From positions 1 through 64,000 of the forward strand of contig JABABM010000010.1 of assembly GCA_014238205.1 (NCBI GenBank): 64,000 nt of DNA, read 5' to 3'. Position numbers and translations under genes: made by a program. Shown here in pieces: positions 1-64,000 of the stretch. This DNA comes from Phycisphaerales bacterium (lineage in GTDB: Bacteria > Planctomycetota > Phycisphaerae > Phycisphaerales > SM1A02). The notes beneath the pieces are model-generated. The model was given only the letters and a program-made list of their open reading frames with translations, did not search any database and was not told where the DNA came from. Position 1 is the stretch's first letter, and each line of letters starts with the position of its first letter.

Positions 1-661
1 TGAGAATCTCGGCCTTGCCGGCCCGGGCATCAGGGTTGAAGCGATCAATTGCAAGACCGGCGTCATAGGAAGCTGATGCGGCGTCGAGTTCATCATTCAT
101 TCGAAGGATGGTTCCAAGGCTCGCGTGGTTGCGTGCTTCGTAGGGCTGGCGATCAACAAGTTCACGTGCTGGCGCATCATCCATGGGTACTTCACCTCGC
201 GCGATGATGCCATCGACAAGCCCCGCAAGAATGCCGATGTCTTCAGGCGCCAGTTCATGCGCCTTGACGAAGTCCATGTACGCCTCATGGGGCTGTCCAA
301 GTCGCATCAGCAGGAGGCCATGGCGACGACGAATGTGTGCATCGCCTGGTGCGAGGTCAAGTGACGAGGCAGCAACCGACCTGGCTTCATCAATACGACC
401 GTCTTCCTGGAGGGCATGGGCCAGCAGCATGAGCAAGTTGGCATCTCCATGATCTGCAGCCACGGCCCTCTTGAAACTGTCTATTGCCCTGGGCACTTTC
501 CCTTGTTTCTGGAGGGCAATCCCAAGTTGCTGATGGAACAGGGCATTCTCTGGGTGGGCCTTGGCCAGTATTTTCAGGGCACGCTCGGCCTTGGGCCACT
601 TGTGGGCTTCCAAAGAGAGCCTTGCTTGCTCAAGGAGTTGATTATCAGGGGTCTTAGGCAT
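1..661 (-). CDS. TPR-repeat protein, 3' part missing at window edge
   Basis: The reading frame is open from an ATG at 661 to the window edge, so the C-terminus lies outside. The translation starts MPKTPDNQLLEQARLSLEAH and is made of degenerate 34-residue helical repeats (FHQQLGIALQKQGKVPRAI, LLMLLAHALQEDGRIDEA, RRRHGLLLMRLGQPHEAY, LGTILRMNDELDAASASYD), which is the tetratricopeptide pattern. TPR proteins scaffold protein complexes; no catalytic domain is visible in the part present and no signal peptide is seen at this start. No convincing Shine-Dalgarno precedes the ATG. The specific role cannot be told from this fragment. Confidence 0.75.
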   Translation of the reverse strand, partial: MPKTPDNQLLEQARLSLEAHKWPKAERALKILAKAHPENALFHQQLGIALQKQGKVPRAIDSFKRAVAADHGDANLLMLLAHALQEDGRIDEARSVAASSLDLAPGDAHIRRRHGLLLMRLGQPHEAYMDFVKAHELAPEDIGILAGLVDGIIARGEVPMDDAPARELVDRQPYEARNHASLGTILRMNDELDAASASYDAGLAIDRFNPDARAGKAEIL

Positions 662-1268
662 GATGCAGGGGCATCAGGGTACTGGAATACTGGCACGTTC
701 ATGGCCGTCCCAGGCCATCTCAGGAGCCTCCTGCGTGGATAGGCGAACATAGCTCCCTCTCCATGGAAGGAACTGCCTGGAGGGCACGAGAGGCCCCTGG
801 AGGCCACGGCAGACGGGCATGATGTAACCTGCGTGCTGATGGTGAGTTACGCTTTATACGTATGGTTCGTATATGCGGAGAAAGCGACACATAGGACTCT
901 TGTCGTTGGTGTAGGGTCTTGTCCCAGAATGAGGGCCTTTCCCACCCCTGAAGAGCATTTGCCCATGCATTCGAGCCAAAAACAGGCGGGGGTTCGATTT
1001 ACCGTTAAATGTCGCAAAATCAGTCTTGACAAGAACTTGATATCCGGGCACATTAGTGATGTTCCATTGGGTTCATTCCCTCTGGGGAGAGACGCTGGAT
1101 TGGAAACCCAGCCAGGAGAGAGTGAGAAGGAAGTTCCAAATCATCTTGCATCGTTGGGGCGCACGCGTTTGCGCTTGGGCGACTTAGGCCAATCTGGCCA
1201 ACAGTGTGTGTAGTGTGTGGAGGAAGTAAATCAAATCTTCGAAAGAAGAGAGGAAAGGAAATAGAATC
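662..1268. other. 607-base gap between divergent genes
   Basis: No convincing gene on either strand. It holds an inverted repeat TATACG-N7-CGTATA at 855-873 and, near 1027, a TTGACA followed 17 bases later by CACATT, a weak promoter candidate for the gene at 1269. The final bases before 1269 are purine-rich (GAGAGGAAAGG), giving that gene a ribosome binding site. Confidence 0.5.
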
Positions 1269-1760
1269 ATGAACCGATTCGCACTTTCAGCAGCTGGCAT
1301 CGCCACTGTGTCCATGGGTAGTTCAGCCCTGGCAGCCGTCGTAAACGGCGACCATGGTCTGGACCGCTGGGCCGGTGAGCATAGCTGGCAAATCACAAGT
1401 TCACTTGGAAGCCAGGTCGCTGGCATGTGGGTAAGTGGAAGTCTGTGGTACTCAGGAGCGAGTAATCTCTCCTTTGTATCCAACTCTGCTTCGTCACATT
1501 ACGGCAACGTCTACTTCAACATGGATCTCGCAGCTGGCACGTACACCGTGAAAATGCAGGACTCCTATGGTGATGGATGGACCTGGAATTCATACCAGGG
1601 TGGTCTGACCATCAGTGGCAGCAACGTCTCCGGCGGTGTTGCATCAGGCACAGTGACGGGTTCGTCCGCAAGCTTTAGCTTCACGGTCCTCCCGGCACCC
1701 GGTGCCATGGCTCTTCTCGGCTTGGCCGGCCTTGCTGGTCGTCGTCGTCGTCGAGCCTGA
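1269..1760 (+). CDS. Secreted protein with PEP-CTERM-like sorting tail
   Basis: A 163-residue protein with an N-terminal signal peptide (cleavage probably after SSALA, about residue 22) and a C-terminal sorting signal: PAPGAMALLG, a hydrophobic stretch, then RRRRR at the very end. This is the planctomycete variant of the PEP-CTERM tail handled by exosortase-type sorting, so the product is expected at the cell surface. The middle contains DSYGDGW, a short motif common in secreted adhesive or beta-rich proteins, within a beta-strand-rich, Ser/Gly-rich body. A purine-rich ribosome binding site (GGAAAGG) precedes the ATG, and a strong hairpin terminator follows, so it is a single-gene unit. Function beyond surface location is unknown. 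Confidence 0.8.
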   Translation: MNRFALSAAGIATVSMGSSALAAVVNGDHGLDRWAGEHSWQITSSLGSQVAGMWVSGSLWYSGASNLSFVSNSASSHYGNVYFNMDLAAGTYTVKMQDSYGDGWTWNSYQGGLTISGSNVSGGVASGTVTGSSASFSFTVLPAPGAMALLGLAGLAGRRRRRA

Positions 1761-1826
1761 TCAGTCGATACTGACTCCGACTTCCGTCGGAACACCAGTG
1801 TCACTGCTCAACGCGTGACTTGAACT

Positions 1827-1860
1827 CGGCCCACCCTTCGGGGTGGGCCGATTCTTTTTT
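1827..1860 (+). terminator. Rho-independent terminator with UUCG loop
   Basis: A perfect 10-bp stem (CGGCCCACCC / GGGTGGGCCG) closed by a TTCG tetraloop is followed by ATTCTTTTTT. It ends the transcript of the sorting-tail protein at 1269-1760. The convergent gene at 1900-4176 ends just downstream. Confidence 0.93.
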
Positions 1861-1899
1861 CAGCAGCAACGGACATGGTCCTGCTCGGCATGCAGTGCT

Positions 1900-4176
1900 T
1901 CAGAACTGGTTCAGCACGCTGTCCAGAAGGCCCAGGGTCATCTCGATGTCCGCTTCATCGAGCACCATCGGTGGCTTGATCTTGATTACATTGTGAAGTG
2001 GGCCATCCGTGCTCAGGAGCACTCCTCGGTCCCGCATCTGGTTGACAACATGTGTCGCCTCTGCATCAGCGGGCTCCAGGCTCTTCCGGTCCCTGACGAG
2101 CTCAACGCCCAGGAAGAGACCCTGCCCTCGTACATCTCCAATAAGTTCGTGACGTCCCTGGAGTTCATTGAGTCCCTCCAGGAAACACTGTCCAAGTGCA
2201 TGCGCACGTTCCTGGAGGACTTCGTCGCGTATGACATCAAGTACCGCGAGCCCACAGGCGCAGGACACGGGATTTCCACCGAAGGTCGAGAAGAACTCCA
2301 TGCCGTTGTCGAAGGCATCGGCGATGGCCCTCGTCGTGATCACGGCTCCCATGGGGTGGCCATTGCCGATGGGCTTGCCAAGCACCACGATGTCAGGGAC
2401 GACGTCATGCAGCTGAAATCCCCAGAAGACTTCACCGAGGCGACCGAAGCCGACCTGGACCTCATCAGCGATGCAGACACCGCCTGCATTGCGAACATGC
2501 TCGAACGCCTTCTGCAGGTAGCCAGGTGGCAGCGGGACCTGGCCGCCGCAGGAGAGGATCGGCTCGGCGAAGAAGGCCGCAATGGAATGCCCGTCTGCGC
2601 ATGCCTTCCCGATGTGGTCGGCCACCTCGATGGCGTAGGCACTGCCTGCATCGTCATCTCGATACGGTCCACGATAGGTATCCGGCATCGGCAGGACATG
2701 GACCCAGTCGGAAGGTCCGTCCCCGCCGGGTCCGTTGAACTTGTATGGACTCATGGCGATGCAGTTGGCGGTATGTCCGTGATAGGCGCCATCAATGACG
2801 AGGGCATCATTGGCCCCGGATGCAGCGCGAGCGAGTCGAAGAGCCAGTTCGTTGGCTTCGGACCCGGAGTTGACCATGAAGCAGGTGTCCAGGTTGGTCG
2901 GCATCGTCTCACAAAGCCGCTCTGCATAGGTTGCCAGGTGCTCATGGAGATACCTGGTATTGGTATTCAACTTTGCAGACTGTCTCGCAATTGCATCGGC
3001 AACTCGCGGATGGCAATGGCCGACGTGGCAGACGTTGTTGACAAGGTCGAGGTAGGGCCTGCCGTCAGAGGCATGGAGGTATTGGCCCCGGCCCGTGATG
3101 ATGTGCAGGGGCTCTTCGTAGTTCAGTGACAACGAGGGGTTGATGTACTTCTCGCGAGCAGATTGAATCGATGCGGGTTCATCATGCAATGGTCCCTTGA
3201 TGCTGCAGCCGCTGCAGAGGATGTTCCGTGCTTCAACTGGAGACATGGTCAGGCACGAATTGATCGCTGCCCATGCGGTGTCAAGGTGCAGGTTCCGCAT
3301 CGAATCTTCAGGGTCGGTTGCCATGCGATCTGCATTGATTGCAACGTAGGTAGCCAGTCGAGACAGGGCCAGTGGCGCAAGAAGATCCTGTTCATCCGGT
3401 TGAAGTGGGCGGTGCTTGTCATATCCCTCGATCAACGAGGCAGCAATTTCCAGGGATACCCCTTCCTGTTCAAGGGCGTAGGCAAGGGCGATACCCAGGT
3501 CCTGTATCAGGGCTCCTTCCAGGCAGTCTCCAAAGTCAAGGAGGCCGACAACGTGATCATCCTGCAGAAGCAGGTTCTCGTCGTTGATGTCGCCATGAAG
3601 AAGGCCAGAAGGGCAGTTGGCAAGGCGGGGGCGTACCAGTGCCGAGTGCAGGTGGAAGCAGTACTCGATGATCCGTCTCTGGCCAGGGTCCTCAAGAAAA
3701 CGCACCTTCTCCCTGTGGGCATGGGCACATGCAAGATCCCAATCGTGCGTCCTTGCCGTTCCAGGGTGAGTGATCTTCAGGAGATGGGTGTGCAGGTCGG
3801 CCATGAAGGAGCCGATGGCCCTGAGGCGTGTTGCAGTCGATTGCATTGATTTCCACGGGGTTCCAGCGATGTACTTCTGGACCCGGGCGGTCGCGGACAA
3901 ATCTTCAACTGGGACGATCTCCAGCCCTGCCATTGATGGGATGACCGCTGGAACCGGAACGCCTTCTTCATGCAGGCTCGTGATGACAGCGTGTTCAAGG
4001 CCCGGGTCGGCATGCGGTTCAGAGAAAATCTTCAGGACGACTGGATCGCTTGTTTCAGGCTCTGCAAGGTAGTTGAAGTTCTCGCCAGGAAGCCGCTGCA
4101 GGTCGGCCGACAGGCCCCAATGGTTTTTCAGAAGATCACGGGCGAGATCAAGCAGTCCTGTTTCGGTTCCATTCAC
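1900..4176 (-). CDS. Fused APH-type kinase and class III aminotransferase-fold phospho-lyase
   Basis: 758 residues with two enzymes in one chain. Residues about 1-310 are an aminoglycoside-phosphotransferase-fold small-molecule kinase: catalytic loop HGDINDEN near residue 193 and the metal site DFGD about 20 residues later. Residues about 340-758 are a class III PLP aminotransferase-fold enzyme: [13 protein letters not shown] for cofactor phosphate, [11 protein letters not shown] with the PLP-pairing aspartate, and [13 protein letters not shown] with the Schiff-base lysine. In animals, separate proteins of these two families phosphorylate 5-hydroxylysine and then eliminate phosphate and ammonia, and a close relative acts on phosphoethanolamine. 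The fusion suggests the same two-step kinase then phospho-lyase chemistry; the substrate is inferred. The start is GTG at 4176, six bases after TATCCT, so the mRNA may be leaderless. Confidence 0.85.
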
Positions 4177-4182
4177 TGCACA

Positions 4183-4188
4183 AGGATA
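4183..4188 (-). promoter_or_regulatory. Candidate -10 element of the kinase/lyase gene
   Basis: TATCCT on the minus strand, followed by six bases and the GTG start at 4176. This spacing puts the expected transcription start on the start codon. No clear -35 is visible. Confidence 0.45.
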
Positions 4189-4246
4189 TCAGGTAGCAAT
4201 GCGACCTTCATGAGGTCTCGGTGCGGCATGAGTGTGCATGGCTAAG

Positions 4247-4252
4247 TATGAT
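4247..4252 (+). promoter_or_regulatory. Candidate -10 element before the DUF4870-type gene
   Basis: TATGAT is followed by GGGGGC and then the tandem ATGs at 4259 and 4262. The spacing of six bases and lack of a Shine-Dalgarno predict a leaderless transcript. Confidence 0.45.
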
Positions 4253-4258
4253 GGGGGC

Positions 4259-4645
4259 ATGATGGCTGAGGATATGACAGTACAGGGTTCAATTGTCCCT
4301 CGGCCACAGGCCGGGTTGGCCTCGATTGCCCATTGGTCCTACCTGATGGCCTGGGTCGTGCCGTTTGCAAACCTGATCATCCCCATCATTTTGTTGAATA
4401 CGACCGGAAAGAAAGATGCCTTCGTCAGGGAGAACGCCATTGAAGCGTTGAACCTGTTCATTTCGGTGTTCATCTACACGATTATCAGCGTCATCCTTGT
4501 TTTCGTGGCCATCGGCATAGTCCTGTTGATAGCCCTTGCCGTCTGTTGCATCATTTTTCCCATTATCGCCGCCATACAGACGATGGGGAGTACGATGGAA
4601 ACCCCCGTCTATCGATATCCACTCATCTTCCGGTTCATTCAGTAG
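4259..4645 (+). CDS. Small membrane protein, DUF4870 type
   Basis: About 128 residues with three hydrophobic segments (from HWSYLMAWVVPFANLIIPII, then LNLFISVFIYTIISVILVFV, then IGIVLLIALAVCCIIFPIIA). The layout and the charged loop GKKDAFVRENAIEALN match the DUF4870/Tic20-like family of bacterial inner-membrane proteins of unknown function, in which the conserved loop reads like HAREALNFQ. Start codons at 4232, 4238, 4259 and 4262 are all in frame; 4259 or 4262 is preferred because a TATGAT box ends six bases upstream. rhlE follows 29 bases later in the same direction and may be co-transcribed. Confidence 0.75.
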   Translation: MMAEDMTVQGSIVPRPQAGLASIAHWSYLMAWVVPFANLIIPIILLNTTGKKDAFVRENAIEALNLFISVFIYTIISVILVFVAIGIVLLIALAVCCIIFPIIAAIQTMGSTMETPVYRYPLIFRFIQ

Positions 4646-4674
4646 CTGGTCTCGGTCCAAGAGAAGGCGAAACG

Positions 4675-6417
4675 ATGAACTTCACAGAGATGAGGCTGTC
4701 AAAGCCAATCCTTCGCGCGATAGCCGACGAAGGCTATGTCGAGCCAACCCCCATCCAGGAACAAGCCATTCCAGAGGCATTGGCTGGACGGGATGTACTT
4801 GGTACGGCCCAGACCGGTACTGGAAAGACATGCGCCTTTGCGTTGCCGATTCTTCATTCCTTGTCAGAAGGTGATGGGCAGGAGAGTCGCGGGGGTGGCA
4901 GGCGGCGAGGCCGAAGCCCACGATCGCTCATCTTGTGTCCGACACGGGAGCTGGCCACCCAGATTCATGAACGTTTCTGCACCTATGGTCGACATCTTGG
5001 TCTTCAGCACGTCGTCGTCTACGGCGGCGTCGCCCAGGGCAGACAGGTCAGGTCGATGCAGCAGGGTGCAGATGTGCTGGTGGCAACTCCAGGCCGCCTG
5101 CTTGACCTGATCAGCCAGGGACATATCGACCTGTCGACTATCGAGGTTCTGGTGCTTGATGAAGCAGACAGGATGCTTGACATGGGGTTCCTTCCTGACA
5201 TCAGGAAGGTCGTGGACCTGGTGCCTTCCAAGAGACAGACGTTGTTTTTCTCGGCGACTCTTTCGCGTGACATCCGGAAGTTGTCGGGATCCATTCTTTC
5301 TGATCCAGTCAACATAGAGACGTCACCTGGATCGGCGACAGTCGAAGCCATCCGCCAGATGGTCTACATGGCAGAACGAAAGCAGCGTGCCCAGTTGCTG
5401 AAGCATCTTCTCCGGGGAAAGGGTGTGCACCGAGCTCTGGTCTTCACTCGAACAAAGTACGGTGCCGACAAGCTTGCAAAGGTGTTGTGGCGATCAGGAA
5501 TCGGCGCAGATGCCATACATGGAAACAAGTCCCAGAATGCACGATTCCGCGCACTTGAGTCGTTCAAGTCTGGCGAGAAGCCGGTCCTGGTTGCAACGGA
5601 TATCGCATCCCGTGGGATCGATGTTGATGAAATAACCCATGTCTTCAACTATGACATGCCTATTGATGTAGAGACCTATGTACATCGCATTGGACGTACG
5701 GCGCGAGCCGGTGCGTCTGGGGTGGCGATTTCCTTCTGTGGTCGAAATGACCGGGATCTGCTTCGTTCCATCAAGAAGTTGCCGGACATAAACCTCAAGG
5801 AACTGCATGATCTGCCAGAGTTCGATGAAGACGAAGAACTTGCAGATGTGCCCAAGCACATGCGTCGGAAAGCGTCTCACAAGACGATGGCCAAGGAGCG
5901 CGAGCAGGATAAAGAGGGTCGTTCAAAAAGGAAAAAGGGAGGCAAGCCCGACACGAAGAGGAAGTCGAGAAGAAAGGAGTCGCCACATGGGAAGACGAAT
6001 GCTGGTGGCAAGGGCAAAGGCAGGAAAAAGGCACGTGGAACACTGAAGGGAAGGGAGGGCGACGAAGCGGCGACTGAAGAGTCCAGTTGGACACCAAAGG
6101 GCGGTGGCAAGGGCAAGGGCAAGGGCAAGGGAAGAAAGAAGACCCGGGGAGCATCGCCTGGGAACCGCAAGAAGGCGAATCGCTCGAGAAACACCTCGTC
6201 CGAGGAAAGCCCTGTTTCAAAGACAAGGAAGAAGTCAGGAAAATCGTCAAAGCTCGGGAAGGCGAAGTGGAAGGCCAGGGCAGCAACCGCAGGCAAGAAG
6301 GGAAAGCTGCAGAAGGCCAGAAGAAGGAAGAATAAGGAAGCGACCCCCGGCCATCGAGGTTCAGTTGGATACAAGAAGAAAACCCGCAGTAAGGGAAGTG
6401 GGGGCGGCAGGGGTTGA
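4675..6417 (+). CDS. rhlE: DEAD-box ATP-dependent RNA helicase with long basic tail
   Basis: 580 residues. The helicase core (about 1-385) has the Q motif (PTPIQEQAIP), Walker A AQTGTGKT, PTRELA, TPGRLLDL, the DEAD box VLDEADRMLDMGF, SAT (FFSATLS), ARGID-type motif (TDIASRGIDVDE) and HRIGRTARAG, placing it in the RhlE/RNA-helicase group that remodels rRNA or mRNA structures. Beyond residue 430 comes a roughly 150-residue tail of almost only Lys, Arg, Gly and Ser, including a GKGKGKGKG run, expected to be disordered and to bind RNA. The ATG at 4675 has GAGAAGG upstream and is chosen over an upstream in-frame ATG at 4546 that lies inside the previous gene. Confidence 0.93.
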   Translation: MNFTEMRLSKPILRAIADEGYVEPTPIQEQAIPEALAGRDVLGTAQTGTGKTCAFALPILHSLSEGDGQESRGGGRRRGRSPRSLILCPTRELATQIHERFCTYGRHLGLQHVVVYGGVAQGRQVRSMQQGADVLVATPGRLLDLISQGHIDLSTIEVLVLDEADRMLDMGFLPDIRKVVDLVPSKRQTLFFSATLSRDIRKLSGSILSDPVNIETSPGSATVEAIRQMVYMAERKQRAQLLKHLLRGKGVHRALVFTRTKYGADKLAKVLWRSGIGADAIHGNKSQNARFRALESFKSGEKPVLVATDIASRGIDVDEITHVFNYDMPIDVETYVHRIGRTARAGASGVAISFCGRNDRDLLRSIKKLPDINLKELHDLPEFDEDEELADVPKHMRRKASHKTMAKEREQDKEGRSKRKKGGKPDTKRKSRRKESPHGKTNAGGKGKGRKKARGTLKGREGDEAATEESSWTPKGGGKGKGKGKGRKKTRGASPGNRKKANRSRNTSSEESPVSKTRKKSGKSSKLGKAKWKARAATAGKKGKLQKARRRKNKEATPGHRGSVGYKKKTRSKGSGGGRG

Positions 6418-6420
6418 GGG
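6393..6420 (+). other. G-quadruplex motif at the rhlE stop codon
   Basis: Four G-tracts on the coding strand: G3 (6393-6395), G5 (6400-6404), G4 (6410-6413), G3 (6418-6420) with loops of 4, 5 and 4 bases. The last loop is the rhlE stop codon region. This meets the usual G3+N1-7 definition of a possible quadruplex in the mRNA. Confidence 0.55.
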
Positions 6421-6439
6421 CGGCCTGCCGCGCACAACA

Positions 6440-6468
6440 AACCCCAGAGTCTCGGTGACCCTGGGGTT
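6440..6468 (-). terminator. Hairpin between tRNA and rhlE
   Basis: An inverted repeat AACCCCAG ... CTGGGGTT (8-bp arms, 13-base loop). Read on the minus strand it lies just downstream of the initiator tRNA and is followed by TTGTTGTG, a weak U-rich tail. Read on the plus strand it follows rhlE without a U-run. It is best taken as a bidirectional or tRNA terminator. Confidence 0.55.
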
Positions 6469-6475
6469 ATGTGAA

Positions 6476-6549
<74 letters not shown>

Positions 6550-6613
6550 ATTGAGCCGCGGAGTATACCAAAAGGTCGAGCGGCCCCCGCCTGGAGGACG
6601 ATACACACGTCAG

Positions 6614-7126
6614 ATGCGTTTCTTCTTCCGGAAATCAGTTGGCCTGGACCCGGGGTGGTTGTTTGTTCTCGGCGGACTGGTCATCTGCTCGGCTTCACTT
6701 GTTGTTCCTGCGCACATGGAGCTGGTGGAGGCGAAGCAGCAACTCTCCGCACTGCAATCCCAGGAGCAATGGGCGGTAGACCGCCTTGCAGCGTATGACC
6801 AATTCATGAGCCAACTCGACTCGGAAGATCCAGGCTTGATCAGGCGGTTGGCTTCTCGAAGCTTCAATATGCTTCCAGAAGGGGACACGCCCATCCTGAT
6901 GGATGTCGGGGCAAGTGAAGCGTCCATCGAGCAGTGGATCGAGTCGACGGTTTCATCCCCCCCGAAAGAAGGTCATGCAAGGCCCTCCAGCATGCTTGCA
7001 ACCATCAGTACTGGCCCATACAGGCCATGGTTTCTTGCCAGTGGCGTCGCATGCATCTTCATTGGTCTGCTTACAAGCATTGAAACGAAGCTCGCATCAG
7101 CAGGGCGAGAAATATCGCCTCGCTGA
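6614..7126 (+). CDS. Membrane protein with coiled-coil centre, unknown function
   Basis: 170 residues. An N-terminal transmembrane helix (WLFVLGGLVICSASLVV, about residues 15-33), a soluble part beginning with a heptad-like helix (ELVEAKQQLSALQSQEQWAVDRL), and a second transmembrane helix near the C-terminus (PWFLASGVACIFIGLLTSI). The topology puts the middle domain outside the cytoplasmic membrane. No family is recognised. It sits directly before dprA and may share its transcript, but dprA has its own -10-like box. The ATG at 6614 is chosen because a GGAGGA lies upstream (a long 15-base spacing) and the alternative start at 6551 abuts the tRNA. Confidence 0.65.
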   Translation: MRFFFRKSVGLDPGWLFVLGGLVICSASLVVPAHMELVEAKQQLSALQSQEQWAVDRLAAYDQFMSQLDSEDPGLIRRLASRSFNMLPEGDTPILMDVGASEASIEQWIESTVSSPPKEGHARPSSMLATISTGPYRPWFLASGVACIFIGLLTSIETKLASAGREISPR

Positions 7127-7176
7127 ACAAGGGTTGACAGTACGGCTGCATTGTCACCGCCGAATATGTTCAGCTC

Positions 7177-8106
7177 ATGAAGCAGGATCAACACGGGCGT
7201 GAAAGCACACGCGCATGGAGAGTCATTCTCGCTGCTCATGGAATCGGTTTGTCCATGGCCAGGAGACTTGTCAATGCAGTCGGATCGCCAGAAGGGGTGC
7301 TCCAGGTATCGCGTTCATCCTTGAAAAGTATGACAGGCCTGGGATGGTCGCAGGTTGACCGTATCAAAGCATCAATTGCCAGTGTGAATCTCGAGCATGA
7401 GCAACGCTGGCTGGAGTCGCGCAATGGCGGCCTCCTGGCATTTGGTGATGGGATGTACCCGGAAACACTTTCTCAGATACCTGACCCTCCTTCACTTCTT
7501 CGCTACCTGGGCAATCCTGCAGTCCTTGCTACACCTTGCATCGCAATTGTTGGAACACGTCGCTGTACGGCGATGGGGTTGAGGCAGGCCGGGCGATTTG
7601 CCCAGGGGCTGGTTGAAGCTGGATGTACCATCATCTCCGGAGGCGCCCGTGGCATAGATGGTGAAGTTCACCGTGCAACCCTGAAATTCGGAGGTTGTAC
7701 TGTGGCCGTGCTCGGCAGCGGTCTTGGTTGTCCATATCCACTTGAACATGAAAGCATGTTCGAATCGATTGCAACTTCCGGAGGCATGATGGTCAGTGAA
7801 GTCCCCGTTCACCAGGAGCCTCGCCCAGGCCTGTTTCCACGACGAAACAGGATCATCAGCGGTCTTTCGATGGCGGTTGTCGTCATCGAAGCGCCTGTTC
7901 GAAGCGGTGCAATGATTACTGCCCGAATCGCGGTGGAAGAACATGGAATAGATGCCATGACAGTCCCGGGTCCGGCAGATTCCAGTGCGTCATCCGGATG
8001 TCATCATGCCGTGCAGCAGGGGTGGGCACACCTGGTCACCTCACCAGGGGATGTCCTGAGGTTGCTCGAGGAAGACTATTCATCACGGGTACGGCTTGGA
8101 AGTTGA
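7177..8106 (+). CDS. dprA: DNA processing protein DprA
   Basis: 309 residues. DprA loads RecA onto incoming single-stranded DNA during natural transformation. An N-terminal helix-hairpin-helix part (LAAHGIGLSMARRLVNAVG) precedes the Rossmann-like DprA fold with the signature blocks AIVGTRR (about residue 125), SGGARGIDGEVHRATL, AVLGSGL, FPRRNRIISGLS and VVVIEAP. The usual C-terminal winged-helix domain is missing: only about 45 residues follow the Rossmann core. A TATGTT box ends six bases before the ATG, with no Shine-Dalgarno, suggesting a leaderless mRNA. Convergent with lexA, 17 bases apart. Confidence 0.93.
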   Translation: MKQDQHGRESTRAWRVILAAHGIGLSMARRLVNAVGSPEGVLQVSRSSLKSMTGLGWSQVDRIKASIASVNLEHEQRWLESRNGGLLAFGDGMYPETLSQIPDPPSLLRYLGNPAVLATPCIAIVGTRRCTAMGLRQAGRFAQGLVEAGCTIISGGARGIDGEVHRATLKFGGCTVAVLGSGLGCPYPLEHESMFESIATSGGMMVSEVPVHQEPRPGLFPRRNRIISGLSMAVVVIEAPVRSGAMITARIAVEEHGIDAMTVPGPADSSASSGCHHAVQQGWAHLVTSPGDVLRLLEEDYSSRVRLGS

Positions 8107-8123
8107 AAGCATGCCGGGATTGA

Positions 8124-8741
8124 TCAATATCTTCGCATGACGCCAATCAGTGTCCCCTGGACCTGGCAGTTGCTGACGATGATCGGCTTGAACTCTGGGT
8201 TTGCAGGTTGAAGCCGGATTCGCCCGTCAGGTTCCTTGAAGAATGTCTTCAAGGTTGTTTCGCCATCTGGAAGAAGGGCGATGACACGCTGTCCAGGTTT
8301 TGCAACACTCGTTCTCTGGACGATGACATAGTCCCCATCAAGAATGCCTTCGTCCTTCATCGAGTCACCTTCTACCTGAAGAGCAAAGGTGCCGCCCTGG
8401 TCGCTGATTCGCGTGCCAAAGAGATCTTCAACATCAAGTTGGTCGTTTTGCTGAAACTTCTCGATCGGCATTCCCGCAGCTATGCGACCAAGGAGCGGAT
8501 ATCGAAGGGAATGTTCCTCGTCAGGAAGAACAGAGTCGTCACAGATCGACAAAGAGCGAGCCTTGTTCGGTTCTCGCGAAATGACTCCCTTTCGAACGAG
8601 TGCTTCGACGTGTTCGAACACTGTCACCTTGCTGACTCCGATTTCGTCGGCCAACTCCTGCATTGTCGGTGAATAGCCGTTGGCGAGACGACAGTCCCGT
8701 ATGAGATTCAGTATGTGCAGTTGTTTTGGTGTGACATTCAT
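8124..8741 (-). CDS. lexA: LexA repressor of the SOS response
   Basis: 205 residues. The N-terminal winged helix-turn-helix (about 1-65, ANGYSPTMQELADEIGVSKVTVFEHVEALVRKG) binds operators. The C-terminal S24 self-cleaving domain has the Ala-Gly cleavage site in RIAAGMP, the catalytic serine in VEGDSMKDEGI and the lysine in ETTLKTFF. RecA-stimulated autocleavage derepresses DNA-repair genes. The ATG at 8741 has AGGATGG upstream and is preferred over an in-frame TTG at 8762. A strong palindrome 35 bases upstream of this ATG is the probable auto-operator. Confidence 0.96.
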   Translation of the reverse strand: MNVTPKQLHILNLIRDCRLANGYSPTMQELADEIGVSKVTVFEHVEALVRKGVISREPNKARSLSICDDSVLPDEEHSLRYPLLGRIAAGMPIEKFQQNDQLDVEDLFGTRISDQGGTFALQVEGDSMKDEGILDGDYVIVQRTSVAKPGQRVIALLPDGETTLKTFFKEPDGRIRLQPANPEFKPIIVSNCQVQGTLIGVMRRY

Positions 8742-9243
8742 GTGGTGTATCCATCCTGGCAATGGGTTGTACCCGGGTTACTGGAAGTAACCGGGATTGA
8801 TCCATGTTCCTGGCTGTGAGCAGTTCAACTTGATTACTCAACCGCCTGGTCTCCATGCAGACTGCCTGGACATCATCAGCGGTTGGGGTACATCGAATTA
8901 CATACTCATCGAACCTGAGTGCATGTTCGTCAACCGTCTTGTCGCTGGAAGCACCACCCATGAACGACTGTCCGGCACGATCAAGATCTGTGGAGCAATG
9001 ATCAATGCCGAGCAGGCGTTCAAGGAGTGTCTGTGGACCAAGCAGGAGCGACGTAAGCCGCTTGCGTTTGATCCGTTGGAGGTTTGGCAGGGGAGCAGAC
9101 GCGACCAAGCGTCGACCACGTCCAAAATAAGCCCTGCCATACGAGCCACCAGGTCCGGTCTGGAGCAAGGGAACGTTCTGGCCCGGAGCTTCGGCCGAAC
9201 GTTCTCTCAATGCAGTCATTGTCGATGCACTGAAACCAACCAT
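8539..9243 (-). CDS. Doubtful gene upstream of lexA
   Basis: An ATG at 9243 preceded by one of the best Shine-Dalgarno sequences in the window (AGGAGG, 8 bases upstream) opens a 234-residue frame starting MVGFSASTMTALRERSAEA. No family is recognised; the first half is Arg/Leu-rich (NLQRIKRKRLTSLLLG). The leader upstream has a hairpin CCCCCA-ACATG-TGGGGG at 9314-9330. Against it: the frame runs 200 bases into lexA in another phase and covers the lexA operator. It may be a real gene with a shorter true end (frameshift) or an untranslated relic. If it is not real, 8763-9485 holds only the operator and this leader. Confidence 0.3.
   Translation of the reverse strand: MVGFSASTMTALRERSAEAPGQNVPLLQTGPGGSYGRAYFGRGRRLVASAPLPNLQRIKRKRLTSLLLGPQTLLERLLGIDHCSTDLDRAGQSFMGGASSDKTVDEHALRFDEYVIRCTPTADDVQAVCMETRRLSNQVELLTARNMDQSRLLPVTRVQPIARMDTPHECHTKTTAHTESHTGLSSRQRLFTDNAGVGRRNRSQQGDSVRTRRSTRSKGSHFARTEQGSLFVDL
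8776..8792. promoter_or_regulatory. Probable LexA operator
   Basis: A perfect 7-bp inverted repeat GGTTACT-GGA-AGTAACC, with two further matched pairs after one mismatch (CC ... GG at 8773-8774 and 8794-8795). It lies 35-51 bases upstream of the lexA start, the usual place for LexA autoregulation. The sequence differs from the E. coli (CTGT-N8-ACAG) and Bacillus (GAAC-N4-GTTC) boxes, as expected for a phylum with its own LexA specificity. Confidence 0.65.
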
Positions 9244-9485
9244 GGTGTAATCCTCCTGTTTGGGCCGACTTTGCCCATGGACACTCCCTTCCCTCGGGGC
9301 CGTGTCCTGATGACCCCCAACATGTGGGGGGTGCATCGCCGGCGTGCTTCCATCTCGACCAGACGGAACTGGCCTCTTGAGAAACATCATCGGAATTGAT
9401 GTCAGGTATACGTTAGCATAACAAGGACCAAACAACAAATTGTGTCTGGCGGCCCTTTGAAGCGGGCAAGGTCCGGAAACCAGCC

Positions 9486-10733
9486 ATGAAGTTCAAGAGT
9501 CCAGGCCCAAGAGGTTGTTTCCTTCAGACTGCACTTGGTACCTTGCCGAGCGTGTCCCAATCCATCAAATCACCCCCGTCTGAACTCCCAAATTCAGGGA
9601 TTGACCATTGGATGCTCTCTGGAGAGCTCACCTACCTGAATCATGGAAGTTTCGGTGCACGCCCAAAGGCAGTTCATGAGCACCAGGAACAGTTGCGTGC
9701 CGCCATCGAGGGCTCCCCGGTCCATGCCATGGATGAGGGTATGCCTATGCAGATGCCTGATATCAAGACTTCACTGGGCACCTTCCTCGGCATGGAGCCC
9801 GCAGGAATCGGCCTTGTGCAGAACGCTTCGGAAGCAATCTGCTCAGTCCTGAGGTCGATTCAATTTGAATCTGGTGATGAAATAATCTGCACCAGGCATG
9901 GGTACAACGCTGTATTGCAGCTTCTCAGGTACGTAGCAAACCGCCATGAAGTCACGCTTCATGTTGTTGATCTGGAACTACCTGTGCTTTGTCCAGATAC
10001 GGCCTTGGAGCCTGTCCTTTCACTCCTGGGTGACAGGACAAGGCTTGTTGTGATCGATCAGATCACCTCCCCGACAGCCTTGGTTCTGGACACCAGAAAC
10101 CTACTTTCTGAATGCCGTAAACGAGGCATCGACACGCTTGTCGATGGTGCACATGGCCCTGGAATGATCGACCTTGACATCTCATCCATGGGAGCGACCT
10201 GGTACGCAGGGAATCTCCACAAGTGGGTGTGCGCGCCGATTGGGGCGGGATTTCTCTGGACCGATCCAAGTCGACTTGATCAGACTCACCCCGTGATCAT
10301 CAGCCATGGTTACGAGGAGGGCTATGCCCAGGAGTTCGATTGGCAGGGGACCAGGGACATGAGCTCCTGGCGTTCCATACCCTTCGTCCTCAAATGGATG
10401 GAGGAGGCGTGGGGATGGGATGCTGTTCGAGCTCACAATCATGACTTGGCAACATGGGCTCACGAGATGTTGACCACATCTCTGGGCGTCGAGCCATTGT
10501 CGCCGTTGGATGGAGGCATGCTCGGATCCATGGCCGCAGTACGACTTCCACCAGGGATCCAGGAGAGGCTGGGCGATCCCCTGGTTCTTCAGAAGATGCT
10601 TCGCCATGAGAACCAGATCGAGGTGCCTGTCATGGAACTTGGCGACGAGTGGTTCATCAGGGTGTCTTCACAGGTCTACAACAGGCCTGGCGAGTATGAA
10701 CTGCTTGCGAATACCCTCCTGGCGATGCAGTAA
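9486..10733 (+). CDS. Class V aminotransferase-fold enzyme, isopenicillin-N-epimerase type
   Basis: 415 residues. A PLP enzyme of fold type I: LTYLNHGSFGARP near residue 50 is the typical opening of the CefD/EgtE-like group, LVDGAHGPGMIDLDI carries the PLP-contacting Asp and His, and GNLHKWVCAPIGAGF carries the Schiff-base lysine (about residue 245). Relatives epimerise amino acids or cleave C-S bonds; the actual substrate is not deducible. The first 40 residues before IDHWMLSGEL look non-conserved, so translation might start at the ATG at 9612 instead. It stands alone between lexA and a sorting-tail protein. Confidence 0.85.
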   Translation: MKFKSPGPRGCFLQTALGTLPSVSQSIKSPPSELPNSGIDHWMLSGELTYLNHGSFGARPKAVHEHQEQLRAAIEGSPVHAMDEGMPMQMPDIKTSLGTFLGMEPAGIGLVQNASEAICSVLRSIQFESGDEIICTRHGYNAVLQLLRYVANRHEVTLHVVDLELPVLCPDTALEPVLSLLGDRTRLVVIDQITSPTALVLDTRNLLSECRKRGIDTLVDGAHGPGMIDLDISSMGATWYAGNLHKWVCAPIGAGFLWTDPSRLDQTHPVIISHGYEEGYAQEFDWQGTRDMSSWRSIPFVLKWMEEAWGWDAVRAHNHDLATWAHEMLTTSLGVEPLSPLDGGMLGSMAAVRLPPGIQERLGDPLVLQKMLRHENQIEVPVMELGDEWFIRVSSQVYNRPGEYELLANTLLAMQ

Positions 10734-11023
10734 ACCGATTGATACCAAGCCTTTGCACTTATTGCGAACTGGCCCGAAACCGGTGCCGTAGTTCAATCGA
10801 AGTGTTGTATGGATTGTCCGACCTGATTGGATCATGCAGGCCGTGCCGGTTCTTTGCGTTGTCCTATTCCTGACGGTGAGGTGGAGGGATGACAACGCCC
10901 TTGGAGGCATATTCGGGGTGTGACATTGCTTGAAGGAAATACCGGTCCAACATGGAGTTACACGCCGATGGTGGGTTGGTTGAACCTGTTCATGGCTCGC
11001 ATGCGGTTGGATAGGGATAGTTC
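10734..11023 (+). other. Gap before second sorting-tail gene
   Basis: 290 bases with no convincing gene, hairpin or strong promoter on either strand. The last bases (GGATAGGGATAG) give a weak ribosome binding site for the gene at 11024. Confidence 0.4.
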
Positions 11024-11593
11024 ATGACAACGAAGATCAGCAACTTGCTCCGAGGATGTGCGGTGTCCATATGCACGATGGCCGCGATGAACACGGCGGC
11101 GGTGGCTGATATTGCGGCGTTCTCTCTTGATGACATCGATTACTACGCCGGCATCTTCACGCTTGTCGACGAGTTTGATACGGGCATGGCCAATGACCCC
11201 ATTATCGGGGTGCATCTATCCGAAATCGTTCTTGAAACATATGACAACACCGGCCAGCCGAACTGGGCAAGTGAAGCGCTTCTGGCAATTGATCTGGCCC
11301 AGGAGGACGGGCAGAGTTTGATGTACATCTTCGCCCCGTTTGAAAGCGAGGACTCGCAGGGCATCTTCGCCCTTGAGAGTTGGTATGCGGATCTCACCGG
11401 GAGTGGCTACTTCGTTCCGGATGACGGAATCATCAGCGTCTATGCCGTGGGCAGTTGGAGTGATGGGACAGGCCTTCCTTCAGGAACATGGCTGGAGGGT
11501 CTGGTTGAAGTTGAATTCGGTGTTCCAGCGCCGGGCGTAATTACCCTGCTCGTTGTCGCAGGTGCTGCATCGCGAAGACGAAGGCGAACTTGA
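11024..11593 (+). CDS. Secreted protein with PEP-CTERM-like sorting tail (second copy type)
   Basis: 189 residues. Signal peptide (hydrophobic AVSICTMAAMNTAAVADI, cleavage near residue 29), an acidic Asp/Glu/Tyr-rich body without recognisable domain, and the C-terminal sorting signal VPAPGVITLLVVAGAASRR ending in RRRRRT. The tail follows the same plan as the protein at 1269-1760 although the bodies are unrelated. Surface attachment or processing by an exosortase-like enzyme is inferred; none is encoded in this window. A 15-bp terminator follows. Confidence 0.8.
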   Translation: MTTKISNLLRGCAVSICTMAAMNTAAVADIAAFSLDDIDYYAGIFTLVDEFDTGMANDPIIGVHLSEIVLETYDNTGQPNWASEALLAIDLAQEDGQSLMYIFAPFESEDSQGIFALESWYADLTGSGYFVPDDGIISVYAVGSWSDGTGLPSGTWLEGLVEVEFGVPAPGVITLLVVAGAASRRRRRT

Positions 11594-11661
11594 AGTCCAG
11601 ATAAACATGGCTGGCATTTGCACGGCATCGTACGCTTCCACGCCGGCGGGTCAGCTGAAGA

Positions 11662-11709
11662 ACAGGGTCCGTTTCCAAGCAGGAAACGGACCCTGTGTTC
11701 TTGTTCTTG
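11662..11709 (+). terminator. Rho-independent terminator, 15-bp stem
   Basis: A perfect stem ACAGGGTCCGTTTCC / GGAAACGGACCCTGT with loop AAGCA, followed by GTTCTTGTTCTTG. It lies between convergent genes and may stop both the sorting-tail gene and, in reverse, the SPOR lipoprotein. Confidence 0.88.
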
Positions 11710-11721
11710 AAGGACGCAAAC

Positions 11722-12492
11722 TCAGTTTGCTACAACGATCATGTCCCTGCCCTTGAAGTCCCTGCGGGCCTTTGCTGCGTCATTCCTGGAGTAGAAAGAA
11801 CCGACGTGAACAAGGTAGAGAGTCGAGCCATGCCGGTCTGTACGGGAGCGGACTGTTGGGGGGGTGACTCCTGCACGTTGAGCTGGCCTGGCAAGGTCAT
11901 CGCAGGCACGGAGAGCTCCTCCTTCGTCTCGGAAGGCCCCGGCTTGAAGTGTAAATCTCTCGGGCATCAATCCTTCGATAGGTAATGGGGCTGGCGCGTC
12001 GAGTCTTGGTTCGCCGGTGTCATCAAGTCGCGTTGTCCAAAGTTCTGCACGGTCTTCTCGTCCTGCTTCGCGCCATGCCAGCACAGCGTACCGAGCACAT
12101 TGGCGACGGTCTTCACCCTTGAGTTCCGGCCAGGCGTGTTCGAACTGAACAGCAGCAACAGCAGGCTGCCCTGATTCCACAAGGCACTGGCCGACCATGG
12201 CTCGTGCCCGTGCTGACAGGGCCGGGTCAGGAGATCTGGAGGCCATCTGAAAGGCCTCGAGGGCGGCGGAATCGTTTCCAAGTCGCTGGTTGCACAGGCC
12301 AATGACCCAGGCAGCCTCGTACTTCTCTGCGTCATCACGTTTGAGGATACGTTTCGCCTGCAGTTGGGCAATGCTGAGGTGCCCGGCCTCGTAATCCTGG
12401 ATGGCTGGCTGGAGACTGCTTGTCCTGGAGGAACCACACCCCAGCACCAGAAGGCAGGCAAGAACAAGGAGAGTGATTCGAAACACAGCCAT
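11722..12492 (-). CDS. SPOR-domain lipoprotein with TPR-like middle
   Basis: 256 residues. A lipobox (LVLGC, cysteine about residue 19) predicts lipid anchoring after export. The middle has TPR-like helices (AAWVIGLCNQRLGNDSAALEA, ARAMVGQCLVESGQPAVAA). The C-terminal 75 residues form a SPOR domain (FTLQAGAFRDEGGALR ... LYLVHVGSFYSRNDAAKA), which binds denuded glycan strands of peptidoglycan at division sites or during lytic turnover. A role in cell-wall remodelling is inferred. GGAGAAG lies before the ATG. It is divergent from the acyl-CoA synthetase gene, with about 117 bases between their starts. Confidence 0.85.
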   Translation of the reverse strand: MAVFRITLLVLACLLVLGCGSSRTSSLQPAIQDYEAGHLSIAQLQAKRILKRDDAEKYEAAWVIGLCNQRLGNDSAALEAFQMASRSPDPALSARARAMVGQCLVESGQPAVAAVQFEHAWPELKGEDRRQCARYAVLAWREAGREDRAELWTTRLDDTGEPRLDAPAPLPIEGLMPERFTLQAGAFRDEGGALRACDDLARPAQRAGVTPPTVRSRTDRHGSTLYLVHVGSFYSRNDAAKARRDFKGRDMIVVAN

Positions 12493-12609
12493 GGGTCTTC
12501 TCCGATCGGGGCCGCCAGGCCATGGCGGCGATACACTAGGGTCTTACAAGGCCTATATCCTGTATCGGACGTTTTTCAAGCTCTCCATCAATGGGAGGGG
12601 ACTACAAGA

Positions 12610-14076
12610 GTGGACATAGCACGTCCAATCCTCAGGCAATGGCTGACCCACCCGTTGCGGACATTCGTTGTCGATGACCTCCGGTCATGGAAAGGAATGA
12701 TGTTGTGGTTGGCATCACAGCATATTGCTACCGCAGTTTCGAAAGTTTCCACCCGTGAGCGGGTGGGTGTCTACCTGCCTACATCGGGTGTCACTCCCGC
12801 TGCCATGGCCGCCTCCTGGCTTCTTGGCCGGACGGTCGTTCCGTTGAATTACCTCCTGAGCCGGGATGAACTGGCATATATCATCGATGATGCCGAGTTG
12901 GATGTCGTTGTGACGGCCGGTCCGATGCTCAAGCGATTTGGTGATCTTCCAGGTGATGCCAGCATCATCAAGGTGGAAGAGTTGCCGATGAAGCGTCTTC
13001 CCCGAATGCGTCGAATCAAGCCCCAGCCACCCGGGTTCACGGCCGTGCTGCTCTACACCTCTGGGACATCCGGGAGGCCCAAGGGAGTCATGCTTTCAAA
13101 TGAAAACCTTGTAGCTAATGTTTCTCAGTGCATCAGGTGGGTGAACTTCGACAAGGCAGATGGTTTTCTCGGCGTACTTCCGCAGTTTCACAGTTTTGGT
13201 ATGACGGTGACAACATTGCTCCCGATGACCATTGGTTGCCAGGTTTCCTACACGGCGCAGTTCAAGGTATCGCGTGTTCTAGAACTTCTTCGGACCCAGC
13301 GACCAACGGCATTCATGGCCATACCGTCGATGTACAACGCTCTGCTCCAGGCCAAGAGTGCGACAGCAGAGGATTTCAGATCGCTTCGATATGTCGTCTC
13401 TGGCGGAGAACCGTTGCCTGACGCGGTCTACGAAGGGTTCAAGGATCGATTCAAGGTCACTATCTGCGAAGGCTATGGACTGACGGAAACTTCTCCAGTT
13501 ACAAACTGGACACTTCCGGAAGAAGAGCGAAGGGGTACGGTCGGCAGGTCACTTGAGGGGGTCGAGGAGATCATCGTCGACGATGAAGGAAACCGACTGG
13601 GGCCGGGAGAAGACGGCGAAGTGAGAATTCGAGGCAAGAACGTCATGTCGGGGTACTTCAAGCTTCCGGAAGCAACTTCGGCAGCATTTGACGACGAGGG
13701 ATTCTTCAGGACGGGCGACATGGGCAGGATTGATGAAGACGGCTACCTGTCGATCACAGGACGAATCAAGGAAATGCTGATCATCTCCGGGGAAAATGTG
13801 TTTCCAAGAGAGATTGAAGAGGTGTTGAACCAACACCCCGCCATTTCAGCTGGAGCTGTCGTGGGTCAGCCTGATCCTGCCAGGGGCGAAGTGCCCATTG
13901 CCTTCGTCGAACTTGTTGAAGGTGCCCAGTTCGACCCAAAGGAAGGCAGGTCGTTCTGCAGGAAATCTCTTGCCCCATTCAAGGTGCCCAGGGAGATTCG
14001 TGTGCTTGACGAACTTCCAAGGAATCCAACCGGGAAGATCATGCGAAGAGAGTTGGTACGGGAGTTGACTCCATGA
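12610..14076 (+). CDS. AMP-forming acyl-CoA synthetase / ligase
   Basis: 488 residues from a GTG at 12610, chosen because GGGAGGGG lies nine bases upstream; longer frames would run into the divergent lipoprotein gene. Adenylate-forming family: P-loop-like motif LYTSGTSGRPKGVML, GYGLTETSPV, FRTGDMGRIDEDGYL (ribose-binding Asp), GRIKEMLIISGENVFPREIE hinge, and the C-terminal lysine motif PTGKIMRRELV. Members activate fatty or aryl acids to acyl-AMP and usually acyl-CoA; the substrate here is unclear but the overall form is of long-chain fatty acyl-CoA ligases. Its stop overlaps the start of mqnD by ATGA, so the two are translated as a pair. Confidence 0.9.
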   Translation: MDIARPILRQWLTHPLRTFVVDDLRSWKGMMLWLASQHIATAVSKVSTRERVGVYLPTSGVTPAAMAASWLLGRTVVPLNYLLSRDELAYIIDDAELDVVVTAGPMLKRFGDLPGDASIIKVEELPMKRLPRMRRIKPQPPGFTAVLLYTSGTSGRPKGVMLSNENLVANVSQCIRWVNFDKADGFLGVLPQFHSFGMTVTTLLPMTIGCQVSYTAQFKVSRVLELLRTQRPTAFMAIPSMYNALLQAKSATAEDFRSLRYVVSGGEPLPDAVYEGFKDRFKVTICEGYGLTETSPVTNWTLPEEERRGTVGRSLEGVEEIIVDDEGNRLGPGEDGEVRIRGKNVMSGYFKLPEATSAAFDDEGFFRTGDMGRIDEDGYLSITGRIKEMLIISGENVFPREIEEVLNQHPAISAGAVVGQPDPARGEVPIAFVELVEGAQFDPKEGRSFCRKSLAPFKVPREIRVLDELPRNPTGKIMRRELVRELTP

Positions 14077-14966
14077 ACCTGCTTCGATTGGCGCACAGCC
14101 CGGACCCAGATGACGCCTTCATGTGGTGGCCGCTTGTGGGCATCGATGGAGACGGCCCCCAGGTGGATACGGGGAGGTGGTCCTTTGAACTCGTCGCCGA
14201 GGACATCGAGACGCTCAACAAGCGAGCGGAATCGGCCGAGTACGACATTACGGCCATCAGCTGCGCCCAGTACCCATGTGTCGCCGGCGAATACGCATTC
14301 ACCGCCTGCGGAGCCTCGTTGGGAGATGGGTACGGCCCAAAGCTCGTTTCGCCCAAGAAGCAGGATCTCAAGATGCTCCTTGCCGACAGGCCGGTCATTC
14401 TCGTCCCGGGGGAGAGGACAAGTGCCCTGGCTGCGCTTCGCCTCATGTGCCCGGACAATTCGTTCAACTGGAAGGCGGTTGAGTTCGACAGCATTGCGCA
14501 TCGGCTCCTTCAAGGTGAAGCCGATGCAGGAGTCCTCATCCATGAAGGTCAGTTGACATGGGAAGACGACGGACTGCATCTGGTGGCGGACCTGGGAGCA
14601 TGGTGGGAACAAGAGACGGGCCTCCCGCTTCCGCTGGGTGGAAACGTCATCCTGAGATCCCTCGAGGATCGTCATGGTGCGGGATCTCTTGGCGCGATCT
14701 CAAGGATCCTTCGCGACTCCGTGGAGTGGGCCCTGGCACATCGTGAGCAATCCCTCTCATACGCCTTGAAGTTTGCACGTGGGCTTGATCTGGAGCGAGC
14801 TGACAAGTTCGTCGAACTGTATGTGAACCGTTGGACCCTGGATTTTGAATCACGAGGTCGGGAGGCAGTCACCCGGTTCCTTGGTGAAGCAGCCTCCAGG
14901 TCGATCCTTCCTGTGGCCAGGTCGGTTGATTTCATCGAGCCTGGGGTCCTCGAGGGGAAATCCTGA
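14073..14966 (+). CDS. mqnD: 1,4-dihydroxy-6-naphthoate synthase (futalosine pathway)
   Basis: 297 residues. The N-terminal HSPDPDDAFMWWPL is the hallmark of MqnD, a periplasmic-binding-protein-like enzyme that converts cyclic dehypoxanthine futalosine to 1,4-dihydroxy-6-naphthoate in menaquinone synthesis. Further conserved blocks are ISCAQYP, VPGERTSALAALRL, HEGQLTW and PLPLGGN. The protein is cytoplasmic with no signal peptide. Its presence says the organism makes menaquinone by the futalosine route, which fits the menaquinone-type SdhCAB at the end of the window. Starts in a 4-bp ATGA overlap with the upstream ligase. Confidence 0.94.
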   Translation: MNLLRLAHSPDPDDAFMWWPLVGIDGDGPQVDTGRWSFELVAEDIETLNKRAESAEYDITAISCAQYPCVAGEYAFTACGASLGDGYGPKLVSPKKQDLKMLLADRPVILVPGERTSALAALRLMCPDNSFNWKAVEFDSIAHRLLQGEADAGVLIHEGQLTWEDDGLHLVADLGAWWEQETGLPLPLGGNVILRSLEDRHGAGSLGAISRILRDSVEWALAHREQSLSYALKFARGLDLERADKFVELYVNRWTLDFESRGREAVTRFLGEAASRSILPVARSVDFIEPGVLEGKS

Positions 14967-14978
14967 CATTGAACATGT

Positions 14979-14995
14979 GAACAGGTACCCTGTTC
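14979..14995. promoter_or_regulatory. 17-bp palindrome upstream of the ACT-domain gene
   Basis: GAACAGG-TAC-CCTGTTC, perfect 7-bp arms, ends 23 bases before the ATG at 15019. An additional GAAC on the left (14971-14974) and GTTC-like bases on the right extend the symmetry. It could be an operator or a short hairpin; no U-run follows, so it is not a normal terminator for mqnD. Confidence 0.4.
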
Positions 14996-15018
14996 CCGTT
15001 CCAAGGATGAGGTGATGC

Positions 15019-15492
15019 ATGTCCCAACTTCCACAGGAGACCCAGCAGGGATATGAGGCGCCTTTCGTGCGCCAGTTCAGCATCTTCCTTGAAAACCGTG
15101 TCGGTCGCCTTCTGGACGTTCTTAGGCTTTTTGACGATGCGGCGGATGTGAATATCCATAGCCTCACCGTCATGGAGTCTTCCGACTGTGCCGTCGTGAG
15201 AGTGGTTGTGGACAATGACGATTCAGCGCGGGCAATGTTGCGAAACAGCACCTATGCCTTTGCCGAGACGGACCTGCTCGTCGTGGAACTCACTGATGAA
15301 CTTCCCATGTCGATGCTCTGTCTCTACCTGCTGGGAGCCGAGTTGAACATCCATTTCATGTACCCGCTCCTGGCAACGGGGCATGATTCACTTGGCGGCC
15401 GGATAGCACTTTGCGTTGATGACAACACCTTCGCAGGCCAGATCCTGCTTCGGAAGGGCTTCCGGCTCCTGGGTTCAGGAGACCTCGGCTAG
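15019..15492 (+). CDS. ACT-domain protein, probably regulatory
   Basis: 157 residues. The N-terminal half (FSIFLENRVGRLLDVLRLFDDAADVNIHSLTVMESSDCAVVRVVV split over two strands and helices) has the ACT fold, as in the acetolactate synthase small subunit: a small-molecule, often amino-acid, sensing module. The second half is a less clear repeat of the same fold (ELNIHFMYPLLATG ... RIALCVDDNTFA). No catalytic domain is attached, so it probably senses an amino acid for a partner protein. GGATGAGG gives a good ribosome binding site. No biosynthetic neighbour identifies the ligand. Confidence 0.75.
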   Translation: MSQLPQETQQGYEAPFVRQFSIFLENRVGRLLDVLRLFDDAADVNIHSLTVMESSDCAVVRVVVDNDDSARAMLRNSTYAFAETDLLVVELTDELPMSMLCLYLLGAELNIHFMYPLLATGHDSLGGRIALCVDDNTFAGQILLRKGFRLLGSGDLG

Positions 15493-15501
15493 TCTCTGTC
15501 C

Positions 15502-16983
15502 CTAGGGAGCCGATGGTTGCGGTTGAGCAGCCTGGGATGATTTCCATTCTTCGTGCGTCGTACTGCTTCCGTCAGGGAGGAGTATTTCAAACTCGATGCC
15601 ACCAATGCCTGCCCTGGTGATTTCGATTGAATCAATTCGTTCTCCACCTCGCATGGACCGGATGACATCCAGTCCTTCGACGACATGCCCGAATACGGGA
15701 TTCATGCCATTCAGGTGCATCGTCGGTGCGTGGGTGATGTAGAACTGGCTGCCGATGAGTTTGTCCGGGGAAATGGTCGGCATTGCAATGCTGCCCGAGA
15801 AGTGGTCCCTCGCTCCAGGGACTGATGATTCGTTGATGATCGAGTACCCCGGGCCGTGGTACGAGGGATACGACATGTCGGCAGGGATGCCTCCCTGTGA
15901 CATGAAGGCTGGTGCAACATTGTGAAACCAGGTGTTCTCGTAGTGGCCATCCCTTACGAGGGCCAGGAAGTTGGCAACCGTGGCAGGGGCGCTGTTCTCG
16001 TAGAGCTCAATCAGGACTGGCTTGCTGTTGATCGTCATGCTGACCCGAGGATTCGTGCCGGCAGTTGCTTCAGCAGAGCGGATGGCCTCTTCCCTCTTCC
16101 AGGATTCCAGAATCGCAGGCCGGAGGTCAAGCCTCATGTTGCGTACCAAATTGTCAGTGTTGGCTTCATTGTCTTCGTTCGACTGCAGCTCGATGAGATG
16201 GCGAATGGACGCATCGAACTGGTGGTCTGCATACAGGCAGTCGGAGTACATGATTCCCGTGCCCGGGTCCATCAACAGGTGCGGCCCATGCTCCTCGATG
16301 AAGTTGACGGCGTCCTTGAAGCGTGCGGCCTGCCGAAGTCGTCGCATGTATTCAATCTTTACATTGTCGGAGTCTGGGAACGCCTCGAGGAGTCGAGTCC
16401 CAAGTTCAATACCTCGGTCCAGGTGCTTCTGTCCAACGGCATTGACAAGGCTTTCAGCGGCAATGCTGGGCTTGTCCAATTTGAGATATCCCTCCAGTTC
16501 ATCATCAACCTGAGCGGGATCAATCACTTCCAGGTACCCGTACAGGGCAAGTGGATACGCACGTTTGTCCGGGCCTGCAGCCATGAGCTCCCGAAGCACG
16601 CTCATGGTTCTTGCGGGATTGGTTTCGTGGTGTATCGCTGCCCATTCCATCCCTTCGAAGACGCGGTATGGTTCACGCATCAATGCCACTCGATACTGGG
16701 TGTCCGCCTGGTCTGTCCGTTCCAGGAGCACAAGGAGCTTGGCGGCCAGTACAAACCCATCAACCCCATTCTTGAAACGGCTGTTGTAATCATCAACTTC
16801 GGACAGCAGAGCTTCGGTTGCTTCCGTATCTAGTGTTCCAGACTTTGCTGCATCCTGCTGAAGGGCATACCTTTTGGCGTTGAGTTGCTCGAATTCACTC
16901 TTCGTCTCTTCTTCCTGTGCCCAGGACTGGGGGGCAGCAAGAAGAGATGTGCAGGCGAGGATGGCCAGGACGAAGTATCTCAT
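15502..16983 (-). CDS. Exported cyclophilin-type peptidyl-prolyl isomerase with TPR-like N-part
   Basis: 493 residues. A signal peptide (MRYFVLAILACTSLLAAPQSWA) directs export. Residues about 30-320 are alpha-helical and TPR-like; the C-terminal 165 residues are a cyclophilin domain (ENSAPATVANFLALVRDGHYENTWFHNV, SQGG, GSIAMPT, GSQFYITHAPTMHLNG, NPVFGHVVEGLDV). Some active-site positions differ from eukaryotic cyclophilins, as is usual in bacterial forms. The likely role is folding of periplasmic or outer-membrane proteins. The ATG at 16983 overlaps the stop of the upstream queD-like gene (ATGA), so the two form an operon. Confidence 0.9.
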   Translation of the reverse strand: MRYFVLAILACTSLLAAPQSWAQEEETKSEFEQLNAKRYALQQDAAKSGTLDTEATEALLSEVDDYNSRFKNGVDGFVLAAKLLVLLERTDQADTQYRVALMREPYRVFEGMEWAAIHHETNPARTMSVLRELMAAGPDKRAYPLALYGYLEVIDPAQVDDELEGYLKLDKPSIAAESLVNAVGQKHLDRGIELGTRLLEAFPDSDNVKIEYMRRLRQAARFKDAVNFIEEHGPHLLMDPGTGIMYSDCLYADHQFDASIRHLIELQSNEDNEANTDNLVRNMRLDLRPAILESWKREEAIRSAEATAGTNPRVSMTINSKPVLIELYENSAPATVANFLALVRDGHYENTWFHNVAPAFMSQGGIPADMSYPSYHGPGYSIINESSVPGARDHFSGSIAMPTISPDKLIGSQFYITHAPTMHLNGMNPVFGHVVEGLDVIRSMRGGERIDSIEITRAGIGGIEFEILLPDGSSTTHEEWKSSQAAQPQPSAP

Positions 16984-17768
16984 GGGGTCGGGAACTCGCA
17001 GAATGTACGGTCGGTTTCCCAGACACGTATGCCAACCAGCTTTCCAGAGGGAGAGTCCAGGTGTTGCTCGAGCATGCGATGGCATGTCGTCGTTATGTTC
17101 TCGAGGGTCGGATTGAGTTCCTTGAACACGTCAACGTCCAGGTTCAGGTGCTTGTGATCGAGGAGTGCGAGAAGATGATCTTCGACTATGCCGTCGAGTT
17201 CGACAACGCTCATCGCCTCATCGTTGGCAGGAACAAGAATCCGTACTTCCAGTTCGTAGTTGTGCCCGTGGCCGTTTGGGCCTGAGCACTTGCCGAAGAC
17301 GGCCAGGTTCCCGGCATCATCAAGATCTGGATTGCGCAGCCAGTGCGATGCGGAAAATGTGTACCGGCGTGCCAGGGTTGCATGGTTCATGTCGTTGCGT
17401 TCCGTCCGTACATCATGATATGGCGAGAGTCTCAGGCGGAGGCTGTCAATCGTGGAATCCAGACTGGAGTCGAGGGCCTGATGGATCGTCTTGACCAGCC
17501 CGGCAGGGGAGACGGGGGAGGGGCTTGCCAGTGCCGCCGAGAGAAGGGGAACGCCCCGCTTCCTGACTTGCCGGTCGATCGAGTGGATTTCCTCGACGTA
17601 ACCGCTGACGGGATCCAGGGGTCCGATGCACCTCACTTCAATTTCAAAGTACGCGCCGATCCCCTCGGTCAACGGTGTGCCTGCATACGTATTCGGGCCT
17701 TCTGCAAGATGCCCCAGCTTCGATGGCACCTGCATGCGAACTGTTCGAGTCAAGCTGGGATTGCCCAT
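16980..17768 (-). CDS. Two-fold 6-pyruvoyl-tetrahydropterin synthase / QueD-like protein
   Basis: 262 residues, about twice the length of a normal QueD. The C-terminal half is a standard 6-carboxytetrahydropterin synthase T-fold: FSASHWL and GPNGHGHNYELEV supply the zinc histidines, GKCSGPNGHGH includes the catalytic cysteine, and LNPTLENIT follows. The N-terminal half resembles a second T-fold (YFEIEVRCIGPLDPVSGYV aligns with the same strand) but lacks the zinc histidines and is presumably structural or substrate-binding. QueD makes the pterin precursor of queuosine. The ATG at 17768 has AAGGGA upstream and is preferred to a longer frame from 17846. Confidence 0.82.
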   Translation of the reverse strand: MGNPSLTRTVRMQVPSKLGHLAEGPNTYAGTPLTEGIGAYFEIEVRCIGPLDPVSGYVEEIHSIDRQVRKRGVPLLSAALASPSPVSPAGLVKTIHQALDSSLDSTIDSLRLRLSPYHDVRTERNDMNHATLARRYTFSASHWLRNPDLDDAGNLAVFGKCSGPNGHGHNYELEVRILVPANDEAMSVVELDGIVEDHLLALLDHKHLNLDVDVFKELNPTLENITTTCHRMLEQHLDSPSGKLVGIRVWETDRTFCEFPTP

Positions 17769-17869
17769 TGAAAGTCCCTTGAAATGTACAGAAGTCCCAT
17801 TGACACGATCAGCGTGTCTTGTACTGTGGATTCTAGTCGTGGCCACCGGCTTCGGCTATTCACCATGCC

Positions 17870-17914
17870 CCCGGAAGGGCTCGGTATGAAGCTCTGCTTC
17901 TGCCGGGCCTTTTT
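17870..17914 (+). terminator. Terminator-like hairpin in leader of YdjY-type gene
   Basis: An outer stem CCCGG / CCGGG encloses a small hairpin GAAGC-TCT-GCTTC and is followed by TTTTT (17910-17914). A TTGACA at about 17797 could start a plus-strand transcript that passes through it before the gene at 17947, which would make it an attenuator. No known riboswitch consensus is recognised. Confidence 0.4.
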
Positions 17915-17946
17915 CTTTGACCCTTTGAGGGGAGGAAGTTTCCGTC

Positions 17947-18714
17947 ATGGTTCACGCCGCCTCGCTGTTCAGGATGACATGCCTGCTGGCAGGACTTGCA
18001 CAGGTGAGCTGTCAGACAGCACACGTGACGACTCGGGAGGAGCCATCCTGGGCGACGCTGTCCCCGGGCTTGTCGGTCAATCTCGATCAACGGCAGGTTC
18101 GCATCAGGTGTTGGAGCTGTCTCGACCAGGGGTATCTTGAGCAGGTGCTCTGCTTGCCGGGTACTCGTGAGCACGAGTCGCTGCTGGTAACGGATGTCCC
18201 GGCTTCATCGATCCATGCGGCGCTTCTTCTTGCGGGCATCGAGCCGGGAAGTCCGGGTCGGTGGCAAGAAGCGGATGGCCGAGTTGAACTTCTTCCGCCC
18301 GCAGGGGACGCGGTCCAGGTTGCCGTGCTGTATGAGCGCGCAGAGGGGAGCGGCCATGTGCATGAACCGGTGTCTCGATGGATAGCAGAACTCCAGACTG
18401 GCGGGACTTTTCCGACGGATACGTGGATCTTCGGAGGGAGCCTGCTCCTTGATGAGGAGGATCTGGACGGCGAAGGTTCGAGATACCTTGCAGATCACTC
18501 CGGATCCGTAATCGGCCTCGTGACCTTTGGAGACGAAATGCTTGGGCTGCCCATGGTCATCCCGGATGCAGCCTCGATTCAGGAGCCGGAGTGGGTAGTT
18601 CGGATGGAACATGTCCCCCCACAGGGAACCATGGTTCAGGTCCTGCTTTCCCCTGGAGGGAGGCCTCAGCCTGCTTCTGGGAGGGAGGAAGCCGAGGGCG
18701 AGGCGGAGCACTGA
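17947..18714 (+). CDS. YdjY-like exported protein
   Basis: 255 residues. An N-terminal hydrophobic signal with a possible lipobox-like cysteine (LAQVSC). The body matches the planctomycete YdjY-domain family: a segment HESLLVTDVPASSIHAALLL followed by GIEPG and a W-containing beta part, as in proteins often annotated only as YdjY. Function is unknown; related proteins are predicted extracytoplasmic. The last 49 bases overlap the 3' end of ruvC on the other strand. The C-terminal tail (PASGREEAEGEAEH) is low-complexity and lies entirely within that overlap. Confidence 0.7.
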   Translation: MVHAASLFRMTCLLAGLAQVSCQTAHVTTREEPSWATLSPGLSVNLDQRQVRIRCWSCLDQGYLEQVLCLPGTREHESLLVTDVPASSIHAALLLAGIEPGSPGRWQEADGRVELLPPAGDAVQVAVLYERAEGSGHVHEPVSRWIAELQTGGTFPTDTWIFGGSLLLDEEDLDGEGSRYLADHSGSVIGLVTFGDEMLGLPMVIPDAASIQEPEWVVRMEHVPPQGTMVQVLLSPGGRPQPASGREEAEGEAEH

Positions 18715-19190
18715 CCTACCCTCCAGCTGGCACAGAGAGCCACCGCAATGGCATCACTTACATCATGTGGCTCTGGCCGTTCAAGAAGGTCCAGGTGACG
18801 CATCACGGCTTCCTGGACCTGGAGCTTGTTTGCGTGCCCATTTCCTGCGACGGCCTTCTTGACTTCGGTAGCCGTGTAATCAATGACTTCAATGGACCTT
18901 GCTCCGGCAGCCAGGAGGATGACTCCACGGGCATGTCCCATGAGAATTGCAGTTTGGGCTCGCTGGTACTTGGCAAAGAGTGACTCCACGACGATGAAGT
19001 CAGGCACAAGATCATCGATGGTTGCATCCAGGTCCGAATGCAGATTGGTGAGCCTGCTGGGGAGAGGCAGGCGAGCATCGATGCGGAAGACGCCTGCTTC
19101 GACCAGGCTGGGCCGGCTGCTGCCGGGTACAAGGTCAAGGCAGCCATAGCCGGTACAACGAAGGCCAGGGTCAATTCCAAGAATACGCAT
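18666..19190 (-). CDS. ruvC: Holliday junction endonuclease RuvC
   Basis: 174 residues. RuvC resolves Holliday junctions with the RuvAB branch migrator. The fold is RNase H-like with the acidic catalytic set: first Asp in ILGIDPGLRCTGYG, Glu in VVESLFAKYQRAQTAI, and the C-terminal pair in EPHDVSDAIAVALC. GHARGVILLAA and KKAVAGNGHANKLQVQ are typical. It follows the ABC ATPase gene by 19 bases in the same direction, an unrelated partner. The gene ends inside the convergent YdjY-type gene. Confidence 0.96.
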   Translation of the reverse strand: MRILGIDPGLRCTGYGCLDLVPGSSRPSLVEAGVFRIDARLPLPSRLTNLHSDLDATIDDLVPDFIVVESLFAKYQRAQTAILMGHARGVILLAAGARSIEVIDYTATEVKKAVAGNGHANKLQVQEAVMRHLDLLERPEPHDVSDAIAVALCASWRVGQCSASPSASSLPEAG

Positions 19191-19209
19191 GAGAGGACAC
19201 CAGCCCTTC

Positions 19210-19956
19210 TCATCGGCTGATGGCGGCCTGTCCCTTCGATGTCCGCTCGTCGTACTCGATGAAACCGTCCCTGAGGCGGATCACGCGGTCACAACGTTCA
19301 GCGATCGATTCATCATGAGTCACCATGACAATCGTCAGTCCTTCCTGGTGCAGTTCATCCAGGAGCGAAAGAATATCCCTCCCGGTGGACGAATCCAGGT
19401 TGCCGGTCGGCTCGTCAGCAAGGAGGACCGCTGGATTGGTTACCAATGCGCGTGCGATTGCGACGCGTTGCTGCTGGCCACCGGAGAGTTCATTGGGCCT
19501 GTGTCCAAGCCGGTCTCCAAGGCCGACACGCTGGAGAATTTCCACGGTCCGCCTTTGGCGATCGAGCCTTGGTATTGATTGGTAGAAGAGGGGCACCTCG
19601 ACATTCTCGATCACGGTCAAGGCCCCGATCAGGTTGAAAGCCTGGAATACAAACCCGATGCTCCTTCCACGAACCATGCTCAACTTCTCGTCGCTCATGG
19701 AGGCGATGTCACTCCCATTGATGCAGCATGATCCTGACGTGGGCTGGTCCAGGGCGCCGATGATGTTCATCATGGTGCTCTTGCCCGAGCCCGAAGCCCC
19801 CATGATGGCTACATATTCGCCTCGAGAGATATCGACATCGATGTTCTTGAGTGCTTCAACGAGCACTGTTCCATCCGGCTTGAAGTAGGTTCGTGTGATT
19901 CCTGAGAGGCTGATCACGAGATCCTGGCTGGAGGGTGATGGGGCATCGGTGCTCAT
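19210..19956 (-). CDS. ABC transporter ATPase, LolD/MacB type
   Basis: 248 residues. Walker [11 protein letters not shown]-loop region, signature [15 protein letters not shown], Walker [13 protein letters not shown] and the switch histidine VMVTHDE. NPTGNLD-type Walker B and the short form match the MacB/LolD/FtsE subfamily, whose ATPases power mechanotransmission by FtsX-like permeases (lipoprotein sorting, efflux, or wall-hydrolase control). No permease gene is adjacent; ruvC follows. TAGAAT ends six bases before the ATG, so the transcript may be leaderless; the divergent trpE start lies 61 bases away. Confidence 0.92.
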
Positions 19957-19962
19957 GACAGG

Positions 19963-20011
19963 ATTCTAGGGATTCGCCGATGGTTCGGCATGCATTCCGA
20001 GTCGATACACT
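19963..20011. promoter_or_regulatory. Divergent -10 elements of ABC ATPase and trpE
   Basis: Minus strand: TAGAAT at 19968-19963, six bases before the ATG at 19956. Plus strand: TACACT at 20006-20011, six bases before the ATG at 20018. Neither gene has a Shine-Dalgarno, so both mRNAs are predicted to begin at or next to the start codon. Confidence 0.5.
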
Positions 20012-20017
20012 GGCCCC

Positions 20018-21598
20018 ATGTCCCAGCCGGATCGATCGTTGTTTCTTCAGCTCGCGGGGGAGTGGAACCTCGTTCCAGTGACGAGGCGACTGCTCAGCGA
20101 CCAGGTCACCCCTGTCCTGGCCTATCGTCGGCTTGTTTCCGAGGATGACCGTCGCACCTGCAGTTTTCTGCTTGAGTCAGTAGACGTCGGTGGAGCCGTA
20201 GGTCGGCATTCGATCCTGGCTGCGCGACCAGTACTAGAGGTCATGGCGAGGGAGCACGAGGTCCAGCTCATGGATCATCGTGATGGTTCGAGCAGGACAT
20301 GGGAATCCCCCGATCCGCTGGGTGTCCCAAGGGAGGTCAGCGAGGGGCAGAAGGTGGCCCCAATGAATACATGGAGCAGTGGGGACCTTCCTGGATTTGC
20401 TGGTGGGTGGTGTGGCTATGTCGGGTATGACACGATCCGCTACGCCGAGCCGGAACGGCTCGGCTTTGAATCCGCTCCTCCGGATGACCGCAATCTTCCA
20501 GATCTTCACTTTGGTCTCTTTCGCGATCTGATCATCTTTGACCATGTAGACAAGACTCTGACCATCATCTCCTACGTGTCCATCGATGAACATGAGACTG
20601 CAGAGGCGGCATGGAATGCAGGGCAGGCATCCCTGGATGAGCTTGCCTCCATGGTCCAGGCACACGGGGTCCAGTTGACCGGTGGCTCGATCTCGATCGA
20701 TCTGGCCGACCCTCCGTCGGAACCTGGTGACTCGAACATGACACGCAGCCAGTTCGAGAAGGCCGTCGAGGACTGTCGTGAATACATCCTTGCGGGAGAT
20801 GTATTCCAGGTGGTCCCTTCGCAACGATTCAACCGGGCAACCACGGCGGACCCATTCACCATCTACCGCTCTCTCAGGGTGGTCAACCCAAGTCCGTACA
20901 TGATCTACCTCCAGACGCCTCATGTGATTCTGGTTGCATCCAGCCCGGAGATTCTCTGCAGGGTCGATGGGGGTCTCGTGATCAGCAGGCCTCTGGCTGG
21001 CACGAGAAGGCGGGGCGATTCACCTGAAGCCGATGAACTGCTTGCAACAGAACTCCAGGAGGATGAAAAGGAGCGGTCTGAGCACACGATGCTCGTGGAT
21101 CTGGCTCGCAATGACCTTGGCCGTGTCTGCGAACCTTCAAGCGTACAGGTCCAGCGACTGATGGATGTCGAGTATTACAGCCACGTGATGCACCTGAGCT
21201 CAACAGTCGTCGGAATGCTCAGGGGTGAACTGGATGCATGGGATGCCTTGAGGCAGTCGCTTCCAGTCGGGACCGTAAGCGGCGCACCAAAGGTTCGCGC
21301 CATGGAAATCATCGATGAACTGGAAACGGTCAGAAGGGGCCCGTATGCGGGGGGGATCGGGGGCGTTGGCTTTGATGGTTGCATGGACATGGCCATCGCA
21401 CTGCGGACCTTCGTGATTCCAAACACGTGCGAAGATGGTTCGTGGACTGTTTCCATGCAGGCGGGAGCCGGCGTTGTTCTCGATTCGAATCCCTCCTCCG
21501 AGTACGAGGAAACCGTCAGCAAGGCCGCAGCACTTGGCAGGGCCATTGATCTTGCGGAATCATCCTTCAAGGAGGTTGGCCCGGGCGGATCATCCTGA
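20018..21598 (+). CDS. trpE: Anthranilate synthase component I
   Basis: 526 residues. TrpE converts chorismate to anthranilate with ammonia from TrpG, the first step of tryptophan synthesis. The N-terminal part carries the tryptophan feedback element (FLLESVDVGG), and the chorismate-binding domain has FQVVPSQRF, NPSPYMIYLQ, SPEILCRV, RPLAGTRRRG, DEKERSEHTMLVDLARNDLG and GTVSGAPKVRAMEIIDELE. Length and motif order are normal. No trpG or other trp gene is adjacent. It ends 9 bases inside the convergent epimerase gene. Confidence 0.96.
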   Translation: MSQPDRSLFLQLAGEWNLVPVTRRLLSDQVTPVLAYRRLVSEDDRRTCSFLLESVDVGGAVGRHSILAARPVLEVMAREHEVQLMDHRDGSSRTWESPDPLGVPREVSEGQKVAPMNTWSSGDLPGFAGGWCGYVGYDTIRYAEPERLGFESAPPDDRNLPDLHFGLFRDLIIFDHVDKTLTIISYVSIDEHETAEAAWNAGQASLDELASMVQAHGVQLTGGSISIDLADPPSEPGDSNMTRSQFEKAVEDCREYILAGDVFQVVPSQRFNRATTADPFTIYRSLRVVNPSPYMIYLQTPHVILVASSPEILCRVDGGLVISRPLAGTRRRGDSPEADELLATELQEDEKERSEHTMLVDLARNDLGRVCEPSSVQVQRLMDVEYYSHVMHLSSTVVGMLRGELDAWDALRQSLPVGTVSGAPKVRAMEIIDELETVRRGPYAGGIGGVGFDGCMDMAIALRTFVIPNTCEDGSWTVSMQAGAGVVLDSNPSSEYEETVSKAAALGRAIDLAESSFKEVGPGGSS

Positions 21599-22489
21599 GG
21601 ACATGACTGCGTTCAGTTCCTCGAGATGGATCCTGATTCCATCCATGCCCCGGTCAAGGTGAAGGCCAAGTTCATTCTCAAGCAGCCTGTTGTTGAACAT
21701 GTTTCTGGGTCGACAAGGAGAGGTGTCTTCCGGCGGCGCTTCCGTCCCGAGGATGTTGCATGCGATTGCCGTCCAATCCGACCATCTCGCGTAGCAGTCG
21801 GCAAGATGAAAGATGCCAGGCTTGCTCTTGGGCTTGTCCAGGGATCGCAGGATTGCGGACGCCACATCATCGACGTGTACGAATTTCCCACCACCGCTTC
21901 GTTCGTACATTCTGCCATCCTTGATGTGTTCGAGAATGGGGTAGCCGATGGACCGCTTCATGACAGGATCGATGCCGTACACAGCCGAGGGTCTCAGTGA
22001 AACGAAAGAGAGTCCGCGGGAAGCATGAAGCGCCCAGAGATGCGACTCGATCGACGCCTTCAGCGCCCCGTAGAGCGTGCCTGGTCTCATGGGATGTTCG
22101 TCGTCAATATCCCCTTCCCAGCGATCGAGCATGTGATGGTGCACGGCGACGGAACTGATGTACACGACGCGAATGCCTGCATCGGCAGCCTTGTCGAGCA
22201 GGAGGAGGGTCGAGGCCAGGTTTCGGTCGAGATGTCCCTGGAGATCGTTCTGCTTCAAAGGCAGCCAGTCGACCGCGTTGTGGACAAGGACGGCAGCGCC
22301 GTCAAGGAGTTCTTCAAAGCACTCCGTGTTCTCCATTGATCCGATGATGGTTCGATCGAGAGCGTCTTCGACGTGGGTGCTCAGGCTCGATGCCCGGAGG
22401 AGGCCGGTGACAGCGTGGCCGGCCGAGGCGAGTTGGTGGACGGTTGTCGAGCCGATGAACCCGGAGGCCCCAGTAAAGGCAATTTGCAT
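21590..22489 (-). CDS. NAD(P)-dependent sugar epimerase / reductase, SDR family
   Basis: 299 residues. Extended short-chain dehydrogenase: N-terminal TGASGFIGSTTVHQL nucleotide-binding motif, catalytic YGALK tyrosine-lysine pair with upstream serine (ISSVAVHHH), and RPSAVYGIDP. Members act on nucleotide sugars or on dihydroflavonol-like and sterol substrates; the substrate is not determined. The ATG at 22489 has AAGGAAA upstream and begins the conserved beta strand (MQIAFTGASG); longer frames are spurious. It is divergent from the AsmA-like gene. Confidence 0.88.
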   Translation of the reverse strand: MQIAFTGASGFIGSTTVHQLASAGHAVTGLLRASSLSTHVEDALDRTIIGSMENTECFEELLDGAAVLVHNAVDWLPLKQNDLQGHLDRNLASTLLLLDKAADAGIRVVYISSVAVHHHMLDRWEGDIDDEHPMRPGTLYGALKASIESHLWALHASRGLSFVSLRPSAVYGIDPVMKRSIGYPILEHIKDGRMYERSGGGKFVHVDDVASAILRSLDKPKSKPGIFHLADCYARWSDWTAIACNILGTEAPPEDTSPCRPRNMFNNRLLENELGLHLDRGMDGIRIHLEELNAVMSSG

Positions 22490-22547
22490 GGCAGTTTCCT
22501 TGGTTGGATGGGGGGTACAATACCGCCCCTGTACCAGGAGCGCTTGG

Positions 22548-25500
22548 ATGATGATGGCCGGTGCACCTCTGAAAAACCCTCGCACTGTCCTCTCGCGGAG
22601 GCCGAGGCGGTGGTTTCGCTGGGTCTTCTGGACGAGCCTTTCATTCGTTCTCCTGCTCGGCATCAGTATCTTCATACTCACACGGCCGGGCGTCTATACC
22701 TCCATTGTCGCCTCAGCCTTGTCCGACCGGCTTGGGGCCCATGTTGAGATCCAGGAGGGGAGCTGGGAAGGCGGAGGCACCTTCAAGTTCACTGGGATCA
22801 CGGTTCGGGCGGCCGATATGGAAGGCCTCCCCGGCGAGATTGCAAGCATCGAGTCGCTGGTCCTGTCCATCAACCCCGGTGGGATTCTCGGGGACGAGGC
22901 AATCGTCCAGGATGTGGCGGTCGGGCCCGGTGTGCTGCGTGTTGCGGAGCATGTCGTAGATGGCGCAGATATCAATATCGACCATCTTTTCAGGCATCGG
23001 CCCAGCGACGAAGATGGCGTGTCAACGTTGTCGGGGGACGTGCTTCCTGCATTGCCGCGTTCTATCACGATGCAATCCATCATTCTTGAAACAGGTCGAT
23101 TCTCAGGCGACACATTCTTCTTGAAAGGGAGCATGTCGTTTTCCGGCTCCGCCGTGCCTGATCCTGAAGCAGAACACATGTACCTTCTTGAGCTCCAGGG
23201 AAGCAGTGAACAGACCGGAGTTGTTGCAGTCTCGGGAACATTCAACCCGAACATCCCGAGTCTCAGTGCGACCATGAGCGAGGGGGAGTTGTCGGAATCG
23301 ATTCTCCATTTCCTTCCATCGACCCTGTACAAGGAAGTCGAGGGCATGAACCTCGAGGGATTGATCAGCGACGTGATGATCGACTGGAAAGGGGGATCGG
23401 TTCCTCGGGTGCAGGTTGATTTACGTGATGTGAGCCTTACCCTTCCGCCGAACCTTGGTCTCGGTGATTTCTGGGCGAGGTATTCCAACGAGGAGTACCG
23501 GACATCGCCGGATCCTCCGAGGATGCTGGTGAGCGAGGGGAGCATGCTTCTTGACGGAACGACATTGGAGTTCAGCAATCTTCGGGGCACATTCACCAGC
23601 GACAGCGAGGAGCAGCTTGCGGAGATTCCATTTTCCCTTGACATGAGCCTGATGGACCTTCCGTTGGAGCCCATGCTTGAAGGCAGTGGATTCGACAGGA
23701 AGAGCGAGCCGTTTCCCTTCACGCTCGAACTTGTAACGGACGATTTTACGCTCGGCGAGGGAGTGGACCAGGCCGACATCCCGGTAGTCGTTGCCCGGAT
23801 CCTTGCGATGTTCAAGGTTCAGAACTGCACCGTCAGCACGAAGATCAGGTTGGAGCGAGGGCCGCCTGTCGAAGGCAATGCAGGTAGCCTGACATATGAA
23901 GGAAGCCTTGCAATCAGGCAGGCGGCGGGAGCCTATGTCGGGTTTCCCTATCCACTCAATCGGCTTGATGCTGATGTCGATTTCAATGAGACGAGCGTAT
24001 TCGTCAGGAATCTCGAAGCCGATGGCGCGGGCAAATCTCGAATACTGATCCAAGGAGAGGTCAGGCCATTGATCGAAGGATCTGAGGTTGACATCCGCCT
24101 GGACGCCGTGAATCTTCCCCTCGACATGACTCTCGTGAATGCAATGCCCGAGCAGTCCGCCGAAGCCTTGAAGTCGCTCTTCAGGAACTATGGAGTTTCA
24201 TCGAAGGCTTTGGCTGTCGATGGAGTTGAGGAGTCGCTGGAACATGAACACGTCGACCTGGCTCTGAACATACTTCGAAGGCCCGGCCCAGGGATGCAGA
24301 CTCGGCTCCAGGGACTTATCACGTTTGATTCCCTCGACCTGTCCTGGGATTCCTTTCCATACCCGGTCACTCTCGGGCCGGGCCGTCTGAGATGGTTTGA
24401 AGATGAACTTCACCTTGAGGGAGCGGACATCAACGAAGGCGTCGAGTTCAGGACCGAGGCTGGCGGAGTCGGGGAAGTGACAGGTGTCATCCACGTGCCG
24501 GTTGAAGCGGATCTTCCGGCCTCGGGCCAGTTGAATCTCGCCATTCGCCAGCAGCCCGTAACGCCTGCATTCGTCGAGGCCCTGAGAGTGCCTGCTGACA
24601 CTGCGGCAGAGTTGTTTGAAGCACTTCGCCTTGAGGGACTGCTTTCAATCAGTGGCCCCATCGTGGTGGGGCCATCTGGGGAAACAGCGTGGGACCTGCA
24701 AATCGCCATGGAAGGCGGGACGGTTGAACCGCGGGATCAACTGGCGCGAATGCTTGGCATGGGGGAGGCCTTCTGGGATCGTGACATGCGACTTGATGGC
24801 CTGGATGTGTCCCTCAGGTGCACCGAAAATCTGGTTGAAGTAGAAGGTATTTCCGGGGTAGGCGGTGACATGCTGGTTGAGATGAGCGGCCGTATCGGGC
24901 TTGCAGATTCCTCTTCAACCAATTTCCTGGTCAATGTGGCGAGTGCTCCGATCCAGGATCGTCTCCTGAGACTGGCGCCGGACACGCTCCGTCGAACCAT
25001 GGGCCGACTCTGGGATCGCTGGTCTCCAGCAGGACGGGTAAGCCTTGGGGCGACCATCATGGGTGCCGAGGGTGGTATTCAGACGGCGATCGACATCTCG
25101 TCCATGGAGATGGAACTCAATCTTCCTCCTGGGCAGGAGCTCCTTTCCATGAAACGCGGCGATATCCGCCTCGACAATAGTTCCATCACTTTGAAAGAGG
25201 TCGTCGTAGCGGCCTTGGAAGGTGACGTTGAAGACGGCAGATACGAGTTGGACGGCGATGTGCAGTGGGATGAAGAAGGCACACGCACGTCTTTGGAATG
25301 CACGCTTAATGAAGGCAGGTTTGAATCCCCGCTTCTGAAGGCCATGCTCGATGAGTTTGTCGGGGGAGAATTGTCGACAATCTGGGAAGAGGTCGAGCCT
25401 GCGGGACGGTTCAATGCCCAGGCACGACTTGGCCTTGAGCCTGAGCGTGATTGGGTGTGGGGACTCGACGTGGAGCCATCCCAACTTGCAGCAACCTACA

Positions 25501-26657
25501 AGGGCCGGAGACTGGAGTCATTGTTCAATCATGGTCTCCTCAATGTCGAGAATGGCTTCATGACATTGCGGAACATTGGTGGCACCTGCAACGCGGGGTC
25601 ATACGTCGTATCCGGCACGATTGATCCCACGAGTGGTGTATCTGGGGAGGTCATCTTCGACTTTGATGGCCACATCAACTCCCCGGAGATCGAAACCCTG
25701 ATGCCGGAAGTTGCTTCGAACATCATGGACTCGATCAAGTTCGATGATGGAGAAGGAACCTCCATTCGAGGGGGAGAGCTTGTGCTGGATCTGCAGCCGT
25801 CCATCGACTACGCGAACGTCAACCTTGCTGTAGTCCTTGTCCTCGACAGCGCGTCCCTGGAGGCCGGAACGACATTCGATGCTATTTCCGGGAACACCTC
25901 CATCGAGCTGGAATCCGTGACTGGCCACCCTGTCCAGTTCAATCTTGAGTCACAGCTCGACAGCGTCATCATCCATGGACATGTTCTTGAAGACGCGGTC
26001 ATGTCGATGCATCTTCTTGATGGCGACAGGCTCCGCCTGAGCCATCTTTCAGGTAATTATGCCGGTGGGGAGTTGCATGCCCGGTCAACCTTCGATCTTG
26101 GTGAAGCGCAGGCTTGGGATCTTGAACTCCAGGTTGCCGATGCGTCGCTCGTCGAGTTCATGCCCGTGCCCTCCGCATCGACCGAGGACGAGGACCGGAA
26201 GCCTGCCAGTGGCAGGCTGTATGCATCCGCATACATGCATGGAAGCCTTGAAGACAGCAGCGACCGGATAGGACATGGGCTGGTCAGGATCTACGAGGGG
26301 GACCTCCAGCCTCTGCCTGTTGCTGTTGGAATCTATCAACTGCTCCAGTTGAACCCGTTGATCGTCGTGGATTCCCCCAGTTATGTGAATGTATCCTGGC
26401 ATATGCATGGAGATGAGATCGCCCTTGATGAGATCGATCTTGAAAGTGGAGACGAGGAATACCTGAGATTTTCACTGGAAGGACATGGGCGGTACGACTG
26501 GGAAACGCAGTCGATCAATGCCCAGTTGCGGCCTCGAACAGGCACGCTGATTGGAGAAGTCCTTGGGGCTCTCCAGGACCGGTTCTATGCCATCGGTGTT
26601 GATGGACCACTTGCAGACCCCGATGTCTGGATCATTCCATTTCCCGACATCCAGTAG
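22548..26657 (+). CDS. Very large AsmA/TamB-like envelope protein
   Basis: 1369 residues. One N-terminal transmembrane helix (WFRWVFWTSLSFVLLLGISIFIL, about residues 21-45) follows a basic cytoplasmic start; the rest is extracytoplasmic and rich in alternating beta strands, with repeated phrases such as RLGAHVEIQEGSW, GEIASIESLVLSI and GGVGEVTGVIHV. This architecture and the C-terminal part (GHGRYDWETQSINAQL ... GPLADPDVWIIPFPDI) fit AsmA-like proteins, which in Gram-negative bacteria form long hydrophobic grooves carrying phospholipids to the outer membrane. The ATG at 22548 is chosen for AGGAG eight bases upstream. A TACAAT box is at about 22517. Confidence 0.85.
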   Translation: MMMAGAPLKNPRTVLSRRPRRWFRWVFWTSLSFVLLLGISIFILTRPGVYTSIVASALSDRLGAHVEIQEGSWEGGGTFKFTGITVRAADMEGLPGEIASIESLVLSINPGGILGDEAIVQDVAVGPGVLRVAEHVVDGADINIDHLFRHRPSDEDGVSTLSGDVLPALPRSITMQSIILETGRFSGDTFFLKGSMSFSGSAVPDPEAEHMYLLELQGSSEQTGVVAVSGTFNPNIPSLSATMSEGELSESILHFLPSTLYKEVEGMNLEGLISDVMIDWKGGSVPRVQVDLRDVSLTLPPNLGLGDFWARYSNEEYRTSPDPPRMLVSEGSMLLDGTTLEFSNLRGTFTSDSEEQLAEIPFSLDMSLMDLPLEPMLEGSGFDRKSEPFPFTLELVTDDFTLGEGVDQADIPVVVARILAMFKVQNCTVSTKIRLERGPPVEGNAGSLTYEGSLAIRQAAGAYVGFPYPLNRLDADVDFNETSVFVRNLEADGAGKSRILIQGEVRPLIEGSEVDIRLDAVNLPLDMTLVNAMPEQSAEALKSLFRNYGVSSKALAVDGVEESLEHEHVDLALNILRRPGPGMQTRLQGLITFDSLDLSWDSFPYPVTLGPGRLRWFEDELHLEGADINEGVEFRTEAGGVGEVTGVIHVPVEADLPASGQLNLAIRQQPVTPAFVEALRVPADTAAELFEALRLEGLLSISGPIVVGPSGETAWDLQIAMEGGTVEPRDQLARMLGMGEAFWDRDMRLDGLDVSLRCTENLVEVEGISGVGGDMLVEMSGRIGLADSSSTNFLVNVASAPIQDRLLRLAPDTLRRTMGRLWDRWSPAGRVSLGATIMGAEGGIQTAIDISSMEMELNLPPGQELLSMKRGDIRLDNSSITLKEVVVAALEGDVEDGRYELDGDVQWDEEGTRTSLECTLNEGRFESPLLKAMLDEFVGGELSTIWEEVEPAGRFNAQARLGLEPERDWVWGLDVEPSQLAATYKGRRLESLFNHGLLNVENGFMTLRNIGGTCNAGSYVVSGTIDPTSGVSGEVIFDFDGHINSPEIETLMPEVASNIMDSIKFDDGEGTSIRGGELVLDLQPSIDYANVNLAVVLVLDSASLEAGTTFDAISGNTSIELESVTGHPVQFNLESQLDSVIIHGHVLEDAVMSMHLLDGDRLRLSHLSGNYAGGELHARSTFDLGEAQAWDLELQVADASLVEFMPVPSASTEDEDRKPASGRLYASAYMHGSLEDSSDRIGHGLVRIYEGDLQPLPVAVGIYQLLQLNPLIVVDSPSYVNVSWHMHGDEIALDEIDLESGDEEYLRFSLEGHGRYDWETQSINAQLRPRTGTLIGEVLGALQDRFYAIGVDGPLADPDVWIIPFPDIQ

Positions 26658-26691
26658 TGGCACCTGGAGCATGCATTGCCCCTGAGCCGCC

Positions 26692-26697
26692 TATACT
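26692..26697 (+). promoter_or_regulatory. Candidate -10 of the LOG-family gene
   Basis: TATACT ends nine bases before the ATG at 26707; there is no Shine-Dalgarno in between (TCCTCTTCT). Predicted leaderless start. Confidence 0.5.
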
Positions 26698-26706
26698 TCC
26701 TCTTCT

Positions 26707-27747
26707 ATGCCAAGACAATCACGATCACAGGACGCATACAGGCTGGAAGCGGAGGGATTGCTCGATCGCTTGACCGAGGATGGGTCAGATCTGGATCGAC
26801 GCCTTGCAGCAGACATGATCCGCACGGCAGCCAGGCTTCTGGATGACGGCTGCGATACGGGGCAGATGAAGCTCATGGCAAATGCGCTCAAGGAGATGCG
26901 TGCCTCCTGGCGAGTATTCAATGCCTACAAGGGCACGAGAAAGATCACGATCTACGGTTCTGCTCGTACACCCGAAGACCACCCCGACTACAAGGTTGCA
27001 AGGGAGTTCAGCCGCCTCATGGCAGCCAACTCCTGGATGTCGATAACAGGCGCCGGCGACGGAATCATGAAAGCTGGTCACGAGGGGCCGTCCCGTGAAT
27101 CCAGCTTTGGGCTTCGCATACGTCTTCCATTCGAAACGGCTGCGAATGAAGTCATCGAGGGTGATCCAAAGCTCATCAGCTTTCGGTACTTCTTTACCCG
27201 GAAGGTGATGTTCATGGCGCATGCCGATGCAGTGGCTGTCTGCCCGGGGGGATTCGGCACTCAGGATGAACTCTTCGAGGCCTTGACACTGATCCAGACC
27301 GGAAAATCGAACATCGTCCCCGTCGTACTTCTCGAAGGAGCCGAGGGAGTGTACTGGGACCATTGGAAGACCTACGTCGAGAAGAACCTGGGAGGAAACG
27401 GCTGGATCAGCGAAGAGGACATGTCACTGATCTACGAAGCGTCGGATCCACAGGACGCATGTTCTCACATTCTCAGGTTCTACCGGGTCTACCACTCGTC
27501 AAGGTATGTAGGTGACCACCTGGTGCTGCGACTGCAGAACGAGTTGCCGGCCGAGGCGGTTTCGAAGATCAACGAGGAGTTTGCCGATCTCGTGCAGAGC
27601 GGCGTAATTGAGCAGTCCAATGCACTTCCAGTCGAGAAGGACCATCTGGATCTTCCCAGGTTGGTCTTCCACCACACCAGGAGAGGCTGGGGACGGGTCC
27701 GTGAAATGATCGATTGCATCAATGAGCATGGAGATGACGCTGCGTGA
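26707..27747 (+). CDS. LOG-family (lysine-decarboxylase-like) protein
   Basis: 346 residues. The central Rossmann-like domain has ITIYGSARTPEDHPDY, SITGAGDGIMKAGHEG and the signature PGGFGTQDELFEALTLIQTGK, the PGGxGTxxE motif of LOG/YgdH-type phosphoribohydrolases that release bases from nucleoside 5'-monophosphates. An N-terminal helical part (about 75 residues) and a C-terminal 100 residues extend beyond the minimal 190-residue LOG protein, as in the larger PpnN-like forms. Cytoplasmic. Its stop overlaps the GTG of the following lipoprotein gene. Confidence 0.88.
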   Translation: MPRQSRSQDAYRLEAEGLLDRLTEDGSDLDRRLAADMIRTAARLLDDGCDTGQMKLMANALKEMRASWRVFNAYKGTRKITIYGSARTPEDHPDYKVAREFSRLMAANSWMSITGAGDGIMKAGHEGPSRESSFGLRIRLPFETAANEVIEGDPKLISFRYFFTRKVMFMAHADAVAVCPGGFGTQDELFEALTLIQTGKSNIVPVVLLEGAEGVYWDHWKTYVEKNLGGNGWISEEDMSLIYEASDPQDACSHILRFYRVYHSSRYVGDHLVLRLQNELPAEAVSKINEEFADLVQSGVIEQSNALPVEKDHLDLPRLVFHHTRRGWGRVREMIDCINEHGDDAA

Positions 27748-28541
27748 AACGATTGTTCGTAGGGATGATGATCGGGTTGCCGCTGTCCGCACTCTCCTGC
27801 AGTCACGTCACCCATGAGCCGACCGTGGAAACGCATGCGGTAACAGCAAGCCATGCATACCTTGGTGATGGGATGGAAGTCCGTTGCTACCGGGTTACCG
27901 TGGATGATGAAGAGTTGAAAAATTCTCTGGCAGGGCTCGGCGGCACGTTGATCAGCGAACCTGCCTTGGCCAGGGAGGGCATCGAGTACTACGATCTTCC
28001 TTCAAGCAGGATTGAAGACCTTGCTTTAGTCATCAGTGACGGCAATGCCTGGCATGTCAGGTGGTTCGGCCAGCAGTTCAACTGGTCCAACCTGCTGCCG
28101 GGGCAATCGTCTCCCCAGGCCGTGGCCTTGCCTGCCCGGACCTGGTCGATGATGCTTGAAGACGGTCCGGTTGTCCATTTCGAAGCAATGCCTGTCGTTC
28201 TCAAGCAGGATGGCCGGGTTGCCCGCAAGGACCTTCGCATTGAGCGTCGCCTTCGTCCGGGGCACTGCCTGGTCCTGATGGGCGACAAAGGCCTGGATGG
28301 AGAACTGCTGACCATCAGTGGGGGCGATGAGGAGGAGCCCTCCCTGGGCCTGAGGATGTACAACTTCACTGAGACAGAGGGGGCACCTTGGGGGAGGAGA
28401 AGGGGGGTGCAGGGGGGCGTGATGTGCTCGTTCTGCTCCCACGGTTCACCAATGCCCGTCGACTGCCCCCGCTTCGGTCACCCCAGTAGAATATGTCGAT
28501 GCGCAATCGCCCTGAGCATTCTGATGCCCCTGTGGCCCTGA
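27744..28541 (+). CDS. Putative lipoprotein, unknown function
   Basis: 265 residues from a GTG overlapping the previous stop (GTGA). A lipobox (LSALSC, cysteine at about 19) predicts a lipoprotein. The body has no recognised domain; it contains EVRCYRVTVDDEELKN and a mixed alpha/beta region to about residue 210. The last 50 residues (from GAPWGRRRG) are encoded across a G-rich tract and look non-protein-like, overlapping pssA by about 45 bases; an indel in the G-runs would end the protein earlier, so the true C-terminus is uncertain. Confidence 0.6.
   Translation: MKRLFVGMMIGLPLSALSCSHVTHEPTVETHAVTASHAYLGDGMEVRCYRVTVDDEELKNSLAGLGGTLISEPALAREGIEYYDLPSSRIEDLALVISDGNAWHVRWFGQQFNWSNLLPGQSSPQAVALPARTWSMMLEDGPVVHFEAMPVVLKQDGRVARKDLRIERRLRPGHCLVLMGDKGLDGELLTISGGDEEEPSLGLRMYNFTETEGAPWGRRRGVQGGVMCSFCSHGSPMPVDCPRFGHPSRICRCAIALSILMPLWP
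28379..28417 (+). other. Strong G-quadruplex motif upstream of pssA
   Basis: Four long G-tracts on the coding strand: G5 (28379-28383), G5 (28390-28394), G6 (28402-28407), G6 (28412-28417), with loops of 6, 7 and 4 bases. It lies in the end of the lipoprotein gene and about 80 bases upstream of the pssA start. Confidence 0.6.
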
Positions 28542-29449
28542 CATCCTGGGAGGAGCGGCCGGAAGACACTCTCCCGGAGGATGTCGGGACTCGCAGTCGA
28601 CTTCGCCGCCTTGGCCCGACAGGAGTCTGGCCGACCCTGTTCACGCTTGGAAACCTTGTTTCAGGCTTTGCGGCGATCTACTGTGCAACACGCCCACTCG
28701 ATGCTGCCGGATTCTGGGGCTGGACGAGCCTGACCATGGCATGCGCCCTGATCCTTCTTGGAATCCTCCTCGACAGCGTTGATGGATCCGTGGCTCGACT
28801 GACTGGTGGGGTGACGGAACTCGGAGGTCAGCTTGATGCATTGGCCGACCTGATCACGTGCGGCGTTGCACCAGCCTTCGTCATGCTGCATGTGGTGAGT
28901 CATGGGCTCGGCATCGAGGAGGGGGCCAGCATATTCAACCCGGGCACAGGAAATGTGCTCGGCAGAATCTGCTGGGGAATAGCAGCACTCTTCGTCTGCT
29001 GTGCAGCATTGAGACTTGCGAGGTTTACCGTTGAAACTTCAGCAGGAAGACTTGGAGATCACATGACCTTCCGTGGCCTTCCAAGCCCCGGAGCGGCGGG
29101 ACTCATAGCCAGCCTCGTACTGCTGCACCAGCATCTCTACAAGATCGAGGATCCCTCTTCCTTCGTGACAGGCCTCATGGGCATGGTCACGATTCTCGTC
29201 CCGATCATGACATTCCTGGCCGCATTGGCAATGATCTCCTCCATCCCATACAACCACGCAACAAACAGGTATCTTCGAGTCAACCGCAGTTTCGGGTACA
29301 CGGCATGGATAGCCGTTGCCATCATCTTCTGCCTGTGGTGGTTCCAGGAAACCCTCGCCCTGATCTTCCTTCTCTACGTAGCTTCCGGACCATGCCGTGT
29401 ACTGCTTGATCGCATACGGGCTTTCCCGGGAAGCGTAGCTGGTGCCTGA
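28499..29449 (+). CDS. pssA: CDP-diacylglycerol-serine O-phosphatidyltransferase
   Basis: 316 residues (318 if the ATG at 28493 is used). Multi-pass inner-membrane enzyme joining CDP-diacylglycerol and serine to phosphatidylserine, precursor of phosphatidylethanolamine. The CDP-alcohol phosphotransferase signature is complete: DGSVARLTGGVTELGGQLDALAD (Asp-Gly-x2-Ala-Arg-x8-Gly-x3-Asp-x3-Asp). About seven hydrophobic helices follow the family pattern. TAGAAT at 28487-28492 ends six bases before the ATG at 28499, favouring that start on a leaderless mRNA. gltX begins at or just after its stop. Confidence 0.93.
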   Translation: MRNRPEHSDAPVALTSWEERPEDTLPEDVGTRSRLRRLGPTGVWPTLFTLGNLVSGFAAIYCATRPLDAAGFWGWTSLTMACALILLGILLDSVDGSVARLTGGVTELGGQLDALADLITCGVAPAFVMLHVVSHGLGIEEGASIFNPGTGNVLGRICWGIAALFVCCAALRLARFTVETSAGRLGDHMTFRGLPSPGAAGLIASLVLLHQHLYKIEDPSSFVTGLMGMVTILVPIMTFLAALAMISSIPYNHATNRYLRVNRSFGYTAWIAVAIIFCLWWFQETLALIFLLYVASGPCRVLLDRIRAFPGSVAGA

Positions 29450-29474
29450 GCCCGTGCCCTCGACGTCCTCCACG

Positions 29475-31145
29475 ATGATTCGAACACGCTTCGCCCCAAG
29501 TCCGACTGGACACCTGCATGTCGGCGGAGCTCGTACAGCATTGTTCTGCTGGGCATTTTCACGTGGACTCGATGGCAGGTTCCTGCTTCGAATCGAGGAC
29601 ACGGATCAAAAACGGTCCTCCATCGAATCCGGGCTTGGTTTCTGTGAAGATTTGGAATGGCTTGGTATCGATTGGGACGAAGGTCCTGTGCACAACGGTC
29701 ATGGGGGGGGAGACACGGGCCCGTACTTCCAGTCAGAACGACTTGCAATCTATGCCGAACACCTCCTTCGGCTCCTCGAAGACGGAAAGGCCTATTACGC
29801 CTTTGAAACACCCGAGGAGCTTGCCGCAGGCAGGAAGGCTGCCCGCGAAGCGAAGAAGCCATACAAGTACGACCGGGCGGCTCTTGGCCTGGACCAGGAG
29901 ACGATTGACACATGGATTGCAGAAGGTCGGCCCCATGTGGTGAGATTCAAGGTTCCTGACGGTCCTGTGAACATTTCCGACATTGTGCTCGGGGATGTCG
30001 TTGTCCCCTCCGGAGAGCTGGAGGATTTCATCATCCAGAAGGCGGACGGTTTTCCCACGTACCACTTTGCAGTCGTTGTTGACGACGCGCTCATGGAAGT
30101 GAGCCATGTCATTCGTGGCCAGGAGCACCTGAACAATACGGCCAAGCACATCGTGCTCCAGGACGCACTTGGCTTCGACCGGCCAATCTACGCGCACCTG
30201 TCGCTCATCTTCAATCCCGACGGCTCGAAGATGTCCAAGCGTGACAAGGACAAGGCCATTCGCGCAGCAGTCGTGGAACAGGGAGTGGAGTCTCCTCCGA
30301 TTCTCTCTGACGGTGCCGAGCTCATTTCCGAAGACGAATGGGCGCGATGGAAGAGGTCCAAGGACGTGCAGTTGCCGCAGGCCCAGGCAGCCCTGTTGGC
30401 GGAACACCTGGGTGTCGACCTGCCCGAGATCGATGTCGAGGATTTCAAGCGGGCCGGCTACCTGCCCGGTGTGCTCATCAATTACCTGTCGCTGCTCGGC
30501 TGGTCGCCCGGGAACGACATCGAGCAGTTCGACGCGGCATTCCTCGTGAAGTCCTTCTCGCTCGATCGCGTGCTGAAATCGCCGGCGAAGTTCGACCGAG
30601 CCAAGCTCCTGGCCTTCAACCAGGACGCAATCCAGGCAATGTCTGGAGAAGAGTTTCTGAAGGAGCTGACTGAGTTCTGTCGCCGCGAGGTCCCCGAGTT
30701 CATCGATGCGATGACTCCAGGGCAATTCAGCATGTTCGCCGAGTCAAACCACCCTCGATGCAGGACCCTGCTCGAGCCGATTCGATCGGGAGGGTTCTTT
30801 CTCCAGGATGATGCCGAGGTGCAGTGGCAGATGTCGAAGCCTGTACGCAAGGCACTCCTGAATGGCGAGACCTGTGGCTTTGATCACCTCGTGAACCTCC
30901 TTCCACTGCTTGAGGGCTTGTCGGAGTGGTCCCGGGAGCAGCTTGAGACAGCCGTGGACGGGTACGCTGCAGAGCATGCCGAGGGCAAGGTGGGCAAGGT
31001 TGCCCAGCCGCTGCGAGTTGCAGTAAGTGGAGGCACTGTCAGTCCTCCAATCTACGATACGCTTGCCATTCTGGGTCGCGAATCGGTGCTGTGCCGGATC
31101 CAGCGGTGCCTTGACGCAAGACAATCCCTGTCCAGTACGAGTTGA
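29475..31145 (+). CDS. gltX: Glutamyl-tRNA synthetase
   Basis: 556 residues from the ATG at 29475, which begins MIRTRFAPSPTGHLHVGG, the normal class I GluRS start; a GTG at 29442 overlapping pssA is possible. The HIGH motif is HLHV and the KMSKS motif is SKMSKRD. It is longer than usual (about 480): after KMSKR comes an insertion of roughly 60 residues containing LISEDEWARWKRSKDVQLPQ, before the conserved FKRAGYLPGVLINYLSLLGW. The anticodon-binding C-terminal domain is present. It charges tRNA-Glu (and possibly tRNA-Gln). Confidence 0.95.
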   Translation: MIRTRFAPSPTGHLHVGGARTALFCWAFSRGLDGRFLLRIEDTDQKRSSIESGLGFCEDLEWLGIDWDEGPVHNGHGGGDTGPYFQSERLAIYAEHLLRLLEDGKAYYAFETPEELAAGRKAAREAKKPYKYDRAALGLDQETIDTWIAEGRPHVVRFKVPDGPVNISDIVLGDVVVPSGELEDFIIQKADGFPTYHFAVVVDDALMEVSHVIRGQEHLNNTAKHIVLQDALGFDRPIYAHLSLIFNPDGSKMSKRDKDKAIRAAVVEQGVESPPILSDGAELISEDEWARWKRSKDVQLPQAQAALLAEHLGVDLPEIDVEDFKRAGYLPGVLINYLSLLGWSPGNDIEQFDAAFLVKSFSLDRVLKSPAKFDRAKLLAFNQDAIQAMSGEEFLKELTEFCRREVPEFIDAMTPGQFSMFAESNHPRCRTLLEPIRSGGFFLQDDAEVQWQMSKPVRKALLNGETCGFDHLVNLLPLLEGLSEWSREQLETAVDGYAAEHAEGKVGKVAQPLRVAVSGGTVSPPIYDTLAILGRESVLCRIQRCLDARQSLSSTS

Positions 31146-31157
31146 TCGGGCCGCCAC

Positions 31158-32093
31158 GTGACGAATGCAACACTTCCATCTTCTTCACTCTCCATGTTCC
31201 TCGATGGCATCATCGACTATGCCGGCTTGTATCCGCCTGCATCATTGAACATGCAGGACATGGTCTCAGCCTGGGTTCGTGGCCTGTCTTCAGAGCAGGA
31301 TTGGATGCTTGGAAGAGTCATCGTCCCTGTCGATCGCCTTGATGAGTTTGAGAACATCAGCGAGTCGCTGATCCCTCGTGGTGATGAAGAGGAGCCCTGG
31401 GTCATCAGTGCGCTGCTGTCAGCGTCGGCCGAGACATCGCTGGAAGAGCAGGCAGGGCGCATTGGCATCTTCAATGAACGTCATGCAGGTGAGGGGAATG
31501 GGGGAGCCGTGATTGATGTCGTCGAAGTTCCCGGCTCGGACGCCGTCAGCATCGATGTGATGATCGACCAGCTGCCTGAAGAGGTATTCCCATTCTTCGA
31601 GCTTCCCGTGGACGGTGACATCCGGGGCATGCTTGCCGTTCTGGTCGGCTCTGATGCAGGTGCCAAGATCAGGACGGGTGGCATGAAGCCTGAGCTCTAC
31701 CCCACGACTGAACAGCTGTCGAACTTCATCCTGCAATGCTCGTTGGCTGATGTTCCCTTCAAGGCTACGGCTGGCCTGCATCACCCGCTTCTGAACCACA
31801 ACGATGACATCGGCGTGATGCAGTTCGGGTTCCTGAACGTATTCCTGGCAAGCCTGCTGGCCAGTGCAGGCGAGGAATCCGTCGATGTGATTGAATCAAT
31901 GCTTACCCGCTCGGATCTTGCAGGCATCGAGTTTGGCAACGAGGGGATCGTGGTGGATGGAAGCATGCTCGGGTTGGACGTGATCGAAGATGCGAGAATC
32001 GCCTTCTCGCTGTCCTTCGGATCGTGCAGCATCGATGAACCGATAGAGGATCTTGTCGGGCTCGGCCTCTTGCCGGCCACGAAGGGGCAGTGA
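31158..32093 (+). CDS. Conserved protein of unknown function in tyrosine-degradation island
   Basis: 311 residues from GTG at 31158 (an ATG at 31194 is also possible). No signal peptide. Recognisable features are an opening FLDGIIDYAGLYPPASLNM, a block WMLGRVIVPVDRLDEF, and PFKATAGLHHPLLN; I know these blocks from uncharacterised bacterial proteins of similar length, but no function. The alternating strand-helix pattern hints at an alpha/beta barrel. It ends 2 bases before the fumarylacetoacetase ATG, so the two are almost certainly co-translated, which suggests a role in aromatic amino-acid breakdown. Confidence 0.7.
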   Translation: MTNATLPSSSLSMFLDGIIDYAGLYPPASLNMQDMVSAWVRGLSSEQDWMLGRVIVPVDRLDEFENISESLIPRGDEEEPWVISALLSASAETSLEEQAGRIGIFNERHAGEGNGGAVIDVVEVPGSDAVSIDVMIDQLPEEVFPFFELPVDGDIRGMLAVLVGSDAGAKIRTGGMKPELYPTTEQLSNFILQCSLADVPFKATAGLHHPLLNHNDDIGVMQFGFLNVFLASLLASAGEESVDVIESMLTRSDLAGIEFGNEGIVVDGSMLGLDVIEDARIAFSLSFGSCSIDEPIEDLVGLGLLPATKGQ

Positions 32094-32095
32094 AC

Positions 32096-33379
32096 ATGAT
32101 CGACCAGACGCACGATCCGAAGCTCAGGAGTTGGGTTGAATCGGCAAACCAGGCAGGAACGGATTTTCCGATCCAGAACCTTCCCTTCGGCGTCTTCAGA
32201 GGGGCAGACGGCAATGGTCGAATCGGCGTTGCTATCGGTGATGAGATCCTGGATGTACCCGCCGCGATAGAGGATGGGTGTCTCCAGCTTCCCGGAGATA
32301 CGGCATGTGCACTCTGTGCATCCTCCCTGAATCAGTTCATGGGACAAGGGGCGGCATCCTGGCGTGCAGCCCGGCATTCCATTTCCGCACTCCTTGCATG
32401 CGATGCGCCATCGCACCCAGATCTGCTTCGGGCACGAGCTGATGCCGAGATGCTCATGCCGGCGAAGATCGGTGACTACACCGATTTCTATGCAGCTCGC
32501 CATCATGCGACGAATGTCGGGAAAATGTTCCGCCCGGACGGAGAGCCGCTTCTTCCAAACTACCTGCACCTGCCCGTGGGATACCACGGACGAGCAAGCA
32601 GTGTCGTCATTTCCGGCACCCCGATTACCCGGCCCCATGGCCAGTTGAAGCCCGACGACAGCCCCCCGGTATTCGGCCCCTGTCGACTCCTGGATCATGA
32701 ACTCGAGTTTGCCGCATTCATCGGCGAGGGCAACTCGATGGGAAGCAGGATTTCAATGGGTGATGCCGCGGGCAGGCTGTTCGGCGTCGTCATCCTCAAT
32801 GACTGGTCTGCCCGAGATATCCAGAAATGGGAGTACCAGCCACTTGGACCCTTCAATGCGAAGAACTTCGCGTCCACCATCAGCCCATGGGTTGTGACGA
32901 TGGATGCCCTGGCGCCAAGTCGCAGGCCCGGGCCAGAGAGAGAATCAGGTGACCCTGCAGTTCTTGAATACCTTCAGCCCGTGACGAATGACGTGCTTGA
33001 TGTGACCTGCGAGGCGACGATTTCATCTGCCGCCATGCGCGAGGAGGGCATCGAGCCGCTGAGGATCAGTCGAGGGTCTCTTGCGGACTTGACATGGACA
33101 TTTACACAGATGCTCGCGCACCACACGAGCACCGGATGCCCGATGCATCCTGGGGACATGATCGGCTCAGGCACGATTTCGGGCCCTGGGAAGGATGCGC
33201 GTGGCTGCATGCTTGAACTGACATGGCGAGGCACGGAGCCAATTCAGCTTCCAGATGGAACGGAGCGGAAGTTCCTGCTGGACGGCGACGAGCTGGCTAT
33301 TTCAGCCTGGCATGAAACAGAGTCCGGCCTGCGAATAGGTTTTGGTTCCTGCAACGGGCGGATTGAACCTGCCCGCTGA
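32096..33379 (+). CDS. fahA: Fumarylacetoacetase
   Basis: 427 residues (429 from an overlapping GTG at 32090). It hydrolyses fumarylacetoacetate to fumarate and acetoacetate, the last step of tyrosine degradation. Conserved blocks: DYTDFYAARHHATNVGKMF with the catalytic histidine and first metal Asp, YLHLPVGYHGRASS, LDHELEFAAFIGEGN with metal glutamates, ILNDWSARDIQKWEYQPLGP with metal Asp, FASTISPWVVTMDAL, and GDMIGSGTISGP. Length matches the FAH family. It pairs with the unknown gene upstream and lies tail-to-tail with homogentisate dioxygenase. Confidence 0.96.
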   Translation: MIDQTHDPKLRSWVESANQAGTDFPIQNLPFGVFRGADGNGRIGVAIGDEILDVPAAIEDGCLQLPGDTACALCASSLNQFMGQGAASWRAARHSISALLACDAPSHPDLLRARADAEMLMPAKIGDYTDFYAARHHATNVGKMFRPDGEPLLPNYLHLPVGYHGRASSVVISGTPITRPHGQLKPDDSPPVFGPCRLLDHELEFAAFIGEGNSMGSRISMGDAAGRLFGVVILNDWSARDIQKWEYQPLGPFNAKNFASTISPWVVTMDALAPSRRPGPERESGDPAVLEYLQPVTNDVLDVTCEATISSAAMREEGIEPLRISRGSLADLTWTFTQMLAHHTSTGCPMHPGDMIGSGTISGPGKDARGCMLELTWRGTEPIQLPDGTERKFLLDGDELAISAWHETESGLRIGFGSCNGRIEPAR

Positions 33380-33385
33380 TGAGGG

Positions 33386-34615
33386 TTACCAGGTGTCCGG
33401 CGATTCGCTGTCCTTGGACTCGTCGCCAGGCTTCCAGTTCGCCCAGGAGGCGGGGTAGTCTGGATCATCCATTTCAAGGGCGACCTTCGTCGGGTGCAGT
33501 GGCCTGAACGTATCGCACATGACAGCCAGTTCATCAGTCCATGTCGCTCCCAGGCTCTTTTCAACCGTGCCCGGATGTGGTCCGTGGGGAATTCCCTGTG
33601 GATGAAGGCTGAACGAGCCGGAGCTGATGCCCCTGCGAGCCTTGTAGTTGCCCTCGACGTAGTAGAGGACCTCGTCGCTGTCGAGGTTGCTGTGGTTGTA
33701 TGGAACAGGCACGGCTTCCGGATGAAAGTCCAGGACCCTCGGGCAGAATGAGCAGATGACGAAGTTGCGGCCTTCGAACGTCTGGTGTGTCGGCGGGGGC
33801 ATGTGATGCTTGCCGACGATAGGGGAGAAGTCGTCTATGTTGAAGCAGTAGGGGTAGTAGCAGCCGTCCCACCCAACCACATCAAGCGGATGGTAGTCGT
33901 AGATGTACGAATGAACGCTGTCCCTTGCCTTGATTCGGACTTCAAACTGCCCGGCTTCATCGTATGAAAGAGGCAGTTGCGGAAGGCGAAGGTCTCGTTC
34001 GCAGTACGGTGCGTGTTCCAGGAACTGGCTCGTCTTCTTCGAGATGTATCGGGGGGGAGGGAGAAAGTGCGATGTATTCATCGTTTCGAAACAGAGGAAC
34101 TTGTTGCCAGGATCGTCCTTGCTTCCTGCGGCATTGAACTCCATCCGGTAGATCACACCCTTTGGAATTACGATGTAGTCCTTCGGGCCGAATGTGAGCG
34201 TGCCCATGCTCGTGTAGACCGTCCCTGAGCCATGATGAATGAAGAGCAACTCATCGCCTGAGCCATTCTTGTAGTGGTAGTCCATCGATTCGGAAGGCAT
34301 GCAGATGCTCATCTCGACATCCGTATTCCCAAGAAGGACAAGCCGCCCGGTGACTGGATCACCCGATGGGGTCATGTTCTGGGACATGATGTGTCGCATT
34401 CGCATCACGTCGGTTTCCACGAACTCGACAGACGTGGAATAGAGCTTCTTCCAGCCCGCCACCTGGGTCGGGGGGTGTATGTGATACATCGTGGAGGTCG
34501 GCCCGACGAATCCCTCGGTTCCAAAGACTTCTTCGCTGTACAGGGCGCCATCAGGACGACGGAATTGAATATGTCGCTTCGGGGGCAGATCACCAAGTTG
34601 CGTGTAGTAGGGCAT
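33386..34615 (-). CDS. hmgA: Homogentisate 1,2-dioxygenase
   Basis: 409 residues. A cupin-type Fe(II) dioxygenase opening homogentisate to maleylacetoacetate. The iron site region reads NIDDFSPIVGKHHMPPPTHQTFEGRNFVICSF (one His and the Glu), with the other histidine in PHGPHPG near the C-terminus. It begins YTQLGDLPPKRHIQFRRPDG, typical of the bacterial family. Cytoplasmic. GAGGAG lies four bases before the ATG. A TAGAAT box at 34642-34637 overlaps the TATTCT box of the divergent epimerase gene. Confidence 0.94.
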   Translation of the reverse strand: MPYYTQLGDLPPKRHIQFRRPDGALYSEEVFGTEGFVGPTSTMYHIHPPTQVAGWKKLYSTSVEFVETDVMRMRHIMSQNMTPSGDPVTGRLVLLGNTDVEMSICMPSESMDYHYKNGSGDELLFIHHGSGTVYTSMGTLTFGPKDYIVIPKGVIYRMEFNAAGSKDDPGNKFLCFETMNTSHFLPPPRYISKKTSQFLEHAPYCERDLRLPQLPLSYDEAGQFEVRIKARDSVHSYIYDYHPLDVVGWDGCYYPYCFNIDDFSPIVGKHHMPPPTHQTFEGRNFVICSFCPRVLDFHPEAVPVPYNHSNLDSDEVLYYVEGNYKARRGISSGSFSLHPQGIPHGPHPGTVEKSLGATWTDELAVMCDTFRPLHPTKVALEMDDPDYPASWANWKPGDESKDSESPDTW

Positions 34616-34635
34616 TGGAACTCCTCGGAAGAGGC

Positions 34636-34642
34636 TATTCTA
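34636..34642. promoter_or_regulatory. Overlapping divergent -10 boxes of hmgA and the epimerase gene
   Basis: TATTCTA reads TATTCT on the plus strand (eight bases before the ATG at 34650) and TAGAAT on the minus strand (about 21 bases and a Shine-Dalgarno before the hmgA ATG at 34615). Only 34 bases separate the two start codons. Confidence 0.45.
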
Positions 34643-34649
34643 GCGAACC

Positions 34650-35831
34650 ATGGAACGACCGCGAAGGATCGCCATCCTGACCACGTCTCGCGCCGAATGG
34701 GGACATCTCGCATGGCCCCTGAGGCGGATGCGGGAGCATGCGGGGCTCGAGCTGCTGCTGTATGCGGGTGCGGCACATGTCGATACCCGGTTCGGGTCCA
34801 CGCTTGAGGCCATACGCCGGGACGGGTTCGAGCCGGATGAGATCCTTCCATGTCTCGATGCGGAGGATTCCAGGACGGGAATGGGTCGCACGCTCGCCTC
34901 ACTGGCCACGAGCCTGGCAACATGCCTTGATCGTGACAAGCCCGATCTCCTTCTCGTCATGGCTGATCGCTACGAGATGCTTGCCCCAGCCTCAATAGCA
35001 ACCGCCATGGGCATTCCAATCGTCCACATCGAGGGAGGGGAGCTCAGCGAAGGGGCGCTTGACCAGCAGGTTCGCGATGCCCTGACAAAGCTCTCGCACC
35101 TCCACCTCGTTCCGCATGAGCAGGCAGCGAGGAGGGTCCGTCAACTCGGGGAGGAGGAATGGAGAATCCACGTAACCGGTTCACCTTCGCTGGATCATCT
35201 CGTGCACTCCAGTCTGCCTGATGCCGATTTCGTGTCGAGCGTAATAGGTATTCCACTGGACCCGGCCCCCATGGTCGTTGCCGTCCACTCGGTGACCCTG
35301 GAGCAGGATACGACCCGGGACGCCGAGTCGCTCATGGATGCGCTTGGCTCGATCAGTCATCCCATCGTCTTCTGCTTTCCAAATGCAGACGATGGATTCC
35401 AGAGGATCATCGACATGGCAAGCGAGTTCTGCAGCTGCCGGGAAGATGCCGTGCTCCACAGGCATATCGAGCATCTCTGCTTCTGGAGCCTTCTGAAACA
35501 TGCAGCAGCTATCGTGGGAAACTCGTCTTGCGGGATCATGGAGTCGCCGTCCATAGGGCTTCCATGCGTCAATATAGGAGACAGGCAACGGGGGAGGCTG
35601 CGGTCGGACAACATCATCGATGTCGAGCCTGTCCCAGCCATGATCGCATCAGCCATCAACCAGGCGATCGACCCCTCCTTCCGTCGTTCGCTGGTCGGCA
35701 TGGATTCGACGTATGGTGATGGGAATGCCGGCCAACGCATTGCCGAAGCCCTGGCATCATGTCCCCTTGGTGAGGCTCTGCTCCAGAAGCGGGTCATGGA
35801 AGTCTCTGCTTCCATCGAGCCTGTACAATGA
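34650..35831 (+). CDS. UDP-N-acetylglucosamine 2-epimerase, NeuC type
   Basis: 393 residues. Two-domain GT-B-like fold: IAILTTSRAEWGHLAWPL at the N-terminus, LLLVMADRYEMLAPASIATAMGIPIVHIEGGE with active-site residues, and AAIVGNSSCGIMESPSIGLPCVNIGDRQRGR in the C-terminal UDP-binding domain. This is the hydrolysing (NeuC) branch, which yields N-acetylmannosamine for sialic-acid-like sugars, or a close relative acting on related UDP sugars. No NeuA/NeuB homologue is nearby, so the pathway is not shown. Start has no Shine-Dalgarno; TATTCT ends eight bases upstream. Confidence 0.88.
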   Translation: MERPRRIAILTTSRAEWGHLAWPLRRMREHAGLELLLYAGAAHVDTRFGSTLEAIRRDGFEPDEILPCLDAEDSRTGMGRTLASLATSLATCLDRDKPDLLLVMADRYEMLAPASIATAMGIPIVHIEGGELSEGALDQQVRDALTKLSHLHLVPHEQAARRVRQLGEEEWRIHVTGSPSLDHLVHSSLPDADFVSSVIGIPLDPAPMVVAVHSVTLEQDTTRDAESLMDALGSISHPIVFCFPNADDGFQRIIDMASEFCSCREDAVLHRHIEHLCFWSLLKHAAAIVGNSSCGIMESPSIGLPCVNIGDRQRGRLRSDNIIDVEPVPAMIASAINQAIDPSFRRSLVGMDSTYGDGNAGQRIAEALASCPLGEALLQKRVMEVSASIEPVQ

Positions 35832-35870
35832 ATCTCTACCAGTTGTCACCGCCCCTTGAGGAGAAAGAAC

Positions 35871-36173
35871 ATGTCTGAAACCACCCAAAATCCAAATCGT
35901 GCCACCTTGATCCTTGTCTTTGGAATCCTTGGCCTCGTCCTTTGCATGCCCCTGGGCATCGTTGCCTGGGTCATGGGCAACACCGACCTGAAGGAGATGG
36001 ACGCGGGGCGGATGGATGCTTCAGGTCGCGGTTTGACGCAGGCCGGGAAGATTCTCGGCATGGTTTCCGTGATTCTCGCCATCGTTGCAGTAGTCATCTG
36101 GCTCCTGATGGTCTTCCTCATGGTCGGCGCTGCAGCTGCAAGTGGCGGGGCCCATACAGGCCTTCTTATCTGA
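35871..36173 (+). CDS. Small DUF4190-type membrane protein
   Basis: 100 residues. Two transmembrane helices (ATLILVFGILGLVLCMPLGIVAWVMG and ILGMVSVILAIVAVVIWLLMVF) separated by a short charged loop containing MDASGRGLTQAGKILG, the pattern of the DUF4190 family of unknown function. The ATG at 35871 has GAGGAGAAAG upstream; a TACAAT box lies at 35824-35829. A strong hairpin follows, so it may be a single-gene unit or the end of the epimerase transcript. Confidence 0.78.
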   Translation: MSETTQNPNRATLILVFGILGLVLCMPLGIVAWVMGNTDLKEMDAGRMDASGRGLTQAGKILGMVSVILAIVAVVIWLLMVFLMVGAAAASGGAHTGLLI

Positions 36174-36202
36174 CTGACAGGCCCAAGAGAACTCTCAAGA
36201 TA

Positions 36203-36240
36203 GCAACCAGCCCCGCAGGTCCATCCTGCGGGGCTGTTGC
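36203..36240. terminator. Strong hairpin between convergent genes
   Basis: Stem GCAAC-(c)-AGCCCCGCAGG / CCTGCGGGGCT-GTTGC with loop TCCAT: 16 pairs with one bulge. There is no long U-run on either side. It probably ends the DUF4190-type gene and may act on the HPPD transcript from the other side. Confidence 0.7.
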
Positions 36241-36380
36241 ATGTGAAGATCAGCTTGAGGTCCTACGACCAGGTGTCATCAACCCAGTCAAGCATGTCGA
36301 AGAGGCGATCAGTTCCGTCTTTGCGTGCGCGAAGGCGTTGGAGGAGGCTTGGCATCAGCGATTCCTTCAATACACGTTGA

Positions 36381-37556
36381 TCAGAGGTTTCCGCGTCGTT
36401 GCTGTTCAACTTCAAGCGACTCGAACAAGGCCTTGAAGTTGCCTTTGCCGAACGACTGGGATCCACGTCGACAGATAATCTCGAAGAAGAGTGTTGGCCG
36501 ATCCTGCAAGGGCATGGTGAACAACTGCAGGAGATAGCCCTCTTCGTCGCGGTCGACGAGAATCCCAAGCGACTTGATCAACTCTCTGTCCTCGCTGATT
36601 TCACCAACTCGATCCCAGACGGCTTCGTAGTACTCGTCGGGAATATGGAGGAAGTCGACGCCGCGACGTCTCAGTTCCGCAACGGACGAAAGTTCGTCGT
36701 CCGTTCTGAACGCAAGGTGCTGCACGCCAGGCGTCTGGTCATGCCAGTCCAGGTACTCCTCGATCTGGCTCTTCCTGAGGCCCGCGGCTGGCTCGTTGAT
36801 GGGCATCTTGATGAGATGGTTTCCGGAGGCCATGACCTTCGACATCAATGCCGAATGCTCGGTGGAAATGTCCTGGTCATCGAAGTGCTTGAAGAGTGAG
36901 AAGCCCATGACCTCTTCGTACCACTGGACCCATTCGTTCATTCGACCTTCCTCGACGTTGCCTACACAGTGATCGAAGTACATCAGGCCGCAGGGGTGTT
37001 CCTTGTTGTAGGCATTGATGCCATAGTTCTTCGCCTCGAATCCGGGGAAGAAGCAGCCCCCGCTCTTGAGAGCAGGAAGGGCGTATTCGCCCTCCCTGGA
37101 GATGAAGGAATGGATTACCTCGCCATAGGTCTTGATGGCCGCACGAGTCACGCTTCCGGAGGAGTCTTCATGGACAGTGGGCTCGATCGCCGACTCGCCC
37201 CCGTTTCGCAGGGCCTGTTCATAGGCCTCCTTCGCGTCGAATACCGTGAAGGCAATGTCCTTGATGCCATCCCCGAAGCGATTGACATGGGCGCTGGCCT
37301 GGGACGAGGCGTTCAGTCCGGTGCAGAGAAGCATCCTGATGTTCCCCTGCGTCAACAGGTACTGGGCCTCCTCTCGTGCGCCGGTCGTCAGATCCGAAAC
37401 CTGGCTGATGTCAAACCCGTAGCAGTTCGCATAGAAGTAGGCGGCCTGCTTTGCATTGCCCACGTTGAAACGGACATGATCCACATCGATGAGATGAAGC
37501 GGATCAGACTGGTCGGCAGAATCGATGCCGGGTGAAGTAGATTGAGTCGTAGTCAT
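36381..37556 (-). CDS. hppD: 4-hydroxyphenylpyruvate dioxygenase
   Basis: 391 residues. Converts 4-hydroxyphenylpyruvate to homogentisate, the substrate of HmgA. Two vicinal-oxygen-chelate halves: the N-terminal one starts VDHVRFNVGNAKQAAYFY, and the C-terminal one has the Fe(II) ligands His in YFDHCVGNV, His in GVQHLAFRTDD and Glu in LFFEIICRRG, followed by the typical FGKGNFKALFESLE helix that closes the active site. The ATG at 37556 has AAGGAA upstream; TAGAAT at 37599-37594 is the likely -10. It completes the route tyrosine to fumarate with hmgA and fahA. Confidence 0.96.
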   Translation of the reverse strand: MTTTQSTSPGIDSADQSDPLHLIDVDHVRFNVGNAKQAAYFYANCYGFDISQVSDLTTGAREEAQYLLTQGNIRMLLCTGLNASSQASAHVNRFGDGIKDIAFTVFDAKEAYEQALRNGGESAIEPTVHEDSSGSVTRAAIKTYGEVIHSFISREGEYALPALKSGGCFFPGFEAKNYGINAYNKEHPCGLMYFDHCVGNVEEGRMNEWVQWYEEVMGFSLFKHFDDQDISTEHSALMSKVMASGNHLIKMPINEPAAGLRKSQIEEYLDWHDQTPGVQHLAFRTDDELSSVAELRRRGVDFLHIPDEYYEAVWDRVGEISEDRELIKSLGILVDRDEEGYLLQLFTMPLQDRPTLFFEIICRRGSQSFGKGNFKALFESLEVEQQRRGNL

Positions 37557-37625
37557 CACGGTGTTCCTTCGGCAGCCAGACTCTCCGCCTGGCATTCTAG
37601 CCAGCCGGCGGCCTGGAAGACGAGG

Positions 37626-38198
37626 TCAGTATTTCAGGACGGAATGGACGACATCGGGTTCAAGCAGTTGCCTGCCTTGGAGATCCTCGAGTTCAACGAG
37701 AACGCTGATACCGGCGACCGTGCCCCCGAGTCGAGTTATGAGTTCGCGGCATGCAACAAGGGTTCCGCCTGTTGCCATGAGGTCGTCGACTATGAGCACC
37801 CGCTGTGAGGCCTTGATGGAATCGGCATGTACCTGGAGCGTGTCTGTTCCGTACTCCAGTGAATACTCCTGCGAAATCGTGTCGGAGGGGAGGCGGCCTG
37901 GCTTTCGAACGGGAACGAATCCTGTGTTCAACGCCCTTGCCACTGCAGTCCCGAAGATGAACCCCCGAGACTCGGCTCCTACGACGATGTCGATGTCAGA
38001 GGATCGAAATGGAGTCGCCATCAGTTCAACCGAAAGGGCCAGCCCAGCCGGGTCTGCCATCAGCGGCGTGATGTCACGGAAGAGAACTCCCTGGGAGGGG
38101 AAATCAGGCACATCTCGTATCAGGGATTTCAGACGATTGAGCAATGTGTCCTCGATTCGAGGGGTCTGGGAATCGGCAGCGGACGTCGATGGGTTCAT
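37626..38198 (-). CDS. apt: Adenine phosphoribosyltransferase
   Basis: 190 residues. Salvages adenine with PRPP to AMP. Type I phosphoribosyltransferase fold with the PRPP motif VLIVDDLMATGGTLVACREL, the hood segment DVPDFPSQGVLFRDITPLM and GAESRGFIFGTAVA. The ATG at 38198 is chosen because CATAAT ends six bases upstream and it gives a normal N-terminus; a longer frame from 38240 would overlap groES. Its start is only 20 bases from the divergent groES start. Confidence 0.95.
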   Translation of the reverse strand: MNPSTSAADSQTPRIEDTLLNRLKSLIRDVPDFPSQGVLFRDITPLMADPAGLALSVELMATPFRSSDIDIVVGAESRGFIFGTAVARALNTGFVPVRKPGRLPSDTISQEYSLEYGTDTLQVHADSIKASQRVLIVDDLMATGGTLVACRELITRLGGTVAGISVLVELEDLQGRQLLEPDVVHSVLKY

Positions 38199-38203
38199 GC
38201 AGG

Positions 38204-38210
38204 TATTATG
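38204..38210. promoter_or_regulatory. Bidirectional -10 shared by apt and groES
   Basis: TATTATG reads TATTAT on the plus strand (nine bases before the groES ATG at 38219) and CATAAT on the minus strand (six bases before the apt ATG at 38198). A TTGGAA sixteen bases upstream of CATAAT on the minus strand (38232-38227) is a possible -35 lying inside the groES coding region. Both transcripts are predicted to be leaderless. Confidence 0.55.
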
Positions 38211-38218
38211 ACGATTCC

Positions 38219-38539
38219 ATGGCCGATTCCAAGCCAACAATGAAGACCCTTGAAACAGTGGAGCCCATTGGCGACCGCGTTCTTGTACGCAAGGATCAGG
38301 ATCGGAAGGTCACAAAGGAGGGAATTCACCTTCCTGACAAGATAGAAATTCCAACCTTGACGGGCCGAATAGTGGCTATCAGTGCCCAGGTTGAGCATGA
38401 TGTCAACTACCCGATACAGCAATATGACAAGGTGCTCTTCAATCCGAAGAATGCCATTCCCGTCGACTTCGAAGGCGATGCCCGCCTGTTCGTCATTCCC
38501 GTCGAGGATGTCGTTGCGGTCTTCCGCAAGGAGGACTGA
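38219..38539 (+). CDS. groES: GroES-like co-chaperonin
   Basis: 106 residues. The 10-kDa co-chaperonin fold: VEPIGDRVLVRKDQDRKVTKEG, a mobile-loop segment GIHLPDKIEIPT in place of the usual GGIVLP, TGRIVAISAQV, and VLFNPKNAIPVDFEGD before VIPVEDVVAVF. The mobile loop is less canonical than in E. coli GroES and no groEL is adjacent, so it may be a second, specialised copy as often found in planctomycetes. aroA follows after two bases. Confidence 0.85.
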   Translation: MADSKPTMKTLETVEPIGDRVLVRKDQDRKVTKEGIHLPDKIEIPTLTGRIVAISAQVEHDVNYPIQQYDKVLFNPKNAIPVDFEGDARLFVIPVEDVVAVFRKED

Positions 38540-38541
38540 AG

Positions 38542-39873
38542 ATGACAGATGACTGCCGATCGGTTGATTCGCCCGGGGTGCCGTTGCGTGGGCAGATTCG
38601 AGTCCCTGGTTCAAAGAGTATTACCAACAGGGCCATCCTGCTTGCTGCCCTGGCGGAGGGGAGATCCAGGCTTACTGGGGCGTTGGACAGTGATGACACG
38701 AAGAGGATGAAGCAGGCGATTGCAACACTCGGCGCTGAAGTCGTCGAGGAAGACGGCTCGCTGTTCATCAAGGGAGTATCCGGGAGATTTCCCGGAAGTG
38801 GGATGATCAACGCTGGCCTTGGAGGGACACCGGCTCGTTTCCTGCTGGCTGCAGCGTGCCTTGCGGGTGATGATGTAGTCATCGATGGTGAGCCACGCCT
38901 TCGCGAGCGACCCATGGAAGATGGGGTCGCGCTGCTTCGCGGCATTGGCGCTGTGATTGAAGAAGTTGGAGATCCCGGCCGACTTCCCTTGAAGGTACTT
39001 CCACAGGTGCCGTCGGGAAGCCGCATACAGGTTGGGGCAACGGCCTCGAGCCAGTTCGTCTCCGCCTTGATGCTCATTGCTCCCACGCTTCCCAAAGGGC
39101 TGCACATCGAGTTCATCGACCACGTGACAAGCGTGTCTTATATTCGATTGACGGCAGCTGAACTTGTCAACTGGGGCGTGCCTGTTGAACTGAATGAATC
39201 GCCCGGGGGACTGGCGTCCATCCGGATACCGCATGCACCACTGAAGGCAATGGAGCGCAGCATACCTCCAGACGCGAGTTCCCTTGCGTACTGGGCAACA
39301 GCTGCAAGCATCATCCCGTGCAGCGACCTGCTCCTGCAGGGGGCTTGTGAAGACGACTTGCAGCCGGATGCGGCCGTTCTCGGGGCATTGGTTTCAGGGG
39401 GAGGCAGCATTGAATGGACAGGGGATGGGGCGAGGGTCTCAGGACCTGCGACCTTCAAGGGGTGGTCGCATGTTGATGCTGAAGAGATGCCCGATGGAGC
39501 CATTGCAATGGCTGTTGCTGCTGCATGCGGGGACGGCGAATCATGCATTACAGGACTTTCTACTCTTCGAATCAAGGAAACAGACCGGCTCGAAGCTCTT
39601 CGAATCGAGCTTGAAAAAGTAGGTGCAGTGACCACAGTGGACGGGGATTCCATCCGGATACGCCCAATGGACACCCTGGGGGATTCCGAGGTATCCATAG
39701 GGACCTATGACGACCACAGGATGGCGATGGCATTTGCTGTCCTCGGGCTTCGCAGGGGCGGCATCGTCATCGAAGATCCTGGATGCGTATCAAAAAGCTA
39801 CCCTTCCTTCTGGGATGACCTGGATACAGTGGCCGCAATGTCGACAACCGGGGATAATGCAGCAGATTCATGA
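38542..39873 (+). CDS. aroA: 3-phosphoshikimate 1-carboxyvinyltransferase (EPSP synthase)
   Basis: 443 residues. Sixth step of the shikimate pathway: shikimate-3-phosphate plus PEP to EPSP. Two inverted half-domains with PGSKSITNRAILLAALAEG (PEP/phosphate binding), LGGTPARFLLAAACLAG, RERPMEDGVALLRGIGA, SSQFVSALMLIAP, IKETDRLEALRIELEKVGA and YDDHRMAMAFAVLGLR. Conserved catalytic lysine and arginines are in place. It supplies chorismate, the substrate of TrpE and of menaquinone synthesis. ATGA overlap with the exporter gene downstream. Confidence 0.96.
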   Translation: MTDDCRSVDSPGVPLRGQIRVPGSKSITNRAILLAALAEGRSRLTGALDSDDTKRMKQAIATLGAEVVEEDGSLFIKGVSGRFPGSGMINAGLGGTPARFLLAAACLAGDDVVIDGEPRLRERPMEDGVALLRGIGAVIEEVGDPGRLPLKVLPQVPSGSRIQVGATASSQFVSALMLIAPTLPKGLHIEFIDHVTSVSYIRLTAAELVNWGVPVELNESPGGLASIRIPHAPLKAMERSIPPDASSLAYWATAASIIPCSDLLLQGACEDDLQPDAAVLGALVSGGGSIEWTGDGARVSGPATFKGWSHVDAEEMPDGAIAMAVAAACGDGESCITGLSTLRIKETDRLEALRIELEKVGAVTTVDGDSIRIRPMDTLGDSEVSIGTYDDHRMAMAFAVLGLRRGGIVIEDPGCVSKSYPSFWDDLDTVAAMSTTGDNAADS

Positions 39874-41699
39874 ACAGCTTCTGGACATTTGTCAGACAAC
39901 TGTTGCGACAGAAGGGCATGCTCCTGCTGACCCTGGTCTTCGCCATTCTCTCCGCCCTCGGGCTTGGAATAGGCATCCTGAGTCTTGCGCCGGTGTTGTC
40001 GCAGATCCTTCACCCCGTTGAAGGCCAAGGGCTTGCAGAGCTTGCCGTGCAGTTCAATTCCGAAGGGCACTGGCTCCAGGTGCCGGGTTGGATCATCGGG
40101 GTCCTTCCAAGCGACCAGTTCGATGGGGTTGTCATCATCCTCATCTTTGTCACTGTGCTCACGGTCATCGGAGCGACATGCAATTTCCTTCACCAGTATC
40201 TCAGCCAGACACTGACGACGAAGGCCGTTGCAGACATACGTTCCGATGTATTTGAACGCATCACTCACCTTCCTCTTTCGCACGTGATCGTCAAGGGCCC
40301 AAGCGAGTACATCAGCAGGCTTGTCCGTGATGCTGCGGCATTGCAGCAGGGCCTCAATGCACTGTTGGGCAAATCGATCGCACAGTTGACGAAGGGCCTC
40401 GCGGCACTTGCAGTGGCCGTCATCTTCGACTGGAAGATCGTGCTTGTGGCAGTCTTCGTCGGTCCGATTCTCGTCGTAGTTCTCAGGAAGCTTGCCAAGA
40501 GGGTTCGGCGGGGATCAAGAGGCTCTCTTGCCGCTCAGCAGGACATGCTTCGCCAGGCCACGGAGATCATGCATGGACTGCGGGCAGTAAAGGCCAGTAC
40601 GGCAGAGTCCGAGAGCAAGGTTCGGTTCGATGAGGTGAACAAGGACGTCGTGCACCATGAACTCAAGATGCGGATCGCCAGGGCAATGAGCAGCCCCATC
40701 CTCGAAACACTCGCCATCATAGTCCTGAGTCTTCTTGCAGCCATTGCCGCCAAGAGCATCATTACCGGTTCGATGTCCTTCGAGCGATTCATCCTGTCAA
40801 TCGGCTCACTTGCCGTCGCCGGCGCATCCTTCAGGCCGCTGGCATCACTCGTCAACGAGATCAGTGCGGCAGGTGCTCCTGCACAACGCATCCTCGAGAT
40901 ACTCCAGGACCCCGCGGAGTCGCAAGGGGACTGTTCCATGCCCCTGCCTCGCCACGCGGAATCGATATCGTTCGAGCACATCAGTTATTCGTATCCAGGT
41001 TCTTCGGAACAGGCCCTGGGCAATGTCGACCTGAAGATCCGGTTTGGAGAACATGTTGCAGTAGTCGGCCCGAATGGGTCCGGCAAGACAACACTCCTGA
41101 GCCTCCTGCCCAGGCTTCTTGTTCCTTCTTCAGGCCGAATATGCGTCGACGGGTTTGATCTCTCGGCGGTTGATCTGAAATCCCTCCGTCGCCAGGTCGG
41201 GGTCGTGACCCAGGATGCATTCATGATCAATGGAACGGTGGCTGAGAACATCGCATTCGGCGCCGGCGATGTCACCCTGGAGCAGGTCAAGGATGCGGCC
41301 CGGCTGGCCCATGCCACATCGTTCATCAGTGAGCTGCCATTGAAGTGGGATGCGATCGTTGCAGAAGGCGGAGCATCGTTGTCGGGGGGCCAGAGGCAGC
41401 GAATCGCCATTGCAAGGGCTCTTGTTCGAAATCCGGCGATTCTCATTCTCGACGAGGCGACAAGCCAGGTCGATGCGGAGTCGGAGGTGGCGATACGGGA
41501 TGCAATCCAGGATGCGGGAATCGATCGGACAGTGCTCATCATTGCACATAGGATGGCCTCGGTCATGACCGCCGATCGAATTGTCGTGCTTGACGAGGGC
41601 AGCATCGTCGATATCGGAACGCACGAAGAGCTCCTTGAACGCTGCGAAACGTATTCTCGACTTACCCGGACGCAACTGGTGCCAGCAGCTGAATCATGA
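39870..41699 (+). CDS. MsbA-like ABC exporter (fused permease-ATPase)
   Basis: 609 residues. The N-terminal half has six transmembrane helices of the type I exporter fold; the C-terminal half has Walker A GPNGSGKTT, Q-loop VVTQDAFMING, signature LSGGQRQRIAIARAL, Walker B ILILDEATSQVD and the switch histidine IIAHRM. Half-size exporters of this form flip lipid A, lipids or drugs. A lipid or LPS substrate is inferred only from resemblance to MsbA. It starts in an ATGA overlap with aroA and ends in another with the binding-protein gene. Confidence 0.9.
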   Translation: MNSFWTFVRQLLRQKGMLLLTLVFAILSALGLGIGILSLAPVLSQILHPVEGQGLAELAVQFNSEGHWLQVPGWIIGVLPSDQFDGVVIILIFVTVLTVIGATCNFLHQYLSQTLTTKAVADIRSDVFERITHLPLSHVIVKGPSEYISRLVRDAAALQQGLNALLGKSIAQLTKGLAALAVAVIFDWKIVLVAVFVGPILVVVLRKLAKRVRRGSRGSLAAQQDMLRQATEIMHGLRAVKASTAESESKVRFDEVNKDVVHHELKMRIARAMSSPILETLAIIVLSLLAAIAAKSIITGSMSFERFILSIGSLAVAGASFRPLASLVNEISAAGAPAQRILEILQDPAESQGDCSMPLPRHAESISFEHISYSYPGSSEQALGNVDLKIRFGEHVAVVGPNGSGKTTLLSLLPRLLVPSSGRICVDGFDLSAVDLKSLRRQVGVVTQDAFMINGTVAENIAFGAGDVTLEQVKDAARLAHATSFISELPLKWDAIVAEGGASLSGGQRQRIAIARALVRNPAILILDEATSQVDAESEVAIRDAIQDAGIDRTVLIIAHRMASVMTADRIVVLDEGSIVDIGTHEELLERCETYSRLTRTQLVPAAES

Positions 41700-42565
41700 G
41701 TCGCCAGTTCTACGGCCATCTTCTCCTTGTCTTCATGCTGACTGCCTCGTGCAGCCATGAAGCAGAGGAACAGGTCGGCCAGACCGATGCCACTCCCCGA
41801 ATTGCATGCATGTCCCCGGCATTAACGGCAATGCTCGTCGAGCTGGGCCTTGAAGGCAGGCTTGTCGGCCGCTCTTCCTTTTGCGAGACTCCCAGCGGGG
41901 ACATACCGGTCATCGGCGACCTTCTTGATGTTCACTGGGAATCCTTGGTACGTGTCAGGCCGACCCATGTGCTTGTACAGGGAAAGCCTGGGCACGTGAG
42001 TCCCGAAGTGCTGCATGTCGCAGGAGATCGGGGGTGGGAACTCCTGGCATATCCACTTGTCGATGCTTCAGATATCAAGGAAGCCATGCAGAGGCTCCCA
42101 ATAGACCTTGAGCTTGGTGGGGGAGATGCGGAGTATGCCCTGCAGCGTGCTGCCGAGTTCAGCGTGCGTGTGGACAACGGGATGTCATCGCCGGTCGACG
42201 CAGCAGCTGGACAGAAGGTTCTTCTGTTGACTCCCGGCGAGCAGATGCTCGGGTGGGGAAGAGCGACGTACCTGAGCGAGGTCATGGAGAAACTCGGTGC
42301 GGTCAACTCCCTTCAGTTCAATGGGTGGAGGCAGTTGGGTGCCGAGGAAATCGTGAGGTCGGATGTCGACTGCATCATTCTCGCAAGCAGTGGGCCTGTT
42401 GAGATTCCCAGTGAGCTCCTTGGCCATATGAAGAGCATGGAGTCGCAGCCTCGAATCGCCGTTCTGGTTCATCCAGGTCTCCTGCTGCCTTCGACCCAGC
42501 TCCCTGAACTGATTGAAGCCATGAGAGCGACCCTGTCCTCATCCAACGAAGGAGCCAGCCCATGA
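41696..42565 (+). CDS. Lipoprotein substrate-binding component, BtuF/FecB type
   Basis: 289 residues. Lipobox LTASC (cysteine about 19). Class III periplasmic binding-protein fold: ALTAMLVELGLEGRLVGRSSF, the paired VRPTHVLVQG, a rigid linking helix, and LTPGEQMLGWGRATYLSEVMEKLGAVN typical of vitamin B12, haem and siderophore binders. It delivers its ligand to the FecCD permease encoded next. The ligand is unknown; a cobalamin or other corrinoid is likely because BtuF is the closest shape, but no riboswitch supports this. Confidence 0.85.
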   Translation: MSRQFYGHLLLVFMLTASCSHEAEEQVGQTDATPRIACMSPALTAMLVELGLEGRLVGRSSFCETPSGDIPVIGDLLDVHWESLVRVRPTHVLVQGKPGHVSPEVLHVAGDRGWELLAYPLVDASDIKEAMQRLPIDLELGGGDAEYALQRAAEFSVRVDNGMSSPVDAAAGQKVLLLTPGEQMLGWGRATYLSEVMEKLGAVNSLQFNGWRQLGAEEIVRSDVDCIILASSGPVEIPSELLGHMKSMESQPRIAVLVHPGLLLPSTQLPELIEAMRATLSSSNEGASP

Positions 42566-43545
42566 GGAGGCGTGGCATGCTGCTGGTGCTCTGCCTCCTG
42601 GCGTTGGCGGTCTGCCTCCTTCGATTGCTTGTCGACCGCCCCCCGGGCGGCACGCTTTCGCTTGCATGGCCTGGTGCATCATGGATGGAGTTTCGCAGGA
42701 CAGCAATGCTTGCAGCAGCCATCGTCGGCGGATGCCTTGGATTGGCAGGTGCGTTGCTGCAGAGCATGCTGAGGAATCCCCTTGCATCGCCATTTATTCT
42801 TGGGGTATCCAGTGGAGCCGGCCTTGGGTTGATGGTGGCGGCCTGGGTGAGTTACATCACCGTCGGCACGGCCATGACTTTGCCCGGGTCGGGAGGCGTG
42901 CCGGCATTGCTCGGAGCGATGCTTGCATTGTCAGTGGTCTACCTGCTTGGCCAACGAAGAGGGTGGCCTGATCCTGTCGCACTGGTTCTGGTCGGGGTCA
43001 TCGTTTCGACCGTGGCTGCAGGGGGCATGATGTTCTTCCAACACCTTGTTCCGACAGGGCTTCGTGGAGCATTTGCTACATGGTTGATGGGAACGATTCC
43101 AGAAGTCGTGCCCGTCTGGCGACTCTGGTTGTACGGCTCGATCTGCCTTGGCTGCTGGATGTTCTGCCAGAGGCTCTCGTCTCAACTTGATGCAAGCCTC
43201 ATGGGTGATGACGAATCAGAAAGCGTCGGGGTTCCACTCGGAAGGCTTCGGTTGCTGCTCCTGGCCTGCGCGGGTGCCCTTACAGCCGTTGCCGTAACGA
43301 TTGCAGGCCCGATTGCATTCGTGGGCCTCGTTGCTCCGCACATGGCGAGGTTGCTCGTCGGCGGCAGGCACATCCTTCTCCTTCCCGGGGCCATGGTTTG
43401 CGGCATCATTCTTCTTGTCGGAGCAGATACCCTTCGACAGGCCATCGATCTTGGCGGAGGAAGAATGCCGGTGGGCGTCCTGACAACGGTATGTGGTGGT
43501 TTCATATTCCTGGTCCTGCTTCGAATGGAGATGCGCCGAGCATGA
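42562..43545 (+). CDS. FecCD/BtuC-type ABC permease
   Basis: 327 residues. About ten transmembrane helices in the order of the FecCD family, with GGCLGLAGALLQSMLRNPLASPFILGVSSGAGLG and the conserved GPIAFVGLVAPHMARLLVG that contacts the ATPase. It imports cobalamin, haem or siderophores with the binding lipoprotein upstream and the ATPase downstream. ATGA overlaps on both sides. Confidence 0.93.
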   Translation: MRRRGMLLVLCLLALAVCLLRLLVDRPPGGTLSLAWPGASWMEFRRTAMLAAAIVGGCLGLAGALLQSMLRNPLASPFILGVSSGAGLGLMVAAWVSYITVGTAMTLPGSGGVPALLGAMLALSVVYLLGQRRGWPDPVALVLVGVIVSTVAAGGMMFFQHLVPTGLRGAFATWLMGTIPEVVPVWRLWLYGSICLGCWMFCQRLSSQLDASLMGDDESESVGVPLGRLRLLLLACAGALTAVAVTIAGPIAFVGLVAPHMARLLVGGRHILLLPGAMVCGIILLVGADTLRQAIDLGGGRMPVGVLTTVCGGFIFLVLLRMEMRRA

Positions 43546-44309
43546 CACTGGTCGTACAGGACATTTCTCATGACTACCCGTCTTCGCCTGCCCTTGCGAG
43601 CGTGAGTGCAACTGCTCGTCCGGGGCGGGTTACATCACTCCTGGGGGCGAATGCATCCGGCAAGACGACTCTCCTCCGTATCGCGGCTGGACTGCTCAAG
43701 CCATCAGCCGGGAGTGTGACCTGGTCTGGAAATGAGGTAGGCGAATTTGCTGCAGCACATCGCGCGGCATCCATTTCATTTCTCTCCCAAAGGCCCAGGC
43801 AGGATGTCCCCTTGACGGTTCGTCAGATCATCCAGCTGGGAAGGGTTCGGTTGGATCCGGACCCACATGGCGCCGAGGCAATCATCGCCCAACTCGAACT
43901 CAGGTCACTCCTCGACAGGCCGTTCCCGGCTCTTTCAGTAGGCCAGCAGCAGCGTGTTCATGTCGCAAGGGTTCTTCACCAGCATCAGGCAGGCGGTTTG
44001 ATCATTCTTGATGAGCCCACTGCGCCCATGGATCCACGGCATGCCGCGGTGACGCTTCACATGCTCCAGGAGCGTGCCTTGAATGGCGCAACCATCCTTC
44101 TTTCAATGCATGACATAGGACTTGCGTCTTCCTGTTCGGATGATGCGTGGCTTCTTGATGGGGGATCGCTGGCATGTGCTGGTCCTGTGAATGACGTTCT
44201 TGAGCCTGACAGGCTTCAGGAGGCATTTGGACTTGCTTATGAGTGGGTAGAACGGCATGACGGCACCCACTGGCTGGTGCCCGGCAGTATTCACAACAAG
44301 GTTGAATGA
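43542..44309 (+). CDS. FecE/BtuD-type ABC ATPase
   Basis: 255 residues. Walker A GANASGKTT, Walker B LIILDEPTAPMDP, and the switch histidine SMHDIG. The signature reads LSVGQQQRVHVARVL, with Val in place of the first Gly of LSGGQ. It energises the permease encoded just upstream. The ATG at 43542 overlaps the permease stop (ATGA); the longer frame from 43398 runs inside the permease. C-terminal extension about 60 residues beyond the switch region. Confidence 0.93.
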   Translation: MTLVVQDISHDYPSSPALASVSATARPGRVTSLLGANASGKTTLLRIAAGLLKPSAGSVTWSGNEVGEFAAAHRAASISFLSQRPRQDVPLTVRQIIQLGRVRLDPDPHGAEAIIAQLELRSLLDRPFPALSVGQQQRVHVARVLHQHQAGGLIILDEPTAPMDPRHAAVTLHMLQERALNGATILLSMHDIGLASSCSDDAWLLDGGSLACAGPVNDVLEPDRLQEAFGLAYEWVERHDGTHWLVPGSIHNKVE

Positions 44310-44313
44310 GGGG

Positions 44314-44319
44314 TACACT
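44314..44319 (+). promoter_or_regulatory. Candidate promoter of the gene at 44326
   Basis: TACACT ends six bases before the ATG, with TTCACA 18 bases upstream (44290-44295) as a possible -35. No Shine-Dalgarno lies between; a leaderless transcript is predicted. Confidence 0.5.
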
Positions 44320-44325
44320 GGCCGC

Positions 44326-44886
44326 ATGGGCAGATTTGAAATCATCCTGGTTCTCATAGGCATTGTCTGGACAGTCGTTTCAGCAGTTGCCCAGAAGAAG
44401 GCGAAGGCTGCCAAGTTGGCCGCTTTGCAGGCTGAAGACCCTGATTCCATGCTCTTTCAGGGAGATGAAGAAGAGGACGACGAACCCCTTGCAGGCATTG
44501 AAGTCGAGGTGGCAAACCATGATGTTCAGCTAAGCCCATTTCAGAAGCTTCGAGAGAAGAGATTGGCCCAACTCCGAAGCAAGTCAAGGCTTGCCCCGGC
44601 CGGCGGAGTAGCATCAGGAACTCCGATCAGAGTGCCGATCCAGACCAGGGCCACACTTGTTCCAGGCGAAACAGCGGACCCCCGTCAAGCAGGGGCCGTG
44701 GAAAAATTGCCCCCCATAGATGAGCATGGCCATGAGAAGGCCTGGTCCAAGGGAGCTCCCCAGGGCAACGCCGTTGCGCAGAGGTTGCGAGATGTCCTCG
44801 GGGACAGGCTTCGAGTGCGTGAAGCCATCCTTCTCAATGAGCTTCTCAGCAAGCCCTTGTCTATCAGGGAAACCTCTCGTTCCTGA
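44326..44886 (+). CDS. Membrane-anchored acidic protein, unknown function
   Basis: 186 residues. One N-terminal transmembrane helix (FEIILVLIGIVWTVVSAVA), a Lys/Ala segment, an acidic patch (FQGDEEEDDEPLAG), then a flexible Pro/Arg-containing part and a C-terminal helix (GDRLRVREAILLNELLSKP). The C-terminal helical segment resembles those of planctomycete proteins of unknown function. The soluble part is expected in the cytoplasm. No family is recognised. Confidence 0.65.
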   Translation: MGRFEIILVLIGIVWTVVSAVAQKKAKAAKLAALQAEDPDSMLFQGDEEEDDEPLAGIEVEVANHDVQLSPFQKLREKRLAQLRSKSRLAPAGGVASGTPIRVPIQTRATLVPGETADPRQAGAVEKLPPIDEHGHEKAWSKGAPQGNAVAQRLRDVLGDRLRVREAILLNELLSKPLSIRETSRS

Positions 44887-44960
44887 CAGGTTCGCGACAG
44901 ATCGCAGCGTGTTCGACGCAGGTTCCTGCATGTTCGAGAAACTTCAGTTGGCCAGGTCGC

Positions 44961-44966
44961 TATACT
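44961..44966 (+). promoter_or_regulatory. Candidate -10 of the peptidase-accBC unit
   Basis: TATACT followed by CTCCGCGCG and the ATG at 44976. No Shine-Dalgarno; predicted leaderless. Confidence 0.5.
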
Positions 44967-44975
44967 CTCCGCGCG

Positions 44976-46118
44976 ATGACAGATATAGCAACCATGGAAC
45001 TGGGCCAGGAGGAGCTCCAGCGAAGCCAGGTTCGGCTTGAGGCACTTCGTGCCATGCTCGCTGAAGCGGGCCTTTCGGCAATTCTCATCGAGCATGAGGT
45101 CGATATCTGGTACCTGACCGGCTTCGTAGGTCATTCAGCAACACTTGTCGTTGGTCCAACAAACGCGTCCATCCTGTGTGATGCGAGGTACGAGGAATAT
45201 CTACAGCCGTGGTCACATGGAGGGGTCCATGAGGTGCTCATCGGCCCTCGGCATACCAAGGCTGATCGAATCAGGGTCGTTGCCGGTGAATATGACCTTT
45301 CAACCGTGGGTTTTCAATCTGAGCACCTGACCGTAGCGAGCCTCCAGGCACTTCGAAAGGAGCTTGAAGGCATTGATCTGGTTGAAACCACGGGAGTTCT
45401 TGCGACCCTCCGGGCGATCAAGGACCTCCATGAAGTGTCTGTGATCGAGCAATGCATTCAGGTGCAGGGTGCTGCACTGGATGCAGCAATGCTCCAGGTC
45501 GAGGTCGGCATGGCGGAGTCTGAGCTTGCGGCAATCCTCGAGTTTGAAATGCGGAAACGAGGCGCTTCGGGCGCCAGTTTCGAGCCGATCATTGCGACCG
45601 GCTCAAACTCATCGGTCATCCACCACATGCCTGGCAGCAAGCCTATTGAAGAGGGGATGCTCCTGGTCGACTGGGGGGCGAGGATAGACGGGTACTGTTC
45701 AGATCTGACTCGCACATTCTGCTTCGGACCGATGCCGGGACAGATGGCTGAAATCTATGACATCGTTCTTGAGGCACAGGAAGCAGCTATCCAGGCCTGT
45801 TGCCCAGGCGCAGATTGCAAGGATGTTGATGCCGTGGCTCGCAATATCATTGCTTCGGCAGGATTTGGAGAGGCATTTTCCCATGGCCTGGGCCATGGCC
45901 TTGGCATGGAGGTGCATGAGTCGCCGAATTTCAGTGTGAAGTCCGGTGGAGTTGTCCTTGAGGCCGGAATGGTCATGACCGTAGAGCCGGGCATCTACCT
46001 TCCGGGCATCGGTGGAATACGCGTCGAAGACGATGTTCTCATTACGGAAGACGGATATCGCGTGTTGTCCGATCAAATCGTAAAATCCCATGACGCAGCT
46101 GTCAGGGATCTGGGTTGA
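44976..46118 (+). CDS. M24 family aminopeptidase (Xaa-Pro type)
   Basis: 380 residues. Creatinase N-terminal domain followed by the pita-bread metallopeptidase domain with the metal ligands Asp in LLVDWGARIDGYCSDLTRTF (two Asp), His in FSHGLGHGLGMEVHESP, Glu in VMTVEPGIYLPG and Glu in GGIRVEDDVLI. It removes residues before proline from peptides or cleaves X-Pro dipeptides, in the cytoplasm. The gene stands before accB and accC, an arrangement (peptidase, accBC) known from many bacteria, where efp usually lies between; efp is absent here. Confidence 0.93.
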   Translation: MTDIATMELGQEELQRSQVRLEALRAMLAEAGLSAILIEHEVDIWYLTGFVGHSATLVVGPTNASILCDARYEEYLQPWSHGGVHEVLIGPRHTKADRIRVVAGEYDLSTVGFQSEHLTVASLQALRKELEGIDLVETTGVLATLRAIKDLHEVSVIEQCIQVQGAALDAAMLQVEVGMAESELAAILEFEMRKRGASGASFEPIIATGSNSSVIHHMPGSKPIEEGMLLVDWGARIDGYCSDLTRTFCFGPMPGQMAEIYDIVLEAQEAAIQACCPGADCKDVDAVARNIIASAGFGEAFSHGLGHGLGMEVHESPNFSVKSGGVVLEAGMVMTVEPGIYLPGIGGIRVEDDVLITEDGYRVLSDQIVKSHDAAVRDLG

Positions 46119-46143
46119 TGCTGTCGGTATTGGAGTTGATTGC

Positions 46144-46611
46144 ATGATTGACATTCGCAAGCTCAAGGAACTGGTTCGGTTGATGGTCGCAAATGACCTT
46201 ACTGAAATCGATCTTCGTGACAGCGAGGAGCAGGTGACACTCCATCGCCCCGGCCCCGGTGATGCCCCAGTGGTTCAACAGGTTGCGGCAGCAGCACCCC
46301 CTCCACCTGTTCAGCAGGGGGCAGCAGTTCCTCCTCCAGCCGCGGCGCCTGTCGAAGATGACACGGCGGGCCTTGTTTCAATCGCAAGTCCGATGGTCGG
46401 CACGTTCTACGCAGCAGCAACCCCTGATGCGGTGTCATTTGTTTCGGAAGGCGATGCAGTCAAGGAGGACACGATCGTCTGCATTGTCGAGGCCATGAAG
46501 ATCTTCAATGAGATCAAGGCCGAGGTCAACGGGACCATCACAAAGGTGCTTGTTTCCAATGGCGATGCCGTTGAATTCGGGCAGGACCTTTACCTAGTCA
46601 AGCCGGACTGA
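46144..46611 (+). CDS. accB: Biotin carboxyl carrier protein of acetyl-CoA carboxylase
   Basis: 155 residues. An N-terminal helical part (IDIRKLKELVRLMVANDLTEI), an Ala/Pro-rich linker (about residues 45-75), then the biotinyl domain with SPMVGTFY and the biotin attachment lysine in VEAMKIFNEI (the family more often has AMKMM). It carries CO2 between biotin carboxylase and carboxyltransferase in fatty-acid synthesis. The ATG at 46144 is preferred over one at 46090 inside the peptidase gene. Confidence 0.95.
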   Translation: MIDIRKLKELVRLMVANDLTEIDLRDSEEQVTLHRPGPGDAPVVQQVAAAAPPPPVQQGAAVPPPAAAPVEDDTAGLVSIASPMVGTFYAAATPDAVSFVSEGDAVKEDTIVCIVEAMKIFNEIKAEVNGTITKVLVSNGDAVEFGQDLYLVKPD

Positions 46612-46624
46612 GAACCAGGTATAC

Positions 46625-47983
46625 ATGCCCATGTTTTCCAGGATCCTCATCGCTAATCGAGGCGAGATTGCCTTGCGAATCATTCGTGCAGCCCGGGAAC
46701 TCGGGCTGGAGACGGTCTGTGTCTATTCAGAGGCCGACAGGGATGGCCCTTGGCTCCTCCAGGCAGATCATTCCATATGCATCGGACCTCCTCCGCCCCT
46801 GGATTCATATCTCAGGATCGATCGGATCATTGCCGCCGCCGAAACGGCAAAGGCCGATGCCATCCATCCTGGGTATGGATTTCTCGCTGAGAATGCGGAG
46901 TTCGCCTCTGTCTGCAGGGATTGTCATATCGAGTTCATCGGCCCCAGCCCCGAGGCCATGGCCCTTCTTGGAGACAAGATCTCCTGCAGGGCAATGGCGA
47001 AGAAGGCGGGGACGCCGATCTTCCCGGGATCAGAAGAGGCCATAGAGGACGAAGAGGAAGCTGTGCAACTGGCACATGAAATAGGCTTCCCGGTCATCGT
47101 CAAGGCTGCCGCAGGAGGCGGGGGGCGGGGTATGCGGGTGGTGCATGAGCCGGGCCAGTTGGAAGCTGCCATCCAATCAGCCCAGCAGGAGGCAGCATCG
47201 GCTTTCGGCAATGGGGCCGTATACATCGAGAAGTTCCTCGAGCGTGCCAGGCACGTGGAGGTTCAATGTCTCGGCGACAAGCATGGCAACGCCATTCACC
47301 TCTACAACAGGGACTGTACATCACAGAGAAGGCACCAGAAGCTCATCGAGGAGGGGCCTGCACCTGGCATTCAGGACGATCGGCGAGATGAGGTATGCCA
47401 ATCAGCAGCGAATCTCATTCGGAATGCAGGCTACTCAGGTGCCGCCACATGCGAGTTTCTCATGGATCGAGATTCAACCTTCTACATGCTGGAGGTGAAT
47501 ACACGCGTTCAAGTTGAGCATCCGGTGACCGAGATGATCACGGGCGTGGATATTGTCAAGGAATCAATCCTTGTTGCAGCAGGATTGCCCCTGTCTTGTA
47601 AACAAGAAGAGATCACGATCAATGGCCACGCCATCGAGTGCAGGATAAATGCCGAGGATCCAGATCGAAACTTCATGCCGCAGGCAGGCATCGTGGAGGA
47701 ATACGTGGCCCCGGGAGGCCATGGGGTTCGAGTCGATTCCCATGTCACGCCCGGGTACCTCATACCCCCAAACTACGACTCGATGATCGCAAAGCTCATA
47801 GTGCACGGCCGTGACAGGGAGGAGGCGATCGCTCGAATGAGCAGCGCCCTGTCGGAGTTCAGAATCGGCCCGGGAAAGACGACCATACCCCTGCACAGGC
47901 GGATTCTCCGCGAACGCGAGTTCATTGAAATGGATGTTGACATCCACTATGTAGAACGAATGCTCGACTCGGACGAGAGCTGA
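46625..47983 (+). CDS. accC: Biotin carboxylase subunit of acetyl-CoA carboxylase
   Basis: 452 residues. ATP-grasp enzyme carboxylating biotin on AccB. Conserved: RILIANRGEIALRIIRAARELG, IHPGYGFLAENAEFA, the glycine-rich loop KAAAGGGGRGMRVV, EKFLERARHVEVQ, RDCTSQRRHQKLIEEGPAPG and EVNTRVQVEHPVTE. Length is normal. It follows accB by 13 bases and ends one base before the end of the convergent CvpA-like gene. Confidence 0.97.
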   Translation: MPMFSRILIANRGEIALRIIRAARELGLETVCVYSEADRDGPWLLQADHSICIGPPPPLDSYLRIDRIIAAAETAKADAIHPGYGFLAENAEFASVCRDCHIEFIGPSPEAMALLGDKISCRAMAKKAGTPIFPGSEEAIEDEEEAVQLAHEIGFPVIVKAAAGGGGRGMRVVHEPGQLEAAIQSAQQEAASAFGNGAVYIEKFLERARHVEVQCLGDKHGNAIHLYNRDCTSQRRHQKLIEEGPAPGIQDDRRDEVCQSAANLIRNAGYSGAATCEFLMDRDSTFYMLEVNTRVQVEHPVTEMITGVDIVKESILVAAGLPLSCKQEEITINGHAIECRINAEDPDRNFMPQAGIVEEYVAPGGHGVRVDSHVTPGYLIPPNYDSMIAKLIVHGRDREEAIARMSSALSEFRIGPGKTTIPLHRRILREREFIEMDVDIHYVERMLDSDES

Positions 47984-49630
47984 TCAGCGGGCAGGAATGT
48001 CAACGTCCATCGAGCCGATCAAGATGTGGCCCAGCCTGAATGACGTGACCTTGACGCCCCCGGTTACCTGGAAGACCAGAAGCAGTCGCTGTTCCTGTGT
48101 CTTGGAGAGAACAGGCAGTTGGGATGGATTCTTGAGGTTGGATCGCGGGTCGAGGCTGATTTCAACTTCAGGCCCGAAGTAGAACACGTATCCGATCGGC
48201 GTGTACTTGTTGCCGTACGAGTCGATCAGGGCCAGTTCGTCCGAAGCATCCGTCTTATCTTCGAGTTGTCCCCCGAGCCAGGTCGGCTGGTTCCGACTTA
48301 CGTCGACGTATACGATCTGTGTGCCGGGTTCCGAATAGACGCCTTCCGCTTGAAGGGTCCGCGAGGTAGCCCCGCGATCGGCTTTCTGCATTCGAAGGAA
48401 GCCGGATTCAAAGTACCCGTCCACCATGCTCATGGTTCCAGGCACACGGTTTCTGCTGGGACTGAAATTCGGCACGCGATCGATTACGTGAACCAGGTTC
48501 ATTTCATCACTTCCAATGTCTCCTCCAAGGCGACGGTTGTCCGTTGCGCCGCCGGCACCCTGCTGGAGCATTGCCTGGATGTCCTGGCTCGATCCCGGCA
48601 TGGATGACCATTGGGGGACATCGAACCGAGTGCCTCGAATCTGGAGGTAGTTGGGTTTGAAGGCGTCATCTCGAGATTCGAATATGAACCAGAACTCCGC
48701 ATCCTTTCGACCCGGTACGCTCGTGGCGTAGTTCATTCGGTCATCAAACGCATAGCCCATGCGCATGACCGCATCTCCCTCGTGGGGATCCTGTGTCCAG
48801 TAGATTGGATGGAGGATTTCAGGACTGTCCTGTGCACTCGATTTGCCGACAAGTCGGACCTGACTGCTTGCCAGTGACAGTTGCTTTCCGAAGTCCATGG
48901 AAGAAGCGCTGAAGAGTGTCTTGAGCACCCAGTAGCGTGAACCCTCAGGGTGCAGTACTGGAGCATCTGAATTGGAGAGAAAGGCAACGCCGTCCGAGGG
49001 CATGGAGATCTGGCCCTCGCCATCATTGATGTTGTCTCTCAGGAGGGAGGCCTGCTTGTAGAGTTCGGGGTTGTATTGTTTAAGCGGCGAGGAACTGAGG
49101 TTCGGGTAGAGGGTTGAAACACTTGCCCACTCGTAGAACTCGTTCGTCCACTTGTCTACCGGCGCCCAGAGCCTGGGACCCATTTCACTCATGACACCTG
49201 CGCGACCTCGCTCACGCCCGAATCCCTGGTACCCCATGAACTCGTGCGGGCCATGAAAGAAGCCGAGTGCAGTCATCGTGAATCCAATGGTCAGGATTCC
49301 GGAGCACAGGCCGGCAATGGCCCCCATTGTCATGTCAGGCCCCTGGGGAATCATGATGTTGTTTCGAACAATCGAATCACCAGCCCATCTGAGGGTTGCA
49401 AGGAAGAAGGCAAAGAGTCCTGCCAGAGACAGTCCCATTGCATATCCATCGAAGGTTCCTCCGCCAAGGAAGAAGCCGATGGCCACTGGTTCCCAGAATG
49501 CAAATGCCAGCGCGCCGGCCACGATGACCGCAATCAGGTGGAGAAGGGAGCTGAAGAAGCCCTGGTTCGACCACCAGTAGGCAATCAGGAGGACAAGGCC
49601 GATGATGATCAGATTGAGGAGGACACTCAT
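47984..49630 (-). CDS. CvpA-like membrane protein with large extracytoplasmic domain
   Basis: 548 residues. The first 130 residues hold about four transmembrane helices arranged like CvpA/colicin V production proteins (LLNLIIIGLVLLIAYWWSNQGFFSSLLHL, GLFAFFLATLRWAGDSIV, MGAIAGLCSGILTIGFTMTALGFF). The remaining 400 residues are soluble, contain GFGRERGRAGVMSEMGPRLWAPVDKWTNEFYEWAS and several beta-rich segments ending KVTSFRLGHILIGSMDVDI, and match nothing I recognise. It begins in an ATGA overlap with the pseudo-GspE gene, so it belongs to the PilT-containing operon; a role as membrane partner of those ATPases is inferred. Confidence 0.75.
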   Translation of the reverse strand: MSVLLNLIIIGLVLLIAYWWSNQGFFSSLLHLIAVIVAGALAFAFWEPVAIGFFLGGGTFDGYAMGLSLAGLFAFFLATLRWAGDSIVRNNIMIPQGPDMTMGAIAGLCSGILTIGFTMTALGFFHGPHEFMGYQGFGRERGRAGVMSEMGPRLWAPVDKWTNEFYEWASVSTLYPNLSSSPLKQYNPELYKQASLLRDNINDGEGQISMPSDGVAFLSNSDAPVLHPEGSRYWVLKTLFSASSMDFGKQLSLASSQVRLVGKSSAQDSPEILHPIYWTQDPHEGDAVMRMGYAFDDRMNYATSVPGRKDAEFWFIFESRDDAFKPNYLQIRGTRFDVPQWSSMPGSSQDIQAMLQQGAGGATDNRRLGGDIGSDEMNLVHVIDRVPNFSPSRNRVPGTMSMVDGYFESGFLRMQKADRGATSRTLQAEGVYSEPGTQIVYVDVSRNQPTWLGGQLEDKTDASDELALIDSYGNKYTPIGYVFYFGPEVEISLDPRSNLKNPSQLPVLSKTQEQRLLLVFQVTGGVKVTSFRLGHILIGSMDVDIPAR

Positions 49631-51318
49631 GTCTTTGCGCCTTCCTTTGGATTCGCGGTGCTGGCCTTCTTCTTCTTCTTCTTCGAGGAGAAGACTCTTG
49701 ATATCTCCTCAAGCGAGGTTTCTCCCATGCCTGCCTTCAGGAGGCCCGCCTCCTGGAGAAGAAGCATTCTGTTGCGACGTGCCTGGGACATGGCGCTCTT
49801 GAGATCACCGCCTCGGAGATGTGTACGGATCTCCTTGTCGATGAAGAAGACTTCAAATACGCCGGTCTGGCCGAGATATCCCGTTCCCGTGCAGGCAGGG
49901 CAGTCCTCGATCTTGTTCTTGACCCTCACCTTGCCCACAGGCAGATGGATGTCCTTGCCAACTGCAGCAGGGAGCTTCAGATTTTCAAGTTCCTCCGGGG
50001 CAGCTGCCTGCTTGCATTTTGGGCAGAGTTTCCTGATCAATCGCTGGTTCATCACGGCTCGGAGAGGTTTCACCGCTTCGTCAACATCGCCGATGTACTT
50101 CACCCACTCCTTGACTGCATTTATCACCGAATCCGATTGCATGGTGAGGTAGATAAGCGGCCCTTGTCGACCCGGGGCAGCTGAAACACGGGCGACGTCG
50201 GCATCCTTGATGTCGGATGCCAGGCAGATGTCAGGGTCACGTCGAAGGATGGACTGGAGGCTCGTTGCATAGTCCACGTCCGGATTCGTCTTGTCCCATT
50301 CAACCTGGTCGACTCCGTCGATCCACGCCTCGGGTTCATATTCAAGAGTCTTGATGTTGCACGTATACGCATCATGCCTTCCAAGGCATGCGTAGCCTGT
50401 TGAGGTAAGACCCTGTCGAGGAGGCGCAGTGATCAGCACGATGCCGTGCCGGTCATGTGATTCCATGAGCCCGTCAAGCCCTTCCCGCTGCTGGGGAAGA
50501 AGGCCAAGCAGGTCATAGTTGATCTTGCGCTGTTCTTCTCGATTGAACTCGATGCATGCTGTCTGGCCCTTGGATGAACCGGATGTAGTCAGATGAACAT
50601 CCCGTTCGCCCGAAGGGGCTGTCATGGTGAACTTGCCGGACTGGCGTCTTCGCGTGTTTGAAATATCGAGGCCGGCGACTTGTTTGAAGAAGTTCAACAC
50701 ATGGCCACAGGCTTCCGTAGTCAACTCCCCATGTTTCGTTCGAACTCCATCAATGGTTCGCCAGAGGGCGGCGCCTGAATCTCCAAGGAGCATGTCGATC
50801 CGGGATGCTCGTTCTTCGATGGCCGGCCCGAGGACATCCTCGGCCTGCAGGTAGATCTGGAACTCGGGTTCATCCTTGCCTGGTATGGGCACGGACTTTC
50901 CACGGACATCGGCGAATTGGATGACGGCCGCCTGGCGAGCCTTGGCCTGCTTCTTGGCGTGCGCGGCATTGGCGTCCTTTGAGAAGGAAAGGACATACCT
51001 GCGTTCTTCAGGAACCGATTGATTCCGCACTCGCCAATAGACCAGGATCGGAATGAGCATGACCAGGAGTGCAGCGGGCAAACTGATCCAGAACGACCAT
51101 GCTGCGAACATGATGACGATTGCCAGGAAGCCTGCAGAGAGGTGCACGGCATTCCATCTCTTCCAGTTCAGGTTGAAATACCGAACGTCCTTGTCGAGCT
51201 TTGCCGACACCAGCCATCCCCAGGCTATGAATCCGCCCCACATCAGCAGGGGCTTCCATGGACTCATCAGGAGAACAGTGGAATCGCTCAGCACGTATTG
51301 AATCGATGGGGCGTTCAT
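49627..51318 (-). CDS. Membrane-anchored GspE/PilB-like protein with degenerate Walker A
   Basis: 563 residues. Two hydrophobic segments (about 22-40 and 60-95) precede a GspE/PilB-type core, an unusual N-terminus for this family. The core is recognisable from CPKCK and CPACTGTGYLGQTGVFEVF (the tetracysteine zinc motif, about 432-490) and RRDPDICLASDIKDADVARV (Walker B region, 360-375). At the P-loop, residues 297-306 read TAPPRQGLTS where the family has TGPTGSGKTT: the essential lysine is leucine. The Walker B glutamate is replaced (ASDIKD for VGEIRD). ATP hydrolysis is therefore doubtful. A Lys-rich tail (SSKKKKKK) ends it. It lies between an intact PilT-like gene and the CvpA-like gene. 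Confidence 0.85.
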   Translation of the reverse strand: MNAPSIQYVLSDSTVLLMSPWKPLLMWGGFIAWGWLVSAKLDKDVRYFNLNWKRWNAVHLSAGFLAIVIMFAAWSFWISLPAALLVMLIPILVYWRVRNQSVPEERRYVLSFSKDANAAHAKKQAKARQAAVIQFADVRGKSVPIPGKDEPEFQIYLQAEDVLGPAIEERASRIDMLLGDSGAALWRTIDGVRTKHGELTTEACGHVLNFFKQVAGLDISNTRRRQSGKFTMTAPSGERDVHLTTSGSSKGQTACIEFNREEQRKINYDLLGLLPQQREGLDGLMESHDRHGIVLITAPPRQGLTSTGYACLGRHDAYTCNIKTLEYEPEAWIDGVDQVEWDKTNPDVDYATSLQSILRRDPDICLASDIKDADVARVSAAPGRQGPLIYLTMQSDSVINAVKEWVKYIGDVDEAVKPLRAVMNQRLIRKLCPKCKQAAAPEELENLKLPAAVGKDIHLPVGKVRVKNKIEDCPACTGTGYLGQTGVFEVFFIDKEIRTHLRGGDLKSAMSQARRNRMLLLQEAGLLKAGMGETSLEEISRVFSSKKKKKKASTANPKEGAKT

Positions 51319-51337
51319 GATCGTGGTTCGTGTGGTT

Positions 51338-52471
51338 TCAGGAAATACCCTTCAGACGCATCTTGAGTTCTTCAGGCTTCGGAGTTGCCTCGAGCGCAAC
51401 CCTGTGGTGGATGATCTCATCTTCAACCAGTTCCACCAGGGCAGAGGTGAAGTCGATCATGCCTTCCTCGTGACTCTTTCGGATGATGTCGAGCAGTTCG
51501 CCTTCGCGAGCCTCCAGAATGTACTTCTGTACGGCAGGGGAGCCAAGGAGAATTTCGATGGCTGGTATACGGGGTATGTCGTCCTTGAGTGTCGGGAGCA
51601 GTTTCTGGTAGACGATGGCACGAAGATTGTACGCAAGCAGTTTTCGGATCTGCTCGACTTCATCGGCATCAAACAGATCATAGATGCGGCCGAAGGTCTG
51701 CCATGCGGACGAGGCATGAATTGTTCCGAAGACAAGGTGGCCCGTTTCTGCTGCACGAATGGCTGCTTCGAAGGTCTCCTTGTCTCGCATTTCACCAACA
51801 AGGACGACATCGGGGTCCTCGCGGACCAGGGCTCGCAGTGCCTCGTTGAAGTCGAGGCAGTCGATGCCGACTTCCCTCTGGTTGATGCTTGCCTTGTCAT
51901 CCTTGAAGATGTACTCGATCGGGTCTTCGATCGTGACGATGTGGCATCGGCGACGCTGATTGATGTATTGGAGCATTGCAGCGATCGAAGTCGACTTGCC
52001 TGAGCCGGTGACGCCCGCAAAGAGAATGATTCCGTTGGCCGCCATCGCAACGGGGCCGAGGATCTCTGGAATATGCAACTGTTCGAACGTCTTGATGTCT
52101 GAGGTGATCAGCCTGCATGCAAGGGCTACCTTGCCACGGGTCATGAAGATGTTGACCCTGAAGCGACGATCCTCGTCATAGTCATATGCAAGGTCGAATT
52201 GCCCATGCCGCTTGAAGTGCTTGTACTGTCCTTCGTCGAGGATATCGAGGCTGATCTGGTGGCCGTCGTTGCTGGCCACAATCTCCGTGTTGAGTGTTCG
52301 GAGCTCACCCCTCACTCGAATTCGAGGTTGCGTTTCAGCCTTGATATGGAGGTCAGACGCTTCGTAGTTGATGCAGGCCTTCAGCAATTTGCGGAAGATG
52401 GCCTCTCCGGCACCACTTTCAGTGCCCTTGTTGTGCGTGACAGCACCAAAGACTTCCTTAACTTCAGTCAT
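51338..52471 (-). CDS. PilT-like type IV pilus retraction ATPase
   Basis: 377 residues. Complete PilT/GspE hexameric ATPase: N-terminal ASDLHIKAETQPRIRVRGEL, Walker A GVTGSGKST (about 153-161), Asp box TIEDPIEYIF, Walker B DPDVVLVGEMRD, His box AAETGHLVFGTIHAS, and the C-terminal retraction-type segment. In the family it depolymerises pilin and drives twitching or DNA uptake (dprA is also present in this window). It is the first gene of a three-gene operon with the pseudo-GspE and CvpA-like genes, 19 bases before the next start. Confidence 0.92.
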   Translation of the reverse strand: MTEVKEVFGAVTHNKGTESGAGEAIFRKLLKACINYEASDLHIKAETQPRIRVRGELRTLNTEIVASNDGHQISLDILDEGQYKHFKRHGQFDLAYDYDEDRRFRVNIFMTRGKVALACRLITSDIKTFEQLHIPEILGPVAMAANGIILFAGVTGSGKSTSIAAMLQYINQRRRCHIVTIEDPIEYIFKDDKASINQREVGIDCLDFNEALRALVREDPDVVLVGEMRDKETFEAAIRAAETGHLVFGTIHASSAWQTFGRIYDLFDADEVEQIRKLLAYNLRAIVYQKLLPTLKDDIPRIPAIEILLGSPAVQKYILEAREGELLDIIRKSHEEGMIDFTSALVELVEDEIIHHRVALEATPKPEELKMRLKGIS

Positions 52472-52588
52472 CGAAAGGCATGCTCCTGCTGATCAATGGA
52501 GACCCCCGCCTGGGGGGCGTCCGGACAGATCATCGTAGCAGATGGGCCCCGCAGGGGCGATTCCGGCGTTTGGAGATATTTCTGAAAC

Positions 52589-52617
52589 TTGACATGGCGA
52601 CCCCCTCTCGGCATCAT
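52589..52617 (+). promoter_or_regulatory. guaB promoter
   Basis: TTGACA (52589-52594), a 17-base spacer, and CATCAT (52612-52617), followed by six bases to the ATG at 52624. This is the best complete -35/-10 pair in the window and predicts a leaderless guaB mRNA. The upstream in-frame ATG at 52594 would lie in the -35. Confidence 0.55.
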
Positions 52618-52623
52618 CGTCGG

Positions 52624-54105
52624 ATGGAGCAGCAGAACATCCCTGAAGGCATCACCTTCGACGACGTTTTTCTCGTCCCGCAGTACAGCGATGTTACGCC
52701 TGATGAGACACAAACCTCGACCCTGCTCACTCGAAACATAGAGTTGAATATCCCACTCGTGTCTGCTCCGATGGACACGGTTACGGAGTCCAGGTTGGCC
52801 ATATCCATCGCCCAGGAAGGTGGTATAGGCATCATTCACAAGAACATCTCGGTTGAGCAACAAGCTCTCGAGGTGGCGAAGGTCAAGCGGACGCAGAATG
52901 GCATCATTTCCGACCCTATAACACTCAGTCCCGAAGACACGGTTGCCATGGCGACCTCGCTCATGGAGCAGCAGAACGTATCCGGATTCCCAGTGACGAT
53001 CGACGGGACCAGCCGGGGCAAGTTGGCGGGAATACTCACTCGCAGGGACATGAAGTTCGTTGATTCTCCGACTGATCACGTCGGAGAGGTCATGACCCGG
53101 GAAAACCTCATCACGGCACAGCCTGATATCAAACTCAAGGATGCCGAGGCGTTGATGACCCGCGGTCGAGTCGAAAAACTCATCCTGGTCGACAGTGATG
53201 GGGGGCTGGCAGGCCTCGTCACCATGCGTGACATCGAGAACATCAGGCAGCATCCGACGGCTTGCCGAGACGGCAGGGGAAGATTGAGAGTGGGAGCCGC
53301 CGTAGGCGTTCGCCAGTTGGACAGGGTTGCAGCTCTTGTTGAAGCCGAGGTCGATGTTGTCATCGTCGACACGGCGCATGGCCATTCCGCAAATGTCCTC
53401 GATACGATCCGGTCCATCAAGAATGAGCACGACATTGATGTCATCGCTGGAAATATCGCCACGGAAGAAGGAGCAGCCGCAATCATCGATGCGGGGGCTG
53501 ACGCAGTGAAAGTCGGCATAGGGCCCGGGTCGATATGTACGACTCGAATCATAAGTGGCGTAGGTGTTCCCCAGTTGACTGCGATCCGCAATGCCTGCCT
53601 TGCTGCAACAGCTGCGGGCGTACCGGTCATTGCCGACGGTGGCATACGTCAATCAGGTGATATTCCGAAAGCCATTGGATTTGGTGCGAATGTGGTCATG
53701 CTCGGCTCGCTCTTCGCGGGACTTGACGAAAGTCCTGGCGAACTGATCCAGCACAGGGGCAGGCATTTCAAGTCCTACCGAGGCATGGGCAGCCTGGGCG
53801 CCATGGGCGCTGGTTCAGCTGACCGGTATGGGCAGGGAGCCGTTGAGGACACGAGGAAGTACGTGCCGGAAGGTGTGGAAGGCCGTGTCCCGTATCGAGG
53901 CAGTCTTTCGGGGTTCGTCTACCAGATGGTCGGCGGCCTTCGAGCTGCGATGGGGTATTGCGGATGTGCAACCATCAAGGACCTCCAGGAGCGTGCCCGG
54001 TTCGTGCGTGTTTCATCCGCTTCCCTGGTTGAATCGCACGCGCACGACATCCAGATCACCAAGGAAGCTCCCAACTACCAGACGATGAATACCAACGGCG
54101 AGTAG
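52624..54105 (+). CDS. guaB: IMP dehydrogenase
   Basis: 493 residues. Oxidises IMP to XMP, the committed step of GTP synthesis. TIM-barrel with [15 protein letters not shown], two CBS domains inserted (about 95-210), [16 protein letters not shown], the active-site loop [17 protein letters not shown] with the catalytic cysteine, [19 protein letters not shown] and the flap [13 protein letters not shown] 52624 is chosen from the promoter position; 52594 and 52480 would be N-terminal extensions not found in the family. Followed by tRNA-Arg after 16 bases. Confidence 0.95.
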
Positions 54106-54121
54106 TCGCCCTTCCTGCCGG

Positions 54122-54195
54122 GTCCATATAGCTCAATTGGATAGAGCGTCGGCCTCCGAAGCCGAAGGTTGCAGGTTCGAGCCCCGCCATGGATG
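54122..54195 (+). tRNA. tRNA-Arg (CCG)
   Basis: Cloverleaf with anticodon CCG in loop CTCCGAA, D arm GCTC...GAGC with AATTGGATA loop, and T loop TTCGAGC. CCA is not encoded. Two A-C mismatches occur, A7-C66 in the acceptor stem and A51-C63 in the T stem, together with a G1-U72 wobble, so the molecule may be weakened. Confidence 0.88.
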
Positions 54196-54204
54196 TTGAA
54201 TGAA

Positions 54205-54240
54205 ACAGGCCCCGCACGATGTGCGGGGCCTGTAGTTCTA
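54205..54240. terminator. Terminator after tRNA-Arg
   Basis: A perfect 13-bp stem ACAGGCCCCGCAC / GTGCGGGGCCTGT with loop GAT, followed by AGTTCTATT. It sits between tRNA-Arg and the convergent metalloprotease gene. Confidence 0.85.
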
Positions 54241-54257
54241 TTCAGGAATAAACGGAC

Positions 54258-57200
54258 TCAGGGACAGTCGCCCCAGCCGGCGATGACTTCAAGCAGCTCA
54301 TCGACGCCGTAGGGATTGCCCCAGCCAGCAATGACATGCAGCAGGTCGTCGACGTTGACCATGGAGTCCCCGTCGTAGTCACCCGGGCAGGTTTCCGCAT
54401 CGCCACACTCGGTCACGCTGACTCTGATCGCATCGACACCCGCCTCGACGACCGAAGCGTCGTTGATGTCTTCAGCTGTGAATCGGAGACGGAAATCTTC
54501 AGACGGCGTTATGCCGCTGATCTCCGAAACGACGAAAGATACGTCGTACCAGTTGCCGTTTGCCTCCGGATCGCTGGATTCAATGACTTCGAGTGTTACC
54601 CAGGACGAGCCCCCGTCATCAGATGCCTCGACGAGGAAGAAGTCATCCTGCGGCGCAGTCGTGCATCCGCCGCCGTTGTTGTACCAGCGACTGTAGGACA
54701 CCACCGCTCCAGCCTTGGAGGCGTCGAGCATGGGTGACGTCAGGATGGCCTGACCGCCATCCACATCACTGTTGCAGGAGCCTGCCGAACTGTTGTCCGT
54801 CAGCCAGCTCTGGCCGGAACCGTCCGCATCCGCGGGGGGGTCGCAACGCTCGCAGTTGACGGGGATGCCCCGGTCCCACTGGCCGTCAGTGGCTCCACCA
54901 GAGACAGACCAGCCCGTATCGGTCTCACAGTCATCCTCGTAGGTGACCACGATCTCGGAGTAGACACTCGCGGAGTTGGAGGAGGAGTTGTACACGGCTC
55001 CCTCTGAATCCTGAGCCGAGAACCAGTAGTCCACGGGAAGGCATTCAAGCGAGGGGAAGGAGGCGTCGTAGACGTTGTCAGAGACCTCGTACATGGTTCC
55101 CATGCTTTCAGTGCCATCCTGCACGTAGTGGAGTGCCCCAGTGCCAGGTTGTGGGACTACTTCACCGCTGCCGCCGATTTCAACACGGATGGTGGTGGAG
55201 CCGTCAGGATGCAGGACTTCCGGAAGACCTTCAGGGAAACCAAAGGACAAGGAGCCGCTTTCACAGGGCTCACCGGGGCCTTCAACGGACATGGTGCCGC
55301 TACCCGTGGCCCCATTCCATCCGCCAATTCGGATGAAGCAGGTCTGACCTTCGGTGACATCGACCGAGAGCAGGGAGGTGTAGCCTCCACAGCCGCTGTT
55401 GTCGCCATTGCATGCGATCTGGGTAAGACCGTCGCAGCTGCCCGTATACACGGCCAGGTCACTGTCGAAGTTGACCGAGTCGCACAGGCTCACGGTCATG
55501 GTGCCTGTGCCACAGGCTACCAGGCGGTACCAGACGTCAGGATCACACTCAGTCATGTAGGTTCCGGAGCACTGTGATTCATCCACGGGAACGCCGGATG
55601 ACAGTGCGCCGATCGTGTTGACATCCCACGTGCCCCAGGTGATTTCGCGTGCAGTCACGCAATCATCATTGTCCAGTGGCTCTGGAATATCACCCATGTT
55701 GTGAAGCTCGAATGCCTGCTGGATCTGCTCGATATGCGGGGTTCCGTTTGACAGGTCGCCGTCATCATCGTCAAGCGTGAGGTAGTCGAGCAGGATCGTT
55801 CCATTGATGGAAGAGCCGCTGTGAAGCGGCATGGAATCAATGACAAGCTGGGCAGCAATGTCAAAGCCATCCGCCGGATAGGCAGCTTCCATGAGATCGA
55901 CGAGGTCCCAGACCACGCCGGAAATCAACTGGCCGCAGGAGTGGATGGCACTTCCGCATGTGGAGCAGCCGGCAGCGTCATACTGACAGTTGTTGTCTGC
56001 ATTGCGGATGCCGTTCACGCAGTCGTTCGTGTAGAAGCCGCGGGCAAGTTGGTTGTCGCCCGTGATGAGCACTCCCATGACGTCACCCATGCCTTCGCCG
56101 TAGGCACCTTGCCCGGAGCCGGCGCAATCGACAAGGTGATGTCCGTACTCATGGTGGACGATGACCGAGAATGCCGTATTGGAGCAGCCGCCGGCCTCGT
56201 TGTAGAAGTTGATCGACGAGTAGTCGTAGAAGGCATTGCAGCTGCTGGAAAGGTTTACATTCACCGGGAATCCCTGCTGGGTTCCGATGATCGGGTAGCT
56301 TGGGCTGTAGTACAGGACGAAATCGCGAACGATGTTCGACTGCAGGTATGCATCGGATTGTGCCAGCGTGAACTCACTCGTGTTGGCGTTGTGGACTTCG
56401 CCGACGCCGCCGTCGGAAATCAAGGTGCTGTAGGTTGCTTCAGAACCCTGGTCGTTGTTGACGGCGAACCATTGACCGGTAAATCCACTGGTGGCCTCGA
56501 CCACGGCCCCTGAGTTGTCCAGGCTGAAGAAGCCATATTCATCAGCGTACGTGCTGGCGCCGTTGTTGCCGGACACGTAGGCATACGGCATGGCGTAATT
56601 GGAATCTGATTCACAGATGTCAGCACCCGATCCATCGGTGCTCTGCGAGGTCACGGTGCCACTGACATCTCCAAGAATGCTGCTGGAGATCGCGTTGGCC
56701 GCTGTTGTTGCAGCCGTGTGTCCGCAGTTGACGATCCTGTCTTCCTCGTAGAGCACGTCGCCCGTTTCCGAGTCGACCAGAAGAAGCCAGCGGCTGTAGG
56801 TGTCGTTGATCTTGGATCCAGATTCGACCTCGACTCGCGCGGCAAGACGTGGTGAGATTGCTTCGTCTTCGCCGCCGGCGAAGATCATGTAAGCAGGATC
56901 GGAGGCAAGACGTGCTGGCTGCCCGAGGAAACGGGTGCCGGTGGCCACGGCCTTGCCCAGGTCGGGCGTTGCTCCACGATTGATTCCAGGACGGAACTCG
57001 CCAAGGGGCTTCAGATCGGACGTTGCCTGTACGACCGGATGCCCTGCAGTGTTCTTGACCAGGAGTGAAAGGCGGGAACCGAAGACCGGGATGCCATCCA
57101 CGGATTGGTGGAAAAACATATTCGTAAACTTGTAGGTGTCAGTTGCTCGGTCGTACATCAACGGCTGTTCCTCAAGTCCGCCTGCAAAGGGCTTGCCGGC

Positions 57201-57509
57201 CTCAAGTTCAACCGCATCAATGCCGAACATGCCAGCGTGCAGCTCGATGAAGTCGCCAGCGGCATCAGCGGGGCTGCTGCCATTGGCAAAGGCATGTCCC
57301 GCGATCTTGTTGACGCGACCATCAGCGGTCTTGGCGACGATGATTCCCGGCTGCTGGGCCGTGAATTGGCTGAGAGCCAGCGCGGCAGAAGCAGAAGACT
57401 TCCTGGCAGGGGTTTTATCTTGAGCTGCGTGGATTGATCCAGCAAGAATGAATGCGGCAAGAGATGCTGCTGCGATAACTGGGCGATGTACGTAGTTGGG
57501 CGTATTCAT
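54258..57509 (-). CDS. Large surface zinc metalloprotease with dockerin-like tail
   Basis: 1083 residues. Signal peptide (VIAAASLAAFILAGSIHAA), an N-terminal propeptide of the fungalysin/thermolysin type (FHQSVDGIPVFGSRLSL, about 130-150), then the catalytic region with HEXXH in VIVHHEYGHHLVD and a downstream glutamate in GEGMGDVMGVL: an M36-like gluzincin. Downstream lie beta-sandwich domains rich in Cys and Asp (DDCVTAREITWG, DPDVWYRLVACGTGTMTVSLC). The C-terminus is a dockerin-like segment: DYDGDSMVNVDDLLHVIAGWG followed by a second DELLEVIAGWG lacking its calcium loop. It is secreted, probably for protein degradation outside the cell. GGAGAG precedes the ATG. Confidence 0.88.
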   Translation of the reverse strand: MNTPNYVHRPVIAAASLAAFILAGSIHAAQDKTPARKSSASAALALSQFTAQQPGIIVAKTADGRVNKIAGHAFANGSSPADAAGDFIELHAGMFGIDAVELEAGKPFAGGLEEQPLMYDRATDTYKFTNMFFHQSVDGIPVFGSRLSLLVKNTAGHPVVQATSDLKPLGEFRPGINRGATPDLGKAVATGTRFLGQPARLASDPAYMIFAGGEDEAISPRLAARVEVESGSKINDTYSRWLLLVDSETGDVLYEEDRIVNCGHTAATTAANAISSSILGDVSGTVTSQSTDGSGADICESDSNYAMPYAYVSGNNGASTYADEYGFFSLDNSGAVVEATSGFTGQWFAVNNDQGSEATYSTLISDGGVGEVHNANTSEFTLAQSDAYLQSNIVRDFVLYYSPSYPIIGTQQGFPVNVNLSSSCNAFYDYSSINFYNEAGGCSNTAFSVIVHHEYGHHLVDCAGSGQGAYGEGMGDVMGVLITGDNQLARGFYTNDCVNGIRNADNNCQYDAAGCSTCGSAIHSCGQLISGVVWDLVDLMEAAYPADGFDIAAQLVIDSMPLHSGSSINGTILLDYLTLDDDDGDLSNGTPHIEQIQQAFELHNMGDIPEPLDNDDCVTAREITWGTWDVNTIGALSSGVPVDESQCSGTYMTECDPDVWYRLVACGTGTMTVSLCDSVNFDSDLAVYTGSCDGLTQIACNGDNSGCGGYTSLLSVDVTEGQTCFIRIGGWNGATGSGTMSVEGPGEPCESGSLSFGFPEGLPEVLHPDGSTTIRVEIGGSGEVVPQPGTGALHYVQDGTESMGTMYEVSDNVYDASFPSLECLPVDYWFSAQDSEGAVYNSSSNSASVYSEIVVTYEDDCETDTGWSVSGGATDGQWDRGIPVNCERCDPPADADGSGQSWLTDNSSAGSCNSDVDGGQAILTSPMLDASKAGAVVSYSRWYNNGGGCTTAPQDDFFLVEASDDGGSSWVTLEVIESSDPEANGNWYDVSFVVSEISGITPSEDFRLRFTAEDINDASVVEAGVDAIRVSVTECGDAETCPGDYDGDSMVNVDDLLHVIAGWGNPYGVDELLEVIAGWGDCP

Positions 57510-57904
57510 TGGTACGAGTTCTCTCCACTCACAGGTCAATGATGTCAGGGCGTTGCACCCTTGAACCACTGCTGGTGTTCAACGGTCTCGGTCCGCAAAT
57601 GGTCTACAAACCACCGCCTGGACCAAGAACGCCCCCCCGGGCACTCTCCGCTCTCTCAAGTCAACAAAGTCTACAGCTCAGAAGGCGTATTCCAACTCCA
57701 TATCCAGCATATATGCTCCGTAAATGTGCCTTTGAGCAGAAGTTGGGAGCGTCAGTCGAAATTGCCTTGCGGCTTTCGCAGGCACGGAGAGCGCTGATAG
57801 TCCTTGATGAACCCGATATCCGGGTTTCTGGGCAAATCCCGGTACCATGCCCTGTCGTGACAGTCGAAACAAATACTCCGGAAGAAGAGGGAAGGAAAGG
57901 CCGC
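57510..57904. other. Divergent promoter region
   Basis: 395 bases between the metalloprotease and the FHA protein genes. It includes a perfect 12-bp palindrome AGCATATATGCT (57706-57717), close to an AT-rich stretch that could hold promoters in both directions. Open frames crossing it are extensions of the flanking genes and look non-coding. Confidence 0.4.
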
Positions 57905-59518
57905 ATGCACGGCCTCCGTTTCTACGTCATTGCAGGCCCGGAACTGCCTGTCATAGAGATCGGAACGTCAGGGGGAGTCATTGGTCGATCCGGCGATTGT
58001 GACATTCGCCTTCCTGCAGCAACGGTATCGAGGCGACATGCCAGCATCGAGTATGCAGCTGGCCAGTGGACGATCAAGGACCTCGGGGGAACCAATGGAA
58101 CATTCCTCAATGATGTGCGACTTGAATCGAACGCCATCTCGATCCTCGTTGAGGGGGACAGACTTCAGATCGGTCCATGGATGCTCCAGGTGGGGACGAT
58201 GGAGGCGACAACCGTGTCCCTTCCTACGGCCCCGGATGAAGAGGAAGTTGAGGACAGGGTCAAGAGGATCGACCCATCGGATGTCGCCGCGCTGGCGAGA
58301 CATCGCCTGTCCCTGTTCATCGAATGCGCCGGCTTGATCCACCAGGCTACGAACGAAGCTGAACAGGCTGAGGCCATTGTTGCATCAGCACTTGAAGGCA
58401 CGGGATTTGGACGAGGGGCGCTCCTTCGTTCAAGAGGGGAAGGCGACCAGGTTGAGGTTCTTCACTACAAGGTTGCCGGGAACTCGGAAGGAACATTCGA
58501 CACGTTCAGTCGTTCCTTGATCCGAGCGGCTTCGGAAGGCGACATGGTGAGCTTGCTCAGCGATGCCCAGCCTGATTATGGCCAGAGTATTGCTGATTTG
58601 AACATCCACTCCGCCCTGTGCTGCCCAATCGAGGTTGATGAATCGATCGCCTCCATTCTCTATCTCGACGCCCGAGGAGGAGAGGCGACCGTGCAGGCAG
58701 ACGCAACAGGTTTCTGCCAGGCACTTGTTCGAATAGCCGGCCTTTCCATCGGCAACCTTCGACGTCGTGAACTGGTTGAACGTCAGCAGCGACTCGAAGG
58801 AGATCTCGCCGCCGCTCGAGAGGCACAGCAATTCATCGTCCCGCTCATGGGGGGCCGGATCGGCGACTTCGACTATGCCGTCCTGTTTCGCCCTGGACGA
58901 TTCGCCTCCGGCGATCTCTTTGATGTCATTGAACTTGATGATGGGCGTGTCGTCATCTGCCTCGGTGATGTCAGCGGAAAGGGAATCGGGGCGGCTATCC
59001 TCATGGCCGCATCCCAGTCCTTTCTTCATAGTGCCATCCTGAACCACAAGGATCCCGGCCTCGCCGTATCGGCGCTGAATGACTATGTATCAAAGCGATC
59101 CGCAACGAACAGGTTCATTTCTCTCTGGGTCGGGGTCTTCGATCCGTCCTCGGGGGAGGTGATCTACGTGGACGCGGGCCATGGTCACTGGGTCCACGCT
59201 CGAATTGACGGAACATGTCATTCCCCGGAACGTGCGGATCACCAGCCCGTGGGGATCATGGGTGGAACCGAGTTTACGACAAGCACCTTGTCGTATTCAC
59301 GTGGGGACAGGATCCTCATCATGACGGACGGGGTCGTGGAACAGCCCGACCAGGAGGGGGAGCAGTTCGGCATGGAGCGAGTTCATGAACTGCTTTCAAA
59401 GACAAAGATGCCCGCAGACGATGTCCAGCAGCTTGTCGACTCCGTCTACGGCTTTGCAAGCACGGATGAACTGGCTGATGACACGACGATTGCATCAATA
59501 GGCCTACCCATGGAATAG
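57905..59518 (+). CDS. FHA-GAF-SpoIIE (PP2C) signalling protein
   Basis: 537 residues. FHA domain (about 1-100: IGRSGDCDIRLPAATVSRRHASIEY and GTNGTFLNDVRL) binds phosphothreonine; a GAF-like domain (about 120-290) follows; a coiled linker (ELVERQQRLEGDLAAAREAQQ) leads to a SpoIIE/RsbU phosphatase domain (about 310-535: VVICLGDVSGKGIGAAILMAASQ and RILIMTDGVVEQ with metal aspartates). The architecture is that of a partner-switching regulator controlling an anti-sigma or similar factor. ATG 57905 has AGGAAAGG upstream. Cytoplasmic. Confidence 0.9.
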   Translation: MHGLRFYVIAGPELPVIEIGTSGGVIGRSGDCDIRLPAATVSRRHASIEYAAGQWTIKDLGGTNGTFLNDVRLESNAISILVEGDRLQIGPWMLQVGTMEATTVSLPTAPDEEEVEDRVKRIDPSDVAALARHRLSLFIECAGLIHQATNEAEQAEAIVASALEGTGFGRGALLRSRGEGDQVEVLHYKVAGNSEGTFDTFSRSLIRAASEGDMVSLLSDAQPDYGQSIADLNIHSALCCPIEVDESIASILYLDARGGEATVQADATGFCQALVRIAGLSIGNLRRRELVERQQRLEGDLAAAREAQQFIVPLMGGRIGDFDYAVLFRPGRFASGDLFDVIELDDGRVVICLGDVSGKGIGAAILMAASQSFLHSAILNHKDPGLAVSALNDYVSKRSATNRFISLWVGVFDPSSGEVIYVDAGHGHWVHARIDGTCHSPERADHQPVGIMGGTEFTTSTLSYSRGDRILIMTDGVVEQPDQEGEQFGMERVHELLSKTKMPADDVQQLVDSVYGFASTDELADDTTIASIGLPME

Positions 59519-59576
59519 CCCGGCATGGTGTGTGAGCACGATGTAGAGTGCGTCCCAGACTCGGAGAGAGTTGAGC

Positions 59577-60356
59577 ATGCGAATATTCCATTTCTACCAG
59601 TCATTGATCGGCAAGAAGGTGATTGTCGCCATAACCGGCGCAATCATGGTTGGCTTCCTTCTCCTGCATGTCTACGGGAACTTCCATGTCTACTTCGGCG
59701 CCCAGAAGATCAACGAGTACTCCGAGTGGCTCCGTACATTCGGGACACACCTCTTCGGGAAGGGTGGCCTCCTCTGGATCATCAGGATCATCGTCGGCGG
59801 AGCACTCATCCTGCATGTGATCACCGTGGCCCAGTTGATCGCTCACAACAAGGCGGCAAGGCCCGTTAAATATCGTGTCATCAGTCGCCGGCGACGCATC
59901 ATCGTCGGCTCAACCATGGCCATTTCCGGACTCTGCCTGCTGGCCTTCCTGGTCTTTCACATCCTCCAGTTCACCACCGGCACGATCCGCCCGACACCGT
60001 TCCACGAAGTAGACGGCGTTGGAATCGTCTACATCAATCTCTATGAGGCATTCCAGGTCACCTGGATCGCATGGCTCTACATCGGGGCCGTTGCGTTGCT
60101 GGGAGTCCATCTCTACCACGGGGCATGGAGCTTCTTCCAGACGATCGGGTGGAACAATCCCGACCGAAACACGACATGGCGTCGCCTGGCCACGGCAATC
60201 GCCGTCGGCTTGTTCCTCGGCTTTGCCTCAGTACCATTCCTCTTCTGGGTCGGCGTCATGCCCGAGCCTCACGTCGGACAGATTGTCGAATCGGCTGAAC
60301 TGGGCTCAACGGCAGTCGGCGGAATGCCCCTGGAAGGAGGCGAGCCTTGGAACTGA
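59577..60356 (+). CDS. sdhC: Succinate dehydrogenase cytochrome b subunit
   Basis: 259 residues. Single large membrane anchor with five helices, as in dihaem B-type complexes: [97 protein letters not shown] and the last helix near the C-terminus. The conserved helix histidines in these are haem ligands. It passes electrons to menaquinone. ATG 59577 has GGAGAG upstream. It starts the SdhCAB operon. Confidence 0.92.
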
Positions 60357-62263
60357 ATGCACGCATTCCAGAGGGGTACGTCGAGGAGAAGTGGGAGAAC
60401 CATCTCGAGCACATCAACCTCGTTGGCCCCAACAACAGGCCCAAGTACGACATCATCGTCGTAGGCTCTGGCCTGGCTGGAGCATCAGCTGCTTCTTCGC
60501 TGGCTGCACAGGGGTACAACGTTCACTGCTTCTGCTTTCAGGACTCCCCGCGGCGTGCCCACAGCATCGCTGCCCAGGGCGGCATCAATGCAGCCAAGAA
60601 CTACAGGGATGATGGCGACACGATCTATCGACTCTTCTATGACACGCAGAAGGGGGGAGACTTCAGATCTCGTGAGGCCAATGTCTATCGACTGGCCCAG
60701 TTGAGCAGGAACATCATCGACCAGGCGACTGCACAGGGAGTGCCGTTCGCGCGCGAATATGGAGGGCTGCTTGCCAATCGTTCATTTGGAGGGGTCCTCG
60801 TTTCCCGTACGTTCTACTGCCGCGGGCAGACTGGGCAGCAGCTTCTGCTGGGCGCCTACCAGACCATGCAGCAGCAGATCATGACGGGGCGTCTGACTAT
60901 GCATACCCGTTGTGAAATGCAGGACGTTGTCGTTGTAGACGGGCGAGCGAGGGGCATTGTTGTACGGGACCTGGTGACCGGTGAAATCCGATCCCATGCG
61001 GCCGACGCAGTCGTTCTCGCTTCGGGTGGATATGGAAACGTGTACTTCAAGTCAACCAATGCCATCAACTGCAACGCAACTGCAGCATGGAGGGCGCATC
61101 GGCGTGGTGCTGGCTTTGCAAACCCCTGCTACGTACAGATTCATCCGACATGCATACCCGTATCAGGGAACTTCCAGTGCAAGCTCACCCTCATGAGCGA
61201 GTCGCTTCGCAATGACGGGAGAGTCTGGGTGCCACGCAAGAAGAACGATGGGCGCAAGCCCCAGGACATACCTGAGGAAGACCGAAACTATTACCTCGAG
61301 GATCGATATCCGTCGTATGGAAATCTCGTGCCTCGTGACGTTGCTTCACGTAATGCGAAAATCGTCTGCGACGACGGGTATGGAGTTCTTGGCGAAGGCA
61401 GCAGGGCCGTCTACCTTGATTTCAAGGATGCCATAGACCGCGAAGGCCGCAAGGTCATTTCAGAGCGATACGGCAACCTGTTCCAGATGTACGACGATAT
61501 CACTGGAGAGTCACCTTACGACACCCCATTCAGGATCTACCCTGCGGTGCACTACGTCATGGGAGGGTTGTGGGTCGACTACAACCTGATGACGAACATC
61601 CCGGGCCTCTACGCAGTCGGGGAAGCCAACTTCTCAGATCATGGTGCAAACCGACTCGGCGCCAGCTCGATGATGCAGTGCCTGGCCGACGGGTATTTCA
61701 TTCTTCCGCAGACGATCGGCGACTACCTGCACGATATCTACCAGGACAAGGTTTCCACGGACCACCCGGCATTCAGCGAAGCAGAGGAGGATTGCCGCCA
61801 TCGAATCGAATGCCTGATGGGCATTGGCGGCACTCGTACTCCGCTTGCCTTCCACAAGGAGCTGGGCGATGTCGTCTGGGAACACTGCGGAATGGCGAGA
61901 ACAGCCAAGGGGCTTCGAGAAGCACAGAAGCAGATCAAGCGAATCAGGAAGGAGTTCTGGGAAGATCTCCATGTTCCTGGTGCGTCCGATGGCGTGAACC
62001 AGGCACTTGAACGGGCCGGGCGTGTTGCGGATTTCATCGACCTTGCCGACTTGATGTGTCAGGACGCGCTTGACCGTGATGAATCATGCGGTTGCCACCT
62101 GAGAGAAGAGCATCAGACCAAGGACGGCGAAGTCATTCGAAATGACGGAAAATTTTCGAATGTATCCGTCTGGGAGTTCAAGGGAGACGGCAAGCGGCAC
62201 AAGAAGCACCGCGAGAAACTTGAGTTTGAACTTCTGGAACCAATGAAGCGGAGTTACAAGTGA
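60347..62263 (+). CDS. sdhA: Succinate dehydrogenase / fumarate reductase flavoprotein subunit
   Basis: 638 residues from a TTG at 60347, chosen because AGGAGG lies six bases upstream; there is no ATG alternative at the conserved N-terminus. FAD-binding [21 protein letters not shown], the covalent-FAD histidine in [24 protein letters not shown], the catalytic Arg region and [23 protein letters not shown]. This is the form that goes with single-subunit dihaem SdhC and menaquinone. GTGA overlap leads into sdhB. Confidence 0.96.
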
Positions 62264-63039
62264 TAAGCCTCACACTTCATGTCTGGCGGCAGAAGGACTC
62301 GGCCTCTCATGGCGGGTTCATGGCCTATCGATTGGCAGGTGTTGACGAGTCCATGTCCTTTCTCGAGATGATGGATCTGCTCAATGAGCAGATCACTGAA
62401 AGCGGGGGAGAGCCGATCGCCTTCGACAGCGACTGCAGGGAAGGGATCTGCGGCTCCTGCTCGATGGTGATCAACGGAAGAGCCCACGGCCCGGGACATT
62501 TCTGCACAACCTGCGAAGTGCGCATGCGGGAGTTCCGGGATGGCGACGAGATCTGGATCGAACCCTTCAGGTCGGTCGCATTTCCTCCAATCAAGGACCT
62601 GATGGTCGATCGATCCGCCTTCGACCGTGTCATCCAGGCAGGCGGGTATGTAACGGTCCACTCAGGGCCGAAGCCTGATCCAAACACCATCCCGATCTCC
62701 CATGAAATTTCCGAACTGGCCATGGATGCGGCCGAGTGCATCGGCTGCGGGGCATGTGTAGCAGCATGTCCAAATGGTTCAGCCATGCTCTTCACTTCAG
62801 CGAAGATCAATCACCTGAATATTCTTCCCCAGGGCCAGCCAGAAGCAAAAGCCAGAGTCCTTGGCATGGTCGAGCAGATGGACAGCGAGGGGTTCGGCTC
62901 CTGCACCAACCACGCCGAATGCCAGGATGCATGTCCGAAGGGGATTTCAATACAGTTCATCAGCGAGATGAACAGGCAGTACAGGGACTCCTCGCTCCGC
63001 AAGCCGAAGAAGGTTCGAGGCCAGCTGGAATCCCAGTAG
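62260..63039 (+). CDS. sdhB: Succinate dehydrogenase iron-sulfur subunit
   Basis: 259 residues from GTG in a GTGA overlap with sdhA. Ferredoxin-like [2Fe-2S] site CREGICGSC with later CTTC, and the C-terminal cluster cysteines [15 protein letters not shown] and [15 protein letters not shown] for [4Fe-4S] and [3Fe-4S]. It links the flavoprotein to the membrane cytochrome. The three genes form a complete Complex II. Confidence 0.96.
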
Positions 63040-63122
63040 CCACTGGACCACCGCCTTCCAGATGAGTGCTAAACTGCTCAACTTCAATGGGGCGAGGTGC
63101 CCCGTTTGAGACGGAGTGATCC

Positions 63123-63962
63123 ATGAGTCGGTCGGACATCACGCTGCCGCAGCAACGCCGATTCGGCCAGACGTCTCGTACGGACAGATGGTGGCTGGTC
63201 CCACTGCTTGTCCTCCTTGGACTCGGCTCCTTTGTCGTCTATTCAACCTGGGCAGCCTTCCAGGGGCAGAACTACTTCTATCACGGTGAGGCTGGTGCCC
63301 ACTACCTCTCGCCCTTCTACTCACCCCTGCTGTATGGGATGCAGTCGGAACACCCTTGGCTGGGCGTCATCGAGCAGGGTGGATATCCGGCTTGGTGGCC
63401 TGCATGGCTCCCATTTTCTGCGGCATTCCTCATCCTGTGGGCTCCAGGTGGATTCCGGTTCACGTGCTACTACTACCGGGGGGCCTATTACAAGTCCTTC
63501 TGGGCGGACCCGATGACCTGCGCAGTGGGTGAACCCAGGTCCTGCTACAGGGGAGAACATTCCCTTCCACTGATCCTGCAGAATGTCCATCGCTACTTCC
63601 TCTACCTGGCCCTCATCTTCATTCTCATTCTTGCGTGGGATGCATGGCAGGCGATGTGGTTCTCCACGGGAACCAACGGCGATGCGGAATGGGGCGTTGG
63701 AGTAGGGACGCTCGTTCTGATCATGAATGTCATCCTGCTTGGTGGGTATACCTTCGGCTGTCATTCACTCCGACACATCGTCGGCGGCCGCCTGGACATC
63801 TTGTCAAAACATCCCGTGCGGAAGAAGTCGTGGGAGTGCGTGACCTGTCTCAACAAGCGTCACATGCTCTGGGCGTGGATGAGCCTGTTCTGGGTCGGCT
63901 TCACGGACTTCTACATCCGAATGTGTTCCGCCGGGTACTGGACCGACTGGAGGATCTTCTGA
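63123..63962 (+). CDS. Multi-pass membrane protein of the Complex II locus
   Basis: 279 residues. Begins DRWWLVPLLVLLGLGSFVVYSTWAAFQGQNYFYHGEAGAHYLSPFYSPLLYG; about five transmembrane segments, with conserved-looking cysteine motifs FTCYYYRGAYYKSFWADPMTCAVGEP and ECVTCLNKRHM. Similar proteins lie beside succinate dehydrogenase flavoprotein genes in other bacteria and are usually called hypothetical or membrane subunit. It directly precedes the partial flavoprotein gene at 63964, so it likely anchors that second enzyme rather than SdhCAB. Start has a purine-rich GACGGAG upstream. Confidence 0.75.
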   Translation: MSRSDITLPQQRRFGQTSRTDRWWLVPLLVLLGLGSFVVYSTWAAFQGQNYFYHGEAGAHYLSPFYSPLLYGMQSEHPWLGVIEQGGYPAWWPAWLPFSAAFLILWAPGGFRFTCYYYRGAYYKSFWADPMTCAVGEPRSCYRGEHSLPLILQNVHRYFLYLALIFILILAWDAWQAMWFSTGTNGDAEWGVGVGTLVLIMNVILLGGYTFGCHSLRHIVGGRLDILSKHPVRKKSWECVTCLNKRHMLWAWMSLFWVGFTDFYIRMCSAGYWTDWRIF

Positions 63963-63963
63963 A

Positions 63964-64000
63964 ATGGGATGGACCACGCATGAATGCGACGTTCTTGTCA
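63964..64000 (+). CDS. Start of a second flavoprotein, cut by window end
   Basis: ATG one base after the stop of the membrane protein opens MGWTTHECDVLV and runs off the window. The pattern (H-E-C-D-V-L-V just before where a GxGxxG nucleotide fold would begin) is typical of fumarate reductase/succinate dehydrogenase flavoproteins. Identification rests on 12 residues and the neighbour. Confidence 0.5.
   Translation, partial: MGWTTHECDVLV

Follow-up and report, generated by a model that had tools for sequence, protein, structure and literature searches.

A three-gene unit of Planctomycetota couples the genes for an intact PilT-family ATPase, a membrane-anchored and often catalytically degenerate GspE/PilB-like protein, and a CvpA-like membrane protein

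Three adjoining genes of a Phycisphaerales bacterium, encoding a PilT-family ATPase (PilT*, the PilT of this unit), a membrane-anchored GspE/PilB-like protein (labelled mPilB here) and a CvpA-like protein, constitute a unit that is conserved across the phylum Planctomycetota and in which mPilB appears to have lost its catalytic motifs more than once. We give an even chance to the interpretation that the three products form one membrane-bound machine, in which PilT* would burn ATP, the dead mPilB would serve as an anchored ring or adaptor, and the CvpA-like protein would be coupled to it. This reading draws on the retained gene order, the loss of catalytic motifs from mPilB next to an intact PilT*, purifying selection and the repetition of the loss, as well as on the single PilT* clade, the fold and anchor of mPilB, and a lipoprotein found in one family. 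A preliminary description of the same DNA, made from the sequence alone, had proposed an interpretation of this general kind, which is partly supported.

In the window, the 64,000-nucleotide stretch of DNA that was analysed, the unit lies on the minus strand in the 5' to 3' order pilT*, mPilB, CvpA-like gene. The pilT* gene (51338..52471; 377 aa) was assigned to the PilT family by TIGR01420, its nearest structures and a PilT tree, and is separated by 19 bases from the mPilB gene (49627..51318; 563 aa), which was recognised through PF00437, AlphaFold and Foldseek. The latter overlaps by ATGA with the CvpA-like gene (47984..49630; 548 aa; PF02674, AlphaFold pLDDT 86.2), and a check of the sequence confirmed the place and overlap previously given for the three genes. 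Flags of internal TGA codons had raised the question of selenocysteine or read-through, which was rejected, as these TGAs are the genes' own stops and the open reading frames end there. A divergent, IMP dehydrogenase-like reading frame called by eye from the sequence, which we take to be guaB, sits in the window where hisF stands elsewhere. The window also encodes, at 54258-57569 on the minus strand, a large predicted secreted protein with an HHEYGHHLV metallopeptidase-like motif and C-terminal dockerin-like repeats.

The unit is not a chance arrangement. Both the mPilB and CvpA-like genes are present in 60 of 61 genomes drawn from the window's genus, family and order; wherever the contigs permit a comparison, the two adjoin in the same order and pilT lies directly upstream. 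The order pilT*-mPilB-cvpA is retained in six families of the order and, across the phylum, in most of 23 families. In a sample of 391 Planctomycetota genomes, full-length mPilB matches came from about 23 of the families represented. These matches (at least 426 bits, with a start no later than model position 22) separate cleanly from ordinary GspE/PilB proteins, nearly all of which start at position 123 or later, and mPilB is, judged by sequence, a separate family across the phylum. A scan of named genomes, the reach of which extended to close relatives only, returned mostly Phycisphaerales and other Planctomycetota metagenome-assembled genomes. Four loci titled Kuenenia, Limnohabitans, Leptolyngbya and Cyanobacteria (L255, L263, L272 and L275) carry the planctomycete operon and are probably misnamed or mis-binned metagenome assemblies. 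Upstream of pilT*, hisF is found directly adjoining and on the same strand at 23 loci from 10 families (e.g., L155:1071-1826, L201:8243-9277), though not in the window. It is the only gene that recurs beside pilT* across families, and this recurrence suggests that the unit is chromosomal and vertically inherited. Comparison with the nearest relative gave dN/dS values of 0.05 for mPilB, 0.025 for PilT* and 0.046 for the CvpA-like protein; these are rough values, with dS above 1, and they indicate that none of the three genes is decaying and that mPilB is under strong purifying selection.

PilT* is intact in sequence, as had been described. It scores 396 bits against TIGR01420 (cut-off 319), contains an intact Walker A sequence, GVTGSGKST (51989..52015, minus strand), that is kept in the aligned operon-type PilTs, and shares with all of these proteins four intact catalytic boxes (Walker A, Asp, Walker B and His). 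Its nearest solved structures are those of PilT followed by PilU, with the score favouring PilT. The canonical AIRNLIRE signature, which is required for retraction and not for hexamer formation (PMC6153414), was found in none of the aligned operon-type PilTs; it is replaced by AVQKYILE in the window (51512..51535, minus strand), while the genome's other PilT (L007) has AIANLIRE. In a tree of reading frames chosen by profile, the operon PilTs group with unlinked copies from family f26 in a single clade (SH-aLRT 99) that is distinct from those genomes' canonical PilTs; near its base also fall two sequences, from G384 and G395, whose genes do not belong to the module. The short PilT of G030 (L100) was left out, with its frame breaks, missing sequence and fragmented contig, and a candidate intein in the PilT of G008 (L105) was rejected, the apparent insert being a run of N.

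The mPilB protein retains the architecture of a GspE/PilB ATPase from the N2 domain onwards, with a match to PF00437 at 3.7e-38. Several GspE/PilB models match it, every score being far below the equivalog cut-off (163.9 vs. 630 bits for TIGR02533; 144.6 vs. 676 bits for TIGR02538). Its AlphaFold model (pLDDT 89.4) has helices at residues 21-47, 52-72 and 76-101, which a linker helix joins to the GspE/PilB core, and Foldseek placed this model with PilB, PilF and GspE, with a TM-score normalised to the target of up to 0.82 for PilB/PilF. The zinc tetracysteine CPKC...CPAC (C432, C435, C473 and C476; 49891..50025, minus strand) is retained. In contrast, all four catalytic motifs are degenerate, both in the window's protein and throughout its class: the P-loop reads TAPPRQGLTS, with Leu304 in place of the lysine (50401..50430, minus strand), the Asp box reads TLEYEPE, Walker B reads SDIKD where active relatives have GEIRD (50203..50217, minus strand), and the His box is QGPLIYLTMQ rather than the expected TGHLxxxTxH. 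The fold, zinc motif, P-loop and replaced Walker B glutamate reported in the preliminary description thus held up to sequence comparison, profile search and structure prediction. Its N-terminal membrane anchor stood as well, though with three predicted transmembrane helices (residues 21-101; 51016..51258, minus strand), conserved in homologues, instead of two. In the model these helices and the linker precede N2, and the N1/MshEN docking domain is absent, which suggests that the anchor has replaced the docking region of GspE/PilB. From its motifs, mPilB of the window's class probably no longer binds or hydrolyses ATP.

An expectation that the P-loop would be degenerate in all homologues was borne out within the window's lineage and not beyond it. 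None of the readable Phycisphaerales mPilB copies has the P-loop lysine, the position of which is occupied by L, R, G, V or A across the 55 rows of the folding alignment, next to an invariant preceding glycine, and every other family of the window's class is degenerate as well. Outside the class, however, complete motifs are found in every one of the 22 f26 copies, in two copies each from f31 and f83, in one from f86 and in one of the two from f82, while mPilB is degenerate in f54, f57, f81, f85, f87 and the other f82 copy (G388), in which the lysine is kept and the remaining catalytic motifs are gone. Decay extends to N2-domain residues that are conserved in active copies, and the zinc cysteines have been lost in four f2 genomes, f62 and G388; they are also partly lost in the mPilB of G422. 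Because active mPilB and GspE/PilB have motifs in common, the intact form would be ancestral, and the intact P-loops outside the class suggest that a membrane-anchored ATPase, once active, became inactive on at least two and probably three occasions, which does not imply that the window's copy is active.

The number of losses depends on the genes used for the trees. A tree of mPilB alone groups all degenerate copies together, and removal of the nucleotide-binding core leaves a single origin of degeneracy neither supported nor rejected (AU p 0.43). PilT* alone rejects a single origin of mPilB degeneracy (AU p 1.6e-42), as does its concatenation with core-free mPilB (AU p 0.0007), which needs three state changes. 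Both the PilT* tree and the concatenation place the degenerate families from outside the class next to f26, with its active copies, and join the two f82 genomes as a pair. Provided that the genes shared one history, these sequence comparisons argue for at least two independent losses of mPilB catalysis, in the window's class and in the clade of f54, f57, f81, f85 and f87, and probably for a third in the f82 genome G388, which has an intact relative.

The linkage of pilT* differs with the state of mPilB. PilT* adjoins every inactive mPilB that has upstream sequence, except in G395, G422 and the interrupted contig of G030; G395 and G422 are divergent genomes in which mPilB is inactive and a clear operon-type PilT is missing. 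They contain seven and four PilT paralogues, respectively, and a degenerate mPilB without an adjoining operon-type PilT (L214, L217, L298-L302, L318-L322). Across much of f26, a family with active mPilB, the two genes are unlinked. The idea that PilT* becomes dispensable when mPilB is active found no support, as the f26 genomes examined retain an unlinked orthologue.

The window's CvpA-like protein matches PF02674 at 7.8e-6 with 26.4 bits, and 46 of 52 homologues match the same model at E values up to 0.01; the match of the window's copy appears real, though under the Pfam gathering cut-off of 29.3. AlphaFold predicts four N-terminal helices, assigned to the membrane (residues 2-122; 49265..49627, minus strand), followed by a sandwich-like beta-rich domain (residues ~136-345; 48596..49225, minus strand) and a second beta-rich domain (residues ~380-548; 47987..48493, minus strand). 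Foldseek returned nothing at E <0.001 for the beta-rich part, the best match having a Z of 6.3 over 83 residues, and the first domain has no firm solved-structure match. In family f4, five of whose six genomes were covered, the operon gene lacks the C-terminal domain, which is encoded elsewhere as a lipobox protein (LAGCG, LVGCG, LSGCG or similar). Because the f4 version is a separate lipoprotein, this domain is probably periplasmic, and the four helices would fit such a placement by the positive-inside rule. Loci of the separate gene are L325-L330 (G055, G039, G043, G051, G048 and G059); the f4 genome G051 has two tandem copies, and the copy in G048, from f5, has a signal-like N-terminus. An earlier suggestion that the CvpA-like protein is a channel found no support in this model of a four-helix membrane protein with probably periplasmic domains.

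In the proposed machine, PilT* would hydrolyse ATP in the cytoplasm and act on mPilB, a ring or adaptor that would be fixed to the inner membrane by its three N-terminal transmembrane helices. The four-helix CvpA-like protein would be the membrane partner of mPilB and, in the window's class, may pass motion or a signal to the periplasmic beta-rich domains. Complex formation, the driving of mPilB by PilT*, the topology of the CvpA-like protein and the mechanical output are all inferred. More tentatively, and with somewhat less than even confidence, the unit could be a pilus-independent trans-envelope motor specific to Planctomycetota, in which a PilT ring drives a membrane-fixed, often dead GspE ring that is coupled via the CvpA-like protein to periplasmic domains. 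Against the one-machine reading, the unlinked pilT* genes of f26 indicate that the pair need not be co-transcribed, the divergent genomes G395 and G422 have no clear operon-type PilT, and at three f26 loci the CvpA-like gene was not found adjoining mPilB. The other PilTs of each genome could be the real partners of mPilB.

Among the alternatives weighed, the module may instead be an accessory to type IV pili or a type II secretion system (T2SS) encoded elsewhere, with PilT* a PilU-like helper and mPilB and the CvpA-like protein its membrane dock near GspF/PilC. No GspF/PilC, secretin or pilin match was found on the window's contig, in agreement with the preliminary description, but the genome encodes six canonical GspE/PilB proteins, four GspF/PilC-type proteins, three secretins and more than 20 pilin-like N-termini elsewhere, and PilU also lacks AIRNLIRE (PMC6762196). 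We nevertheless consider an accessory role unlikely: hisF, and no pilus gene, recurs beside pilT* across families, mPilB lacks the N1 region by which GspE/PilB dock, and PilT* scores nearer to PilT than to PilU. That mPilB and PilT* assemble as true mixed hexamers, with dead subunits as structural members of one ring, seems improbable. As PilT/VirB11-like ATPases, the two have closely related folds, and loss of catalysis with retention of the fold would suit a structural subunit; however, PilT* is a full PilT that could form its own ring by homology, the anchor and zinc region of mPilB are absent from PilT, and work in Vibrio argued that PilT and PilU do not mix (PMC6762196). An arrangement in which one ring docks or stacks on the other is no less probable.

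Retention of the mPilB fold, the P-loop glycine and the Asp-box glutamate despite the lost catalytic motifs would also be expected if mPilB were a sensor or scaffold in the membrane, its former nucleotide site now binding some other ligand, with PilT* acting separately and only co-expressed. To this explanation, which the absence of pilT* linkage in many active-mPilB genomes also favours, we assign a slim chance, as the three-gene order is retained through most of the inactive lineages. The loss of catalytic motifs might mark a decaying pseudogene, a notion to which we give next to no credence and which is already contradicted by the open frames in 60 of 61 relatives and a dN/dS of about 0.05. 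For the one-machine reading, work in Vibrio provides a precedent of a live pilus ATPase served by a Walker-dead sister: PilU supports retraction only when PilT is present, even if that PilT is Walker-dead (PMC6762196).

Repeated catalytic loss beside an intact sister would amount to a natural test of whether rings of the pilus type can function in pairs of one dead and one live member, which has so far been approached with engineered PilT/PilU mutants. For the planctomycetes, with their unusual cell biology, the unit would add a conserved envelope machine with clear genes to delete. No description of this three-gene composition was found in the literature searched, as the preliminary description had supposed; this is weak evidence of novelty, most subscription papers lying outside the search.

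Among known systems, GspE/PilB of the T2SS and type IV pilus resemble mPilB in their N2 domain, C-terminal ATPase fold and zinc tetracysteine, whereas mPilB has three transmembrane helices instead of N1 and has lost four catalytic motifs, and its unit, unlike T2SS and type IV pilus loci, is linked to no pilin, GspF or secretin gene. MarP combines CvpA-like helices with a periplasmic domain. The CvpA-like protein of this unit likewise has a four-helix N-terminal part followed by probably periplasmic domains, but these are beta-rich, without a firm solved-fold match, and co-encoded with pilus-type ATPases. Like PilT and PilU, PilT* is an ATPase of the PilT family that is full-length and has its boxes intact, and it lacks AIRNLIRE as PilU does (PMC6762196), but it forms its own clade and is encoded with mPilB and the CvpA-like gene. 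A natural pilus-type ATPase without a Walker A box has been reported in Bdellovibrio PilT1 (PMC4237445); unlike mPilB, it belongs to a pilB-pilT1-pilC operon and has no transmembrane anchor described. The pairing of PilU with Walker-dead PilT in Vibrio cholerae (PMC6762196) likewise involves a live ATPase that needs a possibly dead sister, although there, unlike mPilB, the dead partner is an engineered mutant that is cytosolic and works in a pilus.
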